From Anaerobaca lacustris (GTDB lineage: Bacteria; Planctomycetota; Phycisphaerae; Sedimentisphaerales; Anaerobacaceae): a stretch of 64,000 nt of DNA. The stretch is from assembly GCF_030012215.1 (NCBI RefSeq), contig NZ_JASCXX010000011.1:1-64000 (forward strand), given 5' to 3'. The translations under genes were made by a program, and so were the position numbers. How positions within the stretch are numbered: position 1 is the stretch's first letter; every line of letters begins with the position of its first letter. The notes beneath the pieces are model-generated. The model was given only the letters and a program-made list of their open reading frames with translations, had not been told where the DNA came from and did not search any database. Below are positions 1 to 64,000 of the stretch, one piece after another.

Positions 1-399
1 GATGCCTCAGTCCCCACGAACGGAGTCCGACCGGATCGTCCCACGGGGTCATTCTGGGGACACCATACGCATTTCATGGGGGAATGGGGGACGCACGCCA
101 TTTTCCGGCTTCCCATTTGTCCGCCGGTGGCGTAGGCACGGATGTCAGCACGTGCTTTCCGCATATCTACTGTCTCTTGCGCTGCCGTCATGCGATTATC
201 TCCGACCTTCGGCCACAATGGTAGCCGGTCCGGGCGGAGAGGGCAAGGGCGAAAGTGCGGTCTTCCAACGCGGCCATCGCCAGGGCTTTGCTGTGGTGCG
301 TCTTGCGGCTGGCGCCGGCTGCAGTAGATGGCGCGCGTATCGACGAGGGCCGGCTTGCTTGTCTCAGTGGTGGGTGGTGGTGGCTGGGGTGTTTCGGGG
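1..399. other. left-edge intergenic stretch, no gene supported
   Basis: I see no convincing coding region here. Open frames exist, but they are rich in Arg, Gly and Ser, show no domain signature, and look like GC-rich chance frames. Two similar short phrases lie close together: a 'ctggggacaccatacgcat' type string near 54-74 and a 'gggggacgcacgccatttt' type string near 85-104. This could be the decayed edge of a mobile element, but that is only a guess. Confidence 0.4.
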
Positions 400-795
400 T
401 TAGTGACGGTCCCAGAGGCGCAGGCCGGGGACTTTGCGGAAGTGGGCGTCGAAGGTGGCGAGGACGGCGCCGGTTTCGATTGCGTGTGCGGCGATCCAGA
501 CGTCGTTGAGCGGCAGCGGCGTGCCCGCTCGCCGGAGGGAGTGCTTGACAGCGGCGAAGACCTCGGCCGTCTCCTGCGTGGCCGACAGGATTCGGACGGT
601 CGGCCGGCTGACGAAGCGTCGGAGCAACCGGCGGTTACGGGGCTCCTTTGAACCGCCTTTGAAGCCAACGTACAGCTCGGCCAGAACGAAGACGGACACG
701 TACACAACGTCCGCCTGCTCCAAAGCCTCCCTCACGTTCGGATCGCCCGCAAGCAGCCGGCTGTATGCGCTGGTGTCGATCAGGAGCCTGCTCAT
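400..795 (-). CDS. vapC: PIN-domain toxin (VapC type)
   Basis: This is a 131-residue PIN-domain ribonuclease, the likely toxin of a type II toxin-antitoxin pair; VapC toxins cleave RNA with a Mg-dependent acidic active site. The N-terminus carries the PIN signature (LLIDTSAYSRLL, first Asp at residue 7). A Glu follows in the LAELYVG strand, and the later acidic positions lie in NDVWIAAHA and TFDAHF. The start chosen is the ATG at 795, which overlaps the stop of the upstream antitoxin by 4 bp (ATGA); this implies translational coupling. A longer in-frame opening exists but reads through the antitoxin gene in another frame and is rejected. Expression should depend on the promoter upstream of the antitoxin. 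Confidence 0.9.
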   Translation of the reverse strand: MSRLLIDTSAYSRLLAGDPNVREALEQADVVYVSVFVLAELYVGFKGGSKEPRNRRLLRRFVSRPTVRILSATQETAEVFAAVKHSLRRAGTPLPLNDVWIAAHAIETGAVLATFDAHFRKVPGLRLWDRH

Positions 796-1049
796 TGCCA
801 ATCCCGTGGATCGACCCGGCGCAGATCTTCGGTCTTCTTCTCGAATTGCCTGCGGTCGGCCTCGGACCAGACGCCGGAGAACTCGGCGAAGTCGGCCTTC
901 CGGCCTCCGTTGCCGCCGGGCGCCAGGCCCAGCGCTTCGCGCAGCAGCAGCTTGACGGTTTTGTTGAGACTGAGCCCTTCGGCCCGAGCCTTCTCCTCGA
1001 TCATCGCTTCGAGAGGGCCGTCCAGATTGTGGATCGTGATCGATTTCAT
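792..1049 (-). CDS. vapB: VapB-type antitoxin, ribbon-helix-helix
   Basis: This 85-residue protein is encoded immediately upstream of the PIN toxin and overlaps it by 4 bp. The N-terminal half (MKSITIHNLD, then EKARAEGLSLNKTVKLLLREAL) fits a ribbon-helix-helix DNA-binding fold. The C-terminal half (FAEFSGVWSEADRRQFEKK) resembles the toxin-wrapping segment of VapB/FitA antitoxins. It should neutralise VapC and repress its own promoter, where repeated GGTTCA/TGAACC half-sites are visible. The family call comes from motif pattern and gene order. It could instead be assigned to the Phd or FitA subfamily. Confidence 0.85.
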   Translation of the reverse strand: MKSITIHNLDGPLEAMIEEKARAEGLSLNKTVKLLLREALGLAPGGNGGRKADFAEFSGVWSEADRRQFEKKTEDLRRVDPRDWQ

Positions 1050-1065
1050 CGCAGCACCTCACTTC

Positions 1066-1105
1066 TGAACCAGAATGGTTCATCTATGGTTCAATTATAC
1101 GAACC
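1066..1105. promoter_or_regulatory. putative VapBC operator, repeated GGTTCA half-sites
   Basis: TGAACC (1066-1071) and GGTTCA (1077-1082) form a perfect dyad with a 5 bp spacer. A second GGTTCA (1088-1093) lies exactly 11 bp further on, and GAACC follows at 1101-1105. The half-sites straddle the -10 box and the expected start of vapBC transcription, as expected for autoregulation by a ribbon-helix-helix antitoxin. Binding itself is inferred. Confidence 0.6.
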
Positions 1106-1122
1106 TCTCGATCGCATGGCAA
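1094..1122 (-). promoter_or_regulatory. sigma70-type promoter of vapBC
   Basis: On the minus strand TTGCCA (1122-1117) is followed after exactly 17 bp by a perfect TATAAT (1099-1094). The antitoxin start is at 1049. The match and spacing are as good as any in the window, and the operator half-sites overlap it. Confidence 0.75.
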
Positions 1123-1157
1123 GCCCATTGCAGGGACAGCGTATCCGGCCGGCGCGG

Positions 1158-1829
1158 TTACATGGCGGGGACGTCTTCGACGTAGAGGTGGCCGGTGGGG
1201 CCGATTTTGAAGACGTAGATCAGGCCCTCGCGGAGCTGGGAGTAGATGACGTTGCCGTAGATGGCCTTGATGCCGTACTGGGCCAGGGCCTCGGGGTCGT
1301 GGGCCAGGTCCCAGATGTGGGTCCAGAACAGGTCGCGCTGGGCACGGGGCAGCAGTTCGAGCAGGTCGGCGTAGCGCTTCGGCTCGCCGCCGGGGGTCTC
1401 GATGGGGAACCCGTCCTGCGGGGCGGTCTTCTCGCCGTAGACGCGCCGCCAGATGTACAGGGCGCGGGCCTTGCCGTCCATGACCATCTCGTCGGTGAAC
1501 TTGACGATCAGGGCGTCGAAGTGGATCACGTCGCCTTCGATGGTGTACTCTTTCTGGAGGATTCGCCGGGTCTTGTCGTCCCGGCTGGTCTCGACGAACT
1601 GCAACGTCGTCAGCAGGCGGCCGTCCGACTCGGTCCGCTGGCTGACCACCTTGGCGTAGCCGATCTGGTCCTCGGTCGTCAGATTGGTGATGGCCCCCTT
1701 GAGCTGCTGGTTCTCGGTGAGCAGGTCGTGGATCGTCATCGCGCCGCGGAAGAACCCGCGCCCGAAGAACGCGGCCGCCGCCAGGACCACCGCCAGGACA
1801 CCATAGGACAAGATAGGTAGTTTCTTCAC
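1158..1829 (-). CDS. membrane-anchored protein of unknown function
   Basis: This 223-residue protein has an N-terminal hydrophobic segment (about residues 5-25, LSYGVLAVVLAAAAFFGRGF). A short coiled-coil-like stretch (HDLLTENQQLKGAITNLTTE) comes next, and the rest is a soluble domain rich in beta-strand pattern. I do not recognise the family. The layout suggests a single-pass protein with its bulk outside the cytoplasm. The start chosen is GTG at 1829, preceded by a GAGG motif and immediately before the hydrophobic segment; an upstream ATG at 1985 would add about 50 Cys- and Ser-containing residues that look non-coding. It stands alone between vapBC and the divergent enolase-like gene. Confidence 0.7.
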   Translation of the reverse strand: MKKLPILSYGVLAVVLAAAAFFGRGFFRGAMTIHDLLTENQQLKGAITNLTTEDQIGYAKVVSQRTESDGRLLTTLQFVETSRDDKTRRILQKEYTIEGDVIHFDALIVKFTDEMVMDGKARALYIWRRVYGEKTAPQDGFPIETPGGEPKRYADLLELLPRAQRDLFWTHIWDLAHDPEALAQYGIKAIYGNVIYSQLREGLIYVFKIGPTGHLYVEDVPAM

Positions 1830-1984
1830 TGCTATCGACCTCGAATCACCTGCTCCGTGCAGGAGGACATACGAACGGCTCGAACTGAATGTTTCATCGG
1901 CTCCCGGCGGGCAATCTCTGCATTTTTCACGCCCGATAAGCCCGCAGCGTGGTTTGCCGTTTGCCTGTAGGCGCATACAGTTCA

Positions 1985-2003
1985 TAGTGTGCCCGTAAGG
2001 GCA
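1985..2003. repeat. short hairpin repeat, TAGTG + stem with GTAA loop
   Basis: The string TAGTG is followed by TGCCC-gtaa-GGGCA. A second copy at 34435-34453 has TAGTG followed by ACGCC-gtaa-GGCGT, so prefix and loop are constant while the stem covaries. This is a candidate member of a dispersed palindromic family. Confidence 0.4.
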
Positions 2004-2016
2004 TGTCGAGTCCGTC

Positions 2017-2045
2017 TTGAATTTGCCGGCCGGAATTGGTATGAT
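2017..2045 (+). promoter_or_regulatory. candidate promoter of the enolase-like gene
   Basis: TTGAAT (2017-2022) and TATGAT (2040-2045) are separated by 17 bp, upstream of the ATG at 2110. Confidence 0.5.
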
Positions 2046-2109
2046 GGAGGCTGCCGAAGAAGGGGTTTTGCGGCGATCGGGCCGCTTGGATCACGTCATC
2101 GAGGGGGAT

Positions 2110-3348
2110 ATGAATCGCAATTGCTTCGGGAGGATGGGTCGCAGGACGTTTCTCCGGCTGACCGGCGGCGTGGCCGGGGCTTGGCTGGCGGGTCGCTGTG
2201 CGTCCGCCCGGCATCTGCTGCTGGTGGACGCGACGGACGCCGAACGCATCTCCCGCATCGAGTGGATCGTCTACGACACCGGCCTTCGCGGCCCGCAGGA
2301 CGCCTCGCAGGCCCGCTGCGCCGTCCGGATCACCACCACGCACGGGGCCCAGGGCTGGGCCGACGTCGGCGATTGGGCGGCCCCCGCCGATGACGACGCC
2401 GCACACGGCATCAGCGATACGCTGCTCGGCCGCTCGCCGTCCGAGCACGACAACCTCTGGCGGCAGTTGTACGAGCAGGGCCTGCCGCTGGCGACGCTCG
2501 GGGCGGTCGATACGGCCCTGTGGGACCTTCGCGGCCGCACCGAGGGCAAGCCCGTTCACGCCCTGCTCGGCACGACAAGGTCGGCAGCCAAGGCGCGCGC
2601 GAGCACGGGCTTCAACCTCGGCGAGCCGGCGGCATACGCCGACTTCGCCGTCGCGTGCCGGGACAAGGGCATTCAGGCGATTCGCATCCAGCCTTACGTG
2701 ACATATGACGACGCGACCGGGCGGGCAACCGCCTTCCCTGACAGGGACATGGCCGTCTACAGCGCCGTGCGCGAGGCGGTCGGGGCGGACCATGCGTGCA
2801 TGGCCGACCACGAGGGCATCTACACCTACGATCAGGCCTTGCGCGTGGGCCGGCTGCTGGACGACCTTGGCTATGCATGGTACGGCTCGCCGATGCCCGA
2901 GACCGACGACTGGCTCGACCGCTATGCGACGCTGGCGAGCGAGCTGCGAACGCCCATCTGCGCCCCGCGCAGCGACTCGGACTCGTATCAATCGCGTCTG
3001 CGGTGGATCGGCAGGCGAGCGTGCGACGTCTGCCGGATCGGCGTGCACCTCGGCGGGCTGACCGCCTGCCTGCAACTGGCCGGCGCCTGCGAGGAGGCGG
3101 GCATCGCGATGGACCTGCTCGGCGCCGGGCCCGACGCGTATCCGCACCTGCAACTGATCGGGGCGACCGAAGAATCGCTCGTCCCCTGGTTCGAGGTGGC
3201 CTCGCCCGACAACGAGAGCCGGACCCTGCCGGGCCGACTCACGCCCGAACCCCAGTTCGACGCCGACGGCCGCATCCCCATCCCCCAAACCCCCGGCTTA
3301 GGCCTCGAACTCGACTGGACCTACATCACCACCCACCGCATCGCCTGA
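2110..3348 (+). CDS. Tat-exported enolase-superfamily protein (mandelate racemase/MLE-like)
   Basis: The 412-residue product has a twin-arginine signal (RRTFLRLTGG, residues 11-20), so it is probably exported folded. The superfamily hinge motif AVDTALWDLRGRTEGKPVHALLG (residues 132-154) is clear, and a barrel domain follows (MADHEGIYTYDQAL, APRSDSDSY, IGVHLGGLTACLQLAG). The catalytic Lys-x-Lys expected on the second barrel strand is replaced by Arg-Ile-Gln (R192, Q194). It may therefore not act as a typical racemase or dehydratase. The start chosen is the ATG at 2110, next to a GAGGGGG motif and directly ahead of the Tat signal; the longer frame from 2017 would bury that signal. The 3' end overlaps the convergent HNH gene by 23 bp. 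Confidence 0.85.
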   Translation: MNRNCFGRMGRRTFLRLTGGVAGAWLAGRCASARHLLLVDATDAERISRIEWIVYDTGLRGPQDASQARCAVRITTTHGAQGWADVGDWAAPADDDAAHGISDTLLGRSPSEHDNLWRQLYEQGLPLATLGAVDTALWDLRGRTEGKPVHALLGTTRSAAKARASTGFNLGEPAAYADFAVACRDKGIQAIRIQPYVTYDDATGRATAFPDRDMAVYSAVREAVGADHACMADHEGIYTYDQALRVGRLLDDLGYAWYGSPMPETDDWLDRYATLASELRTPICAPRSDSDSYQSRLRWIGRRACDVCRIGVHLGGLTACLQLAGACEEAGIAMDLLGAGPDAYPHLQLIGATEESLVPWFEVASPDNESRTLPGRLTPEPQFDADGRIPIPQTPGLGLELDWTYITTHRIA

Positions 3349-4177
3349 CCGCCCCGCCTGTCACCCCCAGCGAAGTCTCTCGCCCTGAGCAGCGTCCCAT
3401 GTTAATGCGCCCAATACGCTCGCGCCGCCGGGTGAGCCGGGCGCGCGCCGAACTGCGAACAGTCACAGTCCCGCGCAGCGAGACCATCGACCTGACCGTC
3501 CCGCGCAGTTCGGGGAAGTTCAGATACGCGAACTCGCCCTGAAGCTCCATCGCCTTGCGGTCCCGCGCCCGGGCCGCCTCGACCGGGTCGTCAAAATCGC
3601 CGATCACCTGTCTTCGACCTTTATGGTGGATGACCGCCCTGTACTTGCCGGACAGGCAGTCGTAGCATACGCCGCGAAAACCGGTACCTCCTTCTCGTGG
3701 CCTGCTGTTGCAGTTGTTGGCGCCGATGCTGCAGTTCCGCATGTTGCTCACGCGGTTGTTCAATCCGTTGAGGTCGATATGGTCTACGACCATGCCTGGC
3801 GGGGTCTGCATGATCTGACGATGCATGAAAACCGTCTTGCCCTTCTCCTGCCGACAGGCGTAGTACGTGTGTTTGCCGCGCATGGCACACCACTTGTGTT
3901 CGCTGAGTTCTTTCAGGTTCTCGGGGTCCACAATGGCGAACTGGCCCTGGGTCAGCGGGATTCGGCAGCCACCGTCATCCGGGACCGTGATCTGCACCCC
4001 CGGCCTCGGGCGGAAGTTGCGGCACACGCTGCCCATATGGACGGCGCACGTCCGCCCCGGAGCGTCGGCCCAGGCCGAACAGATCCGCATCGCCGGCCAG
4101 CGCCGCAACGCCAGGTACAGCCAGCCCACCTCCGCCCGCTTCGCGTAGACGCAATTCGCACACACTCGATCGCACAT
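3326..4177 (-). CDS. HNH endonuclease with AP2-type DNA-binding domain
   Basis: The protein has 283 residues. A Cys-rich N-terminal segment (MCDRVCANC, then further Cys to residue 52) suggests a metal-binding module. An HNH_3-type core follows at residues 118-157 (MHRQIM, VVDHIDLNGLNNRVSNMR, NCNSR). An AP2-like DNA-binding domain spans about residues 165-222 (GFRGVCYD, KYRAVIHHKGRRQVIGDF, AARARDRKAMEL). This is the architecture of free-standing HNH-AP2 homing-type nucleases. The ATG at 4177 has an almost perfect Shine-Dalgarno (AAAGGAGGAG). The last 60 residues are Arg-rich and low in complexity; they contain a small repeat (GTVRS/GTVTVRS) and may be a run-on after loss of an original stop. 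Confidence 0.8.
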   Translation of the reverse strand: MCDRVCANCVYAKRAEVGWLYLALRRWPAMRICSAWADAPGRTCAVHMGSVCRNFRPRPGVQITVPDDGGCRIPLTQGQFAIVDPENLKELSEHKWCAMRGKHTYYACRQEKGKTVFMHRQIMQTPPGMVVDHIDLNGLNNRVSNMRNCSIGANNCNSRPREGGTGFRGVCYDCLSGKYRAVIHHKGRRQVIGDFDDPVEAARARDRKAMELQGEFAYLNFPELRGTVRSMVSLRGTVTVRSSARARLTRRRERIGRINMGRCSGRETSLGVTGGAVRRCGGW

Positions 4178-4324
4178 AAGCTCCTCCTTTCCTCGTCGCC
4201 CGTGTCCCGACAACTTCAAACTGAAAACTTGAAACTTGAAACGGCTCTCTATCTCCTTTTCAAAGCGTCCCGGCCACACCAGCCGGAACGGGCGGAAAAA
4301 CATCCGCCTCTACAGAAGGAAACT

Positions 4325-4344
4325 GTTGCACGTTTTTGACCAAA
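4325..4344. repeat. direct repeat copy 1 (GTTGCACGTTTTTGACCAAA)
   Basis: This 20 bp sequence is repeated identically at 4437-4456 in the same orientation, 112 bp apart. Confidence 0.8.
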
Positions 4345-4436
4345 AATTCTCCGCCTCCCGCTCGAAAACCGCCGTAACCCCCTACCCCGCCAACAGTAAA
4401 AATTTCTTCGATGTCACCACCCGCGCGCAGAAAGGT

Positions 4437-4456
4437 GTTGCACGTTTTTGACCAAA
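4437..4456. repeat. direct repeat copy 2 (GTTGCACGTTTTTGACCAAA)
   Basis: Identical second copy of the 20-mer at 4325-4344. A perfect 20 bp match inside 130 bp of non-coding DNA is unlikely by chance. Confidence 0.8.
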
Positions 4457-4889
4457 TCGCGTTCCCCCGCCAAGCGCAAATCCGCCTCCGAATCACCAGA
4501 TTCCGTCGCTCCCCTCGGCTCCGCTCGGGGCAGGCGTCGCTCGCGGTGGACTCCGCGCGTATCTCGTATCTGGTATTTCGTATCTCGTCGCTCGCAGCCT
4601 GCCGCACGACGCACCCCGCACGACGAAATCCCGCTGTTTTTCCTTGTCCCCGATCGCGACTTCCTCGACAATGCCGGTAATCGGGAGCAGATATGATGAG
4701 ACAACGCCAAACCGATCGCAGAAAACCCGTTCCGGCCCAAAAACCCCATCCAAACGCCAAGCCGCAACCCCAGAAACCAGACATCCAGCGATCGCGCCCG
4801 TCTCGCGGCCCCTAATCGAGTATGCTGTCCCCAGAATACCTCAGCCCCCGAGCCGTAGAGCCGCCCATGCGCCGAATGGACAATCGGGC

Positions 4890-4917
4890 TTGAAAATCCC
4901 GGCGCAGCGCGTACACT
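4890..4917 (+). promoter_or_regulatory. candidate promoter giving a leaderless methyltransferase mRNA
   Basis: TTGAAA (4890-4895) and TACACT (4912-4917) are spaced by 16 bp. The -10 box ends only 7 bp before the ATG at 4925 and there is no Shine-Dalgarno, so transcription would start at or next to the start codon. Confidence 0.5.
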
Positions 4918-4924
4918 GCCCCCT

Positions 4925-6436
4925 ATGGCGAAGAAAGCGACATCCCAAGCGGACAAGACCCCACCGCCGCCGGGGAAGCCCTCGGCCCTGGTCGATACGC
5001 GCGTCATCTACTGCGGCGACAACCTCGACCAGTTGCGAAAGCTGCCCGACGGCTGCGTGGACCTGATCTACATCGACCCGCCGTTCAACTCCAACCGCAA
5101 CTACGAGGTCTTCTGGGGCGAGACCAAGGAAAAACGCGCCTTCGAAGACCGCCATGCCTCGACCGCCGCCTATATCGAATTCATGCGACCCCGCTGCGTC
5201 GAGCTGCACCGCGTCCTCAAGAAGACCGGCTCCTTCTACTACCATTGTGACTGGCACGCCTCCCACTACGTCAAGGTCATGCTCGACCAAATCTTCGGAG
5301 AGAACCAGTTCGGTAGTGAGATCATCTGGCGCCGGAATCCCGCAAAAGGACTTGCTTTTACGGGCTATCCGAACAACCACGACAGTATTTTTTACTACAA
5401 CAAGGATGTGCGGTCGTTCACATTCAACCGCCCATACATCAAGTACGATTTGGCCAATCTGGACGAGAAGACGGCCAGGAAGTACTGCCATCGCGATGCG
5501 GACGGGCGCATCTATCGTCTGGACAACCTCATCAACCCTAATCCGGATCGCCCTAATCTGACCTACGAATTCCTTGGTGTCACTCGCGTCTGGCGGTGGA
5601 CAAAGAAGCGGATGCAGGAAGCCTATGAACGAGGGATCGTCGTTCAAACTAGGCCGGGAAGCGTGCCCCAACTAAAACGGTATCTTGATGAGCAGGAAGG
5701 ACGACCTGTCGATACCGTGTGGACAGATATCTCGCCGATTAACTCGCAGGCGCAGGAACGTCTCGGATACCCGACTCAGAAACCGTTGGCTCTCTTGGAG
5801 CGGATCATCAAGGCGAGCAGCAACGAGAACGACATCGTTCTCGACGCCTTCTGCGGATGCGGCACGGCGCTGGTGGCGGCCGAGAACCTGGGGCGGCAGT
5901 GGATCGGGATCGACATCTCGCCGACCGCCTGCCGCGTCATGGCCAAGCGTCTGCGCGACGTCTGCCATATCCGCGAGGACGAGAAGCTCTGGCGGATCGG
6001 GCGCGGGTTCATCGTGCGCGACCTGCCCTGGAGCGAGGCCCAGTTGCGAAAGATCCCGCCGTTCGAGTTCGAGAACTGGGCCGTGATCGCCCTTGGCGGC
6101 ATCCCGAACAAGGCCCAGGTCGGCGATATGGGCATCGACGGGCGCATCTATCCGGTCTCCGCGACGCCGAAGAAGCGAGAGGGCGAACTGGCGTTCATGG
6201 ACGTCTGGTACCCCATCCAGGTCAAGCAGAAGGACAAGGCCGGCCGGCCCGACATCGACGCCTTCGAGGCCGCCATGATGCGCGAGGACCGACAAAAGGG
6301 CTTCTTCATCGCCTTCGACTACACCGCCGACGCCCTGACCGAAATCCAGGCCTTCTTCACCCGCTCCGGCAAGACCATCGTCGCCCTGACCGTCAAAGAC
6401 ATCCTTGAAGAGCAGATTGCGCACAAGCTGGCGTGA
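4925..6436 (+). CDS. DNA methyltransferase fused to a PD-(D/E)xK nuclease-like domain
   Basis: The protein has 503 residues. It starts with a beta-class N6-adenine/N4-cytosine methyltransferase: the catalytic DPPF motif in CVDLIYIDPPFNSNRNYEVF (near residues 35-55) precedes the SAM-binding motif in IVLDAFCGCGTALVAAENLG (near residues 300-320). The last 140 residues (FENWAVIALGG, VGDMGIDGRIY, YPIQVKQKDKAG) match the D...QxK pattern of Mrr-like restriction endonuclease folds. It may combine modification and cleavage in one chain, as type IIG enzymes do, or modify foreign-DNA sites with a regulatory nuclease module. No specificity subunit or helicase is adjacent. The ATG has no Shine-Dalgarno and lies just downstream of a possible -10 box. 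Confidence 0.85.
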   Translation: MAKKATSQADKTPPPPGKPSALVDTRVIYCGDNLDQLRKLPDGCVDLIYIDPPFNSNRNYEVFWGETKEKRAFEDRHASTAAYIEFMRPRCVELHRVLKKTGSFYYHCDWHASHYVKVMLDQIFGENQFGSEIIWRRNPAKGLAFTGYPNNHDSIFYYNKDVRSFTFNRPYIKYDLANLDEKTARKYCHRDADGRIYRLDNLINPNPDRPNLTYEFLGVTRVWRWTKKRMQEAYERGIVVQTRPGSVPQLKRYLDEQEGRPVDTVWTDISPINSQAQERLGYPTQKPLALLERIIKASSNENDIVLDAFCGCGTALVAAENLGRQWIGIDISPTACRVMAKRLRDVCHIREDEKLWRIGRGFIVRDLPWSEAQLRKIPPFEFENWAVIALGGIPNKAQVGDMGIDGRIYPVSATPKKREGELAFMDVWYPIQVKQKDKAGRPDIDAFEAAMMREDRQKGFFIAFDYTADALTEIQAFFTRSGKTIVALTVKDILEEQIAHKLA

Positions 6437-6477
6437 GTCGTGCCATGTGACGTGGGTGAGATTGACGAGGTTGAATC

Positions 6478-7077
6478 GTGGGTATGCAGAGATTCCTTGA
6501 AGGGCGCATGAGCTTCGTCAGAGACTTGCTTCGGAGTGACGTGGATGTCACCTACGGAGACATAGTACTGGTCACATGTGCCGTTCTCTCAGCATGTGCA
6601 GCGCATCGCTGGCCGAGGGCGGGCAGGGACTCCGACAAGAAGAAATTCACGAGGTTGCTCATAGAACACTCCGCGCCCGAGTTCCGGACATCTTGGATTA
6701 GCATTCCTTCGCTTCTTAACGATGGCCTCATTGGTGAAGGGGAAACTCCTTGGGGGACGCCGGGAAGTGAGTGCCGCATCTTCTGTGACGACGAGATCGA
6801 TCTTGCTTTGCAGGAAGCAGTTGCGAGATTCCCCCAGATCACGCCACAGAAGATTCGAGAGTATTCCTATGCTTCGTTGATCTACAAATTGCTGAGGTGT
6901 GCCTATTCCCATGAGTATCGCCCACACGTCAGTATCAACGAGGTAGAGGCGAGTAGGAGGGAAGCACGGATAAGCTACATCGGCAGAATCTCAGCCAATG
7001 GCACAGAGAGAAGAGTCTCGTTTCATCTCGAGTACCTCATCAGACTTGCGGAATATCATGTTTCCATTCTACCGTAA
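6478..7077 (+). CDS. hypothetical protein next to the methyltransferase
   Basis: I do not recognise this 199-residue protein. It is predicted soluble, with a helical first half and a motif LLRCAYSHEYRPHVS (near residues 138-152). It ends in strand-like sequence (ARISYIGRISANGTERRVSFHLEYLIRLAEYHVSIL). Base composition is visibly lower in GC than the neighbours, which suggests transfer. It follows the methyltransferase-nuclease gene by 41 bp on the same strand, so it may be part of the same defence unit. The start is GTG at 6478 with GAGG seven bases upstream; an ATG two codons later is a close alternative. Confidence 0.7.
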   Translation: MGMQRFLEGRMSFVRDLLRSDVDVTYGDIVLVTCAVLSACAAHRWPRAGRDSDKKKFTRLLIEHSAPEFRTSWISIPSLLNDGLIGEGETPWGTPGSECRIFCDDEIDLALQEAVARFPQITPQKIREYSYASLIYKLLRCAYSHEYRPHVSINEVEASRREARISYIGRISANGTERRVSFHLEYLIRLAEYHVSILP

Positions 7078-8384
7078 TGACAAGCATTTCCCTGATGGAA
7101 CAATCGCTTCCGCTCGAACGTCAACGCGCGAAATTCATTAGGGCGTAACTTGCCGGGCGCGCCACTTAAGATCTTATAGGTGAAGCAGTTAAAGAAGTTC
7201 CGACTTGGTACTATGGGCCTCGAAGGGTAGAACATGAAGGCCAAACAAGGATGTTCACCCTGACAGGAGGCCCGAAGATGATTATGGCACAGGAGCAGCG
7301 ACTCCGAGGGACAGTCACCTATTTTGGGGGCGTTTCGGGGCCATTCCGACCTGCGCTTATGGCTGCTTCTCGCTGCTGGCTGTCGCGGCGGCCGGCGGGC
7401 TCTCGGCGGACCCGGCGAATCGCAGGCCGTGCGTCGCGTCGGGCCGGGGGCTTGGCGAAGAGAGAAGAATGGCGAGCGGGGACGCTCGCCCTATGCGCCG
7501 GCCAGGGACAGGGATCTGATGGGGACGTACCCTCGTTTCAGGCCAGCCTGTGGTGAAGCCAGTTGTCCGGCGGGCCCTTTCCGCCCCATGCAGACTTCGA
7601 GAGCGACATTCATCTGTCCTGTTCGTGTCTCGTCGCGTTGTCGCGTTGTTGCGGGTTTTCGGTTTGGCACGTCTCTTGGTCCTCGGTGCACGCCGGGGCG
7701 GTTCTGCGGCCGGGGGTCGGTGGGGGCAGTATCGGCGAAGGATGGAGGGAGGGCAAGGGAAAAAAGCCGTATCTCGAATCTCGTGTCTCGAATCTCGTAA
7801 ACGGGCAGATGCGTAGATGGGGGCACCTCCGGCCAATCACCTACAGCCTGCGGCCTCCCGTCTCCAGCCTGTGTCGCTCATATCTCGGGCTGCGGCAGGC
7901 TGGAGGCTGGAGGCTATAGGCTGGAGGGCGCAGCATCCGTGCATCTGCGCTTCACGCTTGACACTCGCGACTTCACACTCGATCCCGTTCGGCATGGGCT
8001 GAAGCCCATCCTACGGCGCTCGGGTTCCGGGAGGCGGGAGGCGGGAGGCTGGAGGCCCCCCTGCGCGTCTGCGCTTCTGCGCGCCGACGGGGGCCGAGGG
8101 AGGGGCGGCGGGTCTTGGCGGGTGGCTGTCAAGTTGGCGTGTGCGGGGGGCGGGGGGCTGCCGGAATTGGCACGGGTAACAGGGGGCTGTGGCGTTTGGG
8201 CAGGCGGCGAGGGGATTTGAATCAGACGTAACCATCACAACGACAAACACTTACTACGCGTCCGGTAAATTGCCGCCGGGCGGGGCGGGGCCTTGGTATA
8301 TCGTTTGCACGATAGGTGTTGTTTACGCGGCATGTATGGCCTGAAAACGTTTATGACGCATGCAGATTAAGGAGGCACGCAATT
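7078..8384. other. 1.3 kb repeat-rich intergenic region
   Basis: No convincing gene is visible. The stretch contains a hairpin at 7471-7490, TATCTCGAATCTCG-type units near 7768-7800, reiterated 'ggctggaggct'/'cctacagcctg' strings near 7840-7925 and 8030-8060, and a hairpin ATGGGCT-ga-AGCCCAT at 7994-8009. The distal 140 bp should contain the groEL1 promoter, but I could not identify it or a CIRCE element. Confidence 0.6.
7471..7490. repeat. palindromic repeat GGCGAGCG-ggga-CGCTCGCC
   Basis: Perfect 8 bp stem with a 4 nt loop. The reverse complement of these 20 bases occurs exactly at 24069-24088, and the identity extends 3 bp further on the 'tag' side. Confidence 0.8.
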
Positions 8385-10061
<1,677 letters not shown>

Positions 10062-10115
10062 TCGGTCGTCCACCGAATCCGGAAACCCAAGCATCGTGCT
10101 CAAGGGAGTGCAGGT

Positions 10116-11507
10116 ATGACCAACAGACGGCTCAGACATACGGCGATCGCGCGTGCGGCCCTTCTCGGTTTGGCGCTGGCGGTCTTCGCGGGCGGCTGCG
10201 GGCAGGATCTTCGCCTCGGCCGGGCCGAGAAGAAGCCCCTGACCGATGACGAGCGTATGGAATGGTGGCGTGACGCGCGGTTCGGCATGTTCGTGCACTG
10301 GGGCGTGTACGCCGTCCCGGCCGGCACATACAAAGGCAGACGCGTCGACGGGATCGGCGAGTGGATCATGAACAGCGCCCGCATCCCGGTCGACGAGTAC
10401 AAGAAGTACGCCGACGCCTTCAACCCCATTGGCTACCGTGCCGACGAGTGGGTGCGTCTGGCCAAGAACGCGGGCATGAAGTACATCGTGATTACGAGCA
10501 AGCATCACGACGGCTTCTGCCTGTGGGACTCGAAGGTCACCGATTGGGACATCATGGACGCCACGCCGTTCGGCCGGGACATCCTGGCGGAGCTGGCGGC
10601 GGCGTGCAAGAAGCATAAGATCAAGCTGTGCTTCTACCATTCGATCATGGACTGGCACCATCCCGACGCCCAGGCACCGTTCTACCCGAACTACAACGAC
10701 ACGAACCAGTCGAACCCGAACTTCGACCGGTACGTCGAGCAGTACATGAAGCCGCAACTGGCCGAATTGCTGGCCAACTACGGCCCTCTCGGCGTACTGT
10801 GGTTCGACGGCGAATGGATCAAGGACTGGACCGAGCCCAAGGGCAAGGAGTTGTACGCCTGGCTGCGCGAGCTCCAGCCGGACCTGATTATCAACAATCG
10901 GGTGGGCAAGGGCCGCAAAGGGATGGAAGGGCTCAGCCGCAGTGACGAGTATGCCGGCGATTTCGGGACGCCCGAGCAGCAGGTCCCCGCGACGGGACTG
11001 CCCGGCGTGGACTGGGAAACCTGCATGACCATGAACGACACGTGGGGCTACAAGGCCTACGACGAGAACTGGAAGTCCACCGCGCAGTTGATCCGCACGC
11101 TTGTGGAGACGGCCAGCAAAGGCGGCAACTTCCTGCTCAACGTCGGTCCCACGCCCGAAGGTCTGATTCCACGGGCCAGCGCCGAGCGGCTGGAGGCGAT
11201 GGGCCGATGGATGGCCGTCAACAGCGAGAGCATCTACGGCACGACCGCCAGCCCCATCGGCAAGCCCGACTGGGGGTACTGCACCGCCAAGGGCAACCGG
11301 CTCTATCTGCACGTCTTCCACTGGCCCGCCGACGGCAGGCTGTCGGTCGATCTGCCGAACGCCGGCGCCGTCCAGGCCCATCTGCTGGCCGACAGGAAGA
11401 AGGCCAAGCTGCCCGTCGCCGTCGACGGCAATTCGGTCGTCGTCTCGGTGCCTGCCGAGGCGCCCGACGCCGTGGCCGGCGTTGTCGTTCTGACCGTAAA
11501 CAACTGA
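10116..11507 (+). CDS. GH29 alpha-L-fucosidase, lipoprotein
   Basis: The protein has 463 residues. A lipoprotein-type signal (ALLGLALAVFAGGC, Cys28) indicates anchoring at a membrane facing outward. The GH29 core is clear: RFGMFVHWGVYAVP, KYIVITSKHHDGFCLWDS, and VLWFDGEW with the expected nucleophile Asp231. The product should remove alpha-linked fucose, or a related deoxy-sugar, from glycans. The family is typical of polysaccharide-degrading Planctomycetota. It sits unexpectedly between groEL1 (54 bp upstream) and groES (51 bp downstream) on the same strand and may be co-transcribed with them. The Shine-Dalgarno is a modest GGGAG before the ATG. Confidence 0.92.
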   Translation: MTNRRLRHTAIARAALLGLALAVFAGGCGQDLRLGRAEKKPLTDDERMEWWRDARFGMFVHWGVYAVPAGTYKGRRVDGIGEWIMNSARIPVDEYKKYADAFNPIGYRADEWVRLAKNAGMKYIVITSKHHDGFCLWDSKVTDWDIMDATPFGRDILAELAAACKKHKIKLCFYHSIMDWHHPDAQAPFYPNYNDTNQSNPNFDRYVEQYMKPQLAELLANYGPLGVLWFDGEWIKDWTEPKGKELYAWLRELQPDLIINNRVGKGRKGMEGLSRSDEYAGDFGTPEQQVPATGLPGVDWETCMTMNDTWGYKAYDENWKSTAQLIRTLVETASKGGNFLLNVGPTPEGLIPRASAERLEAMGRWMAVNSESIYGTTASPIGKPDWGYCTAKGNRLYLHVFHWPADGRLSVDLPNAGAVQAHLLADRKKAKLPVAVDGNSVVVSVPAEAPDAVAGVVVLTVNN

Positions 11508-11558
11508 CGAACAATCGAAACTGCATCGAAACACTTGTTGGCGAAGGAGTAACAGGAT

Positions 11559-11849
11559 ATGAAGCTCAAACCGTTGGATGACAGAGTGGTAATCAAGCCG
11601 TTGGAGGCCCAGGACAAGACCGCCGGAGGAATCTTCCTGCCCGATACCGCCAAAGAGAAACCCCAGATCGGCAAGGTCGTCTGGATGGGCCCGGGCAAGG
11701 TGCAGGACGACGGCAAGCGCGCCGCCATGTCGGTCAAGAAGAACGACGAGGTCATCTACCCCAAATACATGGGCAACGACATCGAGATCGACGGCCAGAA
11801 GTACGTGATCCTGCGTGAGAGCGACCTGCTGGGCATCGTCGAGAAGTAG
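11559..11849 (+). CDS. groS: co-chaperonin GroES
   Basis: This is a 96-residue Cpn10 with the standard start (MKLKPLDDRVVIKPLEAQDKTAGGIFLPDTAKEKPQIGKV) and the mobile-loop region at about residues 18-32. It caps the GroEL ring. A GAAGGAG Shine-Dalgarno precedes the ATG. It is followed after 68 bp by groEL2. The separation from groEL1 by a fucosidase gene departs from the usual groES-groEL order, though groES-groEL2 still shows the canonical pair. Confidence 0.97.
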   Translation: MKLKPLDDRVVIKPLEAQDKTAGGIFLPDTAKEKPQIGKVVWMGPGKVQDDGKRAAMSVKKNDEVIYPKYMGNDIEIDGQKYVILRESDLLGIVEK

Positions 11850-11917
11850 GACGGAAATGACTGTGGCATGGTGTCCCGGCGCGCCGGGACGAACGGACTA
11901 AGTGAGGAAGAAAGACA

Positions 11918-13540
11918 ATGGCAAAGCAATTGATGTTTGACGACGCCGCACGGGCCGAGCTGCGCGACGGCTTGAAAGAGCTGGCCGCCGCCGTCAAGGT
12001 GACGCTCGGGCCGACCGGCCGAAACGTCGTACTGCACAAGAGTTGGGGCTCGCCCAAGGTGACCAAGGACGGTGTCTCGGTCAGCAAGGAGATCGAGCTG
12101 CCCCAGCCGTTCAAGAACATGGGCGCCAAGATGGTCAACGAGGTCGCCAGCAAGACGAGCGACGTCGTCGGCGACGGGACCACCACGTCGATCGTCCTGG
12201 CCGAGGCGATCTACCTCGAAGGGCTCAAGCACGTCACCGCCGGGGTCAATCCGATGGCCCTCTACCGGGGGATCGGCAAAGCGGCCGCGGCGGCCAGCAA
12301 GTGCATCTCGGACGCCAGCGTTCCCGTCAAGGGCCACGCCGACATCGCCAAGGTCGCCACGATCAGCGCCAACAACGATGCGACCGTCGGTGAGATCCTC
12401 GCCAAGGCGATCGACGCCGTCGGCAAAGAAGGCGTGATCGAGGTCGAAGAAGGCAAGGGGATGGAGAACGAGCTGACCGTGGTCGAGGGCATGCAGTTCG
12501 ACCGCGGGTACATCTCGCCGTACTTCATGACCAACGCCGACACGCTCGAAGCGGTGCTGGAAGACGCCTATATCCTGCTGCACGAGAAGAAGATCTCCAA
12601 CGTGCGCGAGCTGATTCCGCTGCTGGAGAAGATCGTCCATACCGGCCGCCCGCTGATGATCATCAGCGAAGAGGTCGAGGGCGAAGCCCTGGCGGCGCTG
12701 GTGATCAACCGGCTGCAAGGGGTTCTGAAAGTCTGTGCGGTCAAGGCGCCGGGCTTCGGCGACCGCCGCAAGGCCATGCTCCAGGACATCGGCATTCTGA
12801 CCGGCGGCCAGGTCATCAGCGAGGACCTCGGCCTCAAGCTGGAGAGCATCGAGCTGGCGCAGCTCGGCCAGGCCAAGAAGATCGCCGTGAACAAGGACAA
12901 CACGACGATCATCGAAGGCGCCGGCAAGAAGAAGGACATCCAGGCCCGCTGCGACCAGATTCGCGCCCAGATCGAGAAGACCACCAGCGACTACGACCGC
13001 GAAAAGCTCCAGGAACGGCTGGCCAAGCTGACCGGCGGCGTGGCCGTCATCAAGGCAGGCGCTGCCACCGAGACCGAGATGAAGGAGCGCAAGGACCTGC
13101 TCGACGATGCGCTGCACGCGACGCGTGCCGCCACGGCCGAGGGCGTCGTCGCCGGCGGCGGCGTCACGTTCCTCAAGGCCATCAAAGAGGTCGAGAAGGC
13201 GCGCGCCAAGGCCAAGGGCGATGAGAAGATCGGGTTCGACATCGTGATCCATGCCCTCAAGAGCCCGACCGCCCAGATCGTGGACAACGCCGGCGCCGAA
13301 GGCGACGTGGTCGTGGCCCAACTGCTCGAGAAGCTGGAGAAGGACAAGAACGTCGGGTACAACGCCAATACGGGCGAGTTCGTGGACATGGTCAAGGCCG
13401 GCATTATCGACCCGGCGAAGGTCGCACGGACGGCACTGGAGATGGCGGCCTCCGTCGCCGGCCTGATGCTGACGACCAACGTTCTGGTCACCGAGTTGAA
13501 GGACGAGGACGCCGAACCGATCGCCGGTTCCGTTCGATAA
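11918..13540 (+). CDS. groL: chaperonin GroEL, copy 2 (no GGM tail)
   Basis: This is a second full-length chaperonin of 540 residues with all main signatures ([47 protein letters not shown]). It ends [12 protein letters not shown], without the Gly-Gly-Met tail of copy 1. It pairs directly with groES. Loss of the tail is seen in specialised paralogues and can change cavity properties and substrates; which substrates is unknown here. Identity to copy 1 looks moderate across the length, so the duplication is not recent. Confidence 0.96.
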
Positions 13541-13561
13541 CTAACCACTTGTGAGCGGTTG

Positions 13562-15536
<1,975 letters not shown>

Positions 15537-15541
15537 CCACC

Positions 15542-15865
15542 ATGCCGACGTACGAATATGCCTGTGACAGTTGTGGGCACGAGTTCGAGGAATTTCAGTC
15601 CATCACGGCCAAGCCGCTTCGCAAGTGTCCCAAGTGCAAGAAGTCGGCGTTGAGACGGCTGATCGGCACCGGCGCGGGAATCCTATTCAAAGGCTCCGGG
15701 TTCTATCAGACCGACTACCGCAGCGACAGCTACAAGAAGGCCGCCGAGAAAGACAACGGCAGCACCTCGGCCAAGAGCAGCGACAAGAAAGAGACCAAGA
15801 CCGAGACCAAAGCCGCCTCGACCGAGCCTGCCGCGAAGAAGACCGAGAAGAAGAAATCCGCCTGA
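15542..15865 (+). CDS. FmdB-family zinc-ribbon protein
   Basis: This 107-residue protein opens with the FmdB/CxxC_CxxC_SSSS signature (MPTYEYACDSCGHEFEEFQ, then CPKCKKSALRRLIG), a small zinc ribbon. The second half is a Lys/Glu/Ser-rich low-complexity tail. It starts 5 bp after grpE, so it belongs to the dnaJ-grpE operon. The family was described as a regulator of formamidase and amidase genes, but its molecular role is not settled. Confidence 0.85.
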   Translation: MPTYEYACDSCGHEFEEFQSITAKPLRKCPKCKKSALRRLIGTGAGILFKGSGFYQTDYRSDSYKKAAEKDNGSTSAKSSDKKETKTETKAASTEPAAKKTEKKKSA

Positions 15866-15877
15866 TTCGTTGCGGCT

Positions 15878-17248
15878 CTACCGCAGGGAGTCTTCGCGAA
15901 GCGGATCGGGCTTCGCGGCCGGAGCGATCCAGTCGTAGGTCGGGATCGTCCGCCCGTCGCGAAGTTTCAGCCCCGCCGCACACATCGGCGAGATCCCATC
16001 CGAGCCGTCCGGCTGTGTCGCAATCCCGACGATTCCGAGATCGGCGACCGGAACCACCTCACCGGGATCGGAACGGCCGTTGCCGTTGCGGTCGAACCAG
16101 ACCGACAAACCGTCCAATTCCGCCGAATCCAGCCAGCCGTTTCGGTCGTCGTCCAGCACGTCCATCGCTCGATAGCCATTGTGGAAGAACATCCACCATG
16201 TCACCGAGCCGAACATCTGTCGGCCCGAGGTGATTCGACCCTTGCGGCCGGGGTCCCAGACGAGGAAACCCGTCGTCGGCTTGATCCACGTCCGCTTCTC
16301 TGCCCGACCATCGCCGTCCAGATCGAACGAGACGGTCGTCGCCGGGGCCAGCAGATCGGCCAGGGACGTCGCCCTGTCCAGTGCGAACACGATCGGCGTC
16401 ACCGCTCCGACGGGCAGCGCCTCGAACGTCGCCAGATTGGCCTCGATCTCGCCAATCTTCTGCTGCACCTCCGCGGGGATAGTCGGCTCGGCCTTCCACA
16501 GTCGCACGAACGCACTGCCGGCCTCGTAGCTGATGATGCCGCGAAGGCCCTGGATGGGCAGCCATTCGAGTCCCAGGTCGTCTTCGATCGACAGCCCGTA
16601 GGCCAGCAGGTAGGTCTGCCGGACCGCATTGAGCAGAATCGCCCTCAGGGCCGGCGGCATGAGAGCCGGACCGGTCTCGGCGAAGAACTCCAGGTACTGC
16701 TCGCCCAGGCTGGCCTGGCCCAGAACGTACAGCGCGTTGTTCGGATCGAGCGAGGCGGCCCGATAGAAGTTCCATTGTGCAGCGCCGGCGTGCTCGATGA
16801 GTCGATCGGTTGTGGGTGGTTTCGGCTGCCACTCGGCGGCGGCCAGTTCGGCCTCGATCGCACCGACCCGCTCGTAGAAGGCCGAACGATTCGCGTCGGT
16901 CAGCTCGGCGACAGACTTGATGCCGAATTCCTCCATCGCGATCCGCATCGCCTCGGCGCGTCGGGCCCCGTCGAGATAGTCCTCCCACCACCAGTGCTGA
17001 ATCACGGACGGGGGCACCTGCTCGTTGAACGCACCGACGAGGAAGGCCTTGTTGGCGAAGGCCAGATAGTGAATCCGCCCGAGCGTGTAGTAGCCGGCGG
17101 CGTCGTTCGGCTCTTCGGCAATATACGCCTCGGCATTGGCAATCAGGCGTTCGGCCGGGATGTAGTCGGGCCGGACCCATCGCCCCGCCGCAGCGGACGC
17201 GAACAGGCCGACAAGAAGAACTCCGAAACCCAATCGCATCGTTCTCAT
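15878..17248 (-). CDS. exported TPR-like protein with EF-hand-type loops
   Basis: The protein has 456 residues and an N-terminal signal peptide (LGFGVLLVGLFASAAAG). A helical segment with TPR-like spacing follows (IANAEAYIAEEPNDAAGYYTLGRIHYLAF, and AAQWNFYRAASLDPNNALYVLGQASLGEQYLEFF). Near the C-terminus are Ca-binding-type loops (SFDLDGDGRAEKRTW, DDDRNGWLDSAELDGL, WFDRNGNGRSDPGE). I do not recognise a named family. It is likely a secreted or cell-surface structural protein. The gene is convergent with the FmdB gene, with only 12 bp between the stops and no visible terminator. A strong minus-strand promoter lies upstream. Confidence 0.8.
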   Translation of the reverse strand: MRTMRLGFGVLLVGLFASAAAGRWVRPDYIPAERLIANAEAYIAEEPNDAAGYYTLGRIHYLAFANKAFLVGAFNEQVPPSVIQHWWWEDYLDGARRAEAMRIAMEEFGIKSVAELTDANRSAFYERVGAIEAELAAAEWQPKPPTTDRLIEHAGAAQWNFYRAASLDPNNALYVLGQASLGEQYLEFFAETGPALMPPALRAILLNAVRQTYLLAYGLSIEDDLGLEWLPIQGLRGIISYEAGSAFVRLWKAEPTIPAEVQQKIGEIEANLATFEALPVGAVTPIVFALDRATSLADLLAPATTVSFDLDGDGRAEKRTWIKPTTGFLVWDPGRKGRITSGRQMFGSVTWWMFFHNGYRAMDVLDDDRNGWLDSAELDGLSVWFDRNGNGRSDPGEVVPVADLGIVGIATQPDGSDGISPMCAAGLKLRDGRTIPTYDWIAPAAKPDPLREDSLR

Positions 17249-17347
17249 GGTTAAGCCCTCACCCAGGATGAGATCTCATCGGAAACACCCCCCAACGGCC
17301 CCCTCGCACGACCTGACGCGAACGCCGTCCGGGTTCCATCGGCTCTG

Positions 17348-17377
17348 ATTATAACATGGCGACCGGCCCTCGGTCAA
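17348..17377 (-). promoter_or_regulatory. sigma70-type promoter of the TPR-like gene
   Basis: On the minus strand TTGACC (17377-17372) and a perfect TATAAT (17353-17348) are separated by 18 bp, about 100 bp upstream of the start at 17248. Confidence 0.7.
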
Positions 17378-17404
17378 GATCGCCGGGCCCGACTGCGGGC
17401 CGGA

Positions 17405-18952
17405 TCAGCGACCTGCGGCCATGGACTCGGCGATGTGCATCGCAGCCTTGATGCCGTCGGCGGCGCTGGAGATGATGCCGCCGGCGTAGCCGCTGCCTTC
17501 GCCGATGAGATAGAGGTTCTCGAAGCCGCTGCAGAGCCCCGTCGCGTCGCGGACCGCCTGGATGGGCGAGGAGGTCTTGCTTTCCAGTCCGAGGATCGTG
17601 CCCGTCTCGAAGCCTTTGATCTTGCGGGCGAAATCCCCCAGTCCCTCGCGAATCGCGTTGCCGATCTGCACCGGCAGCATCTCCCACAGCGAGGCCGGCT
17701 TCAATCCGAGCGGATAGCTCGCTTCGGGAACACCCGACGGCGCCTTTCGACTCACGAACTCGGTGATGCGACAGGCCGGGGCGGCAAAGCCGTTGGCGTA
17801 CTCATAGAAGCTCGCCTCCAGCGACCCGAGCCAGTCGAGCGCCTCGACCGGCGCGATGGGCCTGCCCAGCAGCGATTCGATATTCACGGCGGCGACGCAT
17901 GCGGCGTTGGCGAACCGCCCCGCCCGCCGATAGCAGCTCATGCCGTTGACGACGTTCGTGTTCGCATAGGCGGTCGCCGGGATCACCGCCCCGCCGGGAC
18001 ACATGCAGAACGTGTAGACGGGCAGATGCCCCTGGCTGTTGAAGGTCAGGCGGTATTCGGCGGCCTTGACGCCGGGCAGGCTCGCCCGGCCCCACTGGGC
18101 GAGGTTGATCAGTTCCTGCGGATGCTCGACCCGACATCCGACGGCAAAATTCTTCGTGCGAAACGGCACCCCTCGGCCGATCAACATGCGATACGTCTCG
18201 TGGGCCGAGTGGCCCGGCGCGACTACGTAGCAGTCCGCCTCGATATGACCCGACGATGTCACTGCCTCCACGACGCGGCCCTGCTCGATCGTCAGGTCTT
18301 TCAACATCGTATCGAACTGCATCCGCCCGCCCAGGGCGAGGAACTCCTCTCGCAGCCGCTTGACGATCCGCCGCAGATTGTTGCTGCCCAGGTGCGGATG
18401 GGCCATGTAGGCAATCTCTTCGGGCGCGCCGGCGTCGATGTAACTGGCCAGAACGAACTGCCGCTCCCGCCCGATATGCTTGCTGCGCGAGGTGAGCTTG
18501 CCGTCGGAGAAGGTGCCTGCCCCGCCTTCGCCGAAGGCGTAGTTGCAGGAAGGGTTGAAGAGTCCGGTCTTCTCGAAGGTGCGAATGCCTTCGGCCCGCG
18601 TATCCACGGCCGAGCCGCGTTCGATGAGCGTCGTCTGGACGCCGGCGTTCTGAAGGACCATCGCCGCGAAGAAGCCCGCCGGACCGCTGCCGACGACCAG
18701 GGCCTTCCGCCCCGGCCCCACGTGCGGAATGCACAGCGGCGCAGGCGTCTCTGGGACGCCGCCGTCGATCTGCTCCGAAGCGACCCCGATCCGGACGAGC
18801 CAGTGGATGTCGCTCTTGCGGCAGGCGTCGAGGCTCTTGTGCTCGATCGTATAGGAGAAGTCCGTCAGTTTCAGAGTCCGCCCGATCCGCTCGCGAAGCA
18901 TCTCCTCGTCGTAGTCGGTGGGAAGCTTCAGTGAAATCGTTCGGTATCCCAT
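17405..18952 (-). CDS. FAD-dependent dehydrogenase (COG2509-like)
   Basis: The 515-residue flavoprotein has a small N-terminal domain (residues 1-75), then a dinucleotide-binding GxGxxG fold (KALVVGSGPAGFFAAMVLQNAG) followed by LIERG. It carries family motifs NPSCNYAFGEGGAGTFSDGKLTSRSK and ends in the conserved C-terminal FAD contact (NLYLIGEGSGYAGGIISSAADGI). It matches uncharacterised FAD-utilising dehydrogenases; the substrate is unknown. The start chosen is ATG at 18952 (MGYRTISLKLP), with a weak AGGGTGG upstream; an upstream ATG at 19012 overlaps the LOG-family gene. It lies 32 bp downstream of the LOG-family gene and is probably co-transcribed with it. Confidence 0.88.
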   Translation of the reverse strand: MGYRTISLKLPTDYDEEMLRERIGRTLKLTDFSYTIEHKSLDACRKSDIHWLVRIGVASEQIDGGVPETPAPLCIPHVGPGRKALVVGSGPAGFFAAMVLQNAGVQTTLIERGSAVDTRAEGIRTFEKTGLFNPSCNYAFGEGGAGTFSDGKLTSRSKHIGRERQFVLASYIDAGAPEEIAYMAHPHLGSNNLRRIVKRLREEFLALGGRMQFDTMLKDLTIEQGRVVEAVTSSGHIEADCYVVAPGHSAHETYRMLIGRGVPFRTKNFAVGCRVEHPQELINLAQWGRASLPGVKAAEYRLTFNSQGHLPVYTFCMCPGGAVIPATAYANTNVVNGMSCYRRAGRFANAACVAAVNIESLLGRPIAPVEALDWLGSLEASFYEYANGFAAPACRITEFVSRKAPSGVPEASYPLGLKPASLWEMLPVQIGNAIREGLGDFARKIKGFETGTILGLESKTSSPIQAVRDATGLCSGFENLYLIGEGSGYAGGIISSAADGIKAAMHIAESMAAGR

Positions 18953-18984
18953 GAGAAGACCACCCTGCCATCGAATGTGGGCGT

Positions 18985-19575
18985 TCACTCCAGGCCGCTG
19001 CGAAGGGCCCACTGCGCCTTGTCCACTCGTGGGGCCTTATAGTCTGCCAGCCGGGCCAGCAATTCGTCCGGCGTCTGCGCCACCAGCAGCAGGTCGTGAT
19101 GGGCCGGGTCGATGAACCCCTGGACGGTGGCGTGATCGACGAACCGGATCACGTCGTCGAAGTACCGCGCGACGTTCAACAGGCCGACCGGCTTGGCATG
19201 GAACCCCAGTTGGGCCCACGTCAGGACCTCGAACAACTCCTCGATCGTGCCGAACCCGCCCGGCAGTGCAACGAACGCGTTGGCCAACTCGGCCATCAGC
19301 GCCTTGCGCTCGTGCATGTCGGCGACGATCCGCATGTCCGCTGCCTCGGCTAGCGCCAGGTCCATCTCGTGCAGTGCCTTGGGGATCACGCCCGTGACGC
19401 GGCCGCCGTGCTCCAGCACGGTCCGTGCCAGAACGCCCATCATGCCAATCCGCCCGCCGCCGAAGATCAGGTGCAACCCCCGATCGGCAAGGGCCTTGCC
19501 CAGCATACGTGCGGCGTCGGCATACTCAGGCCGCCCCCCGACCCCGCTGCCACAATAGACGCAAACTCGTTTCAT
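18985..19575 (-). CDS. LOG-family nucleoside 5'-monophosphate phosphoribohydrolase
   Basis: The 196-residue protein has the LOG signature PGGFGTIEELFE (residues 105-116) and ERKALM (89-94), with an N-terminal Rossmann start (MKRVCVYCGSG). Members hydrolyse N6-modified AMP or other nucleotides, releasing the base. Many are still annotated as lysine decarboxylases, which is wrong. It fits the usual length of about 190 residues. The start is ATG at 19575; a longer frame to 19638 adds an unlikely hydrophobic lead. It is the first gene of a two-gene unit with the FAD dehydrogenase. Confidence 0.92.
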   Translation of the reverse strand: MKRVCVYCGSGVGGRPEYADAARMLGKALADRGLHLIFGGGRIGMMGVLARTVLEHGGRVTGVIPKALHEMDLALAEAADMRIVADMHERKALMAELANAFVALPGGFGTIEELFEVLTWAQLGFHAKPVGLLNVARYFDDVIRFVDHATVQGFIDPAHHDLLLVAQTPDELLARLADYKAPRVDKAQWALRSGLE

Positions 19576-19640
19576 TCCCACGGTTCCAAACACCAGGAAG
19601 ACCACCACACAGAGACACCGCCGCCCAGGCAGCGGCACCG

Positions 19641-19669
19641 AGCGTAGTGGGGCAGCCCCACCGTGTCAA
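19641..19669 (-). promoter_or_regulatory. candidate promoter of the LOG-FAD operon
   Basis: On the minus strand a perfect TTGACA (19669-19664) is followed after 17 bp by TACGCT (19646-19641), a weak -10. It lies 66 bp upstream of the start at 19575. Confidence 0.5.
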
Positions 19670-19698
19670 ACGGAATCACACGATGGCCCGACGTCTGA

Positions 19699-19727
19699 TT
19701 GACACGAGGATGGTCGAAAGCGACAAT
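19699..19727 (+). promoter_or_regulatory. candidate promoter of the DUF3795 gene
   Basis: TTGACA (19699-19704) and GACAAT (19722-19727) are spaced by 17 bp, 73 bp upstream of the ATG at 19801. It is divergent from the LOG-FAD promoter. Confidence 0.55.
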
Positions 19728-19800
19728 GGATGCGCCGGCGCCGTGGACGACGCGTGCGTGATCGCGTCCGCCCCCATCCTGTGGATAAGGAGTGCGGCTT

Positions 19801-20205
19801 ATGGAACCGATTGTGGCCAAGTGCGGCTATCGTTGCGACCTGTGTCTGTTCTTCGAGGCCAACTTTGCCGGTGGGCCGGGCCCCGACAGAATCAGCGAGG
19901 CGTTCGCCAGGTACTACGACTGTCAGCTCGCACCCGAGGCGATCCGACCGTGCAAGGGATGCCACGAAGGCGCCGAGGCGCCCGACAAGGACTGCCGGGT
20001 GTACCCCTGCGTTCGCGAGAAGGGCCTGCAAAACTGCGGGCAGTGCCCCGCGTTCGGCTGCGAGACGCTCAAGACGCGGATGGATGTGGTGGAGGAATGC
20101 CTCGCAAAGCATCCGAACGTCAGCGAGGAAGACTACCGGCTCTTCTTCGGCCCCTATCTGAGCCGGGCGCCCCTGACCGAGATTCACCGATCCGCACGCG
20201 ACTGA
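19801..20205 (+). CDS. DUF3795-type Cys-rich protein
   Basis: This 134-residue protein has Cys clusters typical of DUF3795 (CGYRCDLCLF, CKGCHEG, DCRVYPCVREKGLQNCGQCPAFGCETL). It probably binds zinc or an iron-sulfur cluster; its function is unknown. The ATG at 19801 is preceded by AAGGAG eight bases upstream; an in-frame GTG three codons earlier lies inside that motif and is rejected. The last 22 bp overlap the convergent lipoprotein gene. Confidence 0.8.
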   Translation: MEPIVAKCGYRCDLCLFFEANFAGGPGPDRISEAFARYYDCQLAPEAIRPCKGCHEGAEAPDKDCRVYPCVREKGLQNCGQCPAFGCETLKTRMDVVEECLAKHPNVSEEDYRLFFGPYLSRAPLTEIHRSARD

Positions 20206-20711
20206 ACGCGCGCCGCTGACCGTCCTGGCTCAGTGGGCAGGAACCGCGCGGCAAAATCGTCGAAGGAAACGTCGCCGAAGTACCTGCCGTGAATCCCGCG
20301 TGCCAGCTCCATGTCGTCCATGTCGTTGTATTGCGGGTACTGCTCCCGAAGCTCCGCCAGCGTCATCGCCTCCAGCATCCGCCGGGTCGGGACATCTTCC
20401 GGCGCGACGGCCGGCGGATACACGCGCACCTTCATCTTCCGAAGCTCGGCGGCCTTGCGGTCCATCTGTTTGGCCGTCATCGTGTTCGGGTCGAACGTAT
20501 ACCGGCGCTGTCGCCAATAGGCGGCGTTGCGAATCGCCTGCGCCCGCTCGAACATCTCATCGCACGTCATCGTGCTGGGATCGAATGCAAACCCCTTGGC
20601 CTTCCAGCTCCTGGCGCAAATCGCCGCGCGCGTGCGAGGATCGCGCATCCCGGCCGAACAGCCCAGCACCAGCCAGGGCAAGGTCAACAGAATGACGAAA
20701 CGAGTCACCAT
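20184..20711 (-). CDS. small lipoprotein with internal repeat
   Basis: The 175-residue product has a lipoprotein signal (MVTRFVILLTLPWLVLGC, Cys18). The mature part contains two similar units, KGFAFDPSTMTCDEMFERAQAIRNAA and RRYTFDPNTMTAKQMDRKAAELRK, and ends with a segment GRYFGDVSFDDFAARFL. I do not recognise the family. The ATG at 20711 has GGAG six bases upstream; the two earlier ATGs at 20726 and 20744 lack better sites. A strong promoter is visible upstream. It converges on the DUF3795 gene with a 22 bp overlap. Confidence 0.75.
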   Translation of the reverse strand: MVTRFVILLTLPWLVLGCSAGMRDPRTRAAICARSWKAKGFAFDPSTMTCDEMFERAQAIRNAAYWRQRRYTFDPNTMTAKQMDRKAAELRKMKVRVYPPAVAPEDVPTRRMLEAMTLAELREQYPQYNDMDDMELARGIHGRYFGDVSFDDFAARFLPTEPGRSAARVQSRADR

Positions 20712-21087
20712 GGCAAACTCCATCAACTGCAGATACCCTTTCATAGAGCCGCCATGATACGTGAAGTTGTCCCCTCCTGTCCACCCCCCTTCTCAAACGC
20801 GATGTCACTCCGCAGTCCCACAGACGCGGAAGGCCCACACGAAGTCGTCCTCCACACGACCCAGAACGCCCGGAATCCCGCATCCGTATGGCCCTTTCTT
20901 TGTATCGCAGAGCTACACCAGACTGGCCCACGTCGCACACACAGCGACCGTCTTCTGGCAAGCCCACTTTCGCTCCGCTCTGCTACTACAACGCCACGCA
21001 TACCTCCACCTCCGCCAGAGTTGTAGGCTTGGAATAGGAACCGCTCAAGCAATTGCTTGCGAAGTGCATCCGCCTGGCACGGGCTTT
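20712..21087. other. intergenic region, no gene seen
   Basis: Besides the lipoprotein promoter at 20754-20783, I see no gene or clear structure. The segment next to 21088 is downstream of a minus-strand gene and shows no obvious terminator. Confidence 0.5.
20754..20783 (-). promoter_or_regulatory. promoter of the small lipoprotein gene
   Basis: On the minus strand TGGACA (20783-20778) and TATCAT (20759-20754) are separated by 18 bp. Both boxes match consensus at 5 of 6 positions. Confidence 0.65.
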
Positions 21088-21939
21088 CTATCTGGGCATC
21101 TCTTGAATGTTCTGCGGCGCATATTCGGGTGCTGGTGTAGGGTCTGTCTGATTGGAAAGGGTATTTCTGATTCGTATCTCCAGATGCTGCTTCAGCATAT
21201 ACCTGAACTGCTCCCGTACTTCGGGCATGACCGAAAAACGCACCGAAGACATTGCGGATTTGTTTCTGGACACGGGCAATATCTTCCCTTTCTGACGGTA
21301 CTTCACTTTCACAGTAAGTTCGTACTCTCCAGGTTCAATCTGGACCTGATCCATGATCTCTGTGCAACTCTCGTCCCTCAATGCCGTGAGGTCTTGGAAC
21401 AATTGCATAACCATCGTTTCGTCGGCGGCCTGCACAGGCTCATATCGGGCTTTGATTTCCCACAACCGGCGATGGAACTCGAGAAATGAACTTCGTGTTG
21501 CGTTCGCATAGGACTCTTGCTCACAGATATAGACAATTCTCTGTGGGCTGTTGACTGGAACGAAGCTGAGAGGACTGGTTGAGTGAAAACTGAACTGGTA
21601 AGTACCATCCGACGCCCGATATTTCTCACCGATCTGGGCAATACGCAAGGTGAATGTCTTCGTTGCTCCATTGTGTTTTGACAGAACGGCTTCGATGTCT
21701 TGCACAAGCGCCCCAGCGTCATACGCCACAAGTACCGCATTCGCATAGAGACACTCTCCGTTGTCGAGAATGCGGTAGAACACCTCACGGGTGAGCACAA
21801 CTTCAAGCGTCGCTTTCCGGAAGCTCCGGCAACAAGTCTCGGCAAGAACGACAATTGTCAATACCAAGCTGGCGAGAAATGAGAAGACCACCATCCAGTC
21901 GGGCATTGACGTTGCTGTTTGAAGGAGAAGGGAGTCCAT
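21088..21939 (-). CDS. single-pass membrane protein, unknown
   Basis: This 283-residue protein has one N-terminal transmembrane segment (WMVVFSFLASLVLTIVVLAETC, about residues 15-37). A soluble domain of mixed strands and helices follows, with no signature I recognise. Base use is lower in GC than the surrounding genes. The start chosen is the ATG at 21939, one base after the stop of the upstream gene, with a GGGGAGG site inside that gene's end; this implies tight translational coupling. The second gene of this two-gene unit probably works at the membrane together with its small partner. Confidence 0.7.
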   Translation of the reverse strand: MDSLLLQTATSMPDWMVVFSFLASLVLTIVVLAETCCRSFRKATLEVVLTREVFYRILDNGECLYANAVLVAYDAGALVQDIEAVLSKHNGATKTFTLRIAQIGEKYRASDGTYQFSFHSTSPLSFVPVNSPQRIVYICEQESYANATRSSFLEFHRRLWEIKARYEPVQAADETMVMQLFQDLTALRDESCTEIMDQVQIEPGEYELTVKVKYRQKGKILPVSRNKSAMSSVRFSVMPEVREQFRYMLKQHLEIRIRNTLSNQTDPTPAPEYAPQNIQEMPR

Positions 21940-21940
21940 T

Positions 21941-22369
21941 CTACATCCTCCCCACTGTATCACCCACATGAACGGTCTTGTCGAGGGTCAGCCCGAGTAC
22001 CTGCTCTGGATCAAGGGCAGCAGACCACGGCCCTGAGACCTCATCTTCAACCTCTTTCGTTTCGGGTTCAAGCTGCCCCACCAGGCCAAACATTGCTCTT
22101 TGGAACGGACTTGGAGTGGTGATTCTGCGTTTGCGCTTCGTGACTTCCCGGAAACATTCTGCAAGATACGTCTTGTCTTCTTGGATACAAATGACGCGCA
22201 ATTCACCTTTGGGATATAGAACGCGCTCAAGACACGTTGTCTCCGAAAGCTTCCGATCCGACACTACTCCGAACACGGTAACAATCTGCTTCTGTTCGAG
22301 TTGCTCTTCGCACGTGATCAGGAGTAGTTGTTCATTAAGAATTGCGATGACCTTGCCTAGTTCCTTCAT
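21941..22369 (-). CDS. small soluble protein, unknown, AT-richer
   Basis: I do not recognise this 142-residue protein. The first 75 residues alternate strand-like hydrophobics (VIAILNEQLLLITC, QIVTVFGVV, GELRVICIQEDKTYLAECF), suggesting a small beta-barrel. A basic linker (TKRKRRITTPSPFQRAMFG) and an acidic C-terminal part follow. It precedes and is tightly coupled to the membrane protein gene at 21088-21939. A perfect 14 bp palindrome lies 29 bp upstream and may control the pair. Confidence 0.65.
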   Translation of the reverse strand: MKELGKVIAILNEQLLLITCEEQLEQKQIVTVFGVVSDRKLSETTCLERVLYPKGELRVICIQEDKTYLAECFREVTKRKRRITTPSPFQRAMFGLVGQLEPETKEVEDEVSGPWSAALDPEQVLGLTLDKTVHVGDTVGRM

Positions 22370-22762
22370 CTCAGTCTCCGTCTACCTCTGGGCCCAAGTA
22401 TGTATACATACGGCTCTCATGAGGGGCTGATCTCATCGGCGCACCCACATAAGGCTCCAGCCCTTAAGGCTATAGGGCGACAGCCTCAACAATCATCCGC
22501 ATGGCAACACTGTCACCAATATCGGTTCCGCAGACATCCGAAGCCTGTTCCGCCCTGTCCTGAAGAACATCATAGCTCACACGGTGAGCCGGGGTCAATC
22601 ATGTACACATATTCCGTAGCAGATTCGGCGAGACGGGATTACCGAGAGACGGAAGCCACTTATAGCATCTTTCCGGTCATGGATGGACGTATGCGTGGAA
22701 ACCCGGGGCGCCCGCTGTGGCGGCGGGGTTGTTGGCACGGGGTTCGGCTTCGGTTTTGGGGT
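22370..22762. other. intergenic region, palindrome only
   Basis: Apart from the palindrome at 22399-22412 I see no gene. Open plus-strand frames here are antisense to the oxidoreductase or run into it. Confidence 0.5.
22399..22412. promoter_or_regulatory. perfect 14 bp palindrome upstream of the two-gene unit
   Basis: GTATGTATACATAC is a perfect palindrome 29 bp before the start at 22369. It could be a repressor operator; no clear -35/-10 pair was found around it. Confidence 0.4.
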
Positions 22763-23884
22763 TCAGTCGGTCAGTGTGAAGGCCGGCAGGCGGACGATCT
22801 TGCCGCCGTTCTGGGCCGACTGGTGGGCGCAGAGTCCGACGCAGGTCCAGTTGGCGCTGGTGACGGCGTTGGGTCGCGGGGCGCGGTCTTCGAGCAGGGC
22901 CGAGACGAACTCGTTGACGAGGTGCGGGTGCGATCCGCCGTGACCGCCGCCCTGGATGAACGACAGATGTCCGGCGTCCTGGATCGAACGGGTGAACTTG
23001 CGGATCTCCTCCGGCAGCAGATGCGCGTAGTCCGGCACCGTCACGCGCGAGGGAATCTCGGACTCGGGCTTCTTGGCGGTGTGGAGGATGTGCTCTTCGC
23101 CCTCGACGAGTGTCCACTCGAAGCTCTTCTTCGAGCCGTAGACGTCAAAACTCTCGCGATACTGCCGGGCGGTGTCGAAGAGGAACCGCCAGATGTGTGC
23201 GGCGACGTCGGAGTCCTTGATCTTGATGTGACACGACTCGACGGCGAACGGGTTGCCGCTCTTGCGGGCCAGCCGCCGATTGATCGTGCCCGATCCAAAG
23301 CAGGAGACGTACTCCGCCCGGCCGCCGACCAGCCCCAGCACGGGCGAGACCACGTGCGTGGCGTAGTGCATCGGGATCATCCGCTCCCAGTATTCGGGCC
23401 AGCCCTCCATGTCCTGCGGGTGCGACGCCTGCATGTACTGGACTTTGCCCAGCTCGCCCTTCTCGTACATCTCCTTGATGAACAGGAACTCCCGGCTGTA
23501 GACCACGGTCTCGGCCATCATGTACTTCAGGCCCGTTTTCTTGACGAGCGAGACGATCTGTTTGCACTCTTCGATGCTCGTCGCCATCGGCACGGTGCAC
23601 ATCACGTGCTTGCCCGCCTTCAGCGCGGCGATCGACATCGGGGCGTGGTCGGGGATCGGCGAGTTGATGTGGACGAAGTCGATCGCCGGATCGGCCAGCA
23701 GCCTGGCGTAGCTCGTGTAGCGTTTGGCGATCCCGAACGCGTCGCCGATCTCGTTGAGTTTCGCCTTGTTGCGCCGGCAGATCGCCTCGACATGGGCCTT
23801 CGGATGCGCCTGGTAGATGGGAATGAACTCCGCTCCGAACCCGAGCCCTACGATCGCCACGTTGACCTGTCCGCTGTTCGCCAT
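22763..23884 (-). CDS. Gfo/Idh/MocA-family oxidoreductase (cytoplasmic)
   Basis: The 373-residue NAD(P)-dependent sugar oxidoreductase has an N-terminal Rossmann fold (VNVAIVGLGFGAEFIPIYQ) and the family segment GKHVMCTVPMATS, in which the common EKP motif is altered to TVP. The C-terminal alpha/beta domain includes HYATHVVSPVLGLVGG. Unlike the two paralogues at 34785 and 39153 it has no Tat signal, so it acts in the cytoplasm. The exact sugar substrate is unknown. The start is ATG at 23884 with AAGGAGAG upstream; the longer frame to 24169 runs through repeat DNA. Confidence 0.9.
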   Translation of the reverse strand: MANSGQVNVAIVGLGFGAEFIPIYQAHPKAHVEAICRRNKAKLNEIGDAFGIAKRYTSYARLLADPAIDFVHINSPIPDHAPMSIAALKAGKHVMCTVPMATSIEECKQIVSLVKKTGLKYMMAETVVYSREFLFIKEMYEKGELGKVQYMQASHPQDMEGWPEYWERMIPMHYATHVVSPVLGLVGGRAEYVSCFGSGTINRRLARKSGNPFAVESCHIKIKDSDVAAHIWRFLFDTARQYRESFDVYGSKKSFEWTLVEGEEHILHTAKKPESEIPSRVTVPDYAHLLPEEIRKFTRSIQDAGHLSFIQGGGHGGSHPHLVNEFVSALLEDRAPRPNAVTSANWTCVGLCAHQSAQNGGKIVRLPAFTLTD

Positions 23885-23951
23885 GATCCGCTCTCCTTCG
23901 CTTGGGATGTCAAGAGGGCCGTTCGGCGCCGGCCGCATCGGTACCGCCACC

Positions 23952-23980
23952 AGATTACCGCCACCCAGTGCCCCCGTCAA
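23952..23980 (-). promoter_or_regulatory. candidate promoter of the oxidoreductase gene
   Basis: On the minus strand TTGACG (23980-23975) and TAATCT (23957-23952) are 17 bp apart, 68 bp upstream of the start codon at 23884. Confidence 0.4.
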
Positions 23981-24068
23981 ACGCAAAGCTGCGTACCGGC
24001 TGATTGAGTGTGCTCGGTTCTTCTGACAGAGGTTCCGGCCCGCGTATGAGACGGCGCATCGCAGGTAG

Positions 24069-24165
24069 GGCGAGCGTCCCCGCTCGCCTTGTCCCGTTCG
24101 ACTTCGCTCAGAGCCTGCCCCTTCAACGGTGTTCAGGGCGGGCTCTGAGCCACGTCGAATGGGAC
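24069..24165. repeat. compound palindromic repeat (REP-like)
   Basis: The first part is a perfect hairpin GGCGAGCG-tccc-CGCTCGCC (24069-24088), shared with 7471-7490. The second is a 30 bp inverted repeat (24091-24120 against 24136-24165) with 4 mismatches around a 15 nt loop. Two dispersed palindromes are thus joined side by side. Confidence 0.75.
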
Positions 24166-24391
24166 GCAAGACCTACGGCATGCCAGAAGGGCTGGGCACA
24201 CCGGCGATTCTAACGTACACCCCTTCCACAACGATGCAAAGACATCGATTTTCGTCGGAGTTCCTGCGTGTTTCTGCCGATAAATAGTGGAGATGGACGC
24301 AACAGTATGTCAGTCGCCGCAAGCGGTTCGTGATGTTCATCGGAGCCGTCTCCGGCGGGATGCGGCCGACAGCCGCATAAAGGGGGTCATT

Positions 24392-26527
24392 ATGGTCCAC
24401 AGTCGGTTGCTCAAGGTCCTGCTATCGGTTGCGATTCTTGCCGAAACCGCCGCGACAGGCCAGCCGAGACGTCCGGAAGACTTTCGCGACGCCTATATCG
24501 TCCAGGTCAGTCGATCCGCCGATGCCCTGCAGACCGGTCGCGGGGCGGTCCTGCGCACCCAAGGCCGGCTCGGACACGTGTATCACCGGTCGATGCGAGG
24601 GTTTTCGATCCAATTGCCGCCCGGGCAGAGCCGGGACGATATTCTGAAGCTGCCGGGCGTGGTCCGCGTCGAGCCGGATATCCGCATCCGCACCGCCGCT
24701 CAGGTCCTGCCCACCGGCGTGGCCCGAATCGGCGCGGATCGCCATCCTGCAATCAAGATCGACGGCATCGACGACCGCGTGGACGTCGATATCGCAATCA
24801 TCGACACGGGCATCGACGTCCGCCATCCCGACCTGCGGGTCGTCGGCGGACGGCGGTTCTATACGCGGCGATGGCTGTCGGTCCAGGACAACCGATACGA
24901 CGACGCCAACGGACACGGCACGCACTGCGCGGGCATTGCGGCCGCCATCGACAACGACACCGGGGTCGTGGGCGTCGCGCCGGGGGCCCGCCTGTGGGCG
25001 GTCCGGGTGCTCGACGCCGACGGCGAGGGCTATCTGTCCGATCTGATCGCGGGCATCGACTGGGTCACCGAGCGGGCCGGTACGATCGAGGTGGCGAACC
25101 TGAGCCTGACCGGCACGGGCAAGAGCGACATCCTGCGCGAGGCGATCCGGAACAGCGTTGCGGCCGGGGTGGTGTACGTGGTCGCGGCCGGCAACGACGG
25201 CGTGGACATCTACGGCGCCGACGGCGCGTTCAACACGGGCGACGACGTGATTCCCGCCGCCTATCCCGAGGTCGCCACGATCTCGGCGATGGTGGACACC
25301 GACGGCCGCGCGGGCGGCTTGGGACCGGCGGTCGGCGAGGGGAACGACGACACGTTCGCGGCCTTCAGCAATTTCAGTCGCCGCGTCGTGGCAGACAACC
25401 CAGTCCGGTCGCCGGGGGCCGCCATCGACCTGATGATGCCCGGCGTAGCGATCCGGTCGTGCTGGATGGGCGGACGGTACGCGACCGCCAGCGGGACCAG
25501 CATGGCGGCACCGCATGCGGCGGGGCTGGCGGCGCTGTACATCGCCGAATACGGTCGAGCCTACGACGCCGCCGGCGTCTACGCCATTCGGCAGACGCTG
25601 ATCGACTACGGCGTCGACCAGGCCAGCGGACATAGGCTGAACCAGCCCGGAACGGAACCCGACGGCAATCCCGAACCGCTCGGCTGGGCCGGCTCGTTCG
25701 AGTCCGTCGCCAACGAGCCGCCCACAGCGGACTTCTCATTCGTCGTCGGCGCGTTGACGGTCGAGTTCACCGACCAAAGCGTCGACGAGGACGGCACGAT
25801 CATCGCCTGGAACTGGGACTTCGGTGACGGAACAACGTCTATCGACCAGGATCCCGACCACACGTACGCCGCCGGCCGAACGTATACCGTGACACTGACG
25901 GTGACAGACGACCGCGACGGCATCGACTCGGTATCTTACGACGTCACCGTAAGCGAACCGGCAAACCAACCCCCGACAGCGGACTTCTCCTTCCTCGTCG
26001 ATGGATTGATGGTCGAGTTCACCGACGAGAGCGTCGATGAGGATGGCGCGATCGTCGCCTGGGCCTGGGACTTCGGCGATGGCGCGACTTCGACGGACCA
26101 GGACCCCGACCATGCATATGCCGTCGGCGGAACCTACACGGTGATGCTCGCCGTCATGGACGATCGCGGCGACACCGACTCGGTCAGCGGAAACGTCGTC
26201 GTGGCCGAATCCGTGCGCCAGGCGCCGACCGCCTACGTGACCATCGAGATGAGCACCCAGCGTCTGCTGCGAACGTGGCGCGCCGTGGTGGTGGTCACGA
26301 TCGAAGCCGGCGGCGAATCCCTCGCCGATGCCGACGTACACGGGTACTGGCAAGGTGCGGCGACCGGCAACATTCTCGGCACCACGGAACGCGACGGGAC
26401 CGTCGTGTTTCGGACCGGCTGGCTGAGATCGCGAAGCAGCATCACTTTCGTCGTCGATGCCGTCGACAAGGACGGCCAGGAGTACAATCTCTCCGGCCTG
26501 ACCTCCGAGACGATCGCGCCCCCATAG
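24392..26527 (+). CDS. secreted subtilisin-family (S8) protease with two PKD domains
   Basis: The 711-residue protein has a signal peptide (LLKVLLSVAILAETAATG), an I9-type propeptide (AYIVQVSRSADAL to VVRVEPDI, residues 34-96) and an S8 catalytic domain. Its triad is visible: Asp138 in IIDTGID, His175 in NGHGTHCAG and Ser370 in GTSMAAPHAAG, with the oxyanion Asn in AAGND. Two PKD domains follow (about 445-535 and 540-630; each has WDFGDG and TVTLTV/TVMLAV motifs), and the last 80 residues form a strand-rich domain. It should act outside the cell. The ATG at 24392 has an AAAGGGGG Shine-Dalgarno; an earlier ATG at 24287 adds an unlikely lead. Confidence 0.94.
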   Translation: MVHSRLLKVLLSVAILAETAATGQPRRPEDFRDAYIVQVSRSADALQTGRGAVLRTQGRLGHVYHRSMRGFSIQLPPGQSRDDILKLPGVVRVEPDIRIRTAAQVLPTGVARIGADRHPAIKIDGIDDRVDVDIAIIDTGIDVRHPDLRVVGGRRFYTRRWLSVQDNRYDDANGHGTHCAGIAAAIDNDTGVVGVAPGARLWAVRVLDADGEGYLSDLIAGIDWVTERAGTIEVANLSLTGTGKSDILREAIRNSVAAGVVYVVAAGNDGVDIYGADGAFNTGDDVIPAAYPEVATISAMVDTDGRAGGLGPAVGEGNDDTFAAFSNFSRRVVADNPVRSPGAAIDLMMPGVAIRSCWMGGRYATASGTSMAAPHAAGLAALYIAEYGRAYDAAGVYAIRQTLIDYGVDQASGHRLNQPGTEPDGNPEPLGWAGSFESVANEPPTADFSFVVGALTVEFTDQSVDEDGTIIAWNWDFGDGTTSIDQDPDHTYAAGRTYTVTLTVTDDRDGIDSVSYDVTVSEPANQPPTADFSFLVDGLMVEFTDESVDEDGAIVAWAWDFGDGATSTDQDPDHAYAVGGTYTVMLAVMDDRGDTDSVSGNVVVAESVRQAPTAYVTIEMSTQRLLRTWRAVVVVTIEAGGESLADADVHGYWQGAATGNILGTTERDGTVVFRTGWLRSRSSITFVVDAVDKDGQEYNLSGLTSETIAPP

Positions 26528-26560
26528 CCACCGACCGGCGGGCGGGCCTGCCGCTTGCGC

Positions 26561-26776
26561 TCAGGCGACGCTCCGCCGGGGAGCGCCGAGCATGGGCCAG
26601 CCCATCGTGGCGTCGCGGATGTGGCCGTTGAGAAAGGATTCGGTCTCTCGCCGCACGCGAGCGCCCCATGCGAAGAGGTTGTCGCGATCGATCGCCGGGC
26701 CCTCGCAGGCCGGAAGGTCTACTCGAATAGAACGGTCATCCCGTCCGTCGGACAGTGGACAGCAGTTCCGTTTCAT
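26561..26776 (-). CDS. possible small protein, doubtful
   Basis: This 71-residue frame begins MKRNCCPLSDGRDDRSIRVD and has GGAG seven bases before its ATG. Composition is balanced rather than Arg/Gly-dominated, which is the only sign that it might be coding. No domain is recognised and no promoter is evident. A chance frame is at least as likely. Confidence 0.25.
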   Translation of the reverse strand: MKRNCCPLSDGRDDRSIRVDLPACEGPAIDRDNLFAWGARVRRETESFLNGHIRDATMGWPMLGAPRRSVA

Positions 26777-26978
26777 TGCCGTGCTCCATGCAAAAATGAT
26801 GGCTCTCACACCGGGATCGTCCGATCCCCTTATCCAGATAGACGCCCGTCGGCCGATTTTCTAACACACAAAACCGGAAATTCTCTGCGCCTCAGGCCCC
26901 GACCGCAGAAACGTCCGCCGCGGCACAGGTAGTGAGCCGTGCGATGGGTGACGGGTGTGACTCGGCAGCAATGGGCCG

Positions 26979-27007
26979 TTGACAGGGCCGACGGCGAAGC
27001 GTAGGAT
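26979..27007 (+). promoter_or_regulatory. promoter of ileS
   Basis: A perfect TTGACA (26979-26984) and TAGGAT (27002-27007) are separated by 17 bp, 35 bp upstream of the ileS ATG. Confidence 0.65.
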
Positions 27008-27042
27008 GTGGGATTCGTTTTTCGAGCTTAAGGACAATCACG

Positions 27043-29904
27043 ATGGCTGACGAGAACAAGACGAATTACCGCGACACGCTGAACCTGCCGCAGACGAGCT
27101 TTGCGATGAAGGCCAATCTCGTGCAGCGCGAGCCCCAGATGCGCAAGCGCTGGGCCCAGGAGAACATCTATACGCAGATTCGCGAGGCCCGGCTGGGGGC
27201 CCCGCTGTATATCCTGCACGACGGCCCGCCCTATGCCAACGGCGATATCCACATGGGCCACGTCATCAACAAGGTCCTCAAGGATTTCGTCGTCAAGTAC
27301 AGAACGATGACGGGCTTCGACGCCCCGTACATCCCCGGCTGGGACTGCCACGGATTGCCCATCGAGGCCAAGGTGATGACCGAACTGGGCGAGAAGGTCC
27401 GGCAGATGAGCAAGACCGAGGTCCGCCGGGACTGCATGAAGTACGCCGGCAAGTACGTCAAACTCCAGGGCCGGCAGTTCCAGGATCTGGGCGTCTTCGG
27501 CGATTTCGAGAACCCCTACCTGACGTTCAAACCCCAGTACGAGGCGGGCATCCTCGAAGTCTTCGCCATGTTGGTGGAGAAGGGCCTGGTCTATCGCCAG
27601 CTCAAGCCCATCCACTGGTCCGTCGGCTGTGAGACGGCGCTGGCGGAGGCCGAGCTGGAATACAAAGACATCGCCTCGCCCAGCATCTTCGTCAACTTCA
27701 GTGCGACCGAGGAAACGACTGCCCGGCTGATCGAACTGGGTCTGGTCACGAGCGAGCAGGCCAAAGACGCCGAGGTCGCCCTGATGATCTGGACGACCAC
27801 GCCCTGGACGCTGGCGGCCAACCTGGCGGTGGCGGTCCATCCCCACCTCGAATACGTCAGCCTCTCCTATGAGAAGGACGGACGCAAGTGCGTCTCGATC
27901 GTCGCGGCCGATCGCATCGAGGCGGTTGTCGCGGCGGGCGCGCTGACCGAAGGCCAGTACACCATCAGCGAGAAGAAGGTCAAAGGCAGCGAACTCGAAG
28001 GGCTCCGCTATCGGCATCCGTTCATCGAGACCAATCCGACCGACAAGGACGCCTACATGGTGATCCTCGCCGAATACGTGACCACCGAGGACGGCACGGG
28101 CCTCGTGCATACCGCGCCAGGCCACGGCCAGGAGGATTATGTCTCCGGCCAACGGTACAACCTGGCGATCTATTCGCCCGTCCAGGACGACGGCTCTTAC
28201 GACGAGACCGTCCCCGACTGGCTGCGCGGCGAGAACGTGCTGACCGTGGACAAACTGGTCAACGAGCGCCTGGCCCAATCGGGCAGGCTCTTCGCCCATC
28301 GCGAAATCGTACACAGCTACCCCCACTGCTGGCGGAGCAAGGGCCCGGTGATCTTCCGTGCGACCGAGCAGTGGTTCGTGGGCGTGGACAAGGAGCTGCC
28401 CGAGACCGGCCGCAACCTCCGCGCGATGGCGATGGACGCCGTCGAGAAGGTCCGCTGGATCCCGGCGTGGGGCCAGAAGCGGATCGCGGGCATGCTCGAA
28501 TCGCGGCCCGACTGGTGCATCAGCCGCCAGCGAAGCTGGGGTCTGCCGATCCCGGTCTTCGTCATGCCCGATGGGCAAACACTGCTGACAAAAGAGTCGG
28601 TGATGGCCGTGGCCGCGCACGTCGGCCAACGCGGCTCCAATAGCTGGTTCACCGATTCGCCCCGCGAGATCCTGGGCGACGATTTCGCACTGCCGGAAGG
28701 CTTCGACCTCGACCAACTCCGCAAGGAAGAGAACATCTTCGACGTGTGGTTCGAGTCGGGCTGTAGCTGGTACAGTGTGGCAGCCGCGGCCGGCTGGTCG
28801 GTACCGGTTGATCTCTATCTCGAAGGGTCCGATCAGCATCGCGGCTGGTTCCAGCTTTCGCTGCTGCCGGCCCTGGGCGCCACGGGCAAGCCCCCGTTCA
28901 AGAGCGTCCTGACGCACGGCTTCACCGTCGACGAGAAGGGCATGAAGCAGTCCAAGTCGCTGGGCAACTACGTCAACGCACAGGACGAGATCGCCAAGTA
29001 CGGCTCCGACATCCTGAGGTTGTGGGTCGCCAGCGTCAACTACCAGGAGGACGTGCGCTGCAACGACGAGCTGATCGGCCGGACGCAGGACGCCTATCGC
29101 AAGATCCGCAACACGCTGCGTTACCTGCTCGGCAACATCGACGGCTTCGAGCCGGCCCTCGACGCGATCAAATACGACCGCATGTTCGAGATCGACAAGT
29201 GGGCGATGTGCCAGTTGCACAAGCTGATCGCCGATGTCACCGAATCCTACGAGAACTTCGTGTTTCACCGTGCCTTCTCGCTGCTGTACAACTTCTGCAC
29301 GGTCGAGATGAGCAGCGTCTACATGGACGTGCTCAAGGACCGGATGTACTGCGACGCCTACGACGGCCTGAGCCGCCGCAGCGGCCAGACCGTGATGTAC
29401 GAGATCCTCAGCGCGCTCGTGCGGATGCTGGCGCCGATCCTGGCGCACACAGCCGAAGAGGCGTGGGAGGCGATGCCGTTCAAACCCCAGGACTGCGCCA
29501 GCGTGCATCTGGCGAATATGCCGAAGGTCGATGCCGCGATTGACTACGCCGGTCAACAGGCCAAATGGCAGAAGATCATGACGCTGCGGGACGAGGTCCT
29601 GCGCGCGCTCGAAGGGCTCCGCCAGGACAAGACCATCGCCAGCAACCAGGAGGCGACGGTGACGATGCGATGCACCGACGAAGACGCAGCAGCGATCGAG
29701 GCCTTCGGCGTCGAGGCGTTCGCGGCCCTGTGCATCGTCAGCGAGGTGATGCTCGAACGATCCGCCGAAACGACCACCGTCGTCGCCAGCAAGAGCCCGC
29801 ACGCCAAGTGCCAGCGCTGCTGGAACTACTGGCCCAGCGTCGGCGCCGACGCCGCCCGTCCCGATCTCTGCCAACGCTGTGCGACGGTCGTCGCTTCCGC
29901 GTAG
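27043..29904 (+). CDS. ileS: isoleucyl-tRNA synthetase
   Basis: This is a full-length class I synthetase of 953 residues that charges tRNA-Ile in the cytoplasm. It has the HIGH signature as HMGH (residues 70-73 in YANGDIHMGHVINK), the editing domain (MIWTTTPWTLAANLA), the KMSKS loop as GMKQSKSLGN and a C-terminal zinc ribbon (CQRCWNYWP, LCQRCATVV). The ATG at 27043 follows AAGGA. The last 52 bp of the gene are duplicated about 600 bp downstream beyond a four-helix-bundle gene, with four differences that are all synonymous. This suggests that the end of the gene was rebuilt by an insertion. Confidence 0.97.
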   Translation: MADENKTNYRDTLNLPQTSFAMKANLVQREPQMRKRWAQENIYTQIREARLGAPLYILHDGPPYANGDIHMGHVINKVLKDFVVKYRTMTGFDAPYIPGWDCHGLPIEAKVMTELGEKVRQMSKTEVRRDCMKYAGKYVKLQGRQFQDLGVFGDFENPYLTFKPQYEAGILEVFAMLVEKGLVYRQLKPIHWSVGCETALAEAELEYKDIASPSIFVNFSATEETTARLIELGLVTSEQAKDAEVALMIWTTTPWTLAANLAVAVHPHLEYVSLSYEKDGRKCVSIVAADRIEAVVAAGALTEGQYTISEKKVKGSELEGLRYRHPFIETNPTDKDAYMVILAEYVTTEDGTGLVHTAPGHGQEDYVSGQRYNLAIYSPVQDDGSYDETVPDWLRGENVLTVDKLVNERLAQSGRLFAHREIVHSYPHCWRSKGPVIFRATEQWFVGVDKELPETGRNLRAMAMDAVEKVRWIPAWGQKRIAGMLESRPDWCISRQRSWGLPIPVFVMPDGQTLLTKESVMAVAAHVGQRGSNSWFTDSPREILGDDFALPEGFDLDQLRKEENIFDVWFESGCSWYSVAAAAGWSVPVDLYLEGSDQHRGWFQLSLLPALGATGKPPFKSVLTHGFTVDEKGMKQSKSLGNYVNAQDEIAKYGSDILRLWVASVNYQEDVRCNDELIGRTQDAYRKIRNTLRYLLGNIDGFEPALDAIKYDRMFEIDKWAMCQLHKLIADVTESYENFVFHRAFSLLYNFCTVEMSSVYMDVLKDRMYCDAYDGLSRRSGQTVMYEILSALVRMLAPILAHTAEEAWEAMPFKPQDCASVHLANMPKVDAAIDYAGQQAKWQKIMTLRDEVLRALEGLRQDKTIASNQEATVTMRCTDEDAAAIEAFGVEAFAALCIVSEVMLERSAETTTVVASKSPHAKCQRCWNYWPSVGADAARPDLCQRCATVVASA

Positions 29905-29908
29905 GCTG
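29853..29908. repeat. ileS 3' end, direct repeat copy A
   Basis: 56 bp covering the last 17 codons, the stop and 4 bases beyond. It matches 30455-30510 with 4 mismatches. Confidence 0.9.
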
Positions 29909-29922
29909 GAGATCGCAGGCTG

Positions 29923-29940
29923 CAGGCTGTAGACTGGAGG
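29923..29940. repeat. inverted repeat, left arm of the cassette
   Basis: CAGGCTGTAGACTGGAGG pairs with the reverse complement of 30405-30422 at 16 of 18 positions. Similar ggctg-gagg strings occur near 7840-7925. Confidence 0.65.
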
Positions 29941-29946
29941 GGGATG

Positions 29947-30303
29947 CTATCGCTTACGCAGGGCACGGAGCAGGCCGTTCACGACCTTTGAGAGTTCGGT
30001 GCTCAATCCGCGAAGCGACCCGTAGTCCTGTGGGTGCAAATATCCGAGCCGGGAAGCAAGGGACAGTTGATACTCCACCTCTCGCGCTGAGCCGTAGGCG
30101 ATGTCCAGGAAGCGAAGGTAGTCGGACTGCGAATGGCGTGCGCAGCCCTCGACGATGTTGGAAGCAACCGAAACCGCCGCACGCCTCAACTGCGCCGTCA
30201 GGCCAAACACTTCCTCTTTGGGGAATGCCTTCGTGGCCTTGTAGACACAGAGAGCCAATTGATCCGCCAGTTCAAACGCCCGCAATTTCGTGTGATCGCG
30301 CAT
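29947..30303 (-). CDS. four-helix-bundle protein (23S rRNA IVP/Avd-like family)
   Basis: This 118-residue all-helical protein has the family pattern KLRAFELADQLALCVYKATKAFP, then EVFGLTAQLRRAAVSVASNIVEGCAR and a third helix YLRFLDIAYGSAREVEYQLSLASRLGY. The family comprises proteins encoded in 23S rRNA intervening sequences and free-standing homologues, and is related to the Avd accessory protein of diversity-generating retroelements; they are thought to bind nucleic acid. The start chosen is ATG at 30303, eight bases after GGAGG; a GTG at 30309 lies two codons upstream. It is the only gene between the two ileS 3'-end copies. Confidence 0.88.
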   Translation of the reverse strand: MRDHTKLRAFELADQLALCVYKATKAFPKEEVFGLTAQLRRAAVSVASNIVEGCARHSQSDYLRFLDIAYGSAREVEYQLSLASRLGYLHPQDYGSLRGLSTELSKVVNGLLRALRKR

Positions 30304-30404
30304 TTTCACTCCCTCCGCCCCCCAGAGCCATCAATCAGGCAGAACGAACACCCTTGCCGCTCCCATACCACGGCGTGAATACCAAAAAGCCCTCCCCAAG
30401 CTCA

Positions 30405-30422
30405 CCTCCGGCCTACAGCCTG
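30405..30422. repeat. inverted repeat, right arm of the cassette
   Basis: CCTCCGGCCTACAGCCTG is the inverted partner of 29923-29940. Confidence 0.65.
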
Positions 30423-30454
30423 TCTCCGGCAGCCCGCCCGCCGATGCACACCCC

Positions 30455-30510
30455 CGCCCGTCCCGATCTCTGCCAGCGCTGCGCGACCGTCGTCGCTTCC
30501 GCATAGGCTG
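30455..30510. repeat. displaced ileS 3' end, direct repeat copy B
   Basis: In the ileS frame it still encodes RPDLCQRCATVVASA and the stop. All four differences from copy A are at synonymous third codon positions. No start codon or remaining gene body precedes it, so it is a gene fragment. Confidence 0.9.
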
Positions 30511-30521
30511 CTGGCGCTGTA

Positions 30522-30938
30522 TCAGTTCCGCGTCGGACGGTACGCGCTCAGTCTTTCCCAGAACTGGCGCGGCGAGAGGATTTCTACCTTATCGCAGTGG
30601 CCGAGGGCCAGGAGTTCCGCGTCGCCGGTGACCAGAACATCGGCCTCGGCGGCAACGGCAGCGGCGAGAATCGGGAGATCCTCCTTGTCTCGGAGCTTGA
30701 TCTTCGGGAGTTTGGCGGGCTTGGCCAGCGTGCTGTCCTGTCGCACGAGTTCGATGTAATCCGCTACGAGAAGGCGAGGGAACCCGAACTTCGATTGCAG
30801 GACGCGTCGAAGCTCATCGAGCACCTGTTTCGATACGATGGATTGGTGCTTCGCGAAGACCTCCCGCACGACGTCGGCGCACAGCCCACGGGTCGCGACC
30901 GCACTGGCCAGAACATTCGTGTCGAGAAACACCTTCAT
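30522..30938 (-). CDS. PIN-domain toxin, second TA pair
   Basis: This 138-residue protein of the 'putative toxin-antitoxin system toxin component, PIN family' begins MKVFLDTNVLASAVATRG, with the first catalytic Asp at residue 6. Conserved acidic positions follow in VLDELRRVL, DKEDLPILAAAV and VLVTGDAELL. It likely cleaves RNA. Its ATG overlaps the stop of the antitoxin by 4 bp (ATGA). It is a different PIN subfamily from the VapC at 400-795, so the two systems are not recent duplicates. Its stop lies 11 bp from the displaced ileS end. Confidence 0.9.
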   Translation of the reverse strand: MKVFLDTNVLASAVATRGLCADVVREVFAKHQSIVSKQVLDELRRVLQSKFGFPRLLVADYIELVRQDSTLAKPAKLPKIKLRDKEDLPILAAAVAAEADVLVTGDAELLALGHCDKVEILSPRQFWERLSAYRPTRN

Positions 30939-31156
30939 GAGATGTCGACAAAGACGTCCTCATCGGTCAGGTAGCCCCTCGCCTCGGCGAACGGCATTGC
31001 CCTGCGCCGCAGAGCGTCGAACTGACTGATGCGCAACTGCCGGCGCAGCGCCTCTCTGGCGATCTCGCTTCGGTTCTTACCCGATTGACGGCTCGCTTTG
31101 GTCAGCAGGTCGTCCAGGTTCTTGTCCAGTCGAATTGTCAGCGTTCCGGTCTTCAT
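30935..31156 (-). CDS. ribbon-helix-helix antitoxin, second TA pair
   Basis: The 73-residue antitoxin has a clear ribbon-helix-helix N-terminus (MKTGTLTIRLDKNLDDLLTKASRQSGKNRSEIAREALRRQL) and an acidic C-terminal tail (YLTDEDVFVDIS) for toxin binding. It is coupled to the PIN toxin downstream. There is no Shine-Dalgarno. The -10 box of an excellent promoter ends 7 bp before the ATG, so the transcript is probably leaderless. A TTACA-t-TGTAA dyad overlapping that -10 box is a likely operator for autorepression. Confidence 0.9.
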   Translation of the reverse strand: MKTGTLTIRLDKNLDDLLTKASRQSGKNRSEIAREALRRQLRISQFDALRRRAMPFAEARGYLTDEDVFVDIS

Positions 31157-31159
31157 GTA

Positions 31160-31170
31160 TTACATTGTAA
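31160..31170. promoter_or_regulatory. dyad TTACA-t-TGTAA, putative antitoxin operator
   Basis: A perfect 5+5 bp dyad overlaps the -10 box of the second TA promoter, just upstream of the start codon. Confidence 0.45.
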
Positions 31171-31192
31171 GACATCTCGGCCTTCGCGTCAA
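31164..31192 (-). promoter_or_regulatory. promoter of the second TA pair, probably leaderless
   Basis: On the minus strand TTGACG (31192-31187) and TACAAT (31169-31164) are exactly 17 bp apart. Only 7 bases separate the -10 box from the ATG at 31156. Confidence 0.75.
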
Positions 31193-31232
31193 CCGGAATC
31201 GAGAAACCTCCGAGTCCCCAACCGAGACCGCC

Positions 31233-32246
31233 TCACGCGACCGGGCCGTAGCGGGGGCCCAGGGTGGGGGCCAGCTCGTTGCCGAAGGCGAGCAGTTCCT
31301 GCCGTTCGGCGGCGGTCAGCGGCTTGTAGCGGCGGGCCAGCTCGACGTTCTGAATCGCCTGGGCCATGGTGAACGGGCCGATGTTGGCAACGTGCACGCC
31401 GTCGAGGTCCAGCGCGTAGGCCAGCGCCTTGGGCATCAGCTCGGGCGGGGTGTTGCAGCCGACCCACGCTTTGCGGTGGTTGGGGAAGCCGCCCTTGATG
31501 CCGGCGTAGACCTTCATCGCCACCACGCCGACGTTGCGCTTGCGGCATTCGGGCAACACCTTGGACTCGAAGTCGTAGATGTTGCGGTCGGCGTAGTTCA
31601 TCACGCCCATCACGACGTCGATCTGATCGGTCTGGAGTATCTTGACGAACTGCGGCGGTCTCTCGTGGCCCGAGACGCCGATGAAGCGCGTCTTGCCGGC
31701 CTCCTTCTGCTTGAGCAGGTATTCGAGGATGCCGTCCTTGGCCAGGACCTTGTCGAAGTTCTTGTTGCCGATGTTGTGGATGTGCACGAGGTCCACGTGG
31801 TCGGTCTTGAGCGTCCGCAGGGATTCCTCGAACATCTTCTCGGCCTGCGGGGCCGAATCGGTCCAGCACTTGGTGACGAGGAACACCTTGTCGCGCCGCG
31901 TGGCGAGCACCTGGCCCAAGGCCTCCTCGGCGATGCCGTAGATGCGGGCGGCATCGACGAAGTTCACGCCGCGATCGATCACCTCGCTGAAGATCTTCAC
32001 CGCCTCGCCCAGATCCCCACGGGCCTCGCCGACCGGCGCGGTGCCCAGGCCCAGGATCGTGACCTTCGCCCCCGTGCGGCCGAGCACCCGCGTGGGCAAC
32101 TCCGACCCGCCGGACGCCGCTCGGCCCCCTGCCGCCCCCACCGCCAGGGCCGCCCCCGCCAGCGCCGTCTTACGCAAGAACTCCCGACGACTATAGTCTG
32201 CCCGCACGGAAACGCCGTGCCTGCTGTACAATGAATGGTCTGCCAT
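31233..32246 (-). CDS. Tat-exported aldo/keto reductase
   Basis: The 337-residue protein starts with a twin-arginine signal (YSRREFLRKTALAGAALAVGAAGG, Arg20-Arg21). An aldo/keto reductase barrel follows, with the tetrad visible as Asp and Tyr in NFVDAARIYG, Lys in KVFLVTKCW and His in VDLVHIHNIG. It would reduce aldehydes or ketones, or oxidise sugars, with NAD(P)H. The exported location is unusual for the family but common among Planctomycetota Tat substrates. It stands alone; no clear promoter was identified. Confidence 0.92.
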   Translation of the reverse strand: MADHSLYSRHGVSVRADYSRREFLRKTALAGAALAVGAAGGRAASGGSELPTRVLGRTGAKVTILGLGTAPVGEARGDLGEAVKIFSEVIDRGVNFVDAARIYGIAEEALGQVLATRRDKVFLVTKCWTDSAPQAEKMFEESLRTLKTDHVDLVHIHNIGNKNFDKVLAKDGILEYLLKQKEAGKTRFIGVSGHERPPQFVKILQTDQIDVVMGVMNYADRNIYDFESKVLPECRKRNVGVVAMKVYAGIKGGFPNHRKAWVGCNTPPELMPKALAYALDLDGVHVANIGPFTMAQAIQNVELARRYKPLTAAERQELLAFGNELAPTLGPRYGPVA

Positions 32247-32415
32247 AGTCCACGGCCCCCTTTCTGCCTGTACTCTTGTCGCGACAAACGCCCTGCCCGA
32301 TTCGCACCCCGTCCCTCCCCGACCACAGCCACCCTACCGTCCCGCAGCCCATTTGTCCAGACTCATCCACCGTGGCCCCCACCAGAACACTCCAGACCGC
32401 CGCTCTTTCGGAGCG

Positions 32416-33126
32416 TCAATCCGCGAACCAACAGTAGACCCCGTCGGACCAGCGGAACCAGTCGCTGTCGGTCGGGTGCTCATCGAGCTTTGGATCGGGA
32501 ACAGAGCCGGGCGGACCGATGACGATATACCAGTGGAGAAAGCCGCTACCGTATGCCAGGAGAACGCCCTCCTGCCCATCCTGAAAGACCCGTTGGATAA
32601 ACACACGCTTCGGTCCCAGCCGTCGGACCTGTCCCGACCAGGATGATCGAGGCACATCCCACTGCGTGAACGTCTCCTCGATCGAGGACCGCCCATCCTC
32701 GGCGTCGCGAGGCTGAGCGAGCACTTCGACGGCCCATGACTGCAACCGGCCTTGTCCACCGGTCAGGGCCACGAGGCCTCGCATACGCAGGTTCAGCAAA
32801 CCAGTCCCATTAAACGGACCGATGGTCAGCATGTAGAGCAGTGCGATAATGCCGGTCAGGGCAGCAAGATTCAGCCACAGTCGAGGCGGTCTGCGATTGA
32901 CCTTGTGGCGAAGACCCAGGAGCACTGCGAGCCCGCCCAGAAACAATGTGACACCCGTGACCAGAAAAAAGAAACACCAACTGGGATACCCCATGATGAC
33001 GGCGCCGGCGGTGCATGCAACCGCCACAATCAGCGCGAGCAAACCACTCCTCAATGAATCCGGTGATCTTCCAGTCGGTTTGCGATCACCTCCGTCCGTC
33101 GCTTGCTGTCTCTCCGCCTCGGCCAT
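32416..33126 (-). CDS. three-helix membrane protein, unknown
   Basis: This 236-residue protein has a polar N-terminus, then three transmembrane segments (LLALIVAVACTAGAVIMGY, CFFFLVTGVTLFLGGLAVLLG, LWLNLAALTGIIALLYMLTIG; about residues 30-115). A soluble C-terminal domain (about 120 residues) ends SDWFRWSDGVYCWFAD. I do not recognise the family. The start is ATG at 33126 with CAGGAGAG upstream; the frame to 33273 reads upstream regulatory DNA. Confidence 0.75.
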   Translation of the reverse strand: MAEAERQQATDGGDRKPTGRSPDSLRSGLLALIVAVACTAGAVIMGYPSWCFFFLVTGVTLFLGGLAVLLGLRHKVNRRPPRLWLNLAALTGIIALLYMLTIGPFNGTGLLNLRMRGLVALTGGQGRLQSWAVEVLAQPRDAEDGRSSIEETFTQWDVPRSSWSGQVRRLGPKRVFIQRVFQDGQEGVLLAYGSGFLHWYIVIGPPGSVPDPKLDEHPTDSDWFRWSDGVYCWFAD

Positions 33127-33191
33127 GCCCGCTCTCCTGCGATTCGCACGCACCCATCCGACGAGCACCATCGCCCGTCTGCACCACGGCG

Positions 33192-33221
33192 ATTGTACAC
33201 GAATACCCGACAAGGACGCAA
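33192..33221 (-). promoter_or_regulatory. candidate promoter of the three-helix membrane gene
   Basis: On the minus strand TTGCGT (33221-33216) and TACAAT (33197-33192) are 18 bp apart, 66 bp upstream of the start codon. Confidence 0.45.
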
Positions 33222-33273
33222 CCGCACACAGCCAACGGCGAGAGTCGCGCGCAGTCGAGACACGATGCACCAT

Positions 33274-33696
33274 CTAAAGGTGCGGCGGATCGGGCAGGAG
33301 TTCGAAGGCGGCGGTGACGGGTTCGGGGATGCTGCGGGGCCGGCCGGTGGCGTAGGCGACGAAGACCCAGTCCGTCTCGCCCTCGGCGAGGGTGACATTG
33401 TCGGACGTTCGGACGAACCTGTAGCGGCGCAGCGAGCGGACTTTGCGAAAGCTCGCCACCCAGGTCGAGGCCTCGATCTCGTCACCGGTGAAGGCGGGAC
33501 TGAGATACTCGATCCTATGCGACCGTGCAACCCACGTGGCGCCGATCCGCTGCGTCACATCGGTGCATCCGGCGGCGTCGGCATGCCGCACGGCGATGTC
33601 CTGCATCCACTGCACGTACACCACGTTGTTGACGTGCCCGTTGGTGTCGATCGCCTCGGGGCCCACGGTGAATCGATGTCGATAGATCGCCTGCAT
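33274..33696 (-). CDS. hotdog-fold acyl-CoA thioesterase (YbgC/FadM-like)
   Basis: The 140-residue hotdog protein has the 4HBT signature DTNGHVNNVVYVQWMQDI (near residues 17-34), in which the Asp is catalytic in YbgC-type enzymes. A central strand follows (VARSHRIEYLSPAFTGDEIEAST). It hydrolyses acyl-CoA thioesters in the cytoplasm; the chain length is unknown. ATG at 33696 with AGGA upstream is chosen because the family starts here; the longer frame to 33876 is not plausible. Confidence 0.88.
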   Translation of the reverse strand: MQAIYRHRFTVGPEAIDTNGHVNNVVYVQWMQDIAVRHADAAGCTDVTQRIGATWVARSHRIEYLSPAFTGDEIEASTWVASFRKVRSLRRYRFVRTSDNVTLAEGETDWVFVAYATGRPRSIPEPVTAAFELLPDPPHL

Positions 33697-33813
33697 TCCA
33701 AATCCTTCTCTCGGCCGGCATTGCCGATGGCGACGCCAAGCTAACACACCCAACGCCCCAAAGCAATCGTCGGTTCCATGCCGCCTCGTCGAAACGGCCT
33801 GCGCGGATTGGCT

Positions 33814-33842
33814 TTGCACGCGATTGATTCGTATACTATTAT
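33814..33842 (+). promoter_or_regulatory. promoter of the coiled-coil protein gene
   Basis: TTGCAC (33814-33819) and TATTAT (33837-33842) are separated by 17 bp, 90 bp upstream of the ATG at 33933. Confidence 0.6.
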
Positions 33843-33932
33843 AGGGGCGGCCGGGAGATGCCGCAACCTGTGTCAAGACAGCGAAGGGACGCGCCGCTGT
33901 GACGACGACGCAATGGAAGGAAGGGGAACACC

Positions 33933-34370
33933 ATGAACCGTCAGGGAATCATCGCCAGATTTGGCCGGGCCTTCAAGTACATCCTCGACCCCAACGCCGA
34001 TCTGATGTCCCCATCACAGGCCGCTCGGCTCGCCGAGGCGGAACGACATCGCAATGAACTCGAGGGCAAGCTCGATGCAAGCGAGAAGGCCTGCCGCGAG
34101 AAGGACACGCTGATCGCACAGCTCCGCGAGCAACTGGGCGCCAAGGCCGAGCAGTCGCCGTCGACCCCGGCTCAGAAGCCCTCATCGCCTCGTCGACGCA
34201 GGAACGCCAGGAAGACGTCGCCTCAGGCCAAGACCACCGAGACGGCCGATGCGCCCGCCAAACCCGCCCGAACCCGCAAGAGGAGCCGCCCGCGCAAGTC
34301 CGGGCCGAACACGGGGCGCCCCCAGACCAAGGACCGGCCCAAGAGTCCAGACGACGGCCCCAAGGCCTGA
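33933..34370 (+). CDS. small coiled-coil protein with basic tail
   Basis: The protein has 145 residues. The first third is ordinary sequence (MNRQGIIARFGRAFKYILDPNADLM). A coiled coil follows (QAARLAEAERHRNELEGKLDASEKACREKDTLIAQLREQL, about residues 29-68). The rest is a Lys/Arg/Pro-rich disordered tail similar in style to histone H1-like bacterial proteins. It might bind nucleic acid, but there is no recognised domain. A GAAGGGG Shine-Dalgarno precedes the ATG. Confidence 0.75.
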   Translation: MNRQGIIARFGRAFKYILDPNADLMSPSQAARLAEAERHRNELEGKLDASEKACREKDTLIAQLREQLGAKAEQSPSTPAQKPSSPRRRRNARKTSPQAKTTETADAPAKPARTRKRSRPRKSGPNTGRPQTKDRPKSPDDGPKA

Positions 34371-34784
34371 CCTCGACACATCGATTGTCCCATTCCCACC
34401 CCCGGCGTGGTCTGACGCTATCGTTGCGCGTTTGTAGTGACGCCGTAAGGCGTTATCCCCATTCCGTGGGAGGTATGCCCTGACGGGCACACGACGAACG
34501 GAACGGCCCACCATCCCCAAACGCTGGCGCGTTTGAGGCTGCCACACCTGGCTCTCTGTGCCCAACAAGGCCCTGCCACGAAATCTGCCCAGAGACCCGC
34601 ACACAAGGCCGTCAGATTCTCCCTTGCCGCTTCGGGCCAGGCGGGCTATCATGGCCGTCAGCTTCGAGGGGCCGTTTTGACGAGGCCGACGGGGTCCGAT
34701 CATCCGCAGGACACCGCACCGCTCGCCCGATCGCCACGCTTCGAGGCAGGAAACAATCCGTGCCAGTAATGGGAAGGGACCAAC
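34371..34784. other. intergenic region with small hairpins
   Basis: No gene is supported. Hairpins ACGCC-gtaa-GGCGT (34440-34453) and TGCCC-tgac-GGGCA (34476-34489) are visible. A TTGACG at 34677-34682 could be a -35 box, but no good -10 follows. Confidence 0.5.
34435..34489. repeat. paired small hairpins, TAGTG/GTAA family
   Basis: TAGTG followed by ACGCC-gtaa-GGCGT matches the layout at 1985-2003. A second hairpin TGCCC-tgac-GGGCA follows 22 bp later. Confidence 0.45.
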
Positions 34785-36098
34785 ATGAAGAGCGTGACAA
34801 CGAAAGCTCGTATCCGCCTGCCCAACGAGACCATCGGCCCGGGTCGGCGGCAATTCCTCAAGACCGCGATGAAGGCCGGCGCCCTGCTGGCCCTGCCGCA
34901 GGTGATCCCCGGCAGCGCGCTGGGCAAGGCCGGCAGTGTCGCGCCCAGTGAGCGCATCATCCTGGGCGCCATCGGCATCGGCGGTCGCGGCCGCTACGTC
35001 CTCGGCTGCTTCCTGCAGGACCCCGACCTGCACTGCGTGGCCGTCTGCGACGTGCGCGGCGACAACCGCCAGCGGGCCAAGGCGATGGTGGACGACCGCT
35101 ACGGCAATCAGGACTGCGCCACGTATATCGACATGGAAGAATTGCTGGCCCGCGCCGATATCGACGCCGTATTGATCGCCACGGGTCCGAACTGGCACGC
35201 GACCGCCTCGGTCATGGCGGCCCGGGCCGGCAAGGACGTCTACTGCGAGAAGCCCTGCACGAAGAACATCGCGCAGAGCCTGGCGCTGGCCGACGTCTTC
35301 CGGCGCACCGGCCGCGTATTCCAGGCGGGCACGCAGCGCCGCAGCCTGCCCAACTTCGCCTACGCCGTCGAACTGGCCCAGAGCGGACGGCTCGGCGATC
35401 TCATCACACTTCACGCCCGCCCCTGGGGAATGCAGACCGAGATGAGCGGCTGGCTGCCGGCCGAGCCCGAGCCATCCCACGACCAGGTGGACTGGGACGC
35501 CTATCTCGGGCCGGCCGCCTGGCGGCCCTACAACCGAAGACTGATGAACGCCTTCAACTTCGAGAAAGGTGGCGGCCTCGTCGGCGGCGGGTGCCTCGAA
35601 TGGGGCTCGCACTGCGTGGACCTGTGCCAATGGGCCAACCAGGCCGACGACACCGCACCAATCGAATACGAGCCGGTCGGCGGCCAGTTGCACGCCCGCT
35701 ATGCCAACGGTGTCAAGCTCGTCATCCGGGACGACGGCTGGCTGCCGCTGGGCTCGTGCCCGGTGCGGTTCGAAGGCACCACCGGCTGGGTGGAGACCGG
35801 CGACGACGCCGAATTCGCCGCCAGCTCGCCCGACCTCCTGACGAGGCGCGGCGCGAAGATCCCCGGCTACCCCGCCGACTTCCACGTGCGCGACTTCATC
35901 GACTGCATCCGGACGCGGGGCCAGACCCGGGCCAACGCCGACGCCGCCTGCTGGGCGCACATCGCCTGCCACGCGGCCAACATCGCCCTGTTCCTCAACC
36001 GCAAGGTCACGTTCGACCCGAAGACGTGCGCGTTCATCGGCGACGAGCAGGCCAACCGGCTGCGTTCCGAGGCGCTTCGCGCACCGTGGCGGATCTGA
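34785..36098 (+). CDS. Tat-exported Gfo/Idh/MocA oxidoreductase
   Basis: The 437-residue protein has a twin-arginine signal (GRRQFLKTAMKAGALLALPQV, Arg21-Arg22). A Rossmann domain follows (ILGAIGIGGRGRYVL) with the EKP motif in VYCEKPCTKN and the substrate-side segment GGCLEWGSHCVDLCQWA. It belongs to the large group of exported NAD(P)-linked sugar oxidoreductases of Planctomycetota; the substrate is unknown. The ATG has AAGGGA upstream. It is followed after 45 bp by the HEAT-repeat gene and is likely co-transcribed with it. Confidence 0.92.
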   Translation: MKSVTTKARIRLPNETIGPGRRQFLKTAMKAGALLALPQVIPGSALGKAGSVAPSERIILGAIGIGGRGRYVLGCFLQDPDLHCVAVCDVRGDNRQRAKAMVDDRYGNQDCATYIDMEELLARADIDAVLIATGPNWHATASVMAARAGKDVYCEKPCTKNIAQSLALADVFRRTGRVFQAGTQRRSLPNFAYAVELAQSGRLGDLITLHARPWGMQTEMSGWLPAEPEPSHDQVDWDAYLGPAAWRPYNRRLMNAFNFEKGGGLVGGGCLEWGSHCVDLCQWANQADDTAPIEYEPVGGQLHARYANGVKLVIRDDGWLPLGSCPVRFEGTTGWVETGDDAEFAASSPDLLTRRGAKIPGYPADFHVRDFIDCIRTRGQTRANADAACWAHIACHAANIALFLNRKVTFDPKTCAFIGDEQANRLRSEALRAPWRI

Positions 36099-36143
36099 CG
36101 TCCGACCTTCTCCCGAGAGTCCACCTGAACTATGAGGATCATC

Positions 36144-38105
36144 ATGAACGTTTCGAAGAGACATGTCACATGGTTCGTTCTTCTGGCCGCCGTGGCCACA
36201 TCGGCCGTGGCAATCGGCCAGGACCAGGCGGCGGCCGAGGCCAAACAGCGCGAGCTGATCGCCGTCCTCCAATCCAATGCCCCGAAGGCCGAGAAGGCCA
36301 TCACCTGCAAGCACCTTGTGATCTACGGCGACGAGCAGGCCGTCCCCAGCCTGATGCCCCTGCTGGCCGACGCCGAACTGGCCTCGTGGGCGCGGACGGC
36401 GCTCGAAGCGATCCCCGGCCCGGCCGCCGATGAGGCCCTGCGTGAGGCGATGGGCACGCTGCAAGGCCGCCTGCTGGTCGGCACGATCAATTCGATCGGC
36501 GTCCGGCGCGATGCCCGGGCGGTCGACGGGCTCGTGCAGAAGCTCCAAAACGCCGATGCCGACGTCGCATCGGCCGCCGCCGTGGCGCTGGGCCATATCG
36601 GCGGCGATCGGGCCGCTGCGGCCCTGACACAGGCCCTGACGGGAGCGCCCGCCGGCGTTCGTTCGGCGGTGGCCGAAGGCTGCATCCTCTGCGCCGAAGG
36701 GTACATGGCGCAGGGCAAGGCCGCCGACGCCGTCAAGCTCTACGACGCCGTTCGCCGGGCCGATGTGCCCAACCAGCGGCACCTCGAAGCGATTCGCGGG
36801 GCGGTCCTGGCCCGCGGCTCCGACGGCGTCACCCTGCTGGCAGAGCAACTCCGCTCGGACGACAAGGGGCGGGTCGGCATCGCACTGCGGACGGCACGCG
36901 AGCTGCCGGGGCGCAACGTCACCGAGGCGCTGGTGACCGAGATGGATCGGCTCAGTCCGCACAAACAATCTCTGCTGTTGCTGGCCCTTTCCGATCGCCA
37001 CGATGATGCCGTCAGGCCCGCTGTTCTCAAGGCCGCGCAGAGCGGGCCCAAGGAACTGCGGATCACCGCCATCGGCATTCTGATCCGCCTGGGCGACGTC
37101 TCCTGCGTTCCCGCCCTGCTGCAGGCGGCCACCGAAGGCGATGCAGAACTCGGCCGCGCTGCACAGGAGACGCTGGTGCGCCTGGCGGGCAAGGACGTGG
37201 ACGCCGACCTGGCCGGCCGCCTGCCGCAGGCCCGGGGCAAGCTGCGCCAGGTGCTGATCGAGCTGGCCAGCCAGCGGGAGATTCAGCAGAGCCTGCCGAC
37301 GATCGTATCGAGCATGGAAGACGACGACCCCGCCGTCCGCGCGGCGGCCGTCCAGGCGGTCGGCGTCCTCGGCCGCGACAGCCGGCACGTCGCCGAGCTG
37401 ACTCGACTCGTGCAGAAAACGGCCGCCTCATCTGAGCGGGCGGCTATCGAGAAGGCCCTGCTGGCCGTCACCGGCCGCGTCGGGGCCCCCGCCGTGACGT
37501 ACCTGATGCCGCTGACCAAGAGCAGCGACCGCTCGCTCCAGATCACCGGCCTCCGCGCGTTGGCTGTCGTCGGCGGCCCGGAGGCCCTGGGCGCCGTCAA
37601 CGCCGCCATCGCAGGCGACGAAGGCGATGTTCAGGACGAGGCGGTGCGCATCCTCTCGACCTGGCCGAACCGCTGGCCCGACGACGCCGACGCGGGCGAG
37701 GCCCTGCTGCGTCTGACGCGTTCGGGCGGCAAAATGTCCCATCAGGTCCTGGCCCTTCGCGGCTACCTCCAGCACATCCGTGGCAGCAAGAGCCTCAGCA
37801 ACGATCAGAAGCTGGCCCGCGTCAAGGATGTGCGGCCGCAGATCCAGCGTCCGGAGGAAGAGCGTCTGGCCATCGCCGTTCTCGGCGAGGCCCCGACCGC
37901 CGGGGCGCTCGAGTTGCTGACGACGCTGTCGCAGGATGCGGCGGTCGCCGAGGAGGCGTATTCGGCGATCGTCTCCGTTGCCGCCGCCGATGTGCCGGGT
38001 CTGTCCGGGCCGCAACGGCGGCAGGCCCTCCAGACGGTCCTCGACAAATCCGCCAACAACGGGACCAAACGACGGGCGCAGGAGGCGATCAAGAAACTCC
38101 AGTAG
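36144..38105 (+). CDS. exported HEAT-repeat protein
   Basis: The 653-residue protein has a signal peptide (VTWFVLLAAVATSAVAIGQ) and then near-continuous alpha-helical HEAT-like repeats (for example AVPSLMPLLADAELASWARTALEAI, DVASAAAVALGHIGGDRAAAAL, DPAVRAAAVQAVGVLGRDSRHVAEL). Such solenoids mediate protein-protein contacts; no catalytic domain is seen. It probably acts outside the cytoplasm beside the exported oxidoreductase encoded upstream. The start chosen is ATG at 36144 with GAGG seven bases upstream; an ATG at 36132 is the alternative. Confidence 0.85.
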   Translation: MNVSKRHVTWFVLLAAVATSAVAIGQDQAAAEAKQRELIAVLQSNAPKAEKAITCKHLVIYGDEQAVPSLMPLLADAELASWARTALEAIPGPAADEALREAMGTLQGRLLVGTINSIGVRRDARAVDGLVQKLQNADADVASAAAVALGHIGGDRAAAALTQALTGAPAGVRSAVAEGCILCAEGYMAQGKAADAVKLYDAVRRADVPNQRHLEAIRGAVLARGSDGVTLLAEQLRSDDKGRVGIALRTARELPGRNVTEALVTEMDRLSPHKQSLLLLALSDRHDDAVRPAVLKAAQSGPKELRITAIGILIRLGDVSCVPALLQAATEGDAELGRAAQETLVRLAGKDVDADLAGRLPQARGKLRQVLIELASQREIQQSLPTIVSSMEDDDPAVRAAAVQAVGVLGRDSRHVAELTRLVQKTAASSERAAIEKALLAVTGRVGAPAVTYLMPLTKSSDRSLQITGLRALAVVGGPEALGAVNAAIAGDEGDVQDEAVRILSTWPNRWPDDADAGEALLRLTRSGGKMSHQVLALRGYLQHIRGSKSLSNDQKLARVKDVRPQIQRPEEERLAIAVLGEAPTAGALELLTTLSQDAAVAEEAYSAIVSVAAADVPGLSGPQRRQALQTVLDKSANNGTKRRAQEAIKKLQ

Positions 38106-38137
38106 CTTGCCTTCCCACCACAGATCGCAACAGTATC

Positions 38138-38165
38138 GTAGGGGCGACGCATGCGTCGCCCCTAC
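38138..38165. repeat. perfect 28 bp palindrome, copy 1
   Basis: A fully self-complementary 28-mer beginning GTAGGGGCGACGCATG. Copy 2 lies 115 bp downstream. Confidence 0.9.
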
Positions 38166-38202
38166 CTTTGCGCTTCGCTGCAATGCACGTTTGAATATTC
38201 CG

Positions 38203-38232
38203 TTGAGTTGACCGGCGCAAGCGGCGTACAAT
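38203..38232 (+). promoter_or_regulatory. candidate promoter of the GTPase gene
   Basis: TTGAGT (38203-38208) and TACAAT (38227-38232) are 18 bp apart. The second palindrome lies in the predicted leader. Confidence 0.5.
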
Positions 38233-38252
38233 GGATGCCCGTGTCGCCGTTC

Positions 38253-38280
38253 GTAGGGGCGATGCATGCATCGCCCTCGC
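38253..38280. repeat. 28 bp palindrome, copy 2
   Basis: A diverged copy of 38138-38165. Its central 20 bp (38257-38276) remain perfectly self-complementary because changes are compensated on both arms (gcgacgc to gcgatgc and back). Confidence 0.85.
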
Positions 38281-38339
38281 CCAACGGTGCGCCGATACGG
38301 GAGTACGGGAGTGTGGGGTGGTGTCTGGGGGAACGCCGA

Positions 38340-39035
38340 ATGAGCGCCAGGGATAAGGCAGCCAGCGATATCTCAGAGGTCCCGGCCGTCCGCCACGGCA
38401 GGCCGAAGGGCCTGGCCCGCCTGCGGACCTACGCCACGGGCAAGGAGATCCTCGTGCTCGGCCCCAGTTCGGCCGGCAAGAGCAAGTTCGCCGAGTATCT
38501 CCAGTTCGGCCGGCTCCACCCGGAAGGCGAGCGGGAGATGACCTACGGCCTGACGAAATCGCCGACGTTCACACTGACGCTCGGCGTCGACGGCCGTTTG
38601 GCGCTGAACGTGCGACGCACGGTGGACACGCCGGGCCAGACCGGGCCCGTCCAGCACGCCGGCCTCGTCGGCGAACGAAAGCCGCATGCCGTCGTCGTCA
38701 TGGTCGATTGCAGCAAGCCCATCGCCGCCACCATCCACTGGCTCGACCTGTTCTGCGACCGGCTCGACACCGTCCTGCGAAAGGGCCACCACATCCGCAA
38801 CAAGCTGCGCGAGATCGTCGTCGTGCTCAACAAGCGCGACAAGATCGACCCCGATGCCTTTGAGGAGCTGACCGCCCGCGTGCGGGGCGTGCTCGACCGC
38901 CATCTGACCGTGGTTCTCGGACCCGAGCGAACCGCCGCGATTCCCCTGCTCGAATGCATCTGCGTCCAGGGCCCTCGGGGTCCGGCCCTGATCGACAACG
39001 TCCTGGCCTGCCTCGCGGAGCGCCTGACGCAATAG
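38340..39035 (+). CDS. small GTPase-like protein
   Basis: The 231-residue P-loop protein has Walker A GPSSAGKS (41-48), the G3 motif DTPG (96-99) and the G4 motif NKRD (164-167), so it should bind and hydrolyse GTP. Overall it resembles prokaryotic Arf/Rab-like or Roc-type GTPases rather than translation factors. Its partner is unknown; it follows the HEAT-repeat gene but has its own candidate promoter. The start chosen is ATG at 38340 after GGGGGA; the longer frame crosses the palindromic repeats. Confidence 0.85.
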   Translation: MSARDKAASDISEVPAVRHGRPKGLARLRTYATGKEILVLGPSSAGKSKFAEYLQFGRLHPEGEREMTYGLTKSPTFTLTLGVDGRLALNVRRTVDTPGQTGPVQHAGLVGERKPHAVVVMVDCSKPIAATIHWLDLFCDRLDTVLRKGHHIRNKLREIVVVLNKRDKIDPDAFEELTARVRGVLDRHLTVVLGPERTAAIPLLECICVQGPRGPALIDNVLACLAERLTQ

Positions 39036-39152
39036 GAAGCGAGAACAACCTCCTAATCGCGCAGACATCAACGTTGCGGCGGACCGGGATACACGGTAAC
39101 GTGGTCCATAGTGAACCAACGATTCGTTCTTTAGCTCAATGGAGTCGCCGAC

Positions 39153-40607
39153 ATGTCAAAGACCACCAGACGCGCATTTCTGAAGAGTTCACTGCTCGCC
39201 GGAACCGCCTTCGCCGTTTGCGGCACCCGATCCACGGCTCAGGTCCTGGGCGCCAACAACCGCCTGCGGATTGCCGTGGCCGGCGTAAACGGTCGTGGCG
39301 GCGATCACATCACTGGCTGGCTGGCGCAGGACAACGTGGAGATCGCCTACCTCATCGATCCCGACGAGCGGACGCTGGCGCAGAGACTGAAATACCTTGA
39401 AGGAAAGACCGACGGCAAGTTCGCCTGCAAGGGTGTCGCGGATGTCCGGCAGGCACTCGACGACAAGAACCTCGACGCCATCTCCATTGCCACACCGAAT
39501 CACTGGCACGCGCTGATGACCATCTGGGCGGCGCAGGCCGGCAAGCACGTCTACGTGGAAAAGCCGATGAGCCATGACATCCAGGAGGGACGCGTCGCCG
39601 TCGAGGCTCAGAGAAAATACGGCGTAGTCATCCAGCATGGAACACAGAGCCGCAGCAGCGCCGCCAATGCCGGCCTGCACGACCTCATCCGGTCCGGCAA
39701 GTTCGGCAAGATGAAGATCTCCTACGGATACTGCTGCAAACCTCGCGCCGGCATCGGTTTCAAAAGTCCTTCCGCTGCGCCGGCGAATCTGGACTGGAAT
39801 CTGTGGCGCGGCCCGGCGATCATCGATCAGTACCACGGCAACTACGTCCACTACAACTGGCACTGGTTCTGGGAGACCGGCAACGGCGACATGAACAACC
39901 AGGGGACGCACCAGCTCGACATGGCCTACTGGGCGCTGGATGAGGGGCTGACCCATCCGGTCCGGGCCATGGCGCTCGGCGGGCGATTCCTCTGGAACGA
40001 CCAGGGCGAAACGCCCAACACCATGTTCGCCATTGCCGAGTATCCCAACGGCCAGTACGTCTTCTTCAACGTCCGCAACGTCAACTATGAGGGCTACGAT
40101 CGCCAAGTCGAAAACGAATACTACTTCGAGGACGGCGGCAAGATCGTTCGCGGCAAGTACTACCCGGCCGGAAGCGATCAGGGCGAGAGCATTGACATCC
40201 CGCGCGGCCACGTCACCGCCGGCGGATGCTGGGGCAGTTTCATCGCCGCCTGTCGGGCCGGCGATCCCATGATGGCCAACGGCAACGTCCTCGACGCGCA
40301 TCGTGGGTGTGTTCTGGGGCACCTCATGAACAATTCATATCGCCTGGGCCGAGCCATGTCGTCCACGGAGACAGCCGGACAGTTCGCCGGCAATACCGAC
40401 GCCCACGAGCACTTCATGAAACTCCACAAGATCATGACGGACGGCGTCGGCCTTCCCGAAGACAAGATGGAGTACATCGTCGGACCGTGGCTGACCTTCA
40501 ATCCTGAAACGGAACGTCATACCGGACAGTTCGCCGTCGAGGCCAACGAGCTGTTGAAGGACGCCAACCGCCCCGGATTCCAGGTGCCGGATGCGAAGAA
40601 CGTGTAG
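39153..40607 (+). CDS. Tat-exported Gfo/Idh/MocA oxidoreductase, second copy
   Basis: The 484-residue exported oxidoreductase has a Tat-type signal (TRRAFLKSSLLAGTAFAV, near residues 5-22). Its Rossmann start is LRIAVAGVNGRGGDHI, with the EKP motif in HVYVEKPMSHD and a substrate domain with NNQGTHQLDMAYWAL. It is a different subfamily from the 34785 gene (longer C-terminal region, HWFWETGNGDMNNQGTHQ). A GGAG Shine-Dalgarno precedes the ATG. It converges on the polysaccharide operon; the terminator between them points to the minus-strand operon. Confidence 0.93.
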   Translation: MSKTTRRAFLKSSLLAGTAFAVCGTRSTAQVLGANNRLRIAVAGVNGRGGDHITGWLAQDNVEIAYLIDPDERTLAQRLKYLEGKTDGKFACKGVADVRQALDDKNLDAISIATPNHWHALMTIWAAQAGKHVYVEKPMSHDIQEGRVAVEAQRKYGVVIQHGTQSRSSAANAGLHDLIRSGKFGKMKISYGYCCKPRAGIGFKSPSAAPANLDWNLWRGPAIIDQYHGNYVHYNWHWFWETGNGDMNNQGTHQLDMAYWALDEGLTHPVRAMALGGRFLWNDQGETPNTMFAIAEYPNGQYVFFNVRNVNYEGYDRQVENEYYFEDGGKIVRGKYYPAGSDQGESIDIPRGHVTAGGCWGSFIAACRAGDPMMANGNVLDAHRGCVLGHLMNNSYRLGRAMSSTETAGQFAGNTDAHEHFMKLHKIMTDGVGLPEDKMEYIVGPWLTFNPETERHTGQFAVEANELLKDANRPGFQVPDAKNV

Positions 40608-40654
40608 ACTGACAACGCCAAGGCGTCCTCACAGATCGATGGGCAGTTGACACC

Positions 40655-40687
40655 AAAAAAAAGGGGAGGACCATAGCTGGTCCTCCC
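40655..40687 (-). terminator. intrinsic terminator of the polysaccharide operon
   Basis: A perfect 10 bp stem GGGAGGACCA-tagc-TGGTCCTCCC (40664-40687) is followed, reading on the minus strand, by a run of eight T (40662-40655). It lies about 150 bp after the stop of the last operon gene. On the plus strand no T-run follows. Confidence 0.88.
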
Positions 40688-40840
40688 GACGGCCTCGCGA
40701 ACAACGGGGCAGCACTCGGTGGAACTTCGTGAAAGGACCGATCTGCCCCCGCGAGACGCGCTGCCTGGCACTTGATTTCGATCTATTGGCGATGGATAAG
40801 GTGCGGCCGGCGCCACATGCCTTGAAGACGCATTCGGCCT

Positions 40841-42316
40841 CTATTCGGCGGCGCCGACCTCACAGACCACCGGCTCGCTTCGGGCCGGTCTGTGCTTGTC
40901 GATCAGACGGCTGAACAGCGCCCCCCTACGGCCTGCCGACTCCAGCGACTCATCGACCGCGATGGCCACCTCAAATTCCATCGTGGTCTGCGCATTGACC
41001 TCTCTGATGGGAAGGTTCATCGTAACGATTCGCGAGGGCGGCGGAGACGATCGGCCACCTCGCCAGACGCGCGTGTCCAGGTTTCCCTCCTTGTCCCGGA
41101 CCATGAGGGAGACCCAGGCAAAATCGAGGCCCTTGCCCGCGTCGCAGACGGCCTGCCACCACTCACTGGTGTCCTGGGCGCGTCGAAACCTCAACTCGAG
41201 GTCCTCAAACGTGCGGCGCTCTTTCCTCTGGCGGCACGCCATCGCATACTTGTCCTGCAGGGCCGCCACCGTCTCTCTGAGCCGCACCGCTCCGACGACT
41301 CGGAACAGCAGGAGCACCAGAAGCAGGATGCAGGCAAACAGCACGAGCGCACCGACGTCCTTCCGAACCATCATGAACAGGCCCAGACAGGTGGCCATAC
41401 AGGTCGCGAAATAGATCGCGAGCACCGCATATCGCTGTTTCAGGCCGAGATCGATCAGCCGGTGATGAAAGTGGCTGCGATCCGGAGCGAACAGCGACCG
41501 GCGTTCGAGAAATCGCCGCAGAATCGCGAAGAACGCGTCGAAGATCGGAATGCCCAAGGCCAGGATCGGAAGGGCCAATCCGACCAGGGCGTGCGATTTC
41601 GTCAGGCACATCGTACTGGACGCGGCGATCGTGAATCCGACGAACAGGCTGCCGCAATCGCCCATGAAGATCTTCGCCGGGTTGAAGTTGTAGAACAAAA
41701 AGCCGCAGAGACCGCCGAGCAGAGCCAGCATGAAGACCGCCATGACGGGGTTCCCGCTGTAGATGGCAAAGACCGCGATGACGGCGCATGCCACGGCCGA
41801 TACCCCCGCCGCCAGTCCGTCGAGGCCGTCGCTGAGGTTCACAGCGTTCGTGATTCCGATGATCCACAAGATCGTCAGCGGTGCGCCCCACTGTCCAAGA
41901 TAGAGTACGTATCCATCGGTGATTTCCAGCGCCGAGATGCGGATCCCCACGTGGCACAGCCAGACAGCGGCGAGGACCTCCGCGAGCAGCTTGACCCTGG
42001 CGGGCAGCCCTTTCAGATCGTCCACCAGACCCACAAGGAAGATCAGCATCGCAGCGCCCAGCAGCGTGCCGACCTGGAGCGACATGCCTCGGAAGACGTC
42101 TCCGATCCGGTTGTCAAGGAACAGGACCGGCACGATCAGACCGACGGCCGACAGGAAAATGGCGATCCCCCCGATGCGAGGCACCGGCCTGGTGTGGACG
42201 GTGCGCACGCCCGGGCGGTCCACCGCACCGACGCGGCGCGCCAGCCAGATGACCGCCGGCGTAAGCACCAGCGCCAGAAACAGCGAGCCAAGCCAGACGG
42301 AAAAATAGGTCGTCAT
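40841..42316 (-). CDS. WecA/MraY-family phosphoglycosyltransferase with C-terminal extension
   Basis: The 491-residue polytopic enzyme transfers a sugar-1-phosphate (usually GlcNAc-1-P) from a UDP-sugar to undecaprenyl phosphate, starting lipid-linked glycan assembly. The family motifs are present: DDLKG (99-103), NAVNLSDGLDGLAAG (157-171), FMGDCGS (217-223) and the loop HFHHRL (282-287). About eleven membrane segments cover residues 1-345. The last 140 residues form a soluble cytoplasmic domain that typical WecA/TagO lack. The start is ATG at 42316 with AAAGGTGA upstream. It is the last gene before the terminator. Confidence 0.92.
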   Translation of the reverse strand: MTTYFSVWLGSLFLALVLTPAVIWLARRVGAVDRPGVRTVHTRPVPRIGGIAIFLSAVGLIVPVLFLDNRIGDVFRGMSLQVGTLLGAAMLIFLVGLVDDLKGLPARVKLLAEVLAAVWLCHVGIRISALEITDGYVLYLGQWGAPLTILWIIGITNAVNLSDGLDGLAAGVSAVACAVIAVFAIYSGNPVMAVFMLALLGGLCGFLFYNFNPAKIFMGDCGSLFVGFTIAASSTMCLTKSHALVGLALPILALGIPIFDAFFAILRRFLERRSLFAPDRSHFHHRLIDLGLKQRYAVLAIYFATCMATCLGLFMMVRKDVGALVLFACILLLVLLLFRVVGAVRLRETVAALQDKYAMACRQRKERRTFEDLELRFRRAQDTSEWWQAVCDAGKGLDFAWVSLMVRDKEGNLDTRVWRGGRSSPPPSRIVTMNLPIREVNAQTTMEFEVAIAVDESLESAGRRGALFSRLIDKHRPARSEPVVCEVGAAE

Positions 42317-42403
42317 AGGGTCACCTTTGCATCCCTTCAAGGTCACCGGCGGGTGACCGCACACATCATGCCCCCCCCGAGGTGCGGCAAATTCAGATGC
42401 CGC

Positions 42404-43318
42404 TCATATCGGGCGGTCGGTTACGGCAATCGCGCTGCGCCGGGCGGCGAGCACCCGGATGTCACCGTTGGGGTCTCGGATGGACTGGACCTCATCGAAA
42501 GCCGCAAGACCCGCCAATCGTTTGTGCATGGGTTCGCCCTGCCCGAGACCGATCTCGAAGAGCAGCCAGCCGCCGGGCTTGAGCAATCGCGGCGCGTCCT
42601 TGAGCAGACGCAGAAGCACCTTGATCCCAAACGGCCCGCCATCGAACGCCAGACGCGGCTCATGCTCGCTGATCTCCGCGTGCATGCCATCGACCTTGAC
42701 GCTGGAGATATAGGGCGGGTTGCAGGTTACGACGTCGACCCGGCCCGCAAAATCCGGGTTGTCGAAAGGTTCGGCGAGATCTCCGGCCACGAACGTCACG
42801 TCGGGCCGCCCTACGAATCGGGCGTTCTCGCGCGCCAGTTCAACGGCCTCAGGCGACAGATCGCTGCCCCAGACTTTCGCCTGGGGGGCATGGATGGCCA
42901 TCGCCAGCGCCAGGTTCCCGCAGCCGGTGCACAGATCGACCACCAGGGGCGCCGCAGCACCCGCCGACGCGGTCTTTGCCAGCGCCGACCAGCCCAACAG
43001 TTCGGTTTCACGTCGCGGCACCAGGGCCGCCTGCGACGCCAGAAGGACCAATCCCATGAAATCCTGCCGCCCCGTCAGATGGGCCAGGGGCGCGTTCGCC
43101 AGCCGAAGCTCGACAAGCTGCCGCAGTCGCTCCTGCCCCGCCGGATCGAGTTCGACCATTTCAGCCGTGGCCACCTGACTCAGCGCCAAGCGCTGGCCCG
43201 CAACCAGGGCCCAGAGACAATCCAGGGTAGTGCGAGGCGTCTCATCGGGCTTGTCCGGCAGAACCTCCAACTCCCGCTCCAGACGCGACAGCAGTTCCCG
43301 ATACAGCGGATGATCCAT
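42404..43318 (-). CDS. prmC: PrmC/HemK-like glutamine methyltransferase
   Basis: The 304-residue SAM-dependent methyltransferase has an N-terminal helical domain, the PrmC-type PRRETELL (101-108), motif I in VVDLCTGCGNLALAMA and the catalytic NPPY (200-203). PrmC methylates the GGQ glutamine of release factors. The match is good but somewhat divergent (PRRETE instead of PRPETE), and its place inside a polysaccharide operon leaves open a role on another amide substrate. The start chosen is ATG at 43318 with GGGAG; a further upstream ATG overlaps the NAD-synthase-like gene. Confidence 0.8.
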   Translation of the reverse strand: MDHPLYRELLSRLERELEVLPDKPDETPRTTLDCLWALVAGQRLALSQVATAEMVELDPAGQERLRQLVELRLANAPLAHLTGRQDFMGLVLLASQAALVPRRETELLGWSALAKTASAGAAAPLVVDLCTGCGNLALAMAIHAPQAKVWGSDLSPEAVELARENARFVGRPDVTFVAGDLAEPFDNPDFAGRVDVVTCNPPYISSVKVDGMHAEISEHEPRLAFDGGPFGIKVLLRLLKDAPRLLKPGGWLLFEIGLGQGEPMHKRLAGLAAFDEVQSIRDPNGDIRVLAARRSAIAVTDRPI

Positions 43319-43337
43319 ACCGACTCCCGTATGAGGC

Positions 43338-44333
43338 TCAGACGTGAATCTCATCAACCGTCTCGATCAGCAACGGCGGCATGTGTTGGTAGCGCGTGGC
43401 GCTGCGCTTGGCGTCGATGTCGCGATAGACGCGCTGCACCTGTTCGGCCTCCAGCGACAGGACCTCAGCGATCTCCTCGGCGGCCATGCCGTGGTTCTTG
43501 CCGTAGAGGCAGACGTCCAGAACGTGATGCGGTACCGAGAAGTAGAACTCCTCCTGGTCCTGCGCCAGCGAGTACGTATCCGTAGTGGGCGGGCGTTCGC
43601 AAATCTCTCGCGGCAGTCCGAGGAACTCCGCCATCTGGTAGACCTGGGTCTTGTAGAGATGGGCGATGGGCTTGACGTCGGCGGCGCCGTCGCCCAGCTT
43701 CACGAAGAAGCCCTGGTCGTACTCCTGCCGATTGGGCGTACCCGTCACGGCGTAGTTGAGCCGGTCGGCGTGGAAGTACTCCAGCATCTTGCGGATGCGC
43801 TGCTTGAAATTGCTGGCCGCGACGACCTGCAAATAGGCCTTGACCGGCAGTCGGGCCTGCGTCCGCCGCCCGTCGGGCGATTCGACCACCACCGAGAACA
43901 CCCTCAGATGCTCGGCCGCCAACAGCGAGGGCAACACAATCTTGCACTTGTACCCGGCATCGTACTCGCCGATCACGCTTCGAATGGCCTCGTCCCGATA
44001 GCGGTAGCACCCTGCGGTCTGAAGCATCTCCGTGATGTCATGGTGTTCGGCCTCGATGCCCAGATGATCTACAATCAGGCGGCTCAGCCTCAGGGTCTGC
44101 GGCGAGGAGTCCTTCTCAGGCAGCAGGAGACCGAACACCCGTTCCGGCCCCAGCGCTCGCACGCAGAGCGCGCCGACCACGCTGCTGTCGATCCCACCCG
44201 ACAGGGCCACCACGACACCGCGCTTTCTGAGCATCTGGCCCACGAACTCGCGCAGGCGCAGCGTGATCCGCTCCAATTCCCGTTCGCAGTCCAGCCGAAG
44301 GCCGCTCCAGGAGGCCACGTTCTCCATCAGCAT
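43338..44333 (-). CDS. NAD synthase-like ATP-dependent amidotransferase, no glutaminase domain
   Basis: The 331-residue ATP pyrophosphatase has the PP-loop SGGIDSS (45-51) and NadE-type active-site segments (TGTPNRQEYDQGFFVKLGDGAADVKPIAHLYKTQVYQM, then RPPTTDTYSLAQDQEEF). It would adenylate a carboxylate and add ammonia, as in NAD synthesis. No nitrilase-type glutaminase domain is present, so it uses free ammonia or a separate glutaminase. Its neighbours (AMP ligase 5 bp upstream, asparagine-synthase-like gene and ACP further upstream) suggest it may amidate a polysaccharide or acyl intermediate instead of NAD. The start chosen is ATG at 44333; ATG 44327 is possible. Confidence 0.85.
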   Translation of the reverse strand: MLMENVASWSGLRLDCERELERITLRLREFVGQMLRKRGVVVALSGGIDSSVVGALCVRALGPERVFGLLLPEKDSSPQTLRLSRLIVDHLGIEAEHHDITEMLQTAGCYRYRDEAIRSVIGEYDAGYKCKIVLPSLLAAEHLRVFSVVVESPDGRRTQARLPVKAYLQVVAASNFKQRIRKMLEYFHADRLNYAVTGTPNRQEYDQGFFVKLGDGAADVKPIAHLYKTQVYQMAEFLGLPREICERPPTTDTYSLAQDQEEFYFSVPHHVLDVCLYGKNHGMAAEEIAEVLSLEAEQVQRVYRDIDAKRSATRYQHMPPLLIETVDEIHV

Positions 44334-44338
44334 CTTCC

Positions 44339-45931
44339 CTATCCTCCCTTGACCGTTTGTAGTTCGCGTTTGTTGACCTTGCCGTGGGCTGTCCTGGGCA
44401 GGGCGGGCACGAACTCGACGTACTTCGGCACCATGAAGGGTTCGAGCCGTCGCGCGCAATGCCTGAGCACATCCTTTTCGTTCAGACCGTCGGCCCGGCC
44501 GACGACGAACACCTTGATGGCCTGCCCGAGAATCTCGTCGGGCACAGGCACCACGGCGGCTTCGGCGACATCGTCCAGCTCGCAGATGGCGTTCTCCACC
44601 TCCTTCGGACTGACCCGCTCGCCTCGCGTCTTGATCATGTCATCCTTCCTTCCGAGGAAGTAGAGGAACCCTTCCTTGTCCATCCGGAAGTAATCGCCCG
44701 AGTACAGCCACCGCGAAGCGGGATACGGGCCGGCCCGATAGGCCTTGTCGGTCATGGCGGGATCGCGCCAGTAGCCCTGCATGACGTTGGAGCCGCGAAT
44801 TACCAGCTCGCCCACCTCCCCTGCCGGGACGCAGTTGCCCTGCTCGTCCACGACGGCCACTTCGCAGTTCGGCATGGCCTTGCCCACGGACCCGGGCCGT
44901 CGCGCCAGCTCATCGGGATCCAGATAGCCGACGCGCTTGCACTCGGTCAGGCCGAACATCGAGAACAGCTTCACATGCGGCAGCAACTGCTGGAGGCTGC
45001 GAATGTGCTGCACGGGCAGTGCCGCACCCGTGTTGGTGATATACCGCAGGCAACGCAGATCGTAGCCGCCCAGGTCCCGCATCTTCAGCAGCATGGCGAC
45101 CATCGTCGGCACGATCGGGAATCCCGTGACCTTCTCTTCGGCGATCCGCGTCAGAATGTTGTGCAGATAGACGAACGATGATTCCAGCACCACGGTCCCG
45201 CCGAACATCACCGCCATGATCACCTGATACAGGCCATAGTCGAAGGACAACGGCAGCGCGTCGAGCACAACGTCATCCGGATCGTTGCCGATGTACTGGA
45301 TGATGCTCCGGGCCGCCGAGATCATGTTGTGGTGTGTGGACATCACCCCTTTGGGGTCTCCCGTGGTCGCGGACGTGTAGATCAGCGCAGCGAGGTCGAT
45401 GTCGATCGTCCGCGGCAGCTCGCCGGCGGCCACGGAGGATAGATCGCTCTCGTCCGCCCCGTCGGCAACGAGCGCATTCCAGCAGATGTCCGAAACGTTT
45501 GGTGGGGCGCCGACCGGCGCGTTGGTGTCATGCCAGACGACCCGCACGTCGTGATCGAGGGCTTCCAGGGCTTCGGCCACAAGGGCCCTCAGCGACGACC
45601 TGGCAACCAGCACGCGCGCCTGCGAGTTCTGAAGAACGTACTGCAAGCGACGCGCCTTGGTGTTGCCGTCCAGGATCACGAAGACGCCGCCGGCCTTGAG
45701 CGTCCCATAGAGACTCGCCACCGTCTCGGCACAGTTGCCCAGCAGGATCACCACCCTGTCCTGCCGCTCGAGGCCCAGATCGCACAGTGCCCGTGCGAAG
45801 CGATTCGAGCAGGTTTCGAGCTTTCGGTATGTCCAGCGTTCCTGGCCGCAGACGATGGCGTCCTTGTCAGGATGCCGCCTGGCCGAACGGGACAACCACT
45901 CATGGACCAGGGTTGGGTCGAACTCTATCAC
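44339..45931 (-). CDS. AMP-dependent acyl/amino-acid ligase
   Basis: This 530-residue adenylate-forming enzyme of the acyl-CoA synthetase superfamily activates a carboxylic acid as an adenylate and passes it to CoA or a carrier protein. It has the A3 loop YTSATTGDPKGV (normally TSGSTG/TSGTTG), the A5-like GLTEC, A7 in YSGDYFRMD, A8 in IKTRGERVSPKEVEN and the C-terminal catalytic Lys in HGKVNKREL. It resembles the AMP ligases of exosortase-linked exopolysaccharide loci. An acyl carrier protein is encoded nearby. The start is GTG at 45931 after AGGAGG. Confidence 0.9.
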   Translation of the reverse strand: MIEFDPTLVHEWLSRSARRHPDKDAIVCGQERWTYRKLETCSNRFARALCDLGLERQDRVVILLGNCAETVASLYGTLKAGGVFVILDGNTKARRLQYVLQNSQARVLVARSSLRALVAEALEALDHDVRVVWHDTNAPVGAPPNVSDICWNALVADGADESDLSSVAAGELPRTIDIDLAALIYTSATTGDPKGVMSTHHNMISAARSIIQYIGNDPDDVVLDALPLSFDYGLYQVIMAVMFGGTVVLESSFVYLHNILTRIAEEKVTGFPIVPTMVAMLLKMRDLGGYDLRCLRYITNTGAALPVQHIRSLQQLLPHVKLFSMFGLTECKRVGYLDPDELARRPGSVGKAMPNCEVAVVDEQGNCVPAGEVGELVIRGSNVMQGYWRDPAMTDKAYRAGPYPASRWLYSGDYFRMDKEGFLYFLGRKDDMIKTRGERVSPKEVENAICELDDVAEAAVVPVPDEILGQAIKVFVVGRADGLNEKDVLRHCARRLEPFMVPKYVEFVPALPRTAHGKVNKRELQTVKGG

Positions 45932-45988
45932 GGATGCACCTCCTGTTCATCGGTTCTCATCGCACGTCCGACGTGCCGATGGTTTCTT

Positions 45989-48034
45989 CTATCTGTCCGA
46001 CCCGCTCGATACCACAACTCGCGGCATCGGGTCACGGTCGATCTCTTGAATGGTCGCTCTGCCCCCCCGCCGGTCAAAGGTCAAATCCACACGGACCGGC
46101 GAGATGGATTCGGCGCTGAACCGCTCGACGAACTGACGATGGACAATCTGAGCCGACAGAACGCCGGCCAGCGCCATGCTGTCAACTTCGCTCGGACTGC
46201 CAACCGTCTGCATCTTGTTGAGGAGCCTATCCACCTTGGCGGCATCGAACAGGCCGGCGGCGTCGATCGCCTGACGACCGAGCATCTCTCGCGTGCAGTC
46301 GCCTCCCGAGCCGCTCAGAAGACAATCGACGATGGGCGCCCGGTACGGCTGCTTGCGCCGCGACCAAATCTCTTTCGGAAGACTCGGAGCCAGAGCCTTC
46401 TTGAGAATGTGTTTCTCGTTCAGGCCCAGGATCTTCCACCGCGACGGGACCCTCGACATCAACTCGATGACACGATAATCCAGGAACGGCAGGCGAATCT
46501 CGACCGAGTGAGCCATCGCTACCCTGTCGCCCTGCGACGACAGAAGGTAATTGCTCAGAAAGAGCTTCATCTCAAGGTACTGCGCCTTGGCCACGGCATC
46601 GAGCCGGTGAAACTCATCCGGCAGGCTCGCTCGGACCGGCTCGTATGGATCACCGGAGTCGGCAGCCGACCTGAGTTCGGCAGAGAAGAAGGTCTTGATC
46701 CGGCTGGTGTTCCGCCAACGCACCATATGCGAGAAGAGCGGGTCGTGCACCTGATCGAGGCCGGCGCCGAAGAACGAGGTCAGGAACGATTTCGACCTCT
46801 GGTCGCGGAAGACATAGCCGTAGAGCTGCCCGATCAAAGCGCTGCGCGCGCCGGATGCAGGCTGTCGAGCCCAGAACCGCCGGACCTTGGCCTCCTTGAA
46901 GATGTTGTACCCTCCGAACACCTCATCGGCCCCTTCACCGGTGAGGACGACCTTCAGGCCGCTGTCTCTAACCACCTTGGACAACATCAGAAGAGGCACG
47001 GGGGCCGTACGCAGGATTGGCTTCTCGCCGTGCCAGAGCATCTCGGCAAACGAGGCCCCGATTCCCTCCGCCGATGCCTGCATTTCCCGATGATGGGTGC
47101 CAAGAAACGCCGCCATCATCTGCTGATGCGAGCCTTCGTCGAAGGCTTCCCGGTCGAAGCGAATCCCGAACGTGCTGAGATCGGCGTTGAATCGCCGGGC
47201 CGTCAGTGCGGCGATGCCCGACGAATCCAGTCCGCCACTGAGATAGCAGCCCACGGGAACATCGGCGCGCAGACGGAGTCGGACGGCATCCACCAGAAGG
47301 TCGCCGACCATCTCGGCGATTTCGTCAGCCGGCCGGTCGATTTGATCCAGGCGAGGGCAGATGGGGATATCCCAGTACCGGTGCGTCGTAATGCTCCCCT
47401 TCGAGACCTTCATGTAATGGCCGGGCGGTAATTCGCAGATGCCTTCGAACGCGGTGCGTCCCGGCAGGACCGTCCAGAACGTGAACACCTGATCCAAGGC
47501 CTCCGGATCCATCCGCCGGGGCACCTGCGGGACCGCAAAGATGGCCTTGACCTCCGAGGCGAAGATGAGGCGGCCGTCGTGCACGGTGTAGTGCAGCGGA
47601 CGAATCCCCACCCGATCGCGCGCCAGAAACAGCTCCCGACGGCGGCTGTCCCAGACGGCGAAGGCGAACTGGCCGTTGAGCCGGTCCAGACACGCGGGAC
47701 CTTCCTGCTCGTACAGATGGAGCAGGACTTCGGTATCCGACGTCGTATAGAAGCGATGCCCCTGCCGCTCCAGTGACTCCTTCAATTCCGGATAGTTGAA
47801 GATCTCCCCGTTGTAGACGATCCAGAGCGTCTGGTCTTCGTTGTGGATCGGCTGGCCCCCGCCGGCCAAGTCGATGATGCTCAGCCGCACGTGCCCCAGA
47901 CCGGTCCAGTCGTCCACGTAGAGGCCCGTCTCATCCGGCCCGCGATGACGAATCGCCCCCATCATCCGCGATAGTGTCTCGACGCCAATGTCCCTGGCGG
48001 ACCCAAGATTGCAGATTCCAACAATACCGCACAT
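45989..48034 (-). CDS. asparagine-synthase-like glutamine amidotransferase
   Basis: The 681-residue two-domain enzyme has an N-terminal Ntn glutaminase with Cys2 (MCGIVGICNLG), RHRGPDE and NGEIFN, and a synthetase domain with the PP-loop SGGLDSSG (near residue 265) and TGEGADEVFGGY. It releases ammonia from glutamine and transfers it to an ATP-activated carboxylate. Paralogues inside exopolysaccharide loci are thought to amidate sugar or amino-acid substituents rather than make asparagine. The last ~70 residues are an extra tail. The ATG at 48034 has AAGGGAAG; the longer frame overlaps the acyl carrier gene. Confidence 0.92.
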   Translation of the reverse strand: MCGIVGICNLGSARDIGVETLSRMMGAIRHRGPDETGLYVDDWTGLGHVRLSIIDLAGGGQPIHNEDQTLWIVYNGEIFNYPELKESLERQGHRFYTTSDTEVLLHLYEQEGPACLDRLNGQFAFAVWDSRRRELFLARDRVGIRPLHYTVHDGRLIFASEVKAIFAVPQVPRRMDPEALDQVFTFWTVLPGRTAFEGICELPPGHYMKVSKGSITTHRYWDIPICPRLDQIDRPADEIAEMVGDLLVDAVRLRLRADVPVGCYLSGGLDSSGIAALTARRFNADLSTFGIRFDREAFDEGSHQQMMAAFLGTHHREMQASAEGIGASFAEMLWHGEKPILRTAPVPLLMLSKVVRDSGLKVVLTGEGADEVFGGYNIFKEAKVRRFWARQPASGARSALIGQLYGYVFRDQRSKSFLTSFFGAGLDQVHDPLFSHMVRWRNTSRIKTFFSAELRSAADSGDPYEPVRASLPDEFHRLDAVAKAQYLEMKLFLSNYLLSSQGDRVAMAHSVEIRLPFLDYRVIELMSRVPSRWKILGLNEKHILKKALAPSLPKEIWSRRKQPYRAPIVDCLLSGSGGDCTREMLGRQAIDAAGLFDAAKVDRLLNKMQTVGSPSEVDSMALAGVLSAQIVHRQFVERFSAESISPVRVDLTFDRRGGRATIQEIDRDPMPRVVVSSGSDR

Positions 48035-48083
48035 AACTTCCCTTGAAGAAAGAGGCCCTGCTCCCGACCGGCACGGCGAGGGA

Positions 48084-48341
48084 TTATGCCACAGCCCTGC
48101 TCGCCCGCTTCTGCTCGACGAACGCCGACACCGCGCGCAACGTGTCGAAATGCTCCGGCACGAGTTCATCATCGGCGATCTCCACGCCGAATTGCTCCTC
48201 GATGAACGTGACCAGTTCGAGGAAGCCCGTGGAATCCAGGATGCCGGTCTCCTGAAACGAGACGTTCTCTCCAAGCTGCTTTCCATCCCCAAACAGGATG
48301 TTGTTGACGATGTAATTGTGAATCTCCTGTTGCACACTCAT
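48084..48341 (-). CDS. acyl carrier protein
   Basis: This 85-residue carrier has the phosphopantetheine site DSTGF (Ser37) in a helix context (ENVSFQETGILDSTGFLELVTFIEEQFGVEI). It holds an acyl or aminoacyl group as a thioester and probably works with the AMP ligase downstream and with an acyl- or N-acetyl-transferase of this operon. An AAAGGA site precedes the ATG. It is too divergent to be the fatty-acid synthase AcpP. Confidence 0.9.
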   Translation of the reverse strand: MSVQQEIHNYIVNNILFGDGKQLGENVSFQETGILDSTGFLELVTFIEEQFGVEIADDELVPEHFDTLRAVSAFVEQKRASRAVA

Positions 48342-48405
48342 GTCCGACGTTCCTTTCAGTGATTTGACTGTCTTGACCGGGTTTCAGTTCCTCCCGTTGG
48401 GGAAT

Positions 48406-49386
48406 TCACGAATGAGCCTTCCGTTCGGGCACGCACACGGCGCTCTCCTGCCTGCGACGTTCCCTGGCACCGGATCTCCTGTGAACGAATCGAATCTCGG
48501 CGACGCTTCTGAGGAAGCCACGAAGCGGGCCCGAGCAGACGGTTACGCCTTTCTCCGCGAGCTCGACCCCCGTCTCAAACACGGTCCTGGCGTCGGCATA
48601 GAAGAACTCCCGCCCCTTGTAGACCACCGAATCCGCCCGTTCTTTGGGGACGTTCCTGCGGAGGAAGCCGACGGGGTCATATCGTACGTGGAAATCGTGA
48701 ACCAGGGTCGAGACGGTGATCTCCCGGCCGGCGTAGTCGATCACCCTGCCCGATGCGATCTTCTCCGCATAGACGTTCATGGGAAACCTCTCGGCCAGAT
48801 AATCGTCAATGGTGTGAATGAAGGCGATGTAGCGCGCACTCACACCGATGCCGATCGCCTTGCCTCCGTTCTCGACGAATTTGAAATAGGGGCTTGTCGC
48901 CGCGTAGGGCCTGACGTTCGTGTGATGTTCGGCGATCATCTCGTCTCGCAGGCGGCCCCTCACGGCGACCGACTTCGTCGGGTGGAGACTTCTCCGCGTC
49001 CCCTCCATCCGCCTGAAGATCTCAGTGATCAGACCGCTGTAGGAAGGCGTCCGGCGGACATCCCACACCTGTTCGCTTCGGAAATACATGTAAGACGGCA
49101 ATTTCGGATATGACGGCATCAGAATGGTGCCCTCCGGGCCGACCGCGTCGATCAGCATCTCCAGTATCCGCCGCGGCGGTACGTCCATGGCCAGGCCGTC
49201 GATCGAGCTGTGGACGAAGAGCACGTCCCCTTTCCTCACCCCGCAGACGTGCTCGAGCGCGAAGAGGAGATCGTCTTCGGTGAACGGGATCTTCCTGCGC
49301 CGGTCCCGGTCGCGCTTCGCCATCGCGCTTCGGATGCGTGTGACGGACTTGTCCGGCAGAATCTGCCTGAGGTAATTCTTCCACAT
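48406..49386 (-). CDS. AAC(3)-family N-acetyltransferase
   Basis: This 326-residue antibiotic N-acetyltransferase-fold protein has the family segments GDVLFVHSSIDGL, EGTILMPSYPKL, the SLHPTKSVAVRG motif and a C-terminal part. Clinical members acetylate aminoglycosides with acetyl-CoA. In polysaccharide operons the fold is used on amino-sugars, which is the likely role here; aminoglycoside resistance cannot be inferred from sequence alone. The ATG is preceded by GAGG. It lies 64 bp upstream of the acyl carrier gene and 11 bp after the heparinase gene. Confidence 0.88.
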   Translation of the reverse strand: MWKNYLRQILPDKSVTRIRSAMAKRDRDRRRKIPFTEDDLLFALEHVCGVRKGDVLFVHSSIDGLAMDVPPRRILEMLIDAVGPEGTILMPSYPKLPSYMYFRSEQVWDVRRTPSYSGLITEIFRRMEGTRRSLHPTKSVAVRGRLRDEMIAEHHTNVRPYAATSPYFKFVENGGKAIGIGVSARYIAFIHTIDDYLAERFPMNVYAEKIASGRVIDYAGREITVSTLVHDFHVRYDPVGFLRRNVPKERADSVVYKGREFFYADARTVFETGVELAEKGVTVCSGPLRGFLRSVAEIRFVHRRSGARERRRQESAVCVPERKAHS

Positions 49387-49397
49387 CGTGAAGTCCT

Positions 49398-51902
49398 CTA
49401 CTCCATATGGACGGACGACGGCAACGCAGACACTCGAAAATACAGGGTCCCCTGCACGGACGACCTGAACGGTCCACCCTGGCGCTGCACCAGGTGCAAT
49501 GCCGAACCGGCGACGTGAACGTTGTACTCCAGCTCGCCAGGCAGTCCGACGACGAGCAGTCTGTTGAACGACGGAACGCCGGAGAGAGAAATCTCCTCAT
49601 CCAACGGCCCATCCTGTCGGGCGAAGAGCACCAGCGTCTTCTGGATCCCGTCGTTGTCCTGGACGACACACCCTTCGACACCGGTCGATCCGACGTAGGT
49701 CGCCTGGGCGGGGTGATACTGGTCCGCGCCATCGGTCACAGAGAGCACGTTCAAGAACCGACTCTGACGCTGCTGGACTCGTGCGGAGACCTCCACGCGC
49801 CACTGGCCGGCTTCACGCAGTGCGCGCTGGTACTCGGTCGAACTTGAATTCACCTGGTCGTCATAGTTGTATGGGTTGCCGAAGCCATCGTCCGCCACGA
49901 AGAACGCCTGTCCATTCTCCGCCCCCCCGATCTTGACGATCTGTGCGTCGGACGGGAGCAGGGTCTCCTGAAACAAACGGCTTTCGTTGGCGGCATCGGC
50001 CCCATCATCGATGGTGATGGTGACCCGGTTGTTCTCGACGGCGGGCTCCCGGATGGAATGCAGCAGATAGGTCGTCCGAAACCTGGGGGCGGTCGTTTGA
50101 ACGTCATCGTAGACCAGGATGACAGGCCACACGTAGGAATGCGCTCTGAGATACACGAGAGACCGTGTGAATCGATCCATCTTGTGAGGGGAATAGGAAC
50201 GCGTCGCATCCCCCCTCGCATAGGTGTAATCGCCGTGGTCCTCAAAGCGATCGATGCCGATCAGATGGTTCGTACCCCCTTCGCGGACGTCGTCAAGCGT
50301 TTGGGGGTTGGTCTTTCCCACAACGAGCAACTGCCCTCCGTCATTCGAGTACGTCTCGCCCCACAGCGTGAATCGTTCATCGGGATCGTATACCAGAATC
50401 GTGTTGTGCGCAACGCTGCGCGTGTAGTAGTTCCACCAGTGTTCCGAACCATACCCGCCGCAGGCGCCGTAGGCGCCGGAGTCAATCGCAAGCGGACCTT
50501 TGTAGAAGATGGTGAATGCGTTCTGGTCCCGGTGATGGTGATTGACGGAGAAGAAGGACGTGGATTTGAAGGTGACGAGCACGTTTTCGTTGAAGTCCCA
50601 TGAATCCCGCATGATGACGTAGCCCGCATGGCGAAAATGCCGCGAAAGCGGAAGCTCGGATGGAGCGTCTCCTTCGTCTTCGTCAAAGTGCCGGTACAGC
50701 AGTTCCCAATACGACACCGAACTGTCGTCCAGGCGATTGAACAGCCACTTGGCATGAGGATTGTCGAACAGCAGCGCGCACGCGAGAACGCCAAGTCCCT
50801 GGAAGTCGTTTGTGTACACCGCCGCCCACACATCGCCTGAGTACGGATAGGGGTCGTAATAGCCCATGGATCTGTGTGATGACTGCGTCTTGTCATGGCG
50901 AAGCCCATATAGATACCAGTACACACGGTTCCGTTGCGCATCCCCGAACCAGGACGGCTCATCCGTGGCGAATTCCCAGGCCAGATATGGAGTCATACAC
51001 GTATACGAGGTTCCGTAGGCCCATCCCATGTGGTACCCGCCATCGATGGAAATCCAATCCTGGAGGGGGTTGTACCCCTGCGTCCAGTTTCGGACAATGA
51101 GATCGAAGTAGTGCTGGTAGCGGTCCCGTCTGCCGGCTTCGTCGGATGGGATTTCGTCTCGAATGGCCAGCAGGGCAACGAGCGCGTGAACGTGCGCCAG
51201 GCGGCTGTGGCCTCCCGAATAGAGAGGTTCGGAATAGAATCGCCACGTGGTCTCGATATAATCCAACAGCCCCAGGATCCGTTCCCGCATCGCTCGTTTG
51301 ATGTTATCATCGAGGTCGGCGTGGAGCCAATCATAGAGGGCCCCCAGGGCAAACAGCTTCCCCCGCGGCGGGCCGTCATGTGCCTCCATTCCATGGGGGT
51401 ACCTGCCCGTGACCACACCTCTGGGGAAATCGACCGGCTGATCGAGGATCGCCTGAATGTACTGCCGCCCATAGGCCGTCGACAGCCGATTCTTATTGAA
51501 GTACGAGTTGATTCCGATGTACATGCTGTAGGTTCGAAACCGCTCTATCTCGAGGTGGTTTTCATCGATGAGGACCTCGGTTTCCCTCCGGATAGAGGCG
51601 ACATCCAGAGGGTTCGACGTGTTCCTGTGATACATCGCTGCGACATAGCGATCAATCGCCGCAAGATCCTCGGTCTTCCGCAGAATGTCTGCAATCAGCG
51701 ACGGATGCACGAACAGACAGGGGTGGGTCCGCGTCTGCCCCGCCAGCGACCCGCGCGGCACGGCCAGGGCGCGCTCGGTGCCTTCGGCCGCCGTCGCCAC
51801 ACACGCAGAGACAACCACGAACACCGCAACGATTCTGACGATCAGAGGCACGCGGAGGAAGTACGCAGCAACGCATGGCTTGTCGCCGCTTCGCTCATTC
51901 AT
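49398..51902 (-). CDS. heparinase II/III-family polysaccharide lyase
   Basis: The 834-residue exported protein has an N-terminal hydrophobic signal (VPLIVRIVAVFVVVSACVATAA). An alpha/alpha toroid of about 380 residues follows, then a beta-sandwich with the family metal/His region (HHHRDQNAFTIFYKGPLAIDSGAYG) and RSVAHNTILVYDPDE. It probably cleaves uronic-acid-containing glycans. Inside a biosynthetic operon such lyases may trim or release the product. The start chosen is ATG at 51902, nine bases after AAAGGGG. Confidence 0.88.
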   Translation of the reverse strand: MNERSGDKPCVAAYFLRVPLIVRIVAVFVVVSACVATAAEGTERALAVPRGSLAGQTRTHPCLFVHPSLIADILRKTEDLAAIDRYVAAMYHRNTSNPLDVASIRRETEVLIDENHLEIERFRTYSMYIGINSYFNKNRLSTAYGRQYIQAILDQPVDFPRGVVTGRYPHGMEAHDGPPRGKLFALGALYDWLHADLDDNIKRAMRERILGLLDYIETTWRFYSEPLYSGGHSRLAHVHALVALLAIRDEIPSDEAGRRDRYQHYFDLIVRNWTQGYNPLQDWISIDGGYHMGWAYGTSYTCMTPYLAWEFATDEPSWFGDAQRNRVYWYLYGLRHDKTQSSHRSMGYYDPYPYSGDVWAAVYTNDFQGLGVLACALLFDNPHAKWLFNRLDDSSVSYWELLYRHFDEDEGDAPSELPLSRHFRHAGYVIMRDSWDFNENVLVTFKSTSFFSVNHHHRDQNAFTIFYKGPLAIDSGAYGACGGYGSEHWWNYYTRSVAHNTILVYDPDERFTLWGETYSNDGGQLLVVGKTNPQTLDDVREGGTNHLIGIDRFEDHGDYTYARGDATRSYSPHKMDRFTRSLVYLRAHSYVWPVILVYDDVQTTAPRFRTTYLLHSIREPAVENNRVTITIDDGADAANESRLFQETLLPSDAQIVKIGGAENGQAFFVADDGFGNPYNYDDQVNSSSTEYQRALREAGQWRVEVSARVQQRQSRFLNVLSVTDGADQYHPAQATYVGSTGVEGCVVQDNDGIQKTLVLFARQDGPLDEEISLSGVPSFNRLLVVGLPGELEYNVHVAGSALHLVQRQGGPFRSSVQGTLYFRVSALPSSVHME

Positions 51903-51957
51903 GCCAATCATCCCCTTTCATCCGGCCAGACGCGGTGTCGTCTTGCCGGGCCTCCAG

Positions 51958-52989
51958 CTACGGCGGGCATTTCGCGCAGACCGATCTGAACAGAGTCGTG
52001 CTGAGATAGCGGTCGCCGCGATCGGGCAGGATCGCGACAATGACGCCGGTGCGCATATCGATCGCCAGTCGCCGCGCGGCCGCCACCGCCGCACCGCTCG
52101 ACATGCCGACGAACACGCCCTCCCGGACGGCGAGAAGACGAGTTGTCTCGAAGGCCTCTTCGTCGTCGATCGTGATCTTCTCATCCAATGCATTCGGATC
52201 GTAGATCGCAGGGATCATCGACTCCGTCATGTTCTTGAGCCCCTGGATCGCGTGCCCCTCCGCAGGTTCGACCCCTACGATGCGGACGCTTGGCTTGCGT
52301 TCCGCGAAGAACCTGTGCAGTCCCATGAGCGTGCCGGTTGTGCCCATGCCCGCCACGACGACGTCGACCCGACCCGCCGTCTGCGCGAAGATCTCCGGGC
52401 CGGTGGTCTCATAGTGGGCCAGAAGGTTGCCCTGGTTCTCATACTGATTCGGCATATAATAGGTCCCCGGCGCTGACGCCAGAAGCCGGTGTGCCGTTCG
52501 AATGGCGCCGTCGGTATGCTCACAGGCCGACGTGAGAACCACTTCGGCGCCCAAGGCCTGGAGGATGCGCTGACGCTCCAGGCTGACGCAGTTGGGCATG
52601 CACAGCTTGACGCGGTATCCTTTGGCGGCTCCGATCATGGCGAGGGCGATGCCGGTATTGCCGGACGTGGCCTCGAGAATCGTCTTGGCCGCCGTCAGCG
52701 CGCCGGATCGCTCGGCGCTGGCGATCATGTAGTGGGCGGGACGGTCTTTGATCGACCCGCCTGGGTTGGCGCCCTCGAGCTTTCCGAAGATTCGCACGTC
52801 GGATGCGGTGTGATTGAGCCGGGTCAGCTCGATCACGGGCGTGTTCCCAATGGCCGACGTGATGCCTGCACCGACAGGCAATACACGACCACGATCAGGG
52901 CGAAGGGTCTGGAGATCCATCTCGCGTGCAGGAGCCCATCGATCTGTAGTGGCCGCCCCACCGGCGGGCGATGCGGGTAGCGATCTCAT
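51958..52989 (-). CDS. cysteine-synthase-family PLP enzyme
   Basis: The 343-residue fold-type II PLP enzyme carries the Schiff-base Lys81 in GGSIKDRPA, the Asn loop TSGNTG, the phosphate-binding GMGTTGT, and the C-terminal motif VFVGMSSGAAVAAARRL. It matches CysK/CysM or cystathionine beta-synthase-like enzymes that make cysteine or another beta-substituted alanine. In this operon it could provide an amino-acid substituent for the glycan. ATG at 52989 has a full AAGGAGG site, so the longer frame to 53118 is rejected. Confidence 0.9.
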   Translation of the reverse strand: MRSLPASPAGGAATTDRWAPAREMDLQTLRPDRGRVLPVGAGITSAIGNTPVIELTRLNHTASDVRIFGKLEGANPGGSIKDRPAHYMIASAERSGALTAAKTILEATSGNTGIALAMIGAAKGYRVKLCMPNCVSLERQRILQALGAEVVLTSACEHTDGAIRTAHRLLASAPGTYYMPNQYENQGNLLAHYETTGPEIFAQTAGRVDVVVAGMGTTGTLMGLHRFFAERKPSVRIVGVEPAEGHAIQGLKNMTESMIPAIYDPNALDEKITIDDEEAFETTRLLAVREGVFVGMSSGAAVAAARRLAIDMRTGVIVAILPDRGDRYLSTTLFRSVCAKCPP

Positions 52990-53124
52990 GGAACGACCTC
53001 CTTGCGTGCTTGAGCCCTTGAGTGCTTCGATGAAGAACGCCTGTAACCGGCTGTGCATGGTCGGCGCAGGCTCTGTAATGGCACGATCCTGCCGAGTTGG
53101 GGCGGACAGCTCGGACATCCGGGC

Positions 53125-54942
53125 TCAGGGCTCTCTCCAGCCCCAGGCGCCGGCCAGTACGGTGAAGTCGCCAAGATCAATCCGGCCGTTTGTCGACAAA
53201 TCACACAACGGATCCCACCACGGGTCGTCCAGACCGGCCAGCCACGTCTGGAACAGAACCGCCAGATCATGGGCATCGACCACACCGTCAGCCGTCAGAT
53301 CGGCCAGGGCTTCGTATCCGGAGTCCGTCGCCCCCACGACGATCAGCTCGATGCCATCGCCGAGGCCCAGGTTGACGGAGTACTGTTTGTCCTGCGCATT
53401 GTTCCAGTGCTCGTGAACGCCGAGGCTCATCAGCCCGGTCCCATCCCCTTTCGGATCGTAGTGGATTCCCGAGGGGGGACTGTCCGCCAGAGCAGCCTCG
53501 TGCAGGTAGTTCTCCACCCCCTGACCTGCACACCACGTGGCTTTGGGCTCATTGCGGAGGATGTCCAATCCGACCGAGTCGATCGCAATCGGGTCCTGTG
53601 ACACAAGCAGACTGGACGTCCAGTCCTCACCAAACGAAGCATAACGCATGATGTTGGCGTTCTGGTGCTCGGCCCCATAGAGGCCGTCAATAATGTAGAG
53701 CAGCGTCTTGCCCCCGAGGTGTGGGTGGCCGATGAGGTCCACAAGGCAGTTGTAGGACCCCGGTGCCTGATTGCGCTTGGCGAAATCGTGCAATGGTTCG
53801 GGAGTCCATCCGCCGCGAAATGCAATATCGAAACAGATCGAGCCAAAATGGTTCTTGGCGCACAGCGTGATGCCGGACATCTGATGCGGTCTCAGGAGCG
53901 TCATGTTGATCAAATACTTGGCCTCCGTCACGCAGCGAGGCAGATAGGCCCTCGCGCCGTGCGGGACGTTCGGATGGCTGAAGTGAACCGGATGGGCCGT
54001 ATCGCGCTCTGCGGCGAGACGCCCGTTCTTGGCGACCTCGGGCCTGACGAAGAAGCGAACGGCCTGGAAATTCGGATCCACGCTTCCCCGAACCTTGTCA
54101 TAGATCGGATCCCCAATGTAACGAGATGCGTCGTACAGCAAGATCGCTCCACCCGGCACACCCGCCTTGTTGATGAGTTGGTCGAGCAGCGCGAATATCA
54201 CCTGAGGACTCGGCAGACTGACGGCCGGACTCCAGTCCCACTTGCTGCCGTCGTCCAGGTTCATATTGATCTTGATCGCGATCTCTTCTCCATCCTGATA
54301 TCCCACATCGCCCAAGTCGCGCGTCTGGTTGAAGTGCCTGAAGAGAGCGTCCCACGCTGCCGTATCGTTGTTCCTGCCTGTCAGCATCCGCACGGCCTGA
54401 GAGACCATTGCGTCGACGAGATCCTGGTCGGTGTGCTCGTCTTCCCACCACGCTCCCGTCACGCCGTCCCACCTGGTTGCGTCCGGCTCATGCACCCATA
54501 CCACACGACCCGGATGAATCCCCTGCCCCACGCCCATGGGGCGGTTTGGCGGCTCGCTCGGCACGAAGGCGCCTTGCACACTCCTGTCCTCCACCAGACT
54601 GACGGACCACCATGCCATCACAACGGCGAGAACCAGAAAGGCACAGGCAATCAGGCGTCTCGACTCACGGAACAGTCGCGTCACCTTCCGACAGGCCAGA
54701 ACCGAACCGCCAACGCCAAGCAACCACACGACGAAGCCGCCGGCCAGCGGTGCGGCCAACCGCTGGCAGGGATACGTCGCGCGGGTGGGCTTGGGGATGA
54801 CACGGATCAAAAACCACACCAACGATGCCAGACCCAGAAAAGGGAACGCCCAGAAACACCAATACCACCGCTTGGGGCGATCGGTGAAACACCGCGTCGT
54901 CGGATGCTGCTTACACGGCCGTTCGTCGCATTCATGGCACAT
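53125..54942 (-). CDS. membrane-anchored DUF362 protein with dockerin-like repeats
   Basis: The 605-residue protein starts with a Cys-rich stretch (MCHECDERPCKQHPTTRC). Three hydrophobic segments follow (WYWCFWAFPFLGLASLVWFLI, LAGGFVVWLLGVGGSVLAC, LIACAFLVLAVVMAWW). The long domain after them has DUF362 features (EEIAIKINMNLDDGS, AILLYDASRYIGDPIYDKV, GITLCAKNHFGSICFD). The C-terminus has two Ca-binding dockerin-like units (ADLTADGVVDAHDLAVLFQTW and CDLSTNGRIDLGDFTVLAGAW). DUF362 proteins are linked to iron-sulfur chemistry in some lineages; their role here is unknown. ATG at 54942 with AAGGAGG. Confidence 0.85.
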   Translation of the reverse strand: MCHECDERPCKQHPTTRCFTDRPKRWYWCFWAFPFLGLASLVWFLIRVIPKPTRATYPCQRLAAPLAGGFVVWLLGVGGSVLACRKVTRLFRESRRLIACAFLVLAVVMAWWSVSLVEDRSVQGAFVPSEPPNRPMGVGQGIHPGRVVWVHEPDATRWDGVTGAWWEDEHTDQDLVDAMVSQAVRMLTGRNNDTAAWDALFRHFNQTRDLGDVGYQDGEEIAIKINMNLDDGSKWDWSPAVSLPSPQVIFALLDQLINKAGVPGGAILLYDASRYIGDPIYDKVRGSVDPNFQAVRFFVRPEVAKNGRLAAERDTAHPVHFSHPNVPHGARAYLPRCVTEAKYLINMTLLRPHQMSGITLCAKNHFGSICFDIAFRGGWTPEPLHDFAKRNQAPGSYNCLVDLIGHPHLGGKTLLYIIDGLYGAEHQNANIMRYASFGEDWTSSLLVSQDPIAIDSVGLDILRNEPKATWCAGQGVENYLHEAALADSPPSGIHYDPKGDGTGLMSLGVHEHWNNAQDKQYSVNLGLGDGIELIVVGATDSGYEALADLTADGVVDAHDLAVLFQTWLAGLDDPWWDPLCDLSTNGRIDLGDFTVLAGAWGWREP

Positions 54943-54988
54943 GATTCGCACCTCCTTCTGCTGACTGCGCCCGCAACTCAGGGGCACG

Positions 54989-55849
54989 TTAACGGTTAGG
55001 ACTCCCAACACTTTCCGTTGCCACTTTCAGGTTCTCTGCATCGGATGCCGTTTCGACGGTCCTGGGATGGTCGGCCGCAGACAGGTCGAAGGCCTCGGGA
55101 TGGGATCGGGCTCTCTGCCGCAGAACGTCGAGCGCAAACCCAAGCAGCGCCGTCTGTCGCCTCCATCGCGAAGGCTCCTTCGCAAGCCGATACAACCACT
55201 CGGTACCGGTCCTACGGAAGATTTCCGGGGCGCGCTTGACGCGCCCGCTCAGTACATCGATACTGCCCCCGACCCCCATGCAGAACGGCGTCTCCAATTG
55301 GGGACGGTATTGGGCGATCCACCGCTCCTGCTTCGGTGAGCCCAACGCCACGAACAGCATGTCGGCCTTCGATGTGTTGATCTCTTCGACGATTGCCGGC
55401 GATTCGTCCGCGCGGAAATACCCGTCTCGACAACCGACGCATTGCAGACGGGGATAGCTGCGATGCAGGATGTCACGCGCATGCGCGCTGGTCTTCGGGT
55501 CTGCGCCGAGCAGGAACACCCGCAACCCCTCCCTCTCCGCCAGAGCCAGCAGCTCAAAGAAGAGCCCGACGCCGGTGACGCGAGGGATTCTCATCCCCCA
55601 TAAGATTCTCATGGCGGCGGCGGTGCCGGCACCATCACAGATGTGAAAGGTCGCATTTCGAACAATCTCGTGAAAGGTCGTGTCCCCGCGGGCCAGACGG
55701 ACCTTCTCAGGGTTAATGGCCACACAATAGGTTTTTTCTCCTCTCTTGATCGCGTCCGTGACGCACGCCGCGGCGTGTCCCGGCGACCGAAAACAGCTTA
55801 TCGGCACGCCCAGGACACGTCGTTCGACAGGTCGTTCCATCACCACCAT
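54989..55849 (-). CDS. WecG/TagA/CpsF glycosyltransferase
   Basis: The 286-residue GT26 enzyme has CVAINPEKV (42-50), ICDGAG with the likely catalytic Asp72, VFLLGADP, the family signature LFVALGSPKQERWI (165-178) and VGGSIDVLSGRVKRAPEIFR. It adds the second sugar (for example ManNAc or a derivative) to the lipid-linked GlcNAc made by a WecA/TagO-type enzyme, which is also encoded here (40841). The start chosen is ATG at 55849 with AAAGGAG; this start lies 137 bp inside the upstream gene, an unusually long overlap. Confidence 0.93.
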   Translation of the reverse strand: MVVMERPVERRVLGVPISCFRSPGHAAACVTDAIKRGEKTYCVAINPEKVRLARGDTTFHEIVRNATFHICDGAGTAAAMRILWGMRIPRVTGVGLFFELLALAEREGLRVFLLGADPKTSAHARDILHRSYPRLQCVGCRDGYFRADESPAIVEEINTSKADMLFVALGSPKQERWIAQYRPQLETPFCMGVGGSIDVLSGRVKRAPEIFRRTGTEWLYRLAKEPSRWRRQTALLGFALDVLRQRARSHPEAFDLSAADHPRTVETASDAENLKVATESVGSPNR

Positions 55850-57011
55850 GTGGACTCCTTTCCGATCGCCAATACACGTACTCCGCCAGCGCATGGAAAG
55901 CCCATGCCTGGGACCAACGCATGTACGGAATGCGATTGACCGCGAATCGCCCGCGGCGAAAATAGAAGGCCCCTCTGCCCCCGTACATGTGATCCAACAT
56001 CCAGTTGGCGATTCTGTCGGTCAGTGCGGCGTATTCCTCCCCTTCCTGTGAGAAGAAGCTGATCGCCTGCGCGGGTGAATGAATATCAATGGGATACACA
56101 CGATCGTGATAGTACTTCGGCGTCCCATCGTGAAGAAAGAACTGATTGGCGTAGTAGGCGACACCCTTGCAGTACGCAGGTCGCCATTCCTCCGCCAGGC
56201 CGGCCTGCATGATATAGCGAATGGCTTGCAGGTTGAAACCCGTGTGAAAGGAATCGATCCACCGTTGGATCGCCGTCTCGGCGTAGAACCATGAGCCGTC
56301 TGCCTGCTGCCGGCGCATCGAATACGCGAGACTCATCGACGCCGCCTCCGCCAGCCCCCCGTCGCTGCCGTATCGTGCCAGACGGGCAAGGATGGAGGCG
56401 CCCAGGAGGTTGGCATTGTGTACGGCCTCGGTGTCCACCGGGGTATAGCTGAAGCAGAACGTCTCGCCGCAGCGGATCCGGTGAAGGTCGTTCAGAATGA
56501 ACTCCTTGATCGGCAGCGCCAACTCCAGCGCTCTGTGTCTGCCCGTCATCTCATAGCAGTCGAGCAGCGCGTGTCCGATGAACGCGGTATTGACAATGGT
56601 CGGCGTGCCCTTCGGCCGCAGAAACGTCCGCGACTGCCAGTCGAAATTGTAGCCCCAGCAATGGCCCGAGTATCCCGCGCATCGGAGCTTCTCCAGCAGA
56701 TCCAGAAGACGATCGATTCGGTCGAGATGCTGCGGCGGGCCCTCCAGGGCACAGAGCTTCGCGTAACCCCAGAGGCACAACCCGATTCCTTTCGGATTGT
56801 GCCCCCTGGCGATCCCCAGGACGGGCCGTAGGTTGATCGGACACCGTCTCAGGGCCTGAATGGCCGCGATCCTGGACCATTTGCTGCGCTCCGTCATCCG
56901 GCGCAGGAATCGGCTGTTCAGCGCATCGTAGGGATCGTACCCTGCGTAATCGTCCAATTCGATACGCCTCATCAGTTCGTTCAAACACTCTTGAATACGG
57001 CTGATGCTCAC
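55713..57011 (-). CDS. alpha/alpha-toroid protein of the polysaccharide operon
   Basis: The 432-residue helical protein has repeated hairpins typical of (alpha/alpha)6 toroids (six-hairpin glycosidase/terpenoid-cyclase-like): GIGLCLWGYAKLCALEG, GHCWGYNFDWQSRTF, NTAFIGHALLDCYEMTG, GSWFYAETAIQRWIDSFHTGFNLQAIRYI and YMRWSQAWAFHALAEYVYW. The exact activity is unknown; a glycan-processing or epimerase role fits the context. The GTG start at 57011 overlaps the upstream stop as GTGA. After EYVYWRSE the frame runs on for about 45 residues that overlap the next gene in another frame and look non-native, so a frameshift or lost stop near 55860 is possible. Confidence 0.75.
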   Translation of the reverse strand: MSISRIQECLNELMRRIELDDYAGYDPYDALNSRFLRRMTERSKWSRIAAIQALRRCPINLRPVLGIARGHNPKGIGLCLWGYAKLCALEGPPQHLDRIDRLLDLLEKLRCAGYSGHCWGYNFDWQSRTFLRPKGTPTIVNTAFIGHALLDCYEMTGRHRALELALPIKEFILNDLHRIRCGETFCFSYTPVDTEAVHNANLLGASILARLARYGSDGGLAEAASMSLAYSMRRQQADGSWFYAETAIQRWIDSFHTGFNLQAIRYIMQAGLAEEWRPAYCKGVAYYANQFFLHDGTPKYYHDRVYPIDIHSPAQAISFFSQEGEEYAALTDRIANWMLDHMYGGRGAFYFRRGRFAVNRIPYMRWSQAWAFHALAEYVYWRSERSPHGGDGTTCRTTCPGRADKLFSVAGTRRGVRHGRDQERRKNLLCGH

Positions 57012-58177
57012 CTTTGCACCATCGGAGGCAGCGCTGCGGCCGGCCCCTCCACGCCGTCGGCTCCTCGACGAGACCGCGCGCCGAGGACTTGCTTCGTCAC
57101 GCCGGCAAGCGTGTTCCATCGGAACTGGCCTCTGTATCGCGAGTCGGCGCACAATCCTTGCAGAAACCGCTCGAACGCCGTGTCATTCCAGAAGTCTTTC
57201 GTGTGCCCCAGCGCCACCAGCGGATGCACGGCCCCATCGGCGCCGGCGGCGCGACGCGCTGCAGACGCAAACATCGCGCACATGTCTCGGGCGCTGAGCT
57301 TGCAGATGTCGAATTTCACCGCGTGCCTGGACAGCAGCTTCCCAAGCACCGTGTGCACCGACGGCACGCTCTGCGGAGCAGAGGCGACCTGGCTGTGCGG
57401 ATCGCGTCTCTCCACGGTCCGTCTCCGCATCGTGGCGACCACCTTGGAGAGCTTGAAATTGCATACATAGGGTTTCATTTCGGAGTACACCGGGAACTCG
57501 AGCACCCCTTCCTCCTCTCCTCCGCACTCGGCCACATCATCCGGCGTTGTCCACCAGAACTCCGGCAGACCTTTCGCCCGGCGGAAATCGACGGGACATG
57601 GCTCACTTGCGACATGGCCGCAGACGACTGAGCTGTCGGCCCACAGACCTGCGTTGCGCAACCCGGCGATGACCGCCGCCGCAGGCTGAACGAAGAAACC
57701 ACCCGCTCGAAATGCGAAGCATCCGTAGCCCGGATCGACCCCTTGCAGCATCGCCTCAAGCGTTCGCTTGCCGCGAGACAGACGGGCCTCCACAGCCGCG
57801 CTCCCGGAAGGATCGGCGGAGTCACGCAAGTCGATCAGTCGCATCCGTTCGGAATGCAGATGCCACAATCCGTCTTCGTATCGGGCGCCGATCCACTGCG
57901 GATGAAGATGCAGTTGCACGTCGTGGCCTCGCCCAACGGCATCCTGCGCCTGCCTCTCCATTTCCCGCGAGGGCGAGTACGCGAGATCGAGCCGGCCGTC
58001 CCGTTCGGCTTCTTGAAACGCCCAGTACTCGGCCACCTCGAACATGAGCGTGAGTTTGGCGCCGTAACGGTCACAGATCGCCAGGAGCCGGTTCGTCGGC
58101 TCGATAACGTCCCGCCTCACATCCCCGCTGCCGTTGCCGAACAACTCATAGTCAATTGTGATTACCAGCTCGATCAC
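57008..58177 (-). CDS. NodB-like polysaccharide deacetylase family protein
   Basis: The 389-residue carbohydrate-esterase-4-like protein starts VIELVITIDYELFGNGSGD, with Asp in the TIDYE strand. HDVQLHLHPQWIGA carries the His metal ligands and GCFAFRAGGF follows. It would de-N-acetylate a sugar in the lipid-linked glycan or polymer. GTG at 58177 overlaps the stop of the bi-domain oxidoreductase as GTGA and its own stop overlaps the next GTG the same way, so three genes are serially coupled. There is no signal peptide, so it is probably cytoplasmic. Confidence 0.82.
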   Translation of the reverse strand: MIELVITIDYELFGNGSGDVRRDVIEPTNRLLAICDRYGAKLTLMFEVAEYWAFQEAERDGRLDLAYSPSREMERQAQDAVGRGHDVQLHLHPQWIGARYEDGLWHLHSERMRLIDLRDSADPSGSAAVEARLSRGKRTLEAMLQGVDPGYGCFAFRAGGFFVQPAAAVIAGLRNAGLWADSSVVCGHVASEPCPVDFRRAKGLPEFWWTTPDDVAECGGEEEGVLEFPVYSEMKPYVCNFKLSKVVATMRRRTVERRDPHSQVASAPQSVPSVHTVLGKLLSRHAVKFDICKLSARDMCAMFASAARRAAGADGAVHPLVALGHTKDFWNDTAFERFLQGLCADSRYRGQFRWNTLAGVTKQVLGARSRRGADGVEGPAAALPPMVQR

Positions 58178-60459
58178 AGGCTTCCCACACTCCGGGTTGG
58201 GTCGATGCGGTGCGCGCTCGCCACCCGACTCGAATCCGCGCGTCCGGTTGCAGACACTTCGCACGTCTCTCGTCCCCCCGCACCTGGGCCGACACGGGGA
58301 ACGCACGCATCGCCGTCGTCCAGCCGGATCGACCGTCGATTCTTGATGGACTCCAATGCGGCGAAACACACTCGGGAAGCCGCAAAGATCTCCTCCGGCG
58401 CAATCACAGGATGAGCCCCCTCCTGTACGGCCTGGAGGAAGCCGGCCACCATCCTGGCCTGCCCCTTGTCCTGATTCAGCAGTTTTCGGCGGTAGGGCTT
58501 GCTTCCTGCGTACAGGTGAAGCTCCTTGAAATCCGTGATGATCCCGGTCAGCCCCGAGCCATAGACCTCCACGTACTCCTTGGACAGCATCGTGGAACCA
58601 TTGGCGTAGTAGCAGATCGTTCCGATGGAGCCGTCGGCGAAGACGATGCTGATGTTCGCCGTATCGTGCCGTGCGTGAGGGTCGCGCATCGCCGCCGCAT
58701 GCACCTCTGTGGGAAATGAGCCGCACATCCACGTGAGAAAATCCACGAAGTGGCAGACCTCGCCGATGATTCTTCCGCCGCCGAGTTCCACGTCATGGGC
58801 CCAGGCGCCCTCGGGGATCGCGCCGGCGTTGACGCGGTACATCATGGACATTGGCGTCTGTTGGATCCGGCTTTTCAGTTCCACCGCCAGGGGAGCGAAC
58901 CGACGGTTGAAGCCGACCATGAGATGCTGATCGCGACACCGATCATACACCTGCTCGATGTCTCCCAGTTCCTCCGGCGTCAGGCACAGCGGCTTCTCGA
59001 CGAACACGTGCTTGCCCGCCTTCAGCGCCTCGATCACGTACTGTGCATGACTATCATGCCGCGTGGCAATGAACACTGTATTGATGTCATCGTTGTGGAG
59101 AATGTCCTCCGTGCGGGAGCAACAGAATTCAAAACCGAAACGTTCGGCCACTCGTTTGGAAGTCGTCCCCGTCTGCGTCATCACCGCCTTGTTGACGACA
59201 TCTCCATCGTGTTTCGGAAGATTCGGCAGAAGATGGCTCTGGGCGTAGCTGCCTGCGCCAATGAACGCGAGCTTCACCGTACCGCCGGGGCGCGGCGGCC
59301 TCACAACCACCCGCTGTTCTTCCAGGGCCGTGCTGACATCATACGCCAAGACCACTCCCAGAAACGGTTCGGAGCGGTTCACGATCATGTCATAGGCCTT
59401 GGGGGCGTCATCGAGCGCGAACGTGTGGCTTGTCAGATAGCCGATGTCGATTCGCAACGAATGCACGAGTTCCTGAAACGCCTGCATATTTCGATTCTCG
59501 GTCCACCGCACATAGGCCAGTGGGTAGTCGCGGCCTTTCTCCTCATATTCGAGGTCGTAACGGCCCGGACCATAGGAGCATGACATCCTCAGCTCAAGCT
59601 CCTTCTTGTACCAGTACGGTTCTCTGGCAAAGCCCGTTGGGACCGCTCCTACGGCGACCACCCGCCCTTTCTTGCGGGCGATCTGCCCCGCGAAATTGAT
59701 GGGGTCGAGGCTCCGGCTCCCCGCCGTGATGATGACCGCGTCGACCCCCGATCCGTTCGTCTCGGCGGCGATCCGCTCCGCCAGCCCGGCCGTGGTCCGA
59801 TTCCACGCGGCGTCACAACAGTGACGTTGCGCCGTCTCAACGGCGAAATCGTCGATGTCGATCCCCAGCGTCCTGACGCCGCTGGCCCGCAGCATCAGAC
59901 ACGTCAACTGCCCCAGAAGTCCGAGCCCGATCACAGCACAGCTTTCGCCCAGATGCAGGTCCGCCTGCCTGATCCCTTGCAGCGCAATGGCTCCCAGCGT
60001 GTTGTAGCACGCCAATTCCAGCTTCGCCTCCTCCGGCAGCTTGACGCACAGGTTCCGGGGCACCGAGACGATCTCGGCATGATTCGCATACATTGCGCCG
60101 GCACACGCGACTCTGTCGCCCACACTCACGTCCCGCACGGCCCCGCCCACGGCAATCACCTCACCTGCGCTGCTGTAGCCGAGCGGGGAATAGGCCTCCA
60201 TCTTCTTGATGACGGCTCGATACGTCTGAACCGGTCCCTGCTTCCTCAGTACGTCCACAACCTGCCTGACCTGCTGAGGGCGTTCTCTGGCCTTGCCGAT
60301 CAGACTGGCGCGCGCCGCCTTGACGGTGGAACTCTCTGTCCCGGCACTGACAAGCGAGAAATGGTTGCGCACAAGGACGTTCTCGGGCGTCACCTGCGGC
60401 CACGGAACGGCCTGGACCGTCATCTCACCTGATTTGAGCTTCTGTGTGAGCTGTTCCAT
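58174..60459 (-). CDS. bi-domain oxidoreductase: alcohol dehydrogenase + Gfo/Idh/MocA fusion
   Basis: The 761-residue protein is a natural fusion. Residues 1-350 form a medium-chain dehydrogenase with GLGLLGQLTCLMLRASG cofactor binding and GYSSAGEVIAVG. Residues 380-740 form a Gfo/Idh/MocA domain (KLAFIGAGSYAQSHLLPNL, KHVFVEKPLCLTPEEL, EVCHFVDFLTWMCGSFPTEVHA). This architecture is common in exopolysaccharide loci, often near heparinase genes, and probably makes or modifies a nucleotide-linked sugar. The start chosen is ATG at 60459, eight bases after AGGAG; it overlaps the upstream gene by 35 bp. Confidence 0.93.
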   Translation of the reverse strand: MEQLTQKLKSGEMTVQAVPWPQVTPENVLVRNHFSLVSAGTESSTVKAARASLIGKARERPQQVRQVVDVLRKQGPVQTYRAVIKKMEAYSPLGYSSAGEVIAVGGAVRDVSVGDRVACAGAMYANHAEIVSVPRNLCVKLPEEAKLELACYNTLGAIALQGIRQADLHLGESCAVIGLGLLGQLTCLMLRASGVRTLGIDIDDFAVETAQRHCCDAAWNRTTAGLAERIAAETNGSGVDAVIITAGSRSLDPINFAGQIARKKGRVVAVGAVPTGFAREPYWYKKELELRMSCSYGPGRYDLEYEEKGRDYPLAYVRWTENRNMQAFQELVHSLRIDIGYLTSHTFALDDAPKAYDMIVNRSEPFLGVVLAYDVSTALEEQRVVVRPPRPGGTVKLAFIGAGSYAQSHLLPNLPKHDGDVVNKAVMTQTGTTSKRVAERFGFEFCCSRTEDILHNDDINTVFIATRHDSHAQYVIEALKAGKHVFVEKPLCLTPEELGDIEQVYDRCRDQHLMVGFNRRFAPLAVELKSRIQQTPMSMMYRVNAGAIPEGAWAHDVELGGGRIIGEVCHFVDFLTWMCGSFPTEVHAAAMRDPHARHDTANISIVFADGSIGTICYYANGSTMLSKEYVEVYGSGLTGIITDFKELHLYAGSKPYRRKLLNQDKGQARMVAGFLQAVQEGAHPVIAPEEIFAASRVCFAALESIKNRRSIRLDDGDACVPRVGPGAGGRETCEVSATGRADSSRVASAHRIDPTRSVGSL

Positions 60460-61888
60460 CTGCATCACTCCTGAAGGCAATATCATCCACACGCGGCAGA
60501 TCCTGATCGTGCAGTCGCTGAACGAGGAATACATGCTTGCCACGCAATGTCTTGGGGATCTGGTCCACGTAGACGACAGACACATCGAGCCTGCCGGAGA
60601 CGGAATGCACCAGACGATTCACGATTTCTCGCTCGTCTTCCTCTCGGTACTCGGGACGTTTGACGATTCGCATGAGCAGACGGCCTGCCACTTGCTGTTC
60701 CAGTTGCAGCTCGCGGACCTTTGTGAGCTGCGGGAAACGCTGCGCGAAAAAGAACGAGGTCATGCTGATTCGGCTCCCGTCGCGCAGGTACACAATGTCT
60801 CGCCCTCGGCCCTCGATTCGTCGAACGACGAGCGAACCATAGGCGTCGTGAGGTGACTGACGGGAGGACCGCACGCCAAGGTCTCCCGTATCATATCGAA
60901 TGAAGGGCATGACGCGGTTGTCGAAGCTCGTTCCCACAATCCGACCGACTCTGTCCGGCTCGACGATCTCCTTGCCGTCCTCGTCCACAAGCTCCGCATA
61001 CCCGTAGAAGGGAAAGAAGTGATAGTCGTCGGACTCGGGCACGCAGCCTCCGTGCAACACACATTCCGAGTGGCCGTACCAACTGACGATGCGCGTGCGA
61101 TAGAACTGCGCAAACCACCGGCGATCGGGGTCCGAAAGAACCTCTGAGCCCAGGAACACGGCCTTGAGCGGCCTCTCCGACCCCAAGGCGGAGACATCGC
61201 CCAACAACTTGGTGAACACCATCAGTGCCGACGGATAGGCAAGGATGAACTCCGGCCGAAATGCCTGGATGGCGTCCACAACACGACCGATATTCGCTTC
61301 CGTAATGTCGTGGCAGGACACAGCCAGTCTGCTGTTCAGGGTCTGCCTCTCAAAGAGTCGGTTCCTCTGAAGCGCCTTGCCACGAACGACGAGAACGCGC
61401 GAACGCCGAGTCCATCCAAACAGGCTCGTGTACCAATCGGAATGAGCTTTCTCCTTGGGACGCGATCTGCCCTTGTGCAGGAAGAAATCCATTCGGACGC
61501 CCGAACTGCCCCCCGTATTTGCCGGCAACGCATGCCTGCGGGCCGCCGGCGCCAGGAATGCACTCATGTGCTCCTGGTAGTCCGCTTTTGTGACGATGGG
61601 AAACTCCCGCAGGTCCCGCTCGTCTCCGAGAGGTCTCCTCCCCGCGTAGAAAGGAACGTGACGGACCGCCCAGTTCACCGTGTCGCACACCAGCTCCCAC
61701 TGCAGTGATGCAACCCGCGCCGCATCCTGACCGGCGAAAAACCTGTCGATGCGCCGCGTGTAAGCGCCATAGAACAGCCCATGCCACAGGTGAGGCGGCA
61801 GACATTGCACCGCGGTCGCGATGCCGCTGCGCAGGGCCAACGGCAAACGCCCGTAGCTCGCCTTCCGCCTGTAGAAGAAATCCTCCAT
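60425..61888 (-). CDS. PaaK/CapK-like adenylate-forming protein, copy 2
   Basis: The 487-residue phenylacetate-CoA-ligase-family protein has ANTGGSSGVRMDFFL as ATP loop, EFILAYPSALMVF, FLGSEVLSDPDRRWF, the motif SWYGHSECVLHGG, and RVMPFIRYDTGD. Family members in capsule loci (CapK) are thought to activate an acid to decorate the polysaccharide, but few have been tested. It shares this plan with the neighbour at 61895, 6 bp upstream, indicating an old tandem pair. The Shine-Dalgarno is weak. Confidence 0.9.
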   Translation of the reverse strand: MEDFFYRRKASYGRLPLALRSGIATAVQCLPPHLWHGLFYGAYTRRIDRFFAGQDAARVASLQWELVCDTVNWAVRHVPFYAGRRPLGDERDLREFPIVTKADYQEHMSAFLAPAARRHALPANTGGSSGVRMDFFLHKGRSRPKEKAHSDWYTSLFGWTRRSRVLVVRGKALQRNRLFERQTLNSRLAVSCHDITEANIGRVVDAIQAFRPEFILAYPSALMVFTKLLGDVSALGSERPLKAVFLGSEVLSDPDRRWFAQFYRTRIVSWYGHSECVLHGGCVPESDDYHFFPFYGYAELVDEDGKEIVEPDRVGRIVGTSFDNRVMPFIRYDTGDLGVRSSRQSPHDAYGSLVVRRIEGRGRDIVYLRDGSRISMTSFFFAQRFPQLTKVRELQLEQQVAGRLLMRIVKRPEYREEDEREIVNRLVHSVSGRLDVSVVYVDQIPKTLRGKHVFLVQRLHDQDLPRVDDIAFRSDADGTAHTEAQIR

Positions 61889-61894
61889 GATTCG

Positions 61895-63274
61895 TCAGAA
61901 CCTCACCTCAGAGACAATCCGCCGTTGCTTTCCGGATATCGTCAGTGGAATGTCGGCCACACGGACAACGTCTACGTCAATCTCGCCCCAGAGCTTCCGA
62001 CTGTGTTGTTGAACGATGGCCTGGGCGTCCTCCGGCGAGTACAGGGCGTTGCCGATCACCCGTATGACCAGCTTGCCCGGCACCCGCTGGTAGTATTGGT
62101 AACGAATGACATTCTTGAAGAGATCGCCGTGCATGTTCAGAGCAGCCGCAGAGATCCGCGCGCCACTCTTGCCGATCAGATAGCCCTCAGAACTCCAACG
62201 ACCCATCACATTGGAGAACCGGTCCCACTGCCGCCCGCAGGCACAGGTGAAAACCTCCCTTGTCGCCGAGTCATCCGTCCGATAGCGGATCAGTGGCATG
62301 GCACGGTTCAGGAATCCCGTCCCCACAATCTCGCCACATTCCCCAACGTCACATGAATTCCCATCCGCGTCGACAATCTCCAGGACTCCATATGCCGGTA
62401 TCGCGTGGTAACAAAGGCTGCGGGTGCATTCGCCTCCCATGACCACTCGCTCGCTATGACCATACCACGTGTACACGCGCGTGCCAAACGCCCTCTCGAT
62501 GCGCTCCCGCTGCAGTTCCGAGCATGCCTCCGAGCCCAGAAACGCGGCCCTGGTTGGGGGCAGACGCCGCTCCAGATCGTGACGAATCACGTATTCGGCA
62601 AGAATATCGACGGCCGACGGATAGCCGTGGATGAAACTCGGCCGATACGCGATGTACCTCTTCAGGTAGGCAGGGAGGCGTTCTTCGGTCATGTGGAAAG
62701 GCGAGAACTGCAACTCGTTGTGTATGGGGTTGTGCTGCCAGTAATGCGAATCGTCCACATGGCGAAATGTCACTCCCCGGAACGTCGCCTTTCGGAATCG
62801 GGGGGCGTAACCGACACGGGCCCACTGGCTGTGGCCGAAACCCATCTCTTTGGCATACGTGCTGTCGTCTTCCAGAAACGTGAGCTGATTGCCCGTGGAC
62901 CCTCCCGTCGTCGCCGTGTGGTGAGGCACGCTGCCCGCCACGCGCGAGGTGAACTGCTCGAACCGATCCTGCACATCACTCTTCTGTATCAGCGGAAACC
63001 CTTTCAGCGCTTCGAACGGAGCGTGTCTGTGAACCAGCCCACGGTACCGATAATAGAAAGGCACCTCGCTGACGGCGTATTGGAGAAGCCGTCCCAGCTC
63101 ATCCTCCTGGAAAGCCCGTATTTCGTCGCGCTTCATCGAATCGAGTTTGCGGCAAAGCTCGAACGCACGCCGGTAGTGCCTACCGGCAAGCCAGGCATAC
63201 GGAACACAGTGGACCAGATGCTTCAAAGCGGCCGGCGTGTCCTCGTACAATCTCCTCAGACTGTGAAACTTCAT
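61895..63274 (-). CDS. PaaK/CapK-like adenylate-forming protein, copy 1
   Basis: The 459-residue relative of the next gene has TATTGGSTGNQLTF as ATP loop, SFIHGYPSAVDIL, FLGSEACSELQRERI, YTWYGHSERVVMGG and RAMPLIRYRTDD. A short Cys pair (CACGRQWDRF) is an additional feature. It likely activates a carboxylate used in glycan modification. The start chosen is ATG at 63274 with GGAG/GAGG; an ATG at 63298 overlaps the upstream gene's leader. Confidence 0.9.
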   Translation of the reverse strand: MKFHSLRRLYEDTPAALKHLVHCVPYAWLAGRHYRRAFELCRKLDSMKRDEIRAFQEDELGRLLQYAVSEVPFYYRYRGLVHRHAPFEALKGFPLIQKSDVQDRFEQFTSRVAGSVPHHTATTGGSTGNQLTFLEDDSTYAKEMGFGHSQWARVGYAPRFRKATFRGVTFRHVDDSHYWQHNPIHNELQFSPFHMTEERLPAYLKRYIAYRPSFIHGYPSAVDILAEYVIRHDLERRLPPTRAAFLGSEACSELQRERIERAFGTRVYTWYGHSERVVMGGECTRSLCYHAIPAYGVLEIVDADGNSCDVGECGEIVGTGFLNRAMPLIRYRTDDSATREVFTCACGRQWDRFSNVMGRWSSEGYLIGKSGARISAAALNMHGDLFKNVIRYQYYQRVPGKLVIRVIGNALYSPEDAQAIVQQHSRKLWGEIDVDVVRVADIPLTISGKQRRIVSEVRF

Positions 63275-63308
63275 CGCCCTCGCTCCATTCGTTATCACCC
63301 TGCTTCGA

Positions 63309-64000
63309 TCATGCCACCGACCGGGTCACACGATCCTCCGGATCGGACGTTGCAGCCAACGAACGGTACAACTCCATGAGTTCGCCGCTCACCCGGGCCG
63401 TCGAATAGCCGTTGAGCACCTCCCGGCGACCTGCCTGCCCCATTCGCTCTCTCTCATCACGGTCTCCAATCAGTCTCTTCAGGGCGTCGGCAATTCCCGG
63501 TATGTCCCCCGGCTGTATCCACACCCCATGCACGCCGTCTCGGACGACATCGGGCACGCCGCCCACCGGACAGGTCACCACCGGCAGAGAAAACACCATG
63601 GCCTCGAGAACGGACATGGGCACTCCCTCGACATAGCTCGGAAGGCAGTAGATGTGCGCTCCCGAATACGCTTCGCGCAACGCCGAATCATCCAGCCAGC
63701 CCGGAAAATGGATCTTGTCGAGTAGACCGAGGTCGGACGCCAGCTTTTTGCCGGCATCCACGTCGCCCTTGCCCGCGACGACCAGTTCGACATCGACATC
63801 CGGACACCGCCGTACCACCAGGGCAAACGCCCTGATCAGATCAAACACCCCCTTCTGTTGGCAGATCCAGCCGGCGAAGAGAATGCGGACCGTCGATCCC
63901 TCCCGTCGATTCGCGACGGGCGGAACGAATGCGCACGGATTGGCGATTGTCACCGTTCGGACTCCGCCGAGATACTCTGCGACCTCATCGAGCTTACGCG
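63309..64000 (-). CDS. GT4 glycosyltransferase, 5' end beyond the window
   Basis: The visible part (about 230 codons) is the C-terminal half of a GT-B glycosyltransferase. RILFAGWICQQKGVFDLIRAFALV, HFPGWLDDSALREAYSGAHIYCLPSYVEGVPMSVLEAMVFSLPVV and the E-x7-E type PSYVEG...EAM signature are clear. It transfers a sugar from a nucleotide donor to a growing chain. The frame stays open to the right edge, so the gene continues outside. It is the first visible gene of the operon, 34 bp upstream of the PaaK-like pair. Confidence 0.9.
   Translation of the reverse strand, partial: RKLDEVAEYLGGVRTVTIANPCAFVPPVANRREGSTVRILFAGWICQQKGVFDLIRAFALVVRRCPDVDVELVVAGKGDVDAGKKLASDLGLLDKIHFPGWLDDSALREAYSGAHIYCLPSYVEGVPMSVLEAMVFSLPVVTCPVGGVPDVVRDGVHGVWIQPGDIPGIADALKRLIGDRDERERMGQAGRREVLNGYSTARVSGELMELYRSLAATSDPEDRVTRSVA

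Follow-up and report, generated by a model that had tools for sequence, protein, structure and literature searches.

The DNA downstream of ileS in Anaerobaca lacustris, within a window of 64,000 nucleotides (positions 1 to 64,000 of contig NZ_JASCXX010000011.1), probably carries two things superimposed at one locus: a mobile element with arms of heptads around an IVP gene and, to its right, a second ileS 3' end that would be a recombination scar. From comparison of sequences we propose that small mobile elements of this IVP type form a widespread family, in which no transposase is recognised and the arms are coupled to the IVP protein.

The element (29901-30422) contains a gene for a 120-residue IVP, or four-helix-bundle, protein (29947-30309, minus strand; PF05635, E 1.5e-34; TIGR02436, E 2.2e-34) that scores above the curated cut-offs of both profiles (118.8 bits against 33.8 and 117.9 against 24, respectively) and is a relative of an IVP protein of solved structure, 2gsc (XCC0516; E 5.1e-26). 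Its left arm, an array of GGCTGNA units on the plus strand (29901-29940), begins over the ileS stop codon and pairs with the right arm (30405-30422, minus strand), which a repeat search located in inverted orientation; the resulting 18-nt inverted repeat (29923-29940 and 30405-30422) is 89% complementary and built of 7-bp units. In the predicted RNA fold the two arms are base-paired, the whole fold being no better than those of shuffled sequences (z 0.20), in contrast to the L353 element (z -3.82 against shuffles), and the arm-match score of the window element, 13.0, lies below the cut of 15. No transposase or recombinase was found between the arms or between the two ileS ends, where the IVP gene lies alone. 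Repeat and profile searches thus confirm the first-pass annotation's account of an 18-bp inverted repeat enclosing one IVP/Avd-like gene, with no recombinase between the copies, and the arm analysis bears out its view of the gene as a small element with inverted ends.

The ileS gene itself (27043-29904, plus strand; isoleucine--tRNA ligase, TIGR00392, E 2.2e-272) has orthologues in the genomes G001 to G005. A repeat search upheld the reported duplication of its 3' end as a 57-bp direct repeat, 93% identical at a spacing of 602, comprising copy A (29852-29908, plus strand), i.e. the final 53 bp of ileS followed by GCTG, and copy B (30454-30510, plus strand), now outside any gene. As had been noted, the four differences (CAA/CAG, TGT/TGC, ACG/ACC and GCG/GCA) are all synonymous third-position changes. 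Given that 26.8% of single changes in the last 17 ileS codons are synonymous, four out of four has a chance of 0.005 under the assumption of four random changes, a figure that weakens if some changes arose on copy A while it was under selection. Over 53 bp, copy A differs from the ileS ends of G005, G001 and G002 at 1, 3 and 10 positions, and copy B at 3, 3 and 6. Copy A matches G005 at three of the four differing sites; at all four the base in copy B occurs in G001, G002 or G003, in agreement with the earlier argument that B is no simple late copy of A. No second ileS end was found downstream at any of 75 other ileS loci (80 less five left out as truncated; some of the 75 have fewer than 100 bp downstream), three of which gave matches of 12-27 nt only.

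Comparison with the relatives separates the history of the element from that of copy B. An IVP element stands at the ileS 3' end in G001 and also in G003, and G002 retains a remnant of one, so that it is older than the duplication, and by this comparison the IVP gene is an old resident of the site; G004 lacks the element at the position that is filled in G003. In G005 the ileS end joins directly the sequence found here to the right of copy B (30511-30553, in the window the end of a PIN gene), and 30454-30553 aligns to G005 (L004:148-50) at 91%. Copy B continues into what in G005 comes after the ileS end, and therefore belongs with its right-hand neighbour. That neighbour includes a gene for a PIN-domain toxin (30522-30938, minus strand; PF13470, 6.1e-14; TIGR00305), present in G000 alone among six genus genomes, and one for a ribbon-helix-helix antitoxin (30935-31156, minus strand; PF01402, 7.1e-08). 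Copy B thus adjoins a PIN-RHH toxin-antitoxin pair, a feature that, like the 7-bp units of the inverted repeat, the first-pass annotation had not mentioned. Between element and copy B lies a junction (30423-30453), within which the alignment with G001 ends at 30438.

On these alignments, copy B is best read as a scar left by recombination with another lineage, next to the PIN-RHH pair. The donor segment may derive from a relative whose ileS led directly into the PIN gene; attached on the right-hand side of the element already there, it would have left behind 53 bp of its own ileS end. The genus genomes are apparently draft or metagenome assemblies, and the G001 and G005 contigs stop just past the decisive place, which leaves few bases from which to order the events at ileS. 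A possible but doubtful alternative is that the ileS end was duplicated locally long ago, before the split from G001 or G002, and that G005 subsequently lost its IVP element through recombination of A with B. The bases of copy B do look older at the four sites, the G005 junction is, save for three bases, the expected product of a deletion between the repeats, and the G001 contig stops where B would be. However, a non-coding copy would then have had to avoid every amino-acid change, whilst ileS diverged by 9-27% at its four-fold sites between these species, and B is absent from the available downstream DNA of G002 and G003. It is very unlikely that an assembler joined A and B from two co-occurring strains: although the genome is in 117 contigs and copy B resembles a relative's ileS end, 30423-30453 is unlike both ileS and the element and so would offer no shared word to mislead the assembler.

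The first-pass annotation had instead supposed that the IVP cassette carries the end of its target gene and restores that gene on insertion, a proposal now largely refuted and scarcely credible. That A and B encode an identical peptide, differing only synonymously, and that IVP elements do occur at gene ends would suit it, but the element is not new here, being already at the site in relatives, and copy B belongs to the right-hand side. The suggested comparison of ileS sites did yield a site without the element, in G004; it also showed the element already resident in G001 and G003. A survey of 148 IVP genes, the strongest among the matches listed and not a random sample (L038 and L039 of G000, below the Pfam cut-off, were left out), gave, among those matches, three other IVP genes spanned by direct repeats with scores above 30. 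In L290 the repeat is an 8-bp array and in L231 the start of an IVP gene occurring a second time; that of L279 is intergenic, and no ORF of at least 60 aa ends there. The predicted flanking of other IVP genes by duplicated 3' ends was accordingly seen nowhere besides the window among the 148 genes listed, a gene-end copy carried by the element was not found at more than one site in these genes and the 75 ileS loci, and insertions in plasmids resolved to the base show no such copy.

The arms, by contrast, recur. IVP genes are flanked by inverted arms, each some 30 bp long and composed of degenerate heptads, and 7 was the best period in 73 of 85 armed elements. After removal of identical genes and of genes without full flanks (148 to 132 to 131), period-7 arrays, scored at 13 or more, were present upstream of 46 and downstream of 50 of the 131 genes from the window's GTDB family among the matches listed, against 9 of 204 control windows centred on intergenic DNA. 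The flanks of HepT genes contained none (0/58, one of 30 loci having been dropped for want of flanks), and the idea that heptads accompany every small multi-copy gene was rejected on this control. The two arms were inverted copies of each other in 49.6% of the 131 IVP genes among the matches listed, about half showing no arm match at the cut used (15), whilst arms of different elements matched in 1.7% of 302 pairs within a genome and 1.3% of 396 between genomes. With one element retained per site, arms matched within 29 of 54 elements from the family and 11 of 13 from plasmids, against 4 of 200 shuffled pairs. A rationale for period 7 in terms of stop codons was rejected, three-frame stops occurring in 17.7% of arms and 17.1% of column-permuted ones. 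Elements often begin at gene ends, as judged from arm-to-stop-codon distances to mechanically called ORFs without a control. IVP genes also occur between cas genes.

Comparison among unrelated sites shows, at the level of sequence, that the heptad arms go with the IVP protein and not with the site. Arms matched in 8 of 1007 pairs at 30-40% protein identity, 17 of 1634 at 40-50% and 10 of 442 at 50-60% (pairs below 60% being a random 1,500 together with all plasmid-planctomycete pairs), rising to 78 of 396 at 60-70%, 68 of 158 at 70-80% and 14 of 20 above 80%; overall, the climb is from about 1% to 70%. It persists with one element per site (1.1% to 50%), and in pairs between plasmids and planctomycetes with at least 70% identity arms match in 11 of 21. 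The HepT control genes gave no arm pattern of the IVP kind. The IVP protein may recognise the heptad arms of its own element, either in the DNA or in the form of hairpin RNA. That the arrays are ordinary slippage-prone intergenic repeats, among which IVP genes merely happen to lie, is partly refuted and quite unlikely. Period 7 is indeed the commonest short-period array in a 0.99-Mb sample selected without regard to IVP genes (36 arrays, against 0-4 for other periods), and heptad repeats without IVP genes have been published (available text of PMC4679880 and PMC4692102). Solo arrays are thus common, yet only 2 of the 36, which lack an IVP gene, have a complementary array close by, which suggests that arrays also arise or persist by other routes. 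This explanation nevertheless leaves unaccounted for the inverted-copy relation of the two flanks, the mismatch with other elements of the same genome and the match that tracks protein identity at unrelated sites.

Among closely related cyanobacterial plasmids, some carrying the unit and others lacking it, insertions lie at gene junctions (16 of the 22 plasmid records with IVP were covered), and comparison of these alignments shows arms and gene inserting together. Two insertion sites carry a 5-bp duplication and one a 3-bp duplication, two have lost 11-16 bp and one is unreadable; two units, L368 and L369, have arms but no gene. The arms may pair in the transcript and be cut there, as in ribosomal intervening sequences, and insertion between genes would be tolerated because the message need not be continuous there. 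Avd, a homologous four-helix bundle, works with the reverse transcriptase of diversity-generating retroelements, and IVP elements might on that account be retroelements using a reverse transcriptase in trans, Avd being their relative. We consider this unlikely. The Avd profile matches are weak and below cut-off (NF033474, 26.2 bits against 80; bAvd, 22.4 against 40), and the variable duplications and losses at insertion sites would fit; but an RVT_1 match is absent from 51 of 89 family genomes, including 14 of the 27 with at least five IVP genes, and RVT_1 and IVP counts are uncorrelated (rho -0.06), both points being weakened by incomplete genomes. Reverse transcriptase in trans was rejected for this lack of correlation. 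A Y1 transposase in trans was also set aside, the correlation being weak (rho 0.27, p 0.01) and G053 and G024, with 7 and 5 IVP genes, having neither Y1 nor RVT_1 matches.

A close known system, and the only one for which a word search of open papers in one library found IVP genes joined to heptad arms, is the intervening sequence of Coxiella burnetii 23S rRNA, described in the available text as a selfish element of unclear origin with an S23p ORF, complementary ends forming a stem and tandem GACAGAT heptamers upstream of the ORF (PMC4990558). It shares protein family, complementary ends and heptamers with the window element, whose ends are predicted to be able to form a stem (whole-fold z 0.20). 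The Coxiella sequence lies inside rRNA, whereas the elements of the window and of the plasmids occupy places between protein genes, that of the window following ileS and not being in a 23S rRNA gene; moreover, that text describes heptamers for one element, without coupling of heptad and protein (PMC4990558). Like IS elements and MITEs, IVP elements have inverted ends, filled and empty sites, some 5-bp target duplications and armed units without a gene; unlike them, they have no recognised transposase, the repeat arrays at their ends are not the same from one element to another in a single genome, and their target duplications vary in length. Published heptameric families, namely TAACTGA in Beggiatoaceae (PMC4679880), GGGAATC in Xanthomonas and GGGGA(C/T)T in Nostoc (PMC4692102), resemble IVP arms, as far as the available text describes them, in being intergenic, of period 7 and in many copies, and the Xanthomonas heptamers include inverted pairs (70 cases in Xcc; PMC4692102). 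An IVP or S23 gene is not mentioned with the heptameric repeats in the available portions of either paper.

Heptamers of the same kind as in the IVP arms are known from Coxiella in the available text (PMC4990558). We tentatively suggest, with somewhat less than even confidence, that IVP proteins are the specificity factors of a class of minimal mobile elements, each protein lineage recognising its own heptad. In this view arms and gene would travel as one from site to site and from phylum to phylum with no recognised transposase, and rRNA intervening sequences, together with many dispersed heptad repeats of bacteria, would be members or remains of the class. PF05635 proteins have solved structures and no assigned function in the available text (PMC4990558). 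A gene whose flanking heptads track its protein joins three puzzles, i.e. the function of PF05635, the origin of ribosomal intervening sequences, on which there is no agreement, and the origin of the heptameric repeats described in several bacterial groups, and a heptad-armed mobile element may also explain the IVP genes between cas genes.

The direct repeat that the first-pass annotation had placed at the 3' end of ileS (27043-29904, forward strand) is present and measures 57 nt, with copy A at 29852-29908 and copy B at 30454-30510, a spacing of 602 bp and an identity of 93%, and the four mismatches between the copies are, as had been claimed, all synonymous. Also confirmed between A and B are an 18-nt inverted repeat (29923-29940 / 30405-30422) and a gene of the four-helix-bundle IVP family (29947-30309, reverse strand; profile matches PF05635 and TIGR02436), the product of which has XCC0516 (2gsc) as its nearest solved structure. 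Right of B follow, in order, a PIN gene, an RHH gene (both with profile matches) and an aldo-keto reductase gene. The earlier observation is right and the mechanism offered for it is wrong: the inverted repeat marks membership of a broader group, the heptad-armed IVP elements, in which the IVP gene is accompanied by two inverted arms built of degenerate 7-bp words (heptads).

Sequence downstream of ileS was compared across six genomes of the genus (the window's own, G000, and G001-G005). In G001 the same IVP gene follows ileS (84% identical), within a single continuous alignment to window 26976-30438 (91%), and the contig stops just beyond the gene; G003 carries a shortened IVP unit (50% identical), followed by what we take to be a glycosyltransferase-like gene; G002 has only the start of the unit, then other DNA; and in G004, with no IVP, the G003-type neighbour adjoins ileS directly. 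Presence or remnants of the unit in G001, G003 and G002 indicate that it is old at this site, and the proposal that it was incoming at ileS is not supported. In G005 the ileS end and the directly adjoining sequence align to window 30454-30553 (91%), which argues that B belongs with the sequence to its right. The PIN protein was found in one of the six genomes, G000, and the neighbourhood has been rearranged, since the reductase gene lies at another place in G005. Similarity to the genus relatives is bounded at 26976 and 31212, either side of the ileS region; alignments of this region to G001, G002 and G005 all start at 26976. Past ileS, the G005 contig (L004, contig C55) has at its end a palindromic, GC-rich repeat (core GGGGCGAC..GTCGCCCC), which recurs beside the reductase gene, near 12300 of locus L079, and may be a REP-like element at which the assembly broke.

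Counted across the terminal 53 bp of ileS, copy A departs from G005, G001 and G002 at 1, 3 and 10 positions and copy B at 3, 3 and 6; divergence from the window at ileS four-fold sites is 9%, 14% and 27%, respectively. At each of the four mismatch sites the B base occurs in G001, G002 or G003. An old local duplication, with the unit later lost in G005, is an unlikely origin for B: the G001 and G005 contigs are too short past ileS to decide, but a copy unselected for so long should bear other changes, and B bears none beyond the states of G001, G002, G003 and G005. The same argument points to B being the ileS end of another, related lineage, and we infer import together with the PIN side through recombination.

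The suggested gene-end-targeting cassette fared no better. A second ileS end was absent from all 75 further ileS loci that extend beyond the gene, and a search for IVP genes flanked by duplicated 3' ends, run on 148 family genes (among the matches listed), returned none beyond the window; together these speak strongly against a cassette carrying or restoring gene ends. Direct repeats scoring >30 across the gene occurred at three others of the 148 listed, as an 8-bp array (L290), a second start of an IVP gene (L231) and a repeat coinciding with no ORF end (L279; ORFs of at least 60 aa). At L279 (1437-2019), intergenic repeats of ~47 bp flank the IVP gene and terminate in GTTAAC or GCTAAC. Direct repeats of ~180 bp surround a weak, below-cut-off IVP match elsewhere in G000 (L039, contig C48, 15304-18528).

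The window's inverted repeat is composed of GGCTGNA units, which occur at ten further places in G000, where the pattern read backwards gave zero matches. At window 7840-8056 three GGCTGNA arrays are clustered, one inverted, and no IVP gene was found there. Among 131 IVP genes from 59 family genomes (among the matches listed), period-7 arrays lay upstream of 46, downstream of 50 and on at least one side of 73, compared with 9 of 204 intergenic-centred control windows and none of 58 flanks of HepT genes. At a cut-off score of at least 15, both arms of one gene were inverted copies of each other in 49.6% of the 131, as against 1.7% of 302 pairings with a different element from that genome and 1.3% of 396 pairings across genomes; with one element per site the count was 29/54 versus 4/200 shuffled pairs, and inverted arms were found at none of 29 HepT genes. 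The window element's own arms score 13.0, below this cut, and its RNA fold is at shuffle level (z 0.20), that of plasmid locus L353 being better than shuffles (z -3.82). For 85 clear-armed elements the median arm length was 30 bp and the best period 7 in 73 and 8 in 8; in uncontrolled counts, the arm started -10 to +20 bp from the upstream gene's stop codon in 54/78 and overlapped that gene's end in 33/78. By flank similarity 160 elements form 69 site clusters, the largest of 11, indicating that certain gene junctions are occupied repeatedly or for very long. A reverse transcriptase match was absent from 51 of 89 genomes. Within 0.99 Mb not picked for IVP there were 36 period-7 arrays versus 0-4 for other periods, only two of the 36 having a partner arm; outside IVP elements solo heptad arrays are the rule, and are either remains or a separate matter.

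Inverted arms scoring at least 15 were also found at 14 of 16 plasmid IVP genes (14 cyanobacterial, one from Gemmatirosa, one from Azospirillum), the exceptions being L355 (14.5) and L359 (8.0). Insertion was read by comparing plasmids that carry the unit with relatives that lack it. Between L352 and L364 (flank identity 97-99%), AAAGTAATTAAC becomes AAAGTAAT, unit, GTAATTAAC, a 5-bp duplication. Comparison of L366 and L367 with L354 and L368-L370 places TTCTA either side of the unit (TTCTG on the right in L353), a duplication that is less sure because the right copy doubles as arm continuation; L354 against L353 gives ATG on both sides. The target is 16 bp shorter for L361 (against L371 and L372) and has lost 11 bp for L350 (against L373 and L374), where the preceding gene's stop codon comes from the unit. 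L348 and L375, which carries different heptads, are too divergent for base-level reading; L376 has ~270 bp of other DNA in place of the L357 IVP, and in L365 the L352 site is occupied by a decayed IVP and its heptads. At L368 (656-794) and L369 (590-896, a second unit nested in the first) the armed units lack the IVP gene and are MITE-like derivatives. Plasmid units lie between cas6 and cas4, between cas10 and a cmr3-type gene, and between genes for ribonucleotide reductase subunits; those of cyanobacterial L348, L355 and L357 are flanked by cas genes. A figure legend in PMC10910872 names the 23S rRNA IVP among new CRISPR adaptation-module associations, of which insertions between cas genes might be the source.

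For element pairs at sites without similar flanks, arms matched in 8/1007 at 30-40% protein identity, 17/1634 at 40-50%, 10/442 at 50-60%, 78/396 at 60-70%, 68/158 at 70-80% and 14/20 above 80%. With one element per site the proportion rose with protein identity through 1.1%, 1.1%, 2.3% and 22.8% (13/57) to 50.0% (11/22, at least 70%), and plasmid and planctomycete elements of at least 70% identity had matching arms in 11/21 pairs. This coupling, together with spread at gene junctions, was not found in print by a word-based literature search. The Coxiella 23S rRNA intervening sequence, as described in PMC4990558, has complementary ends and tandem GACAGAT heptamers ahead of its S23p ORF, the first of these heptamers coinciding with an RNase III site; as a kind, heptad-armed IVP elements adjoin such ribosomal intervening sequences. 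The rise in arm matching at unrelated sites indicates that arms and gene travel jointly, with the heptad linked to the protein lineage; the IVP protein may read its own heptad.
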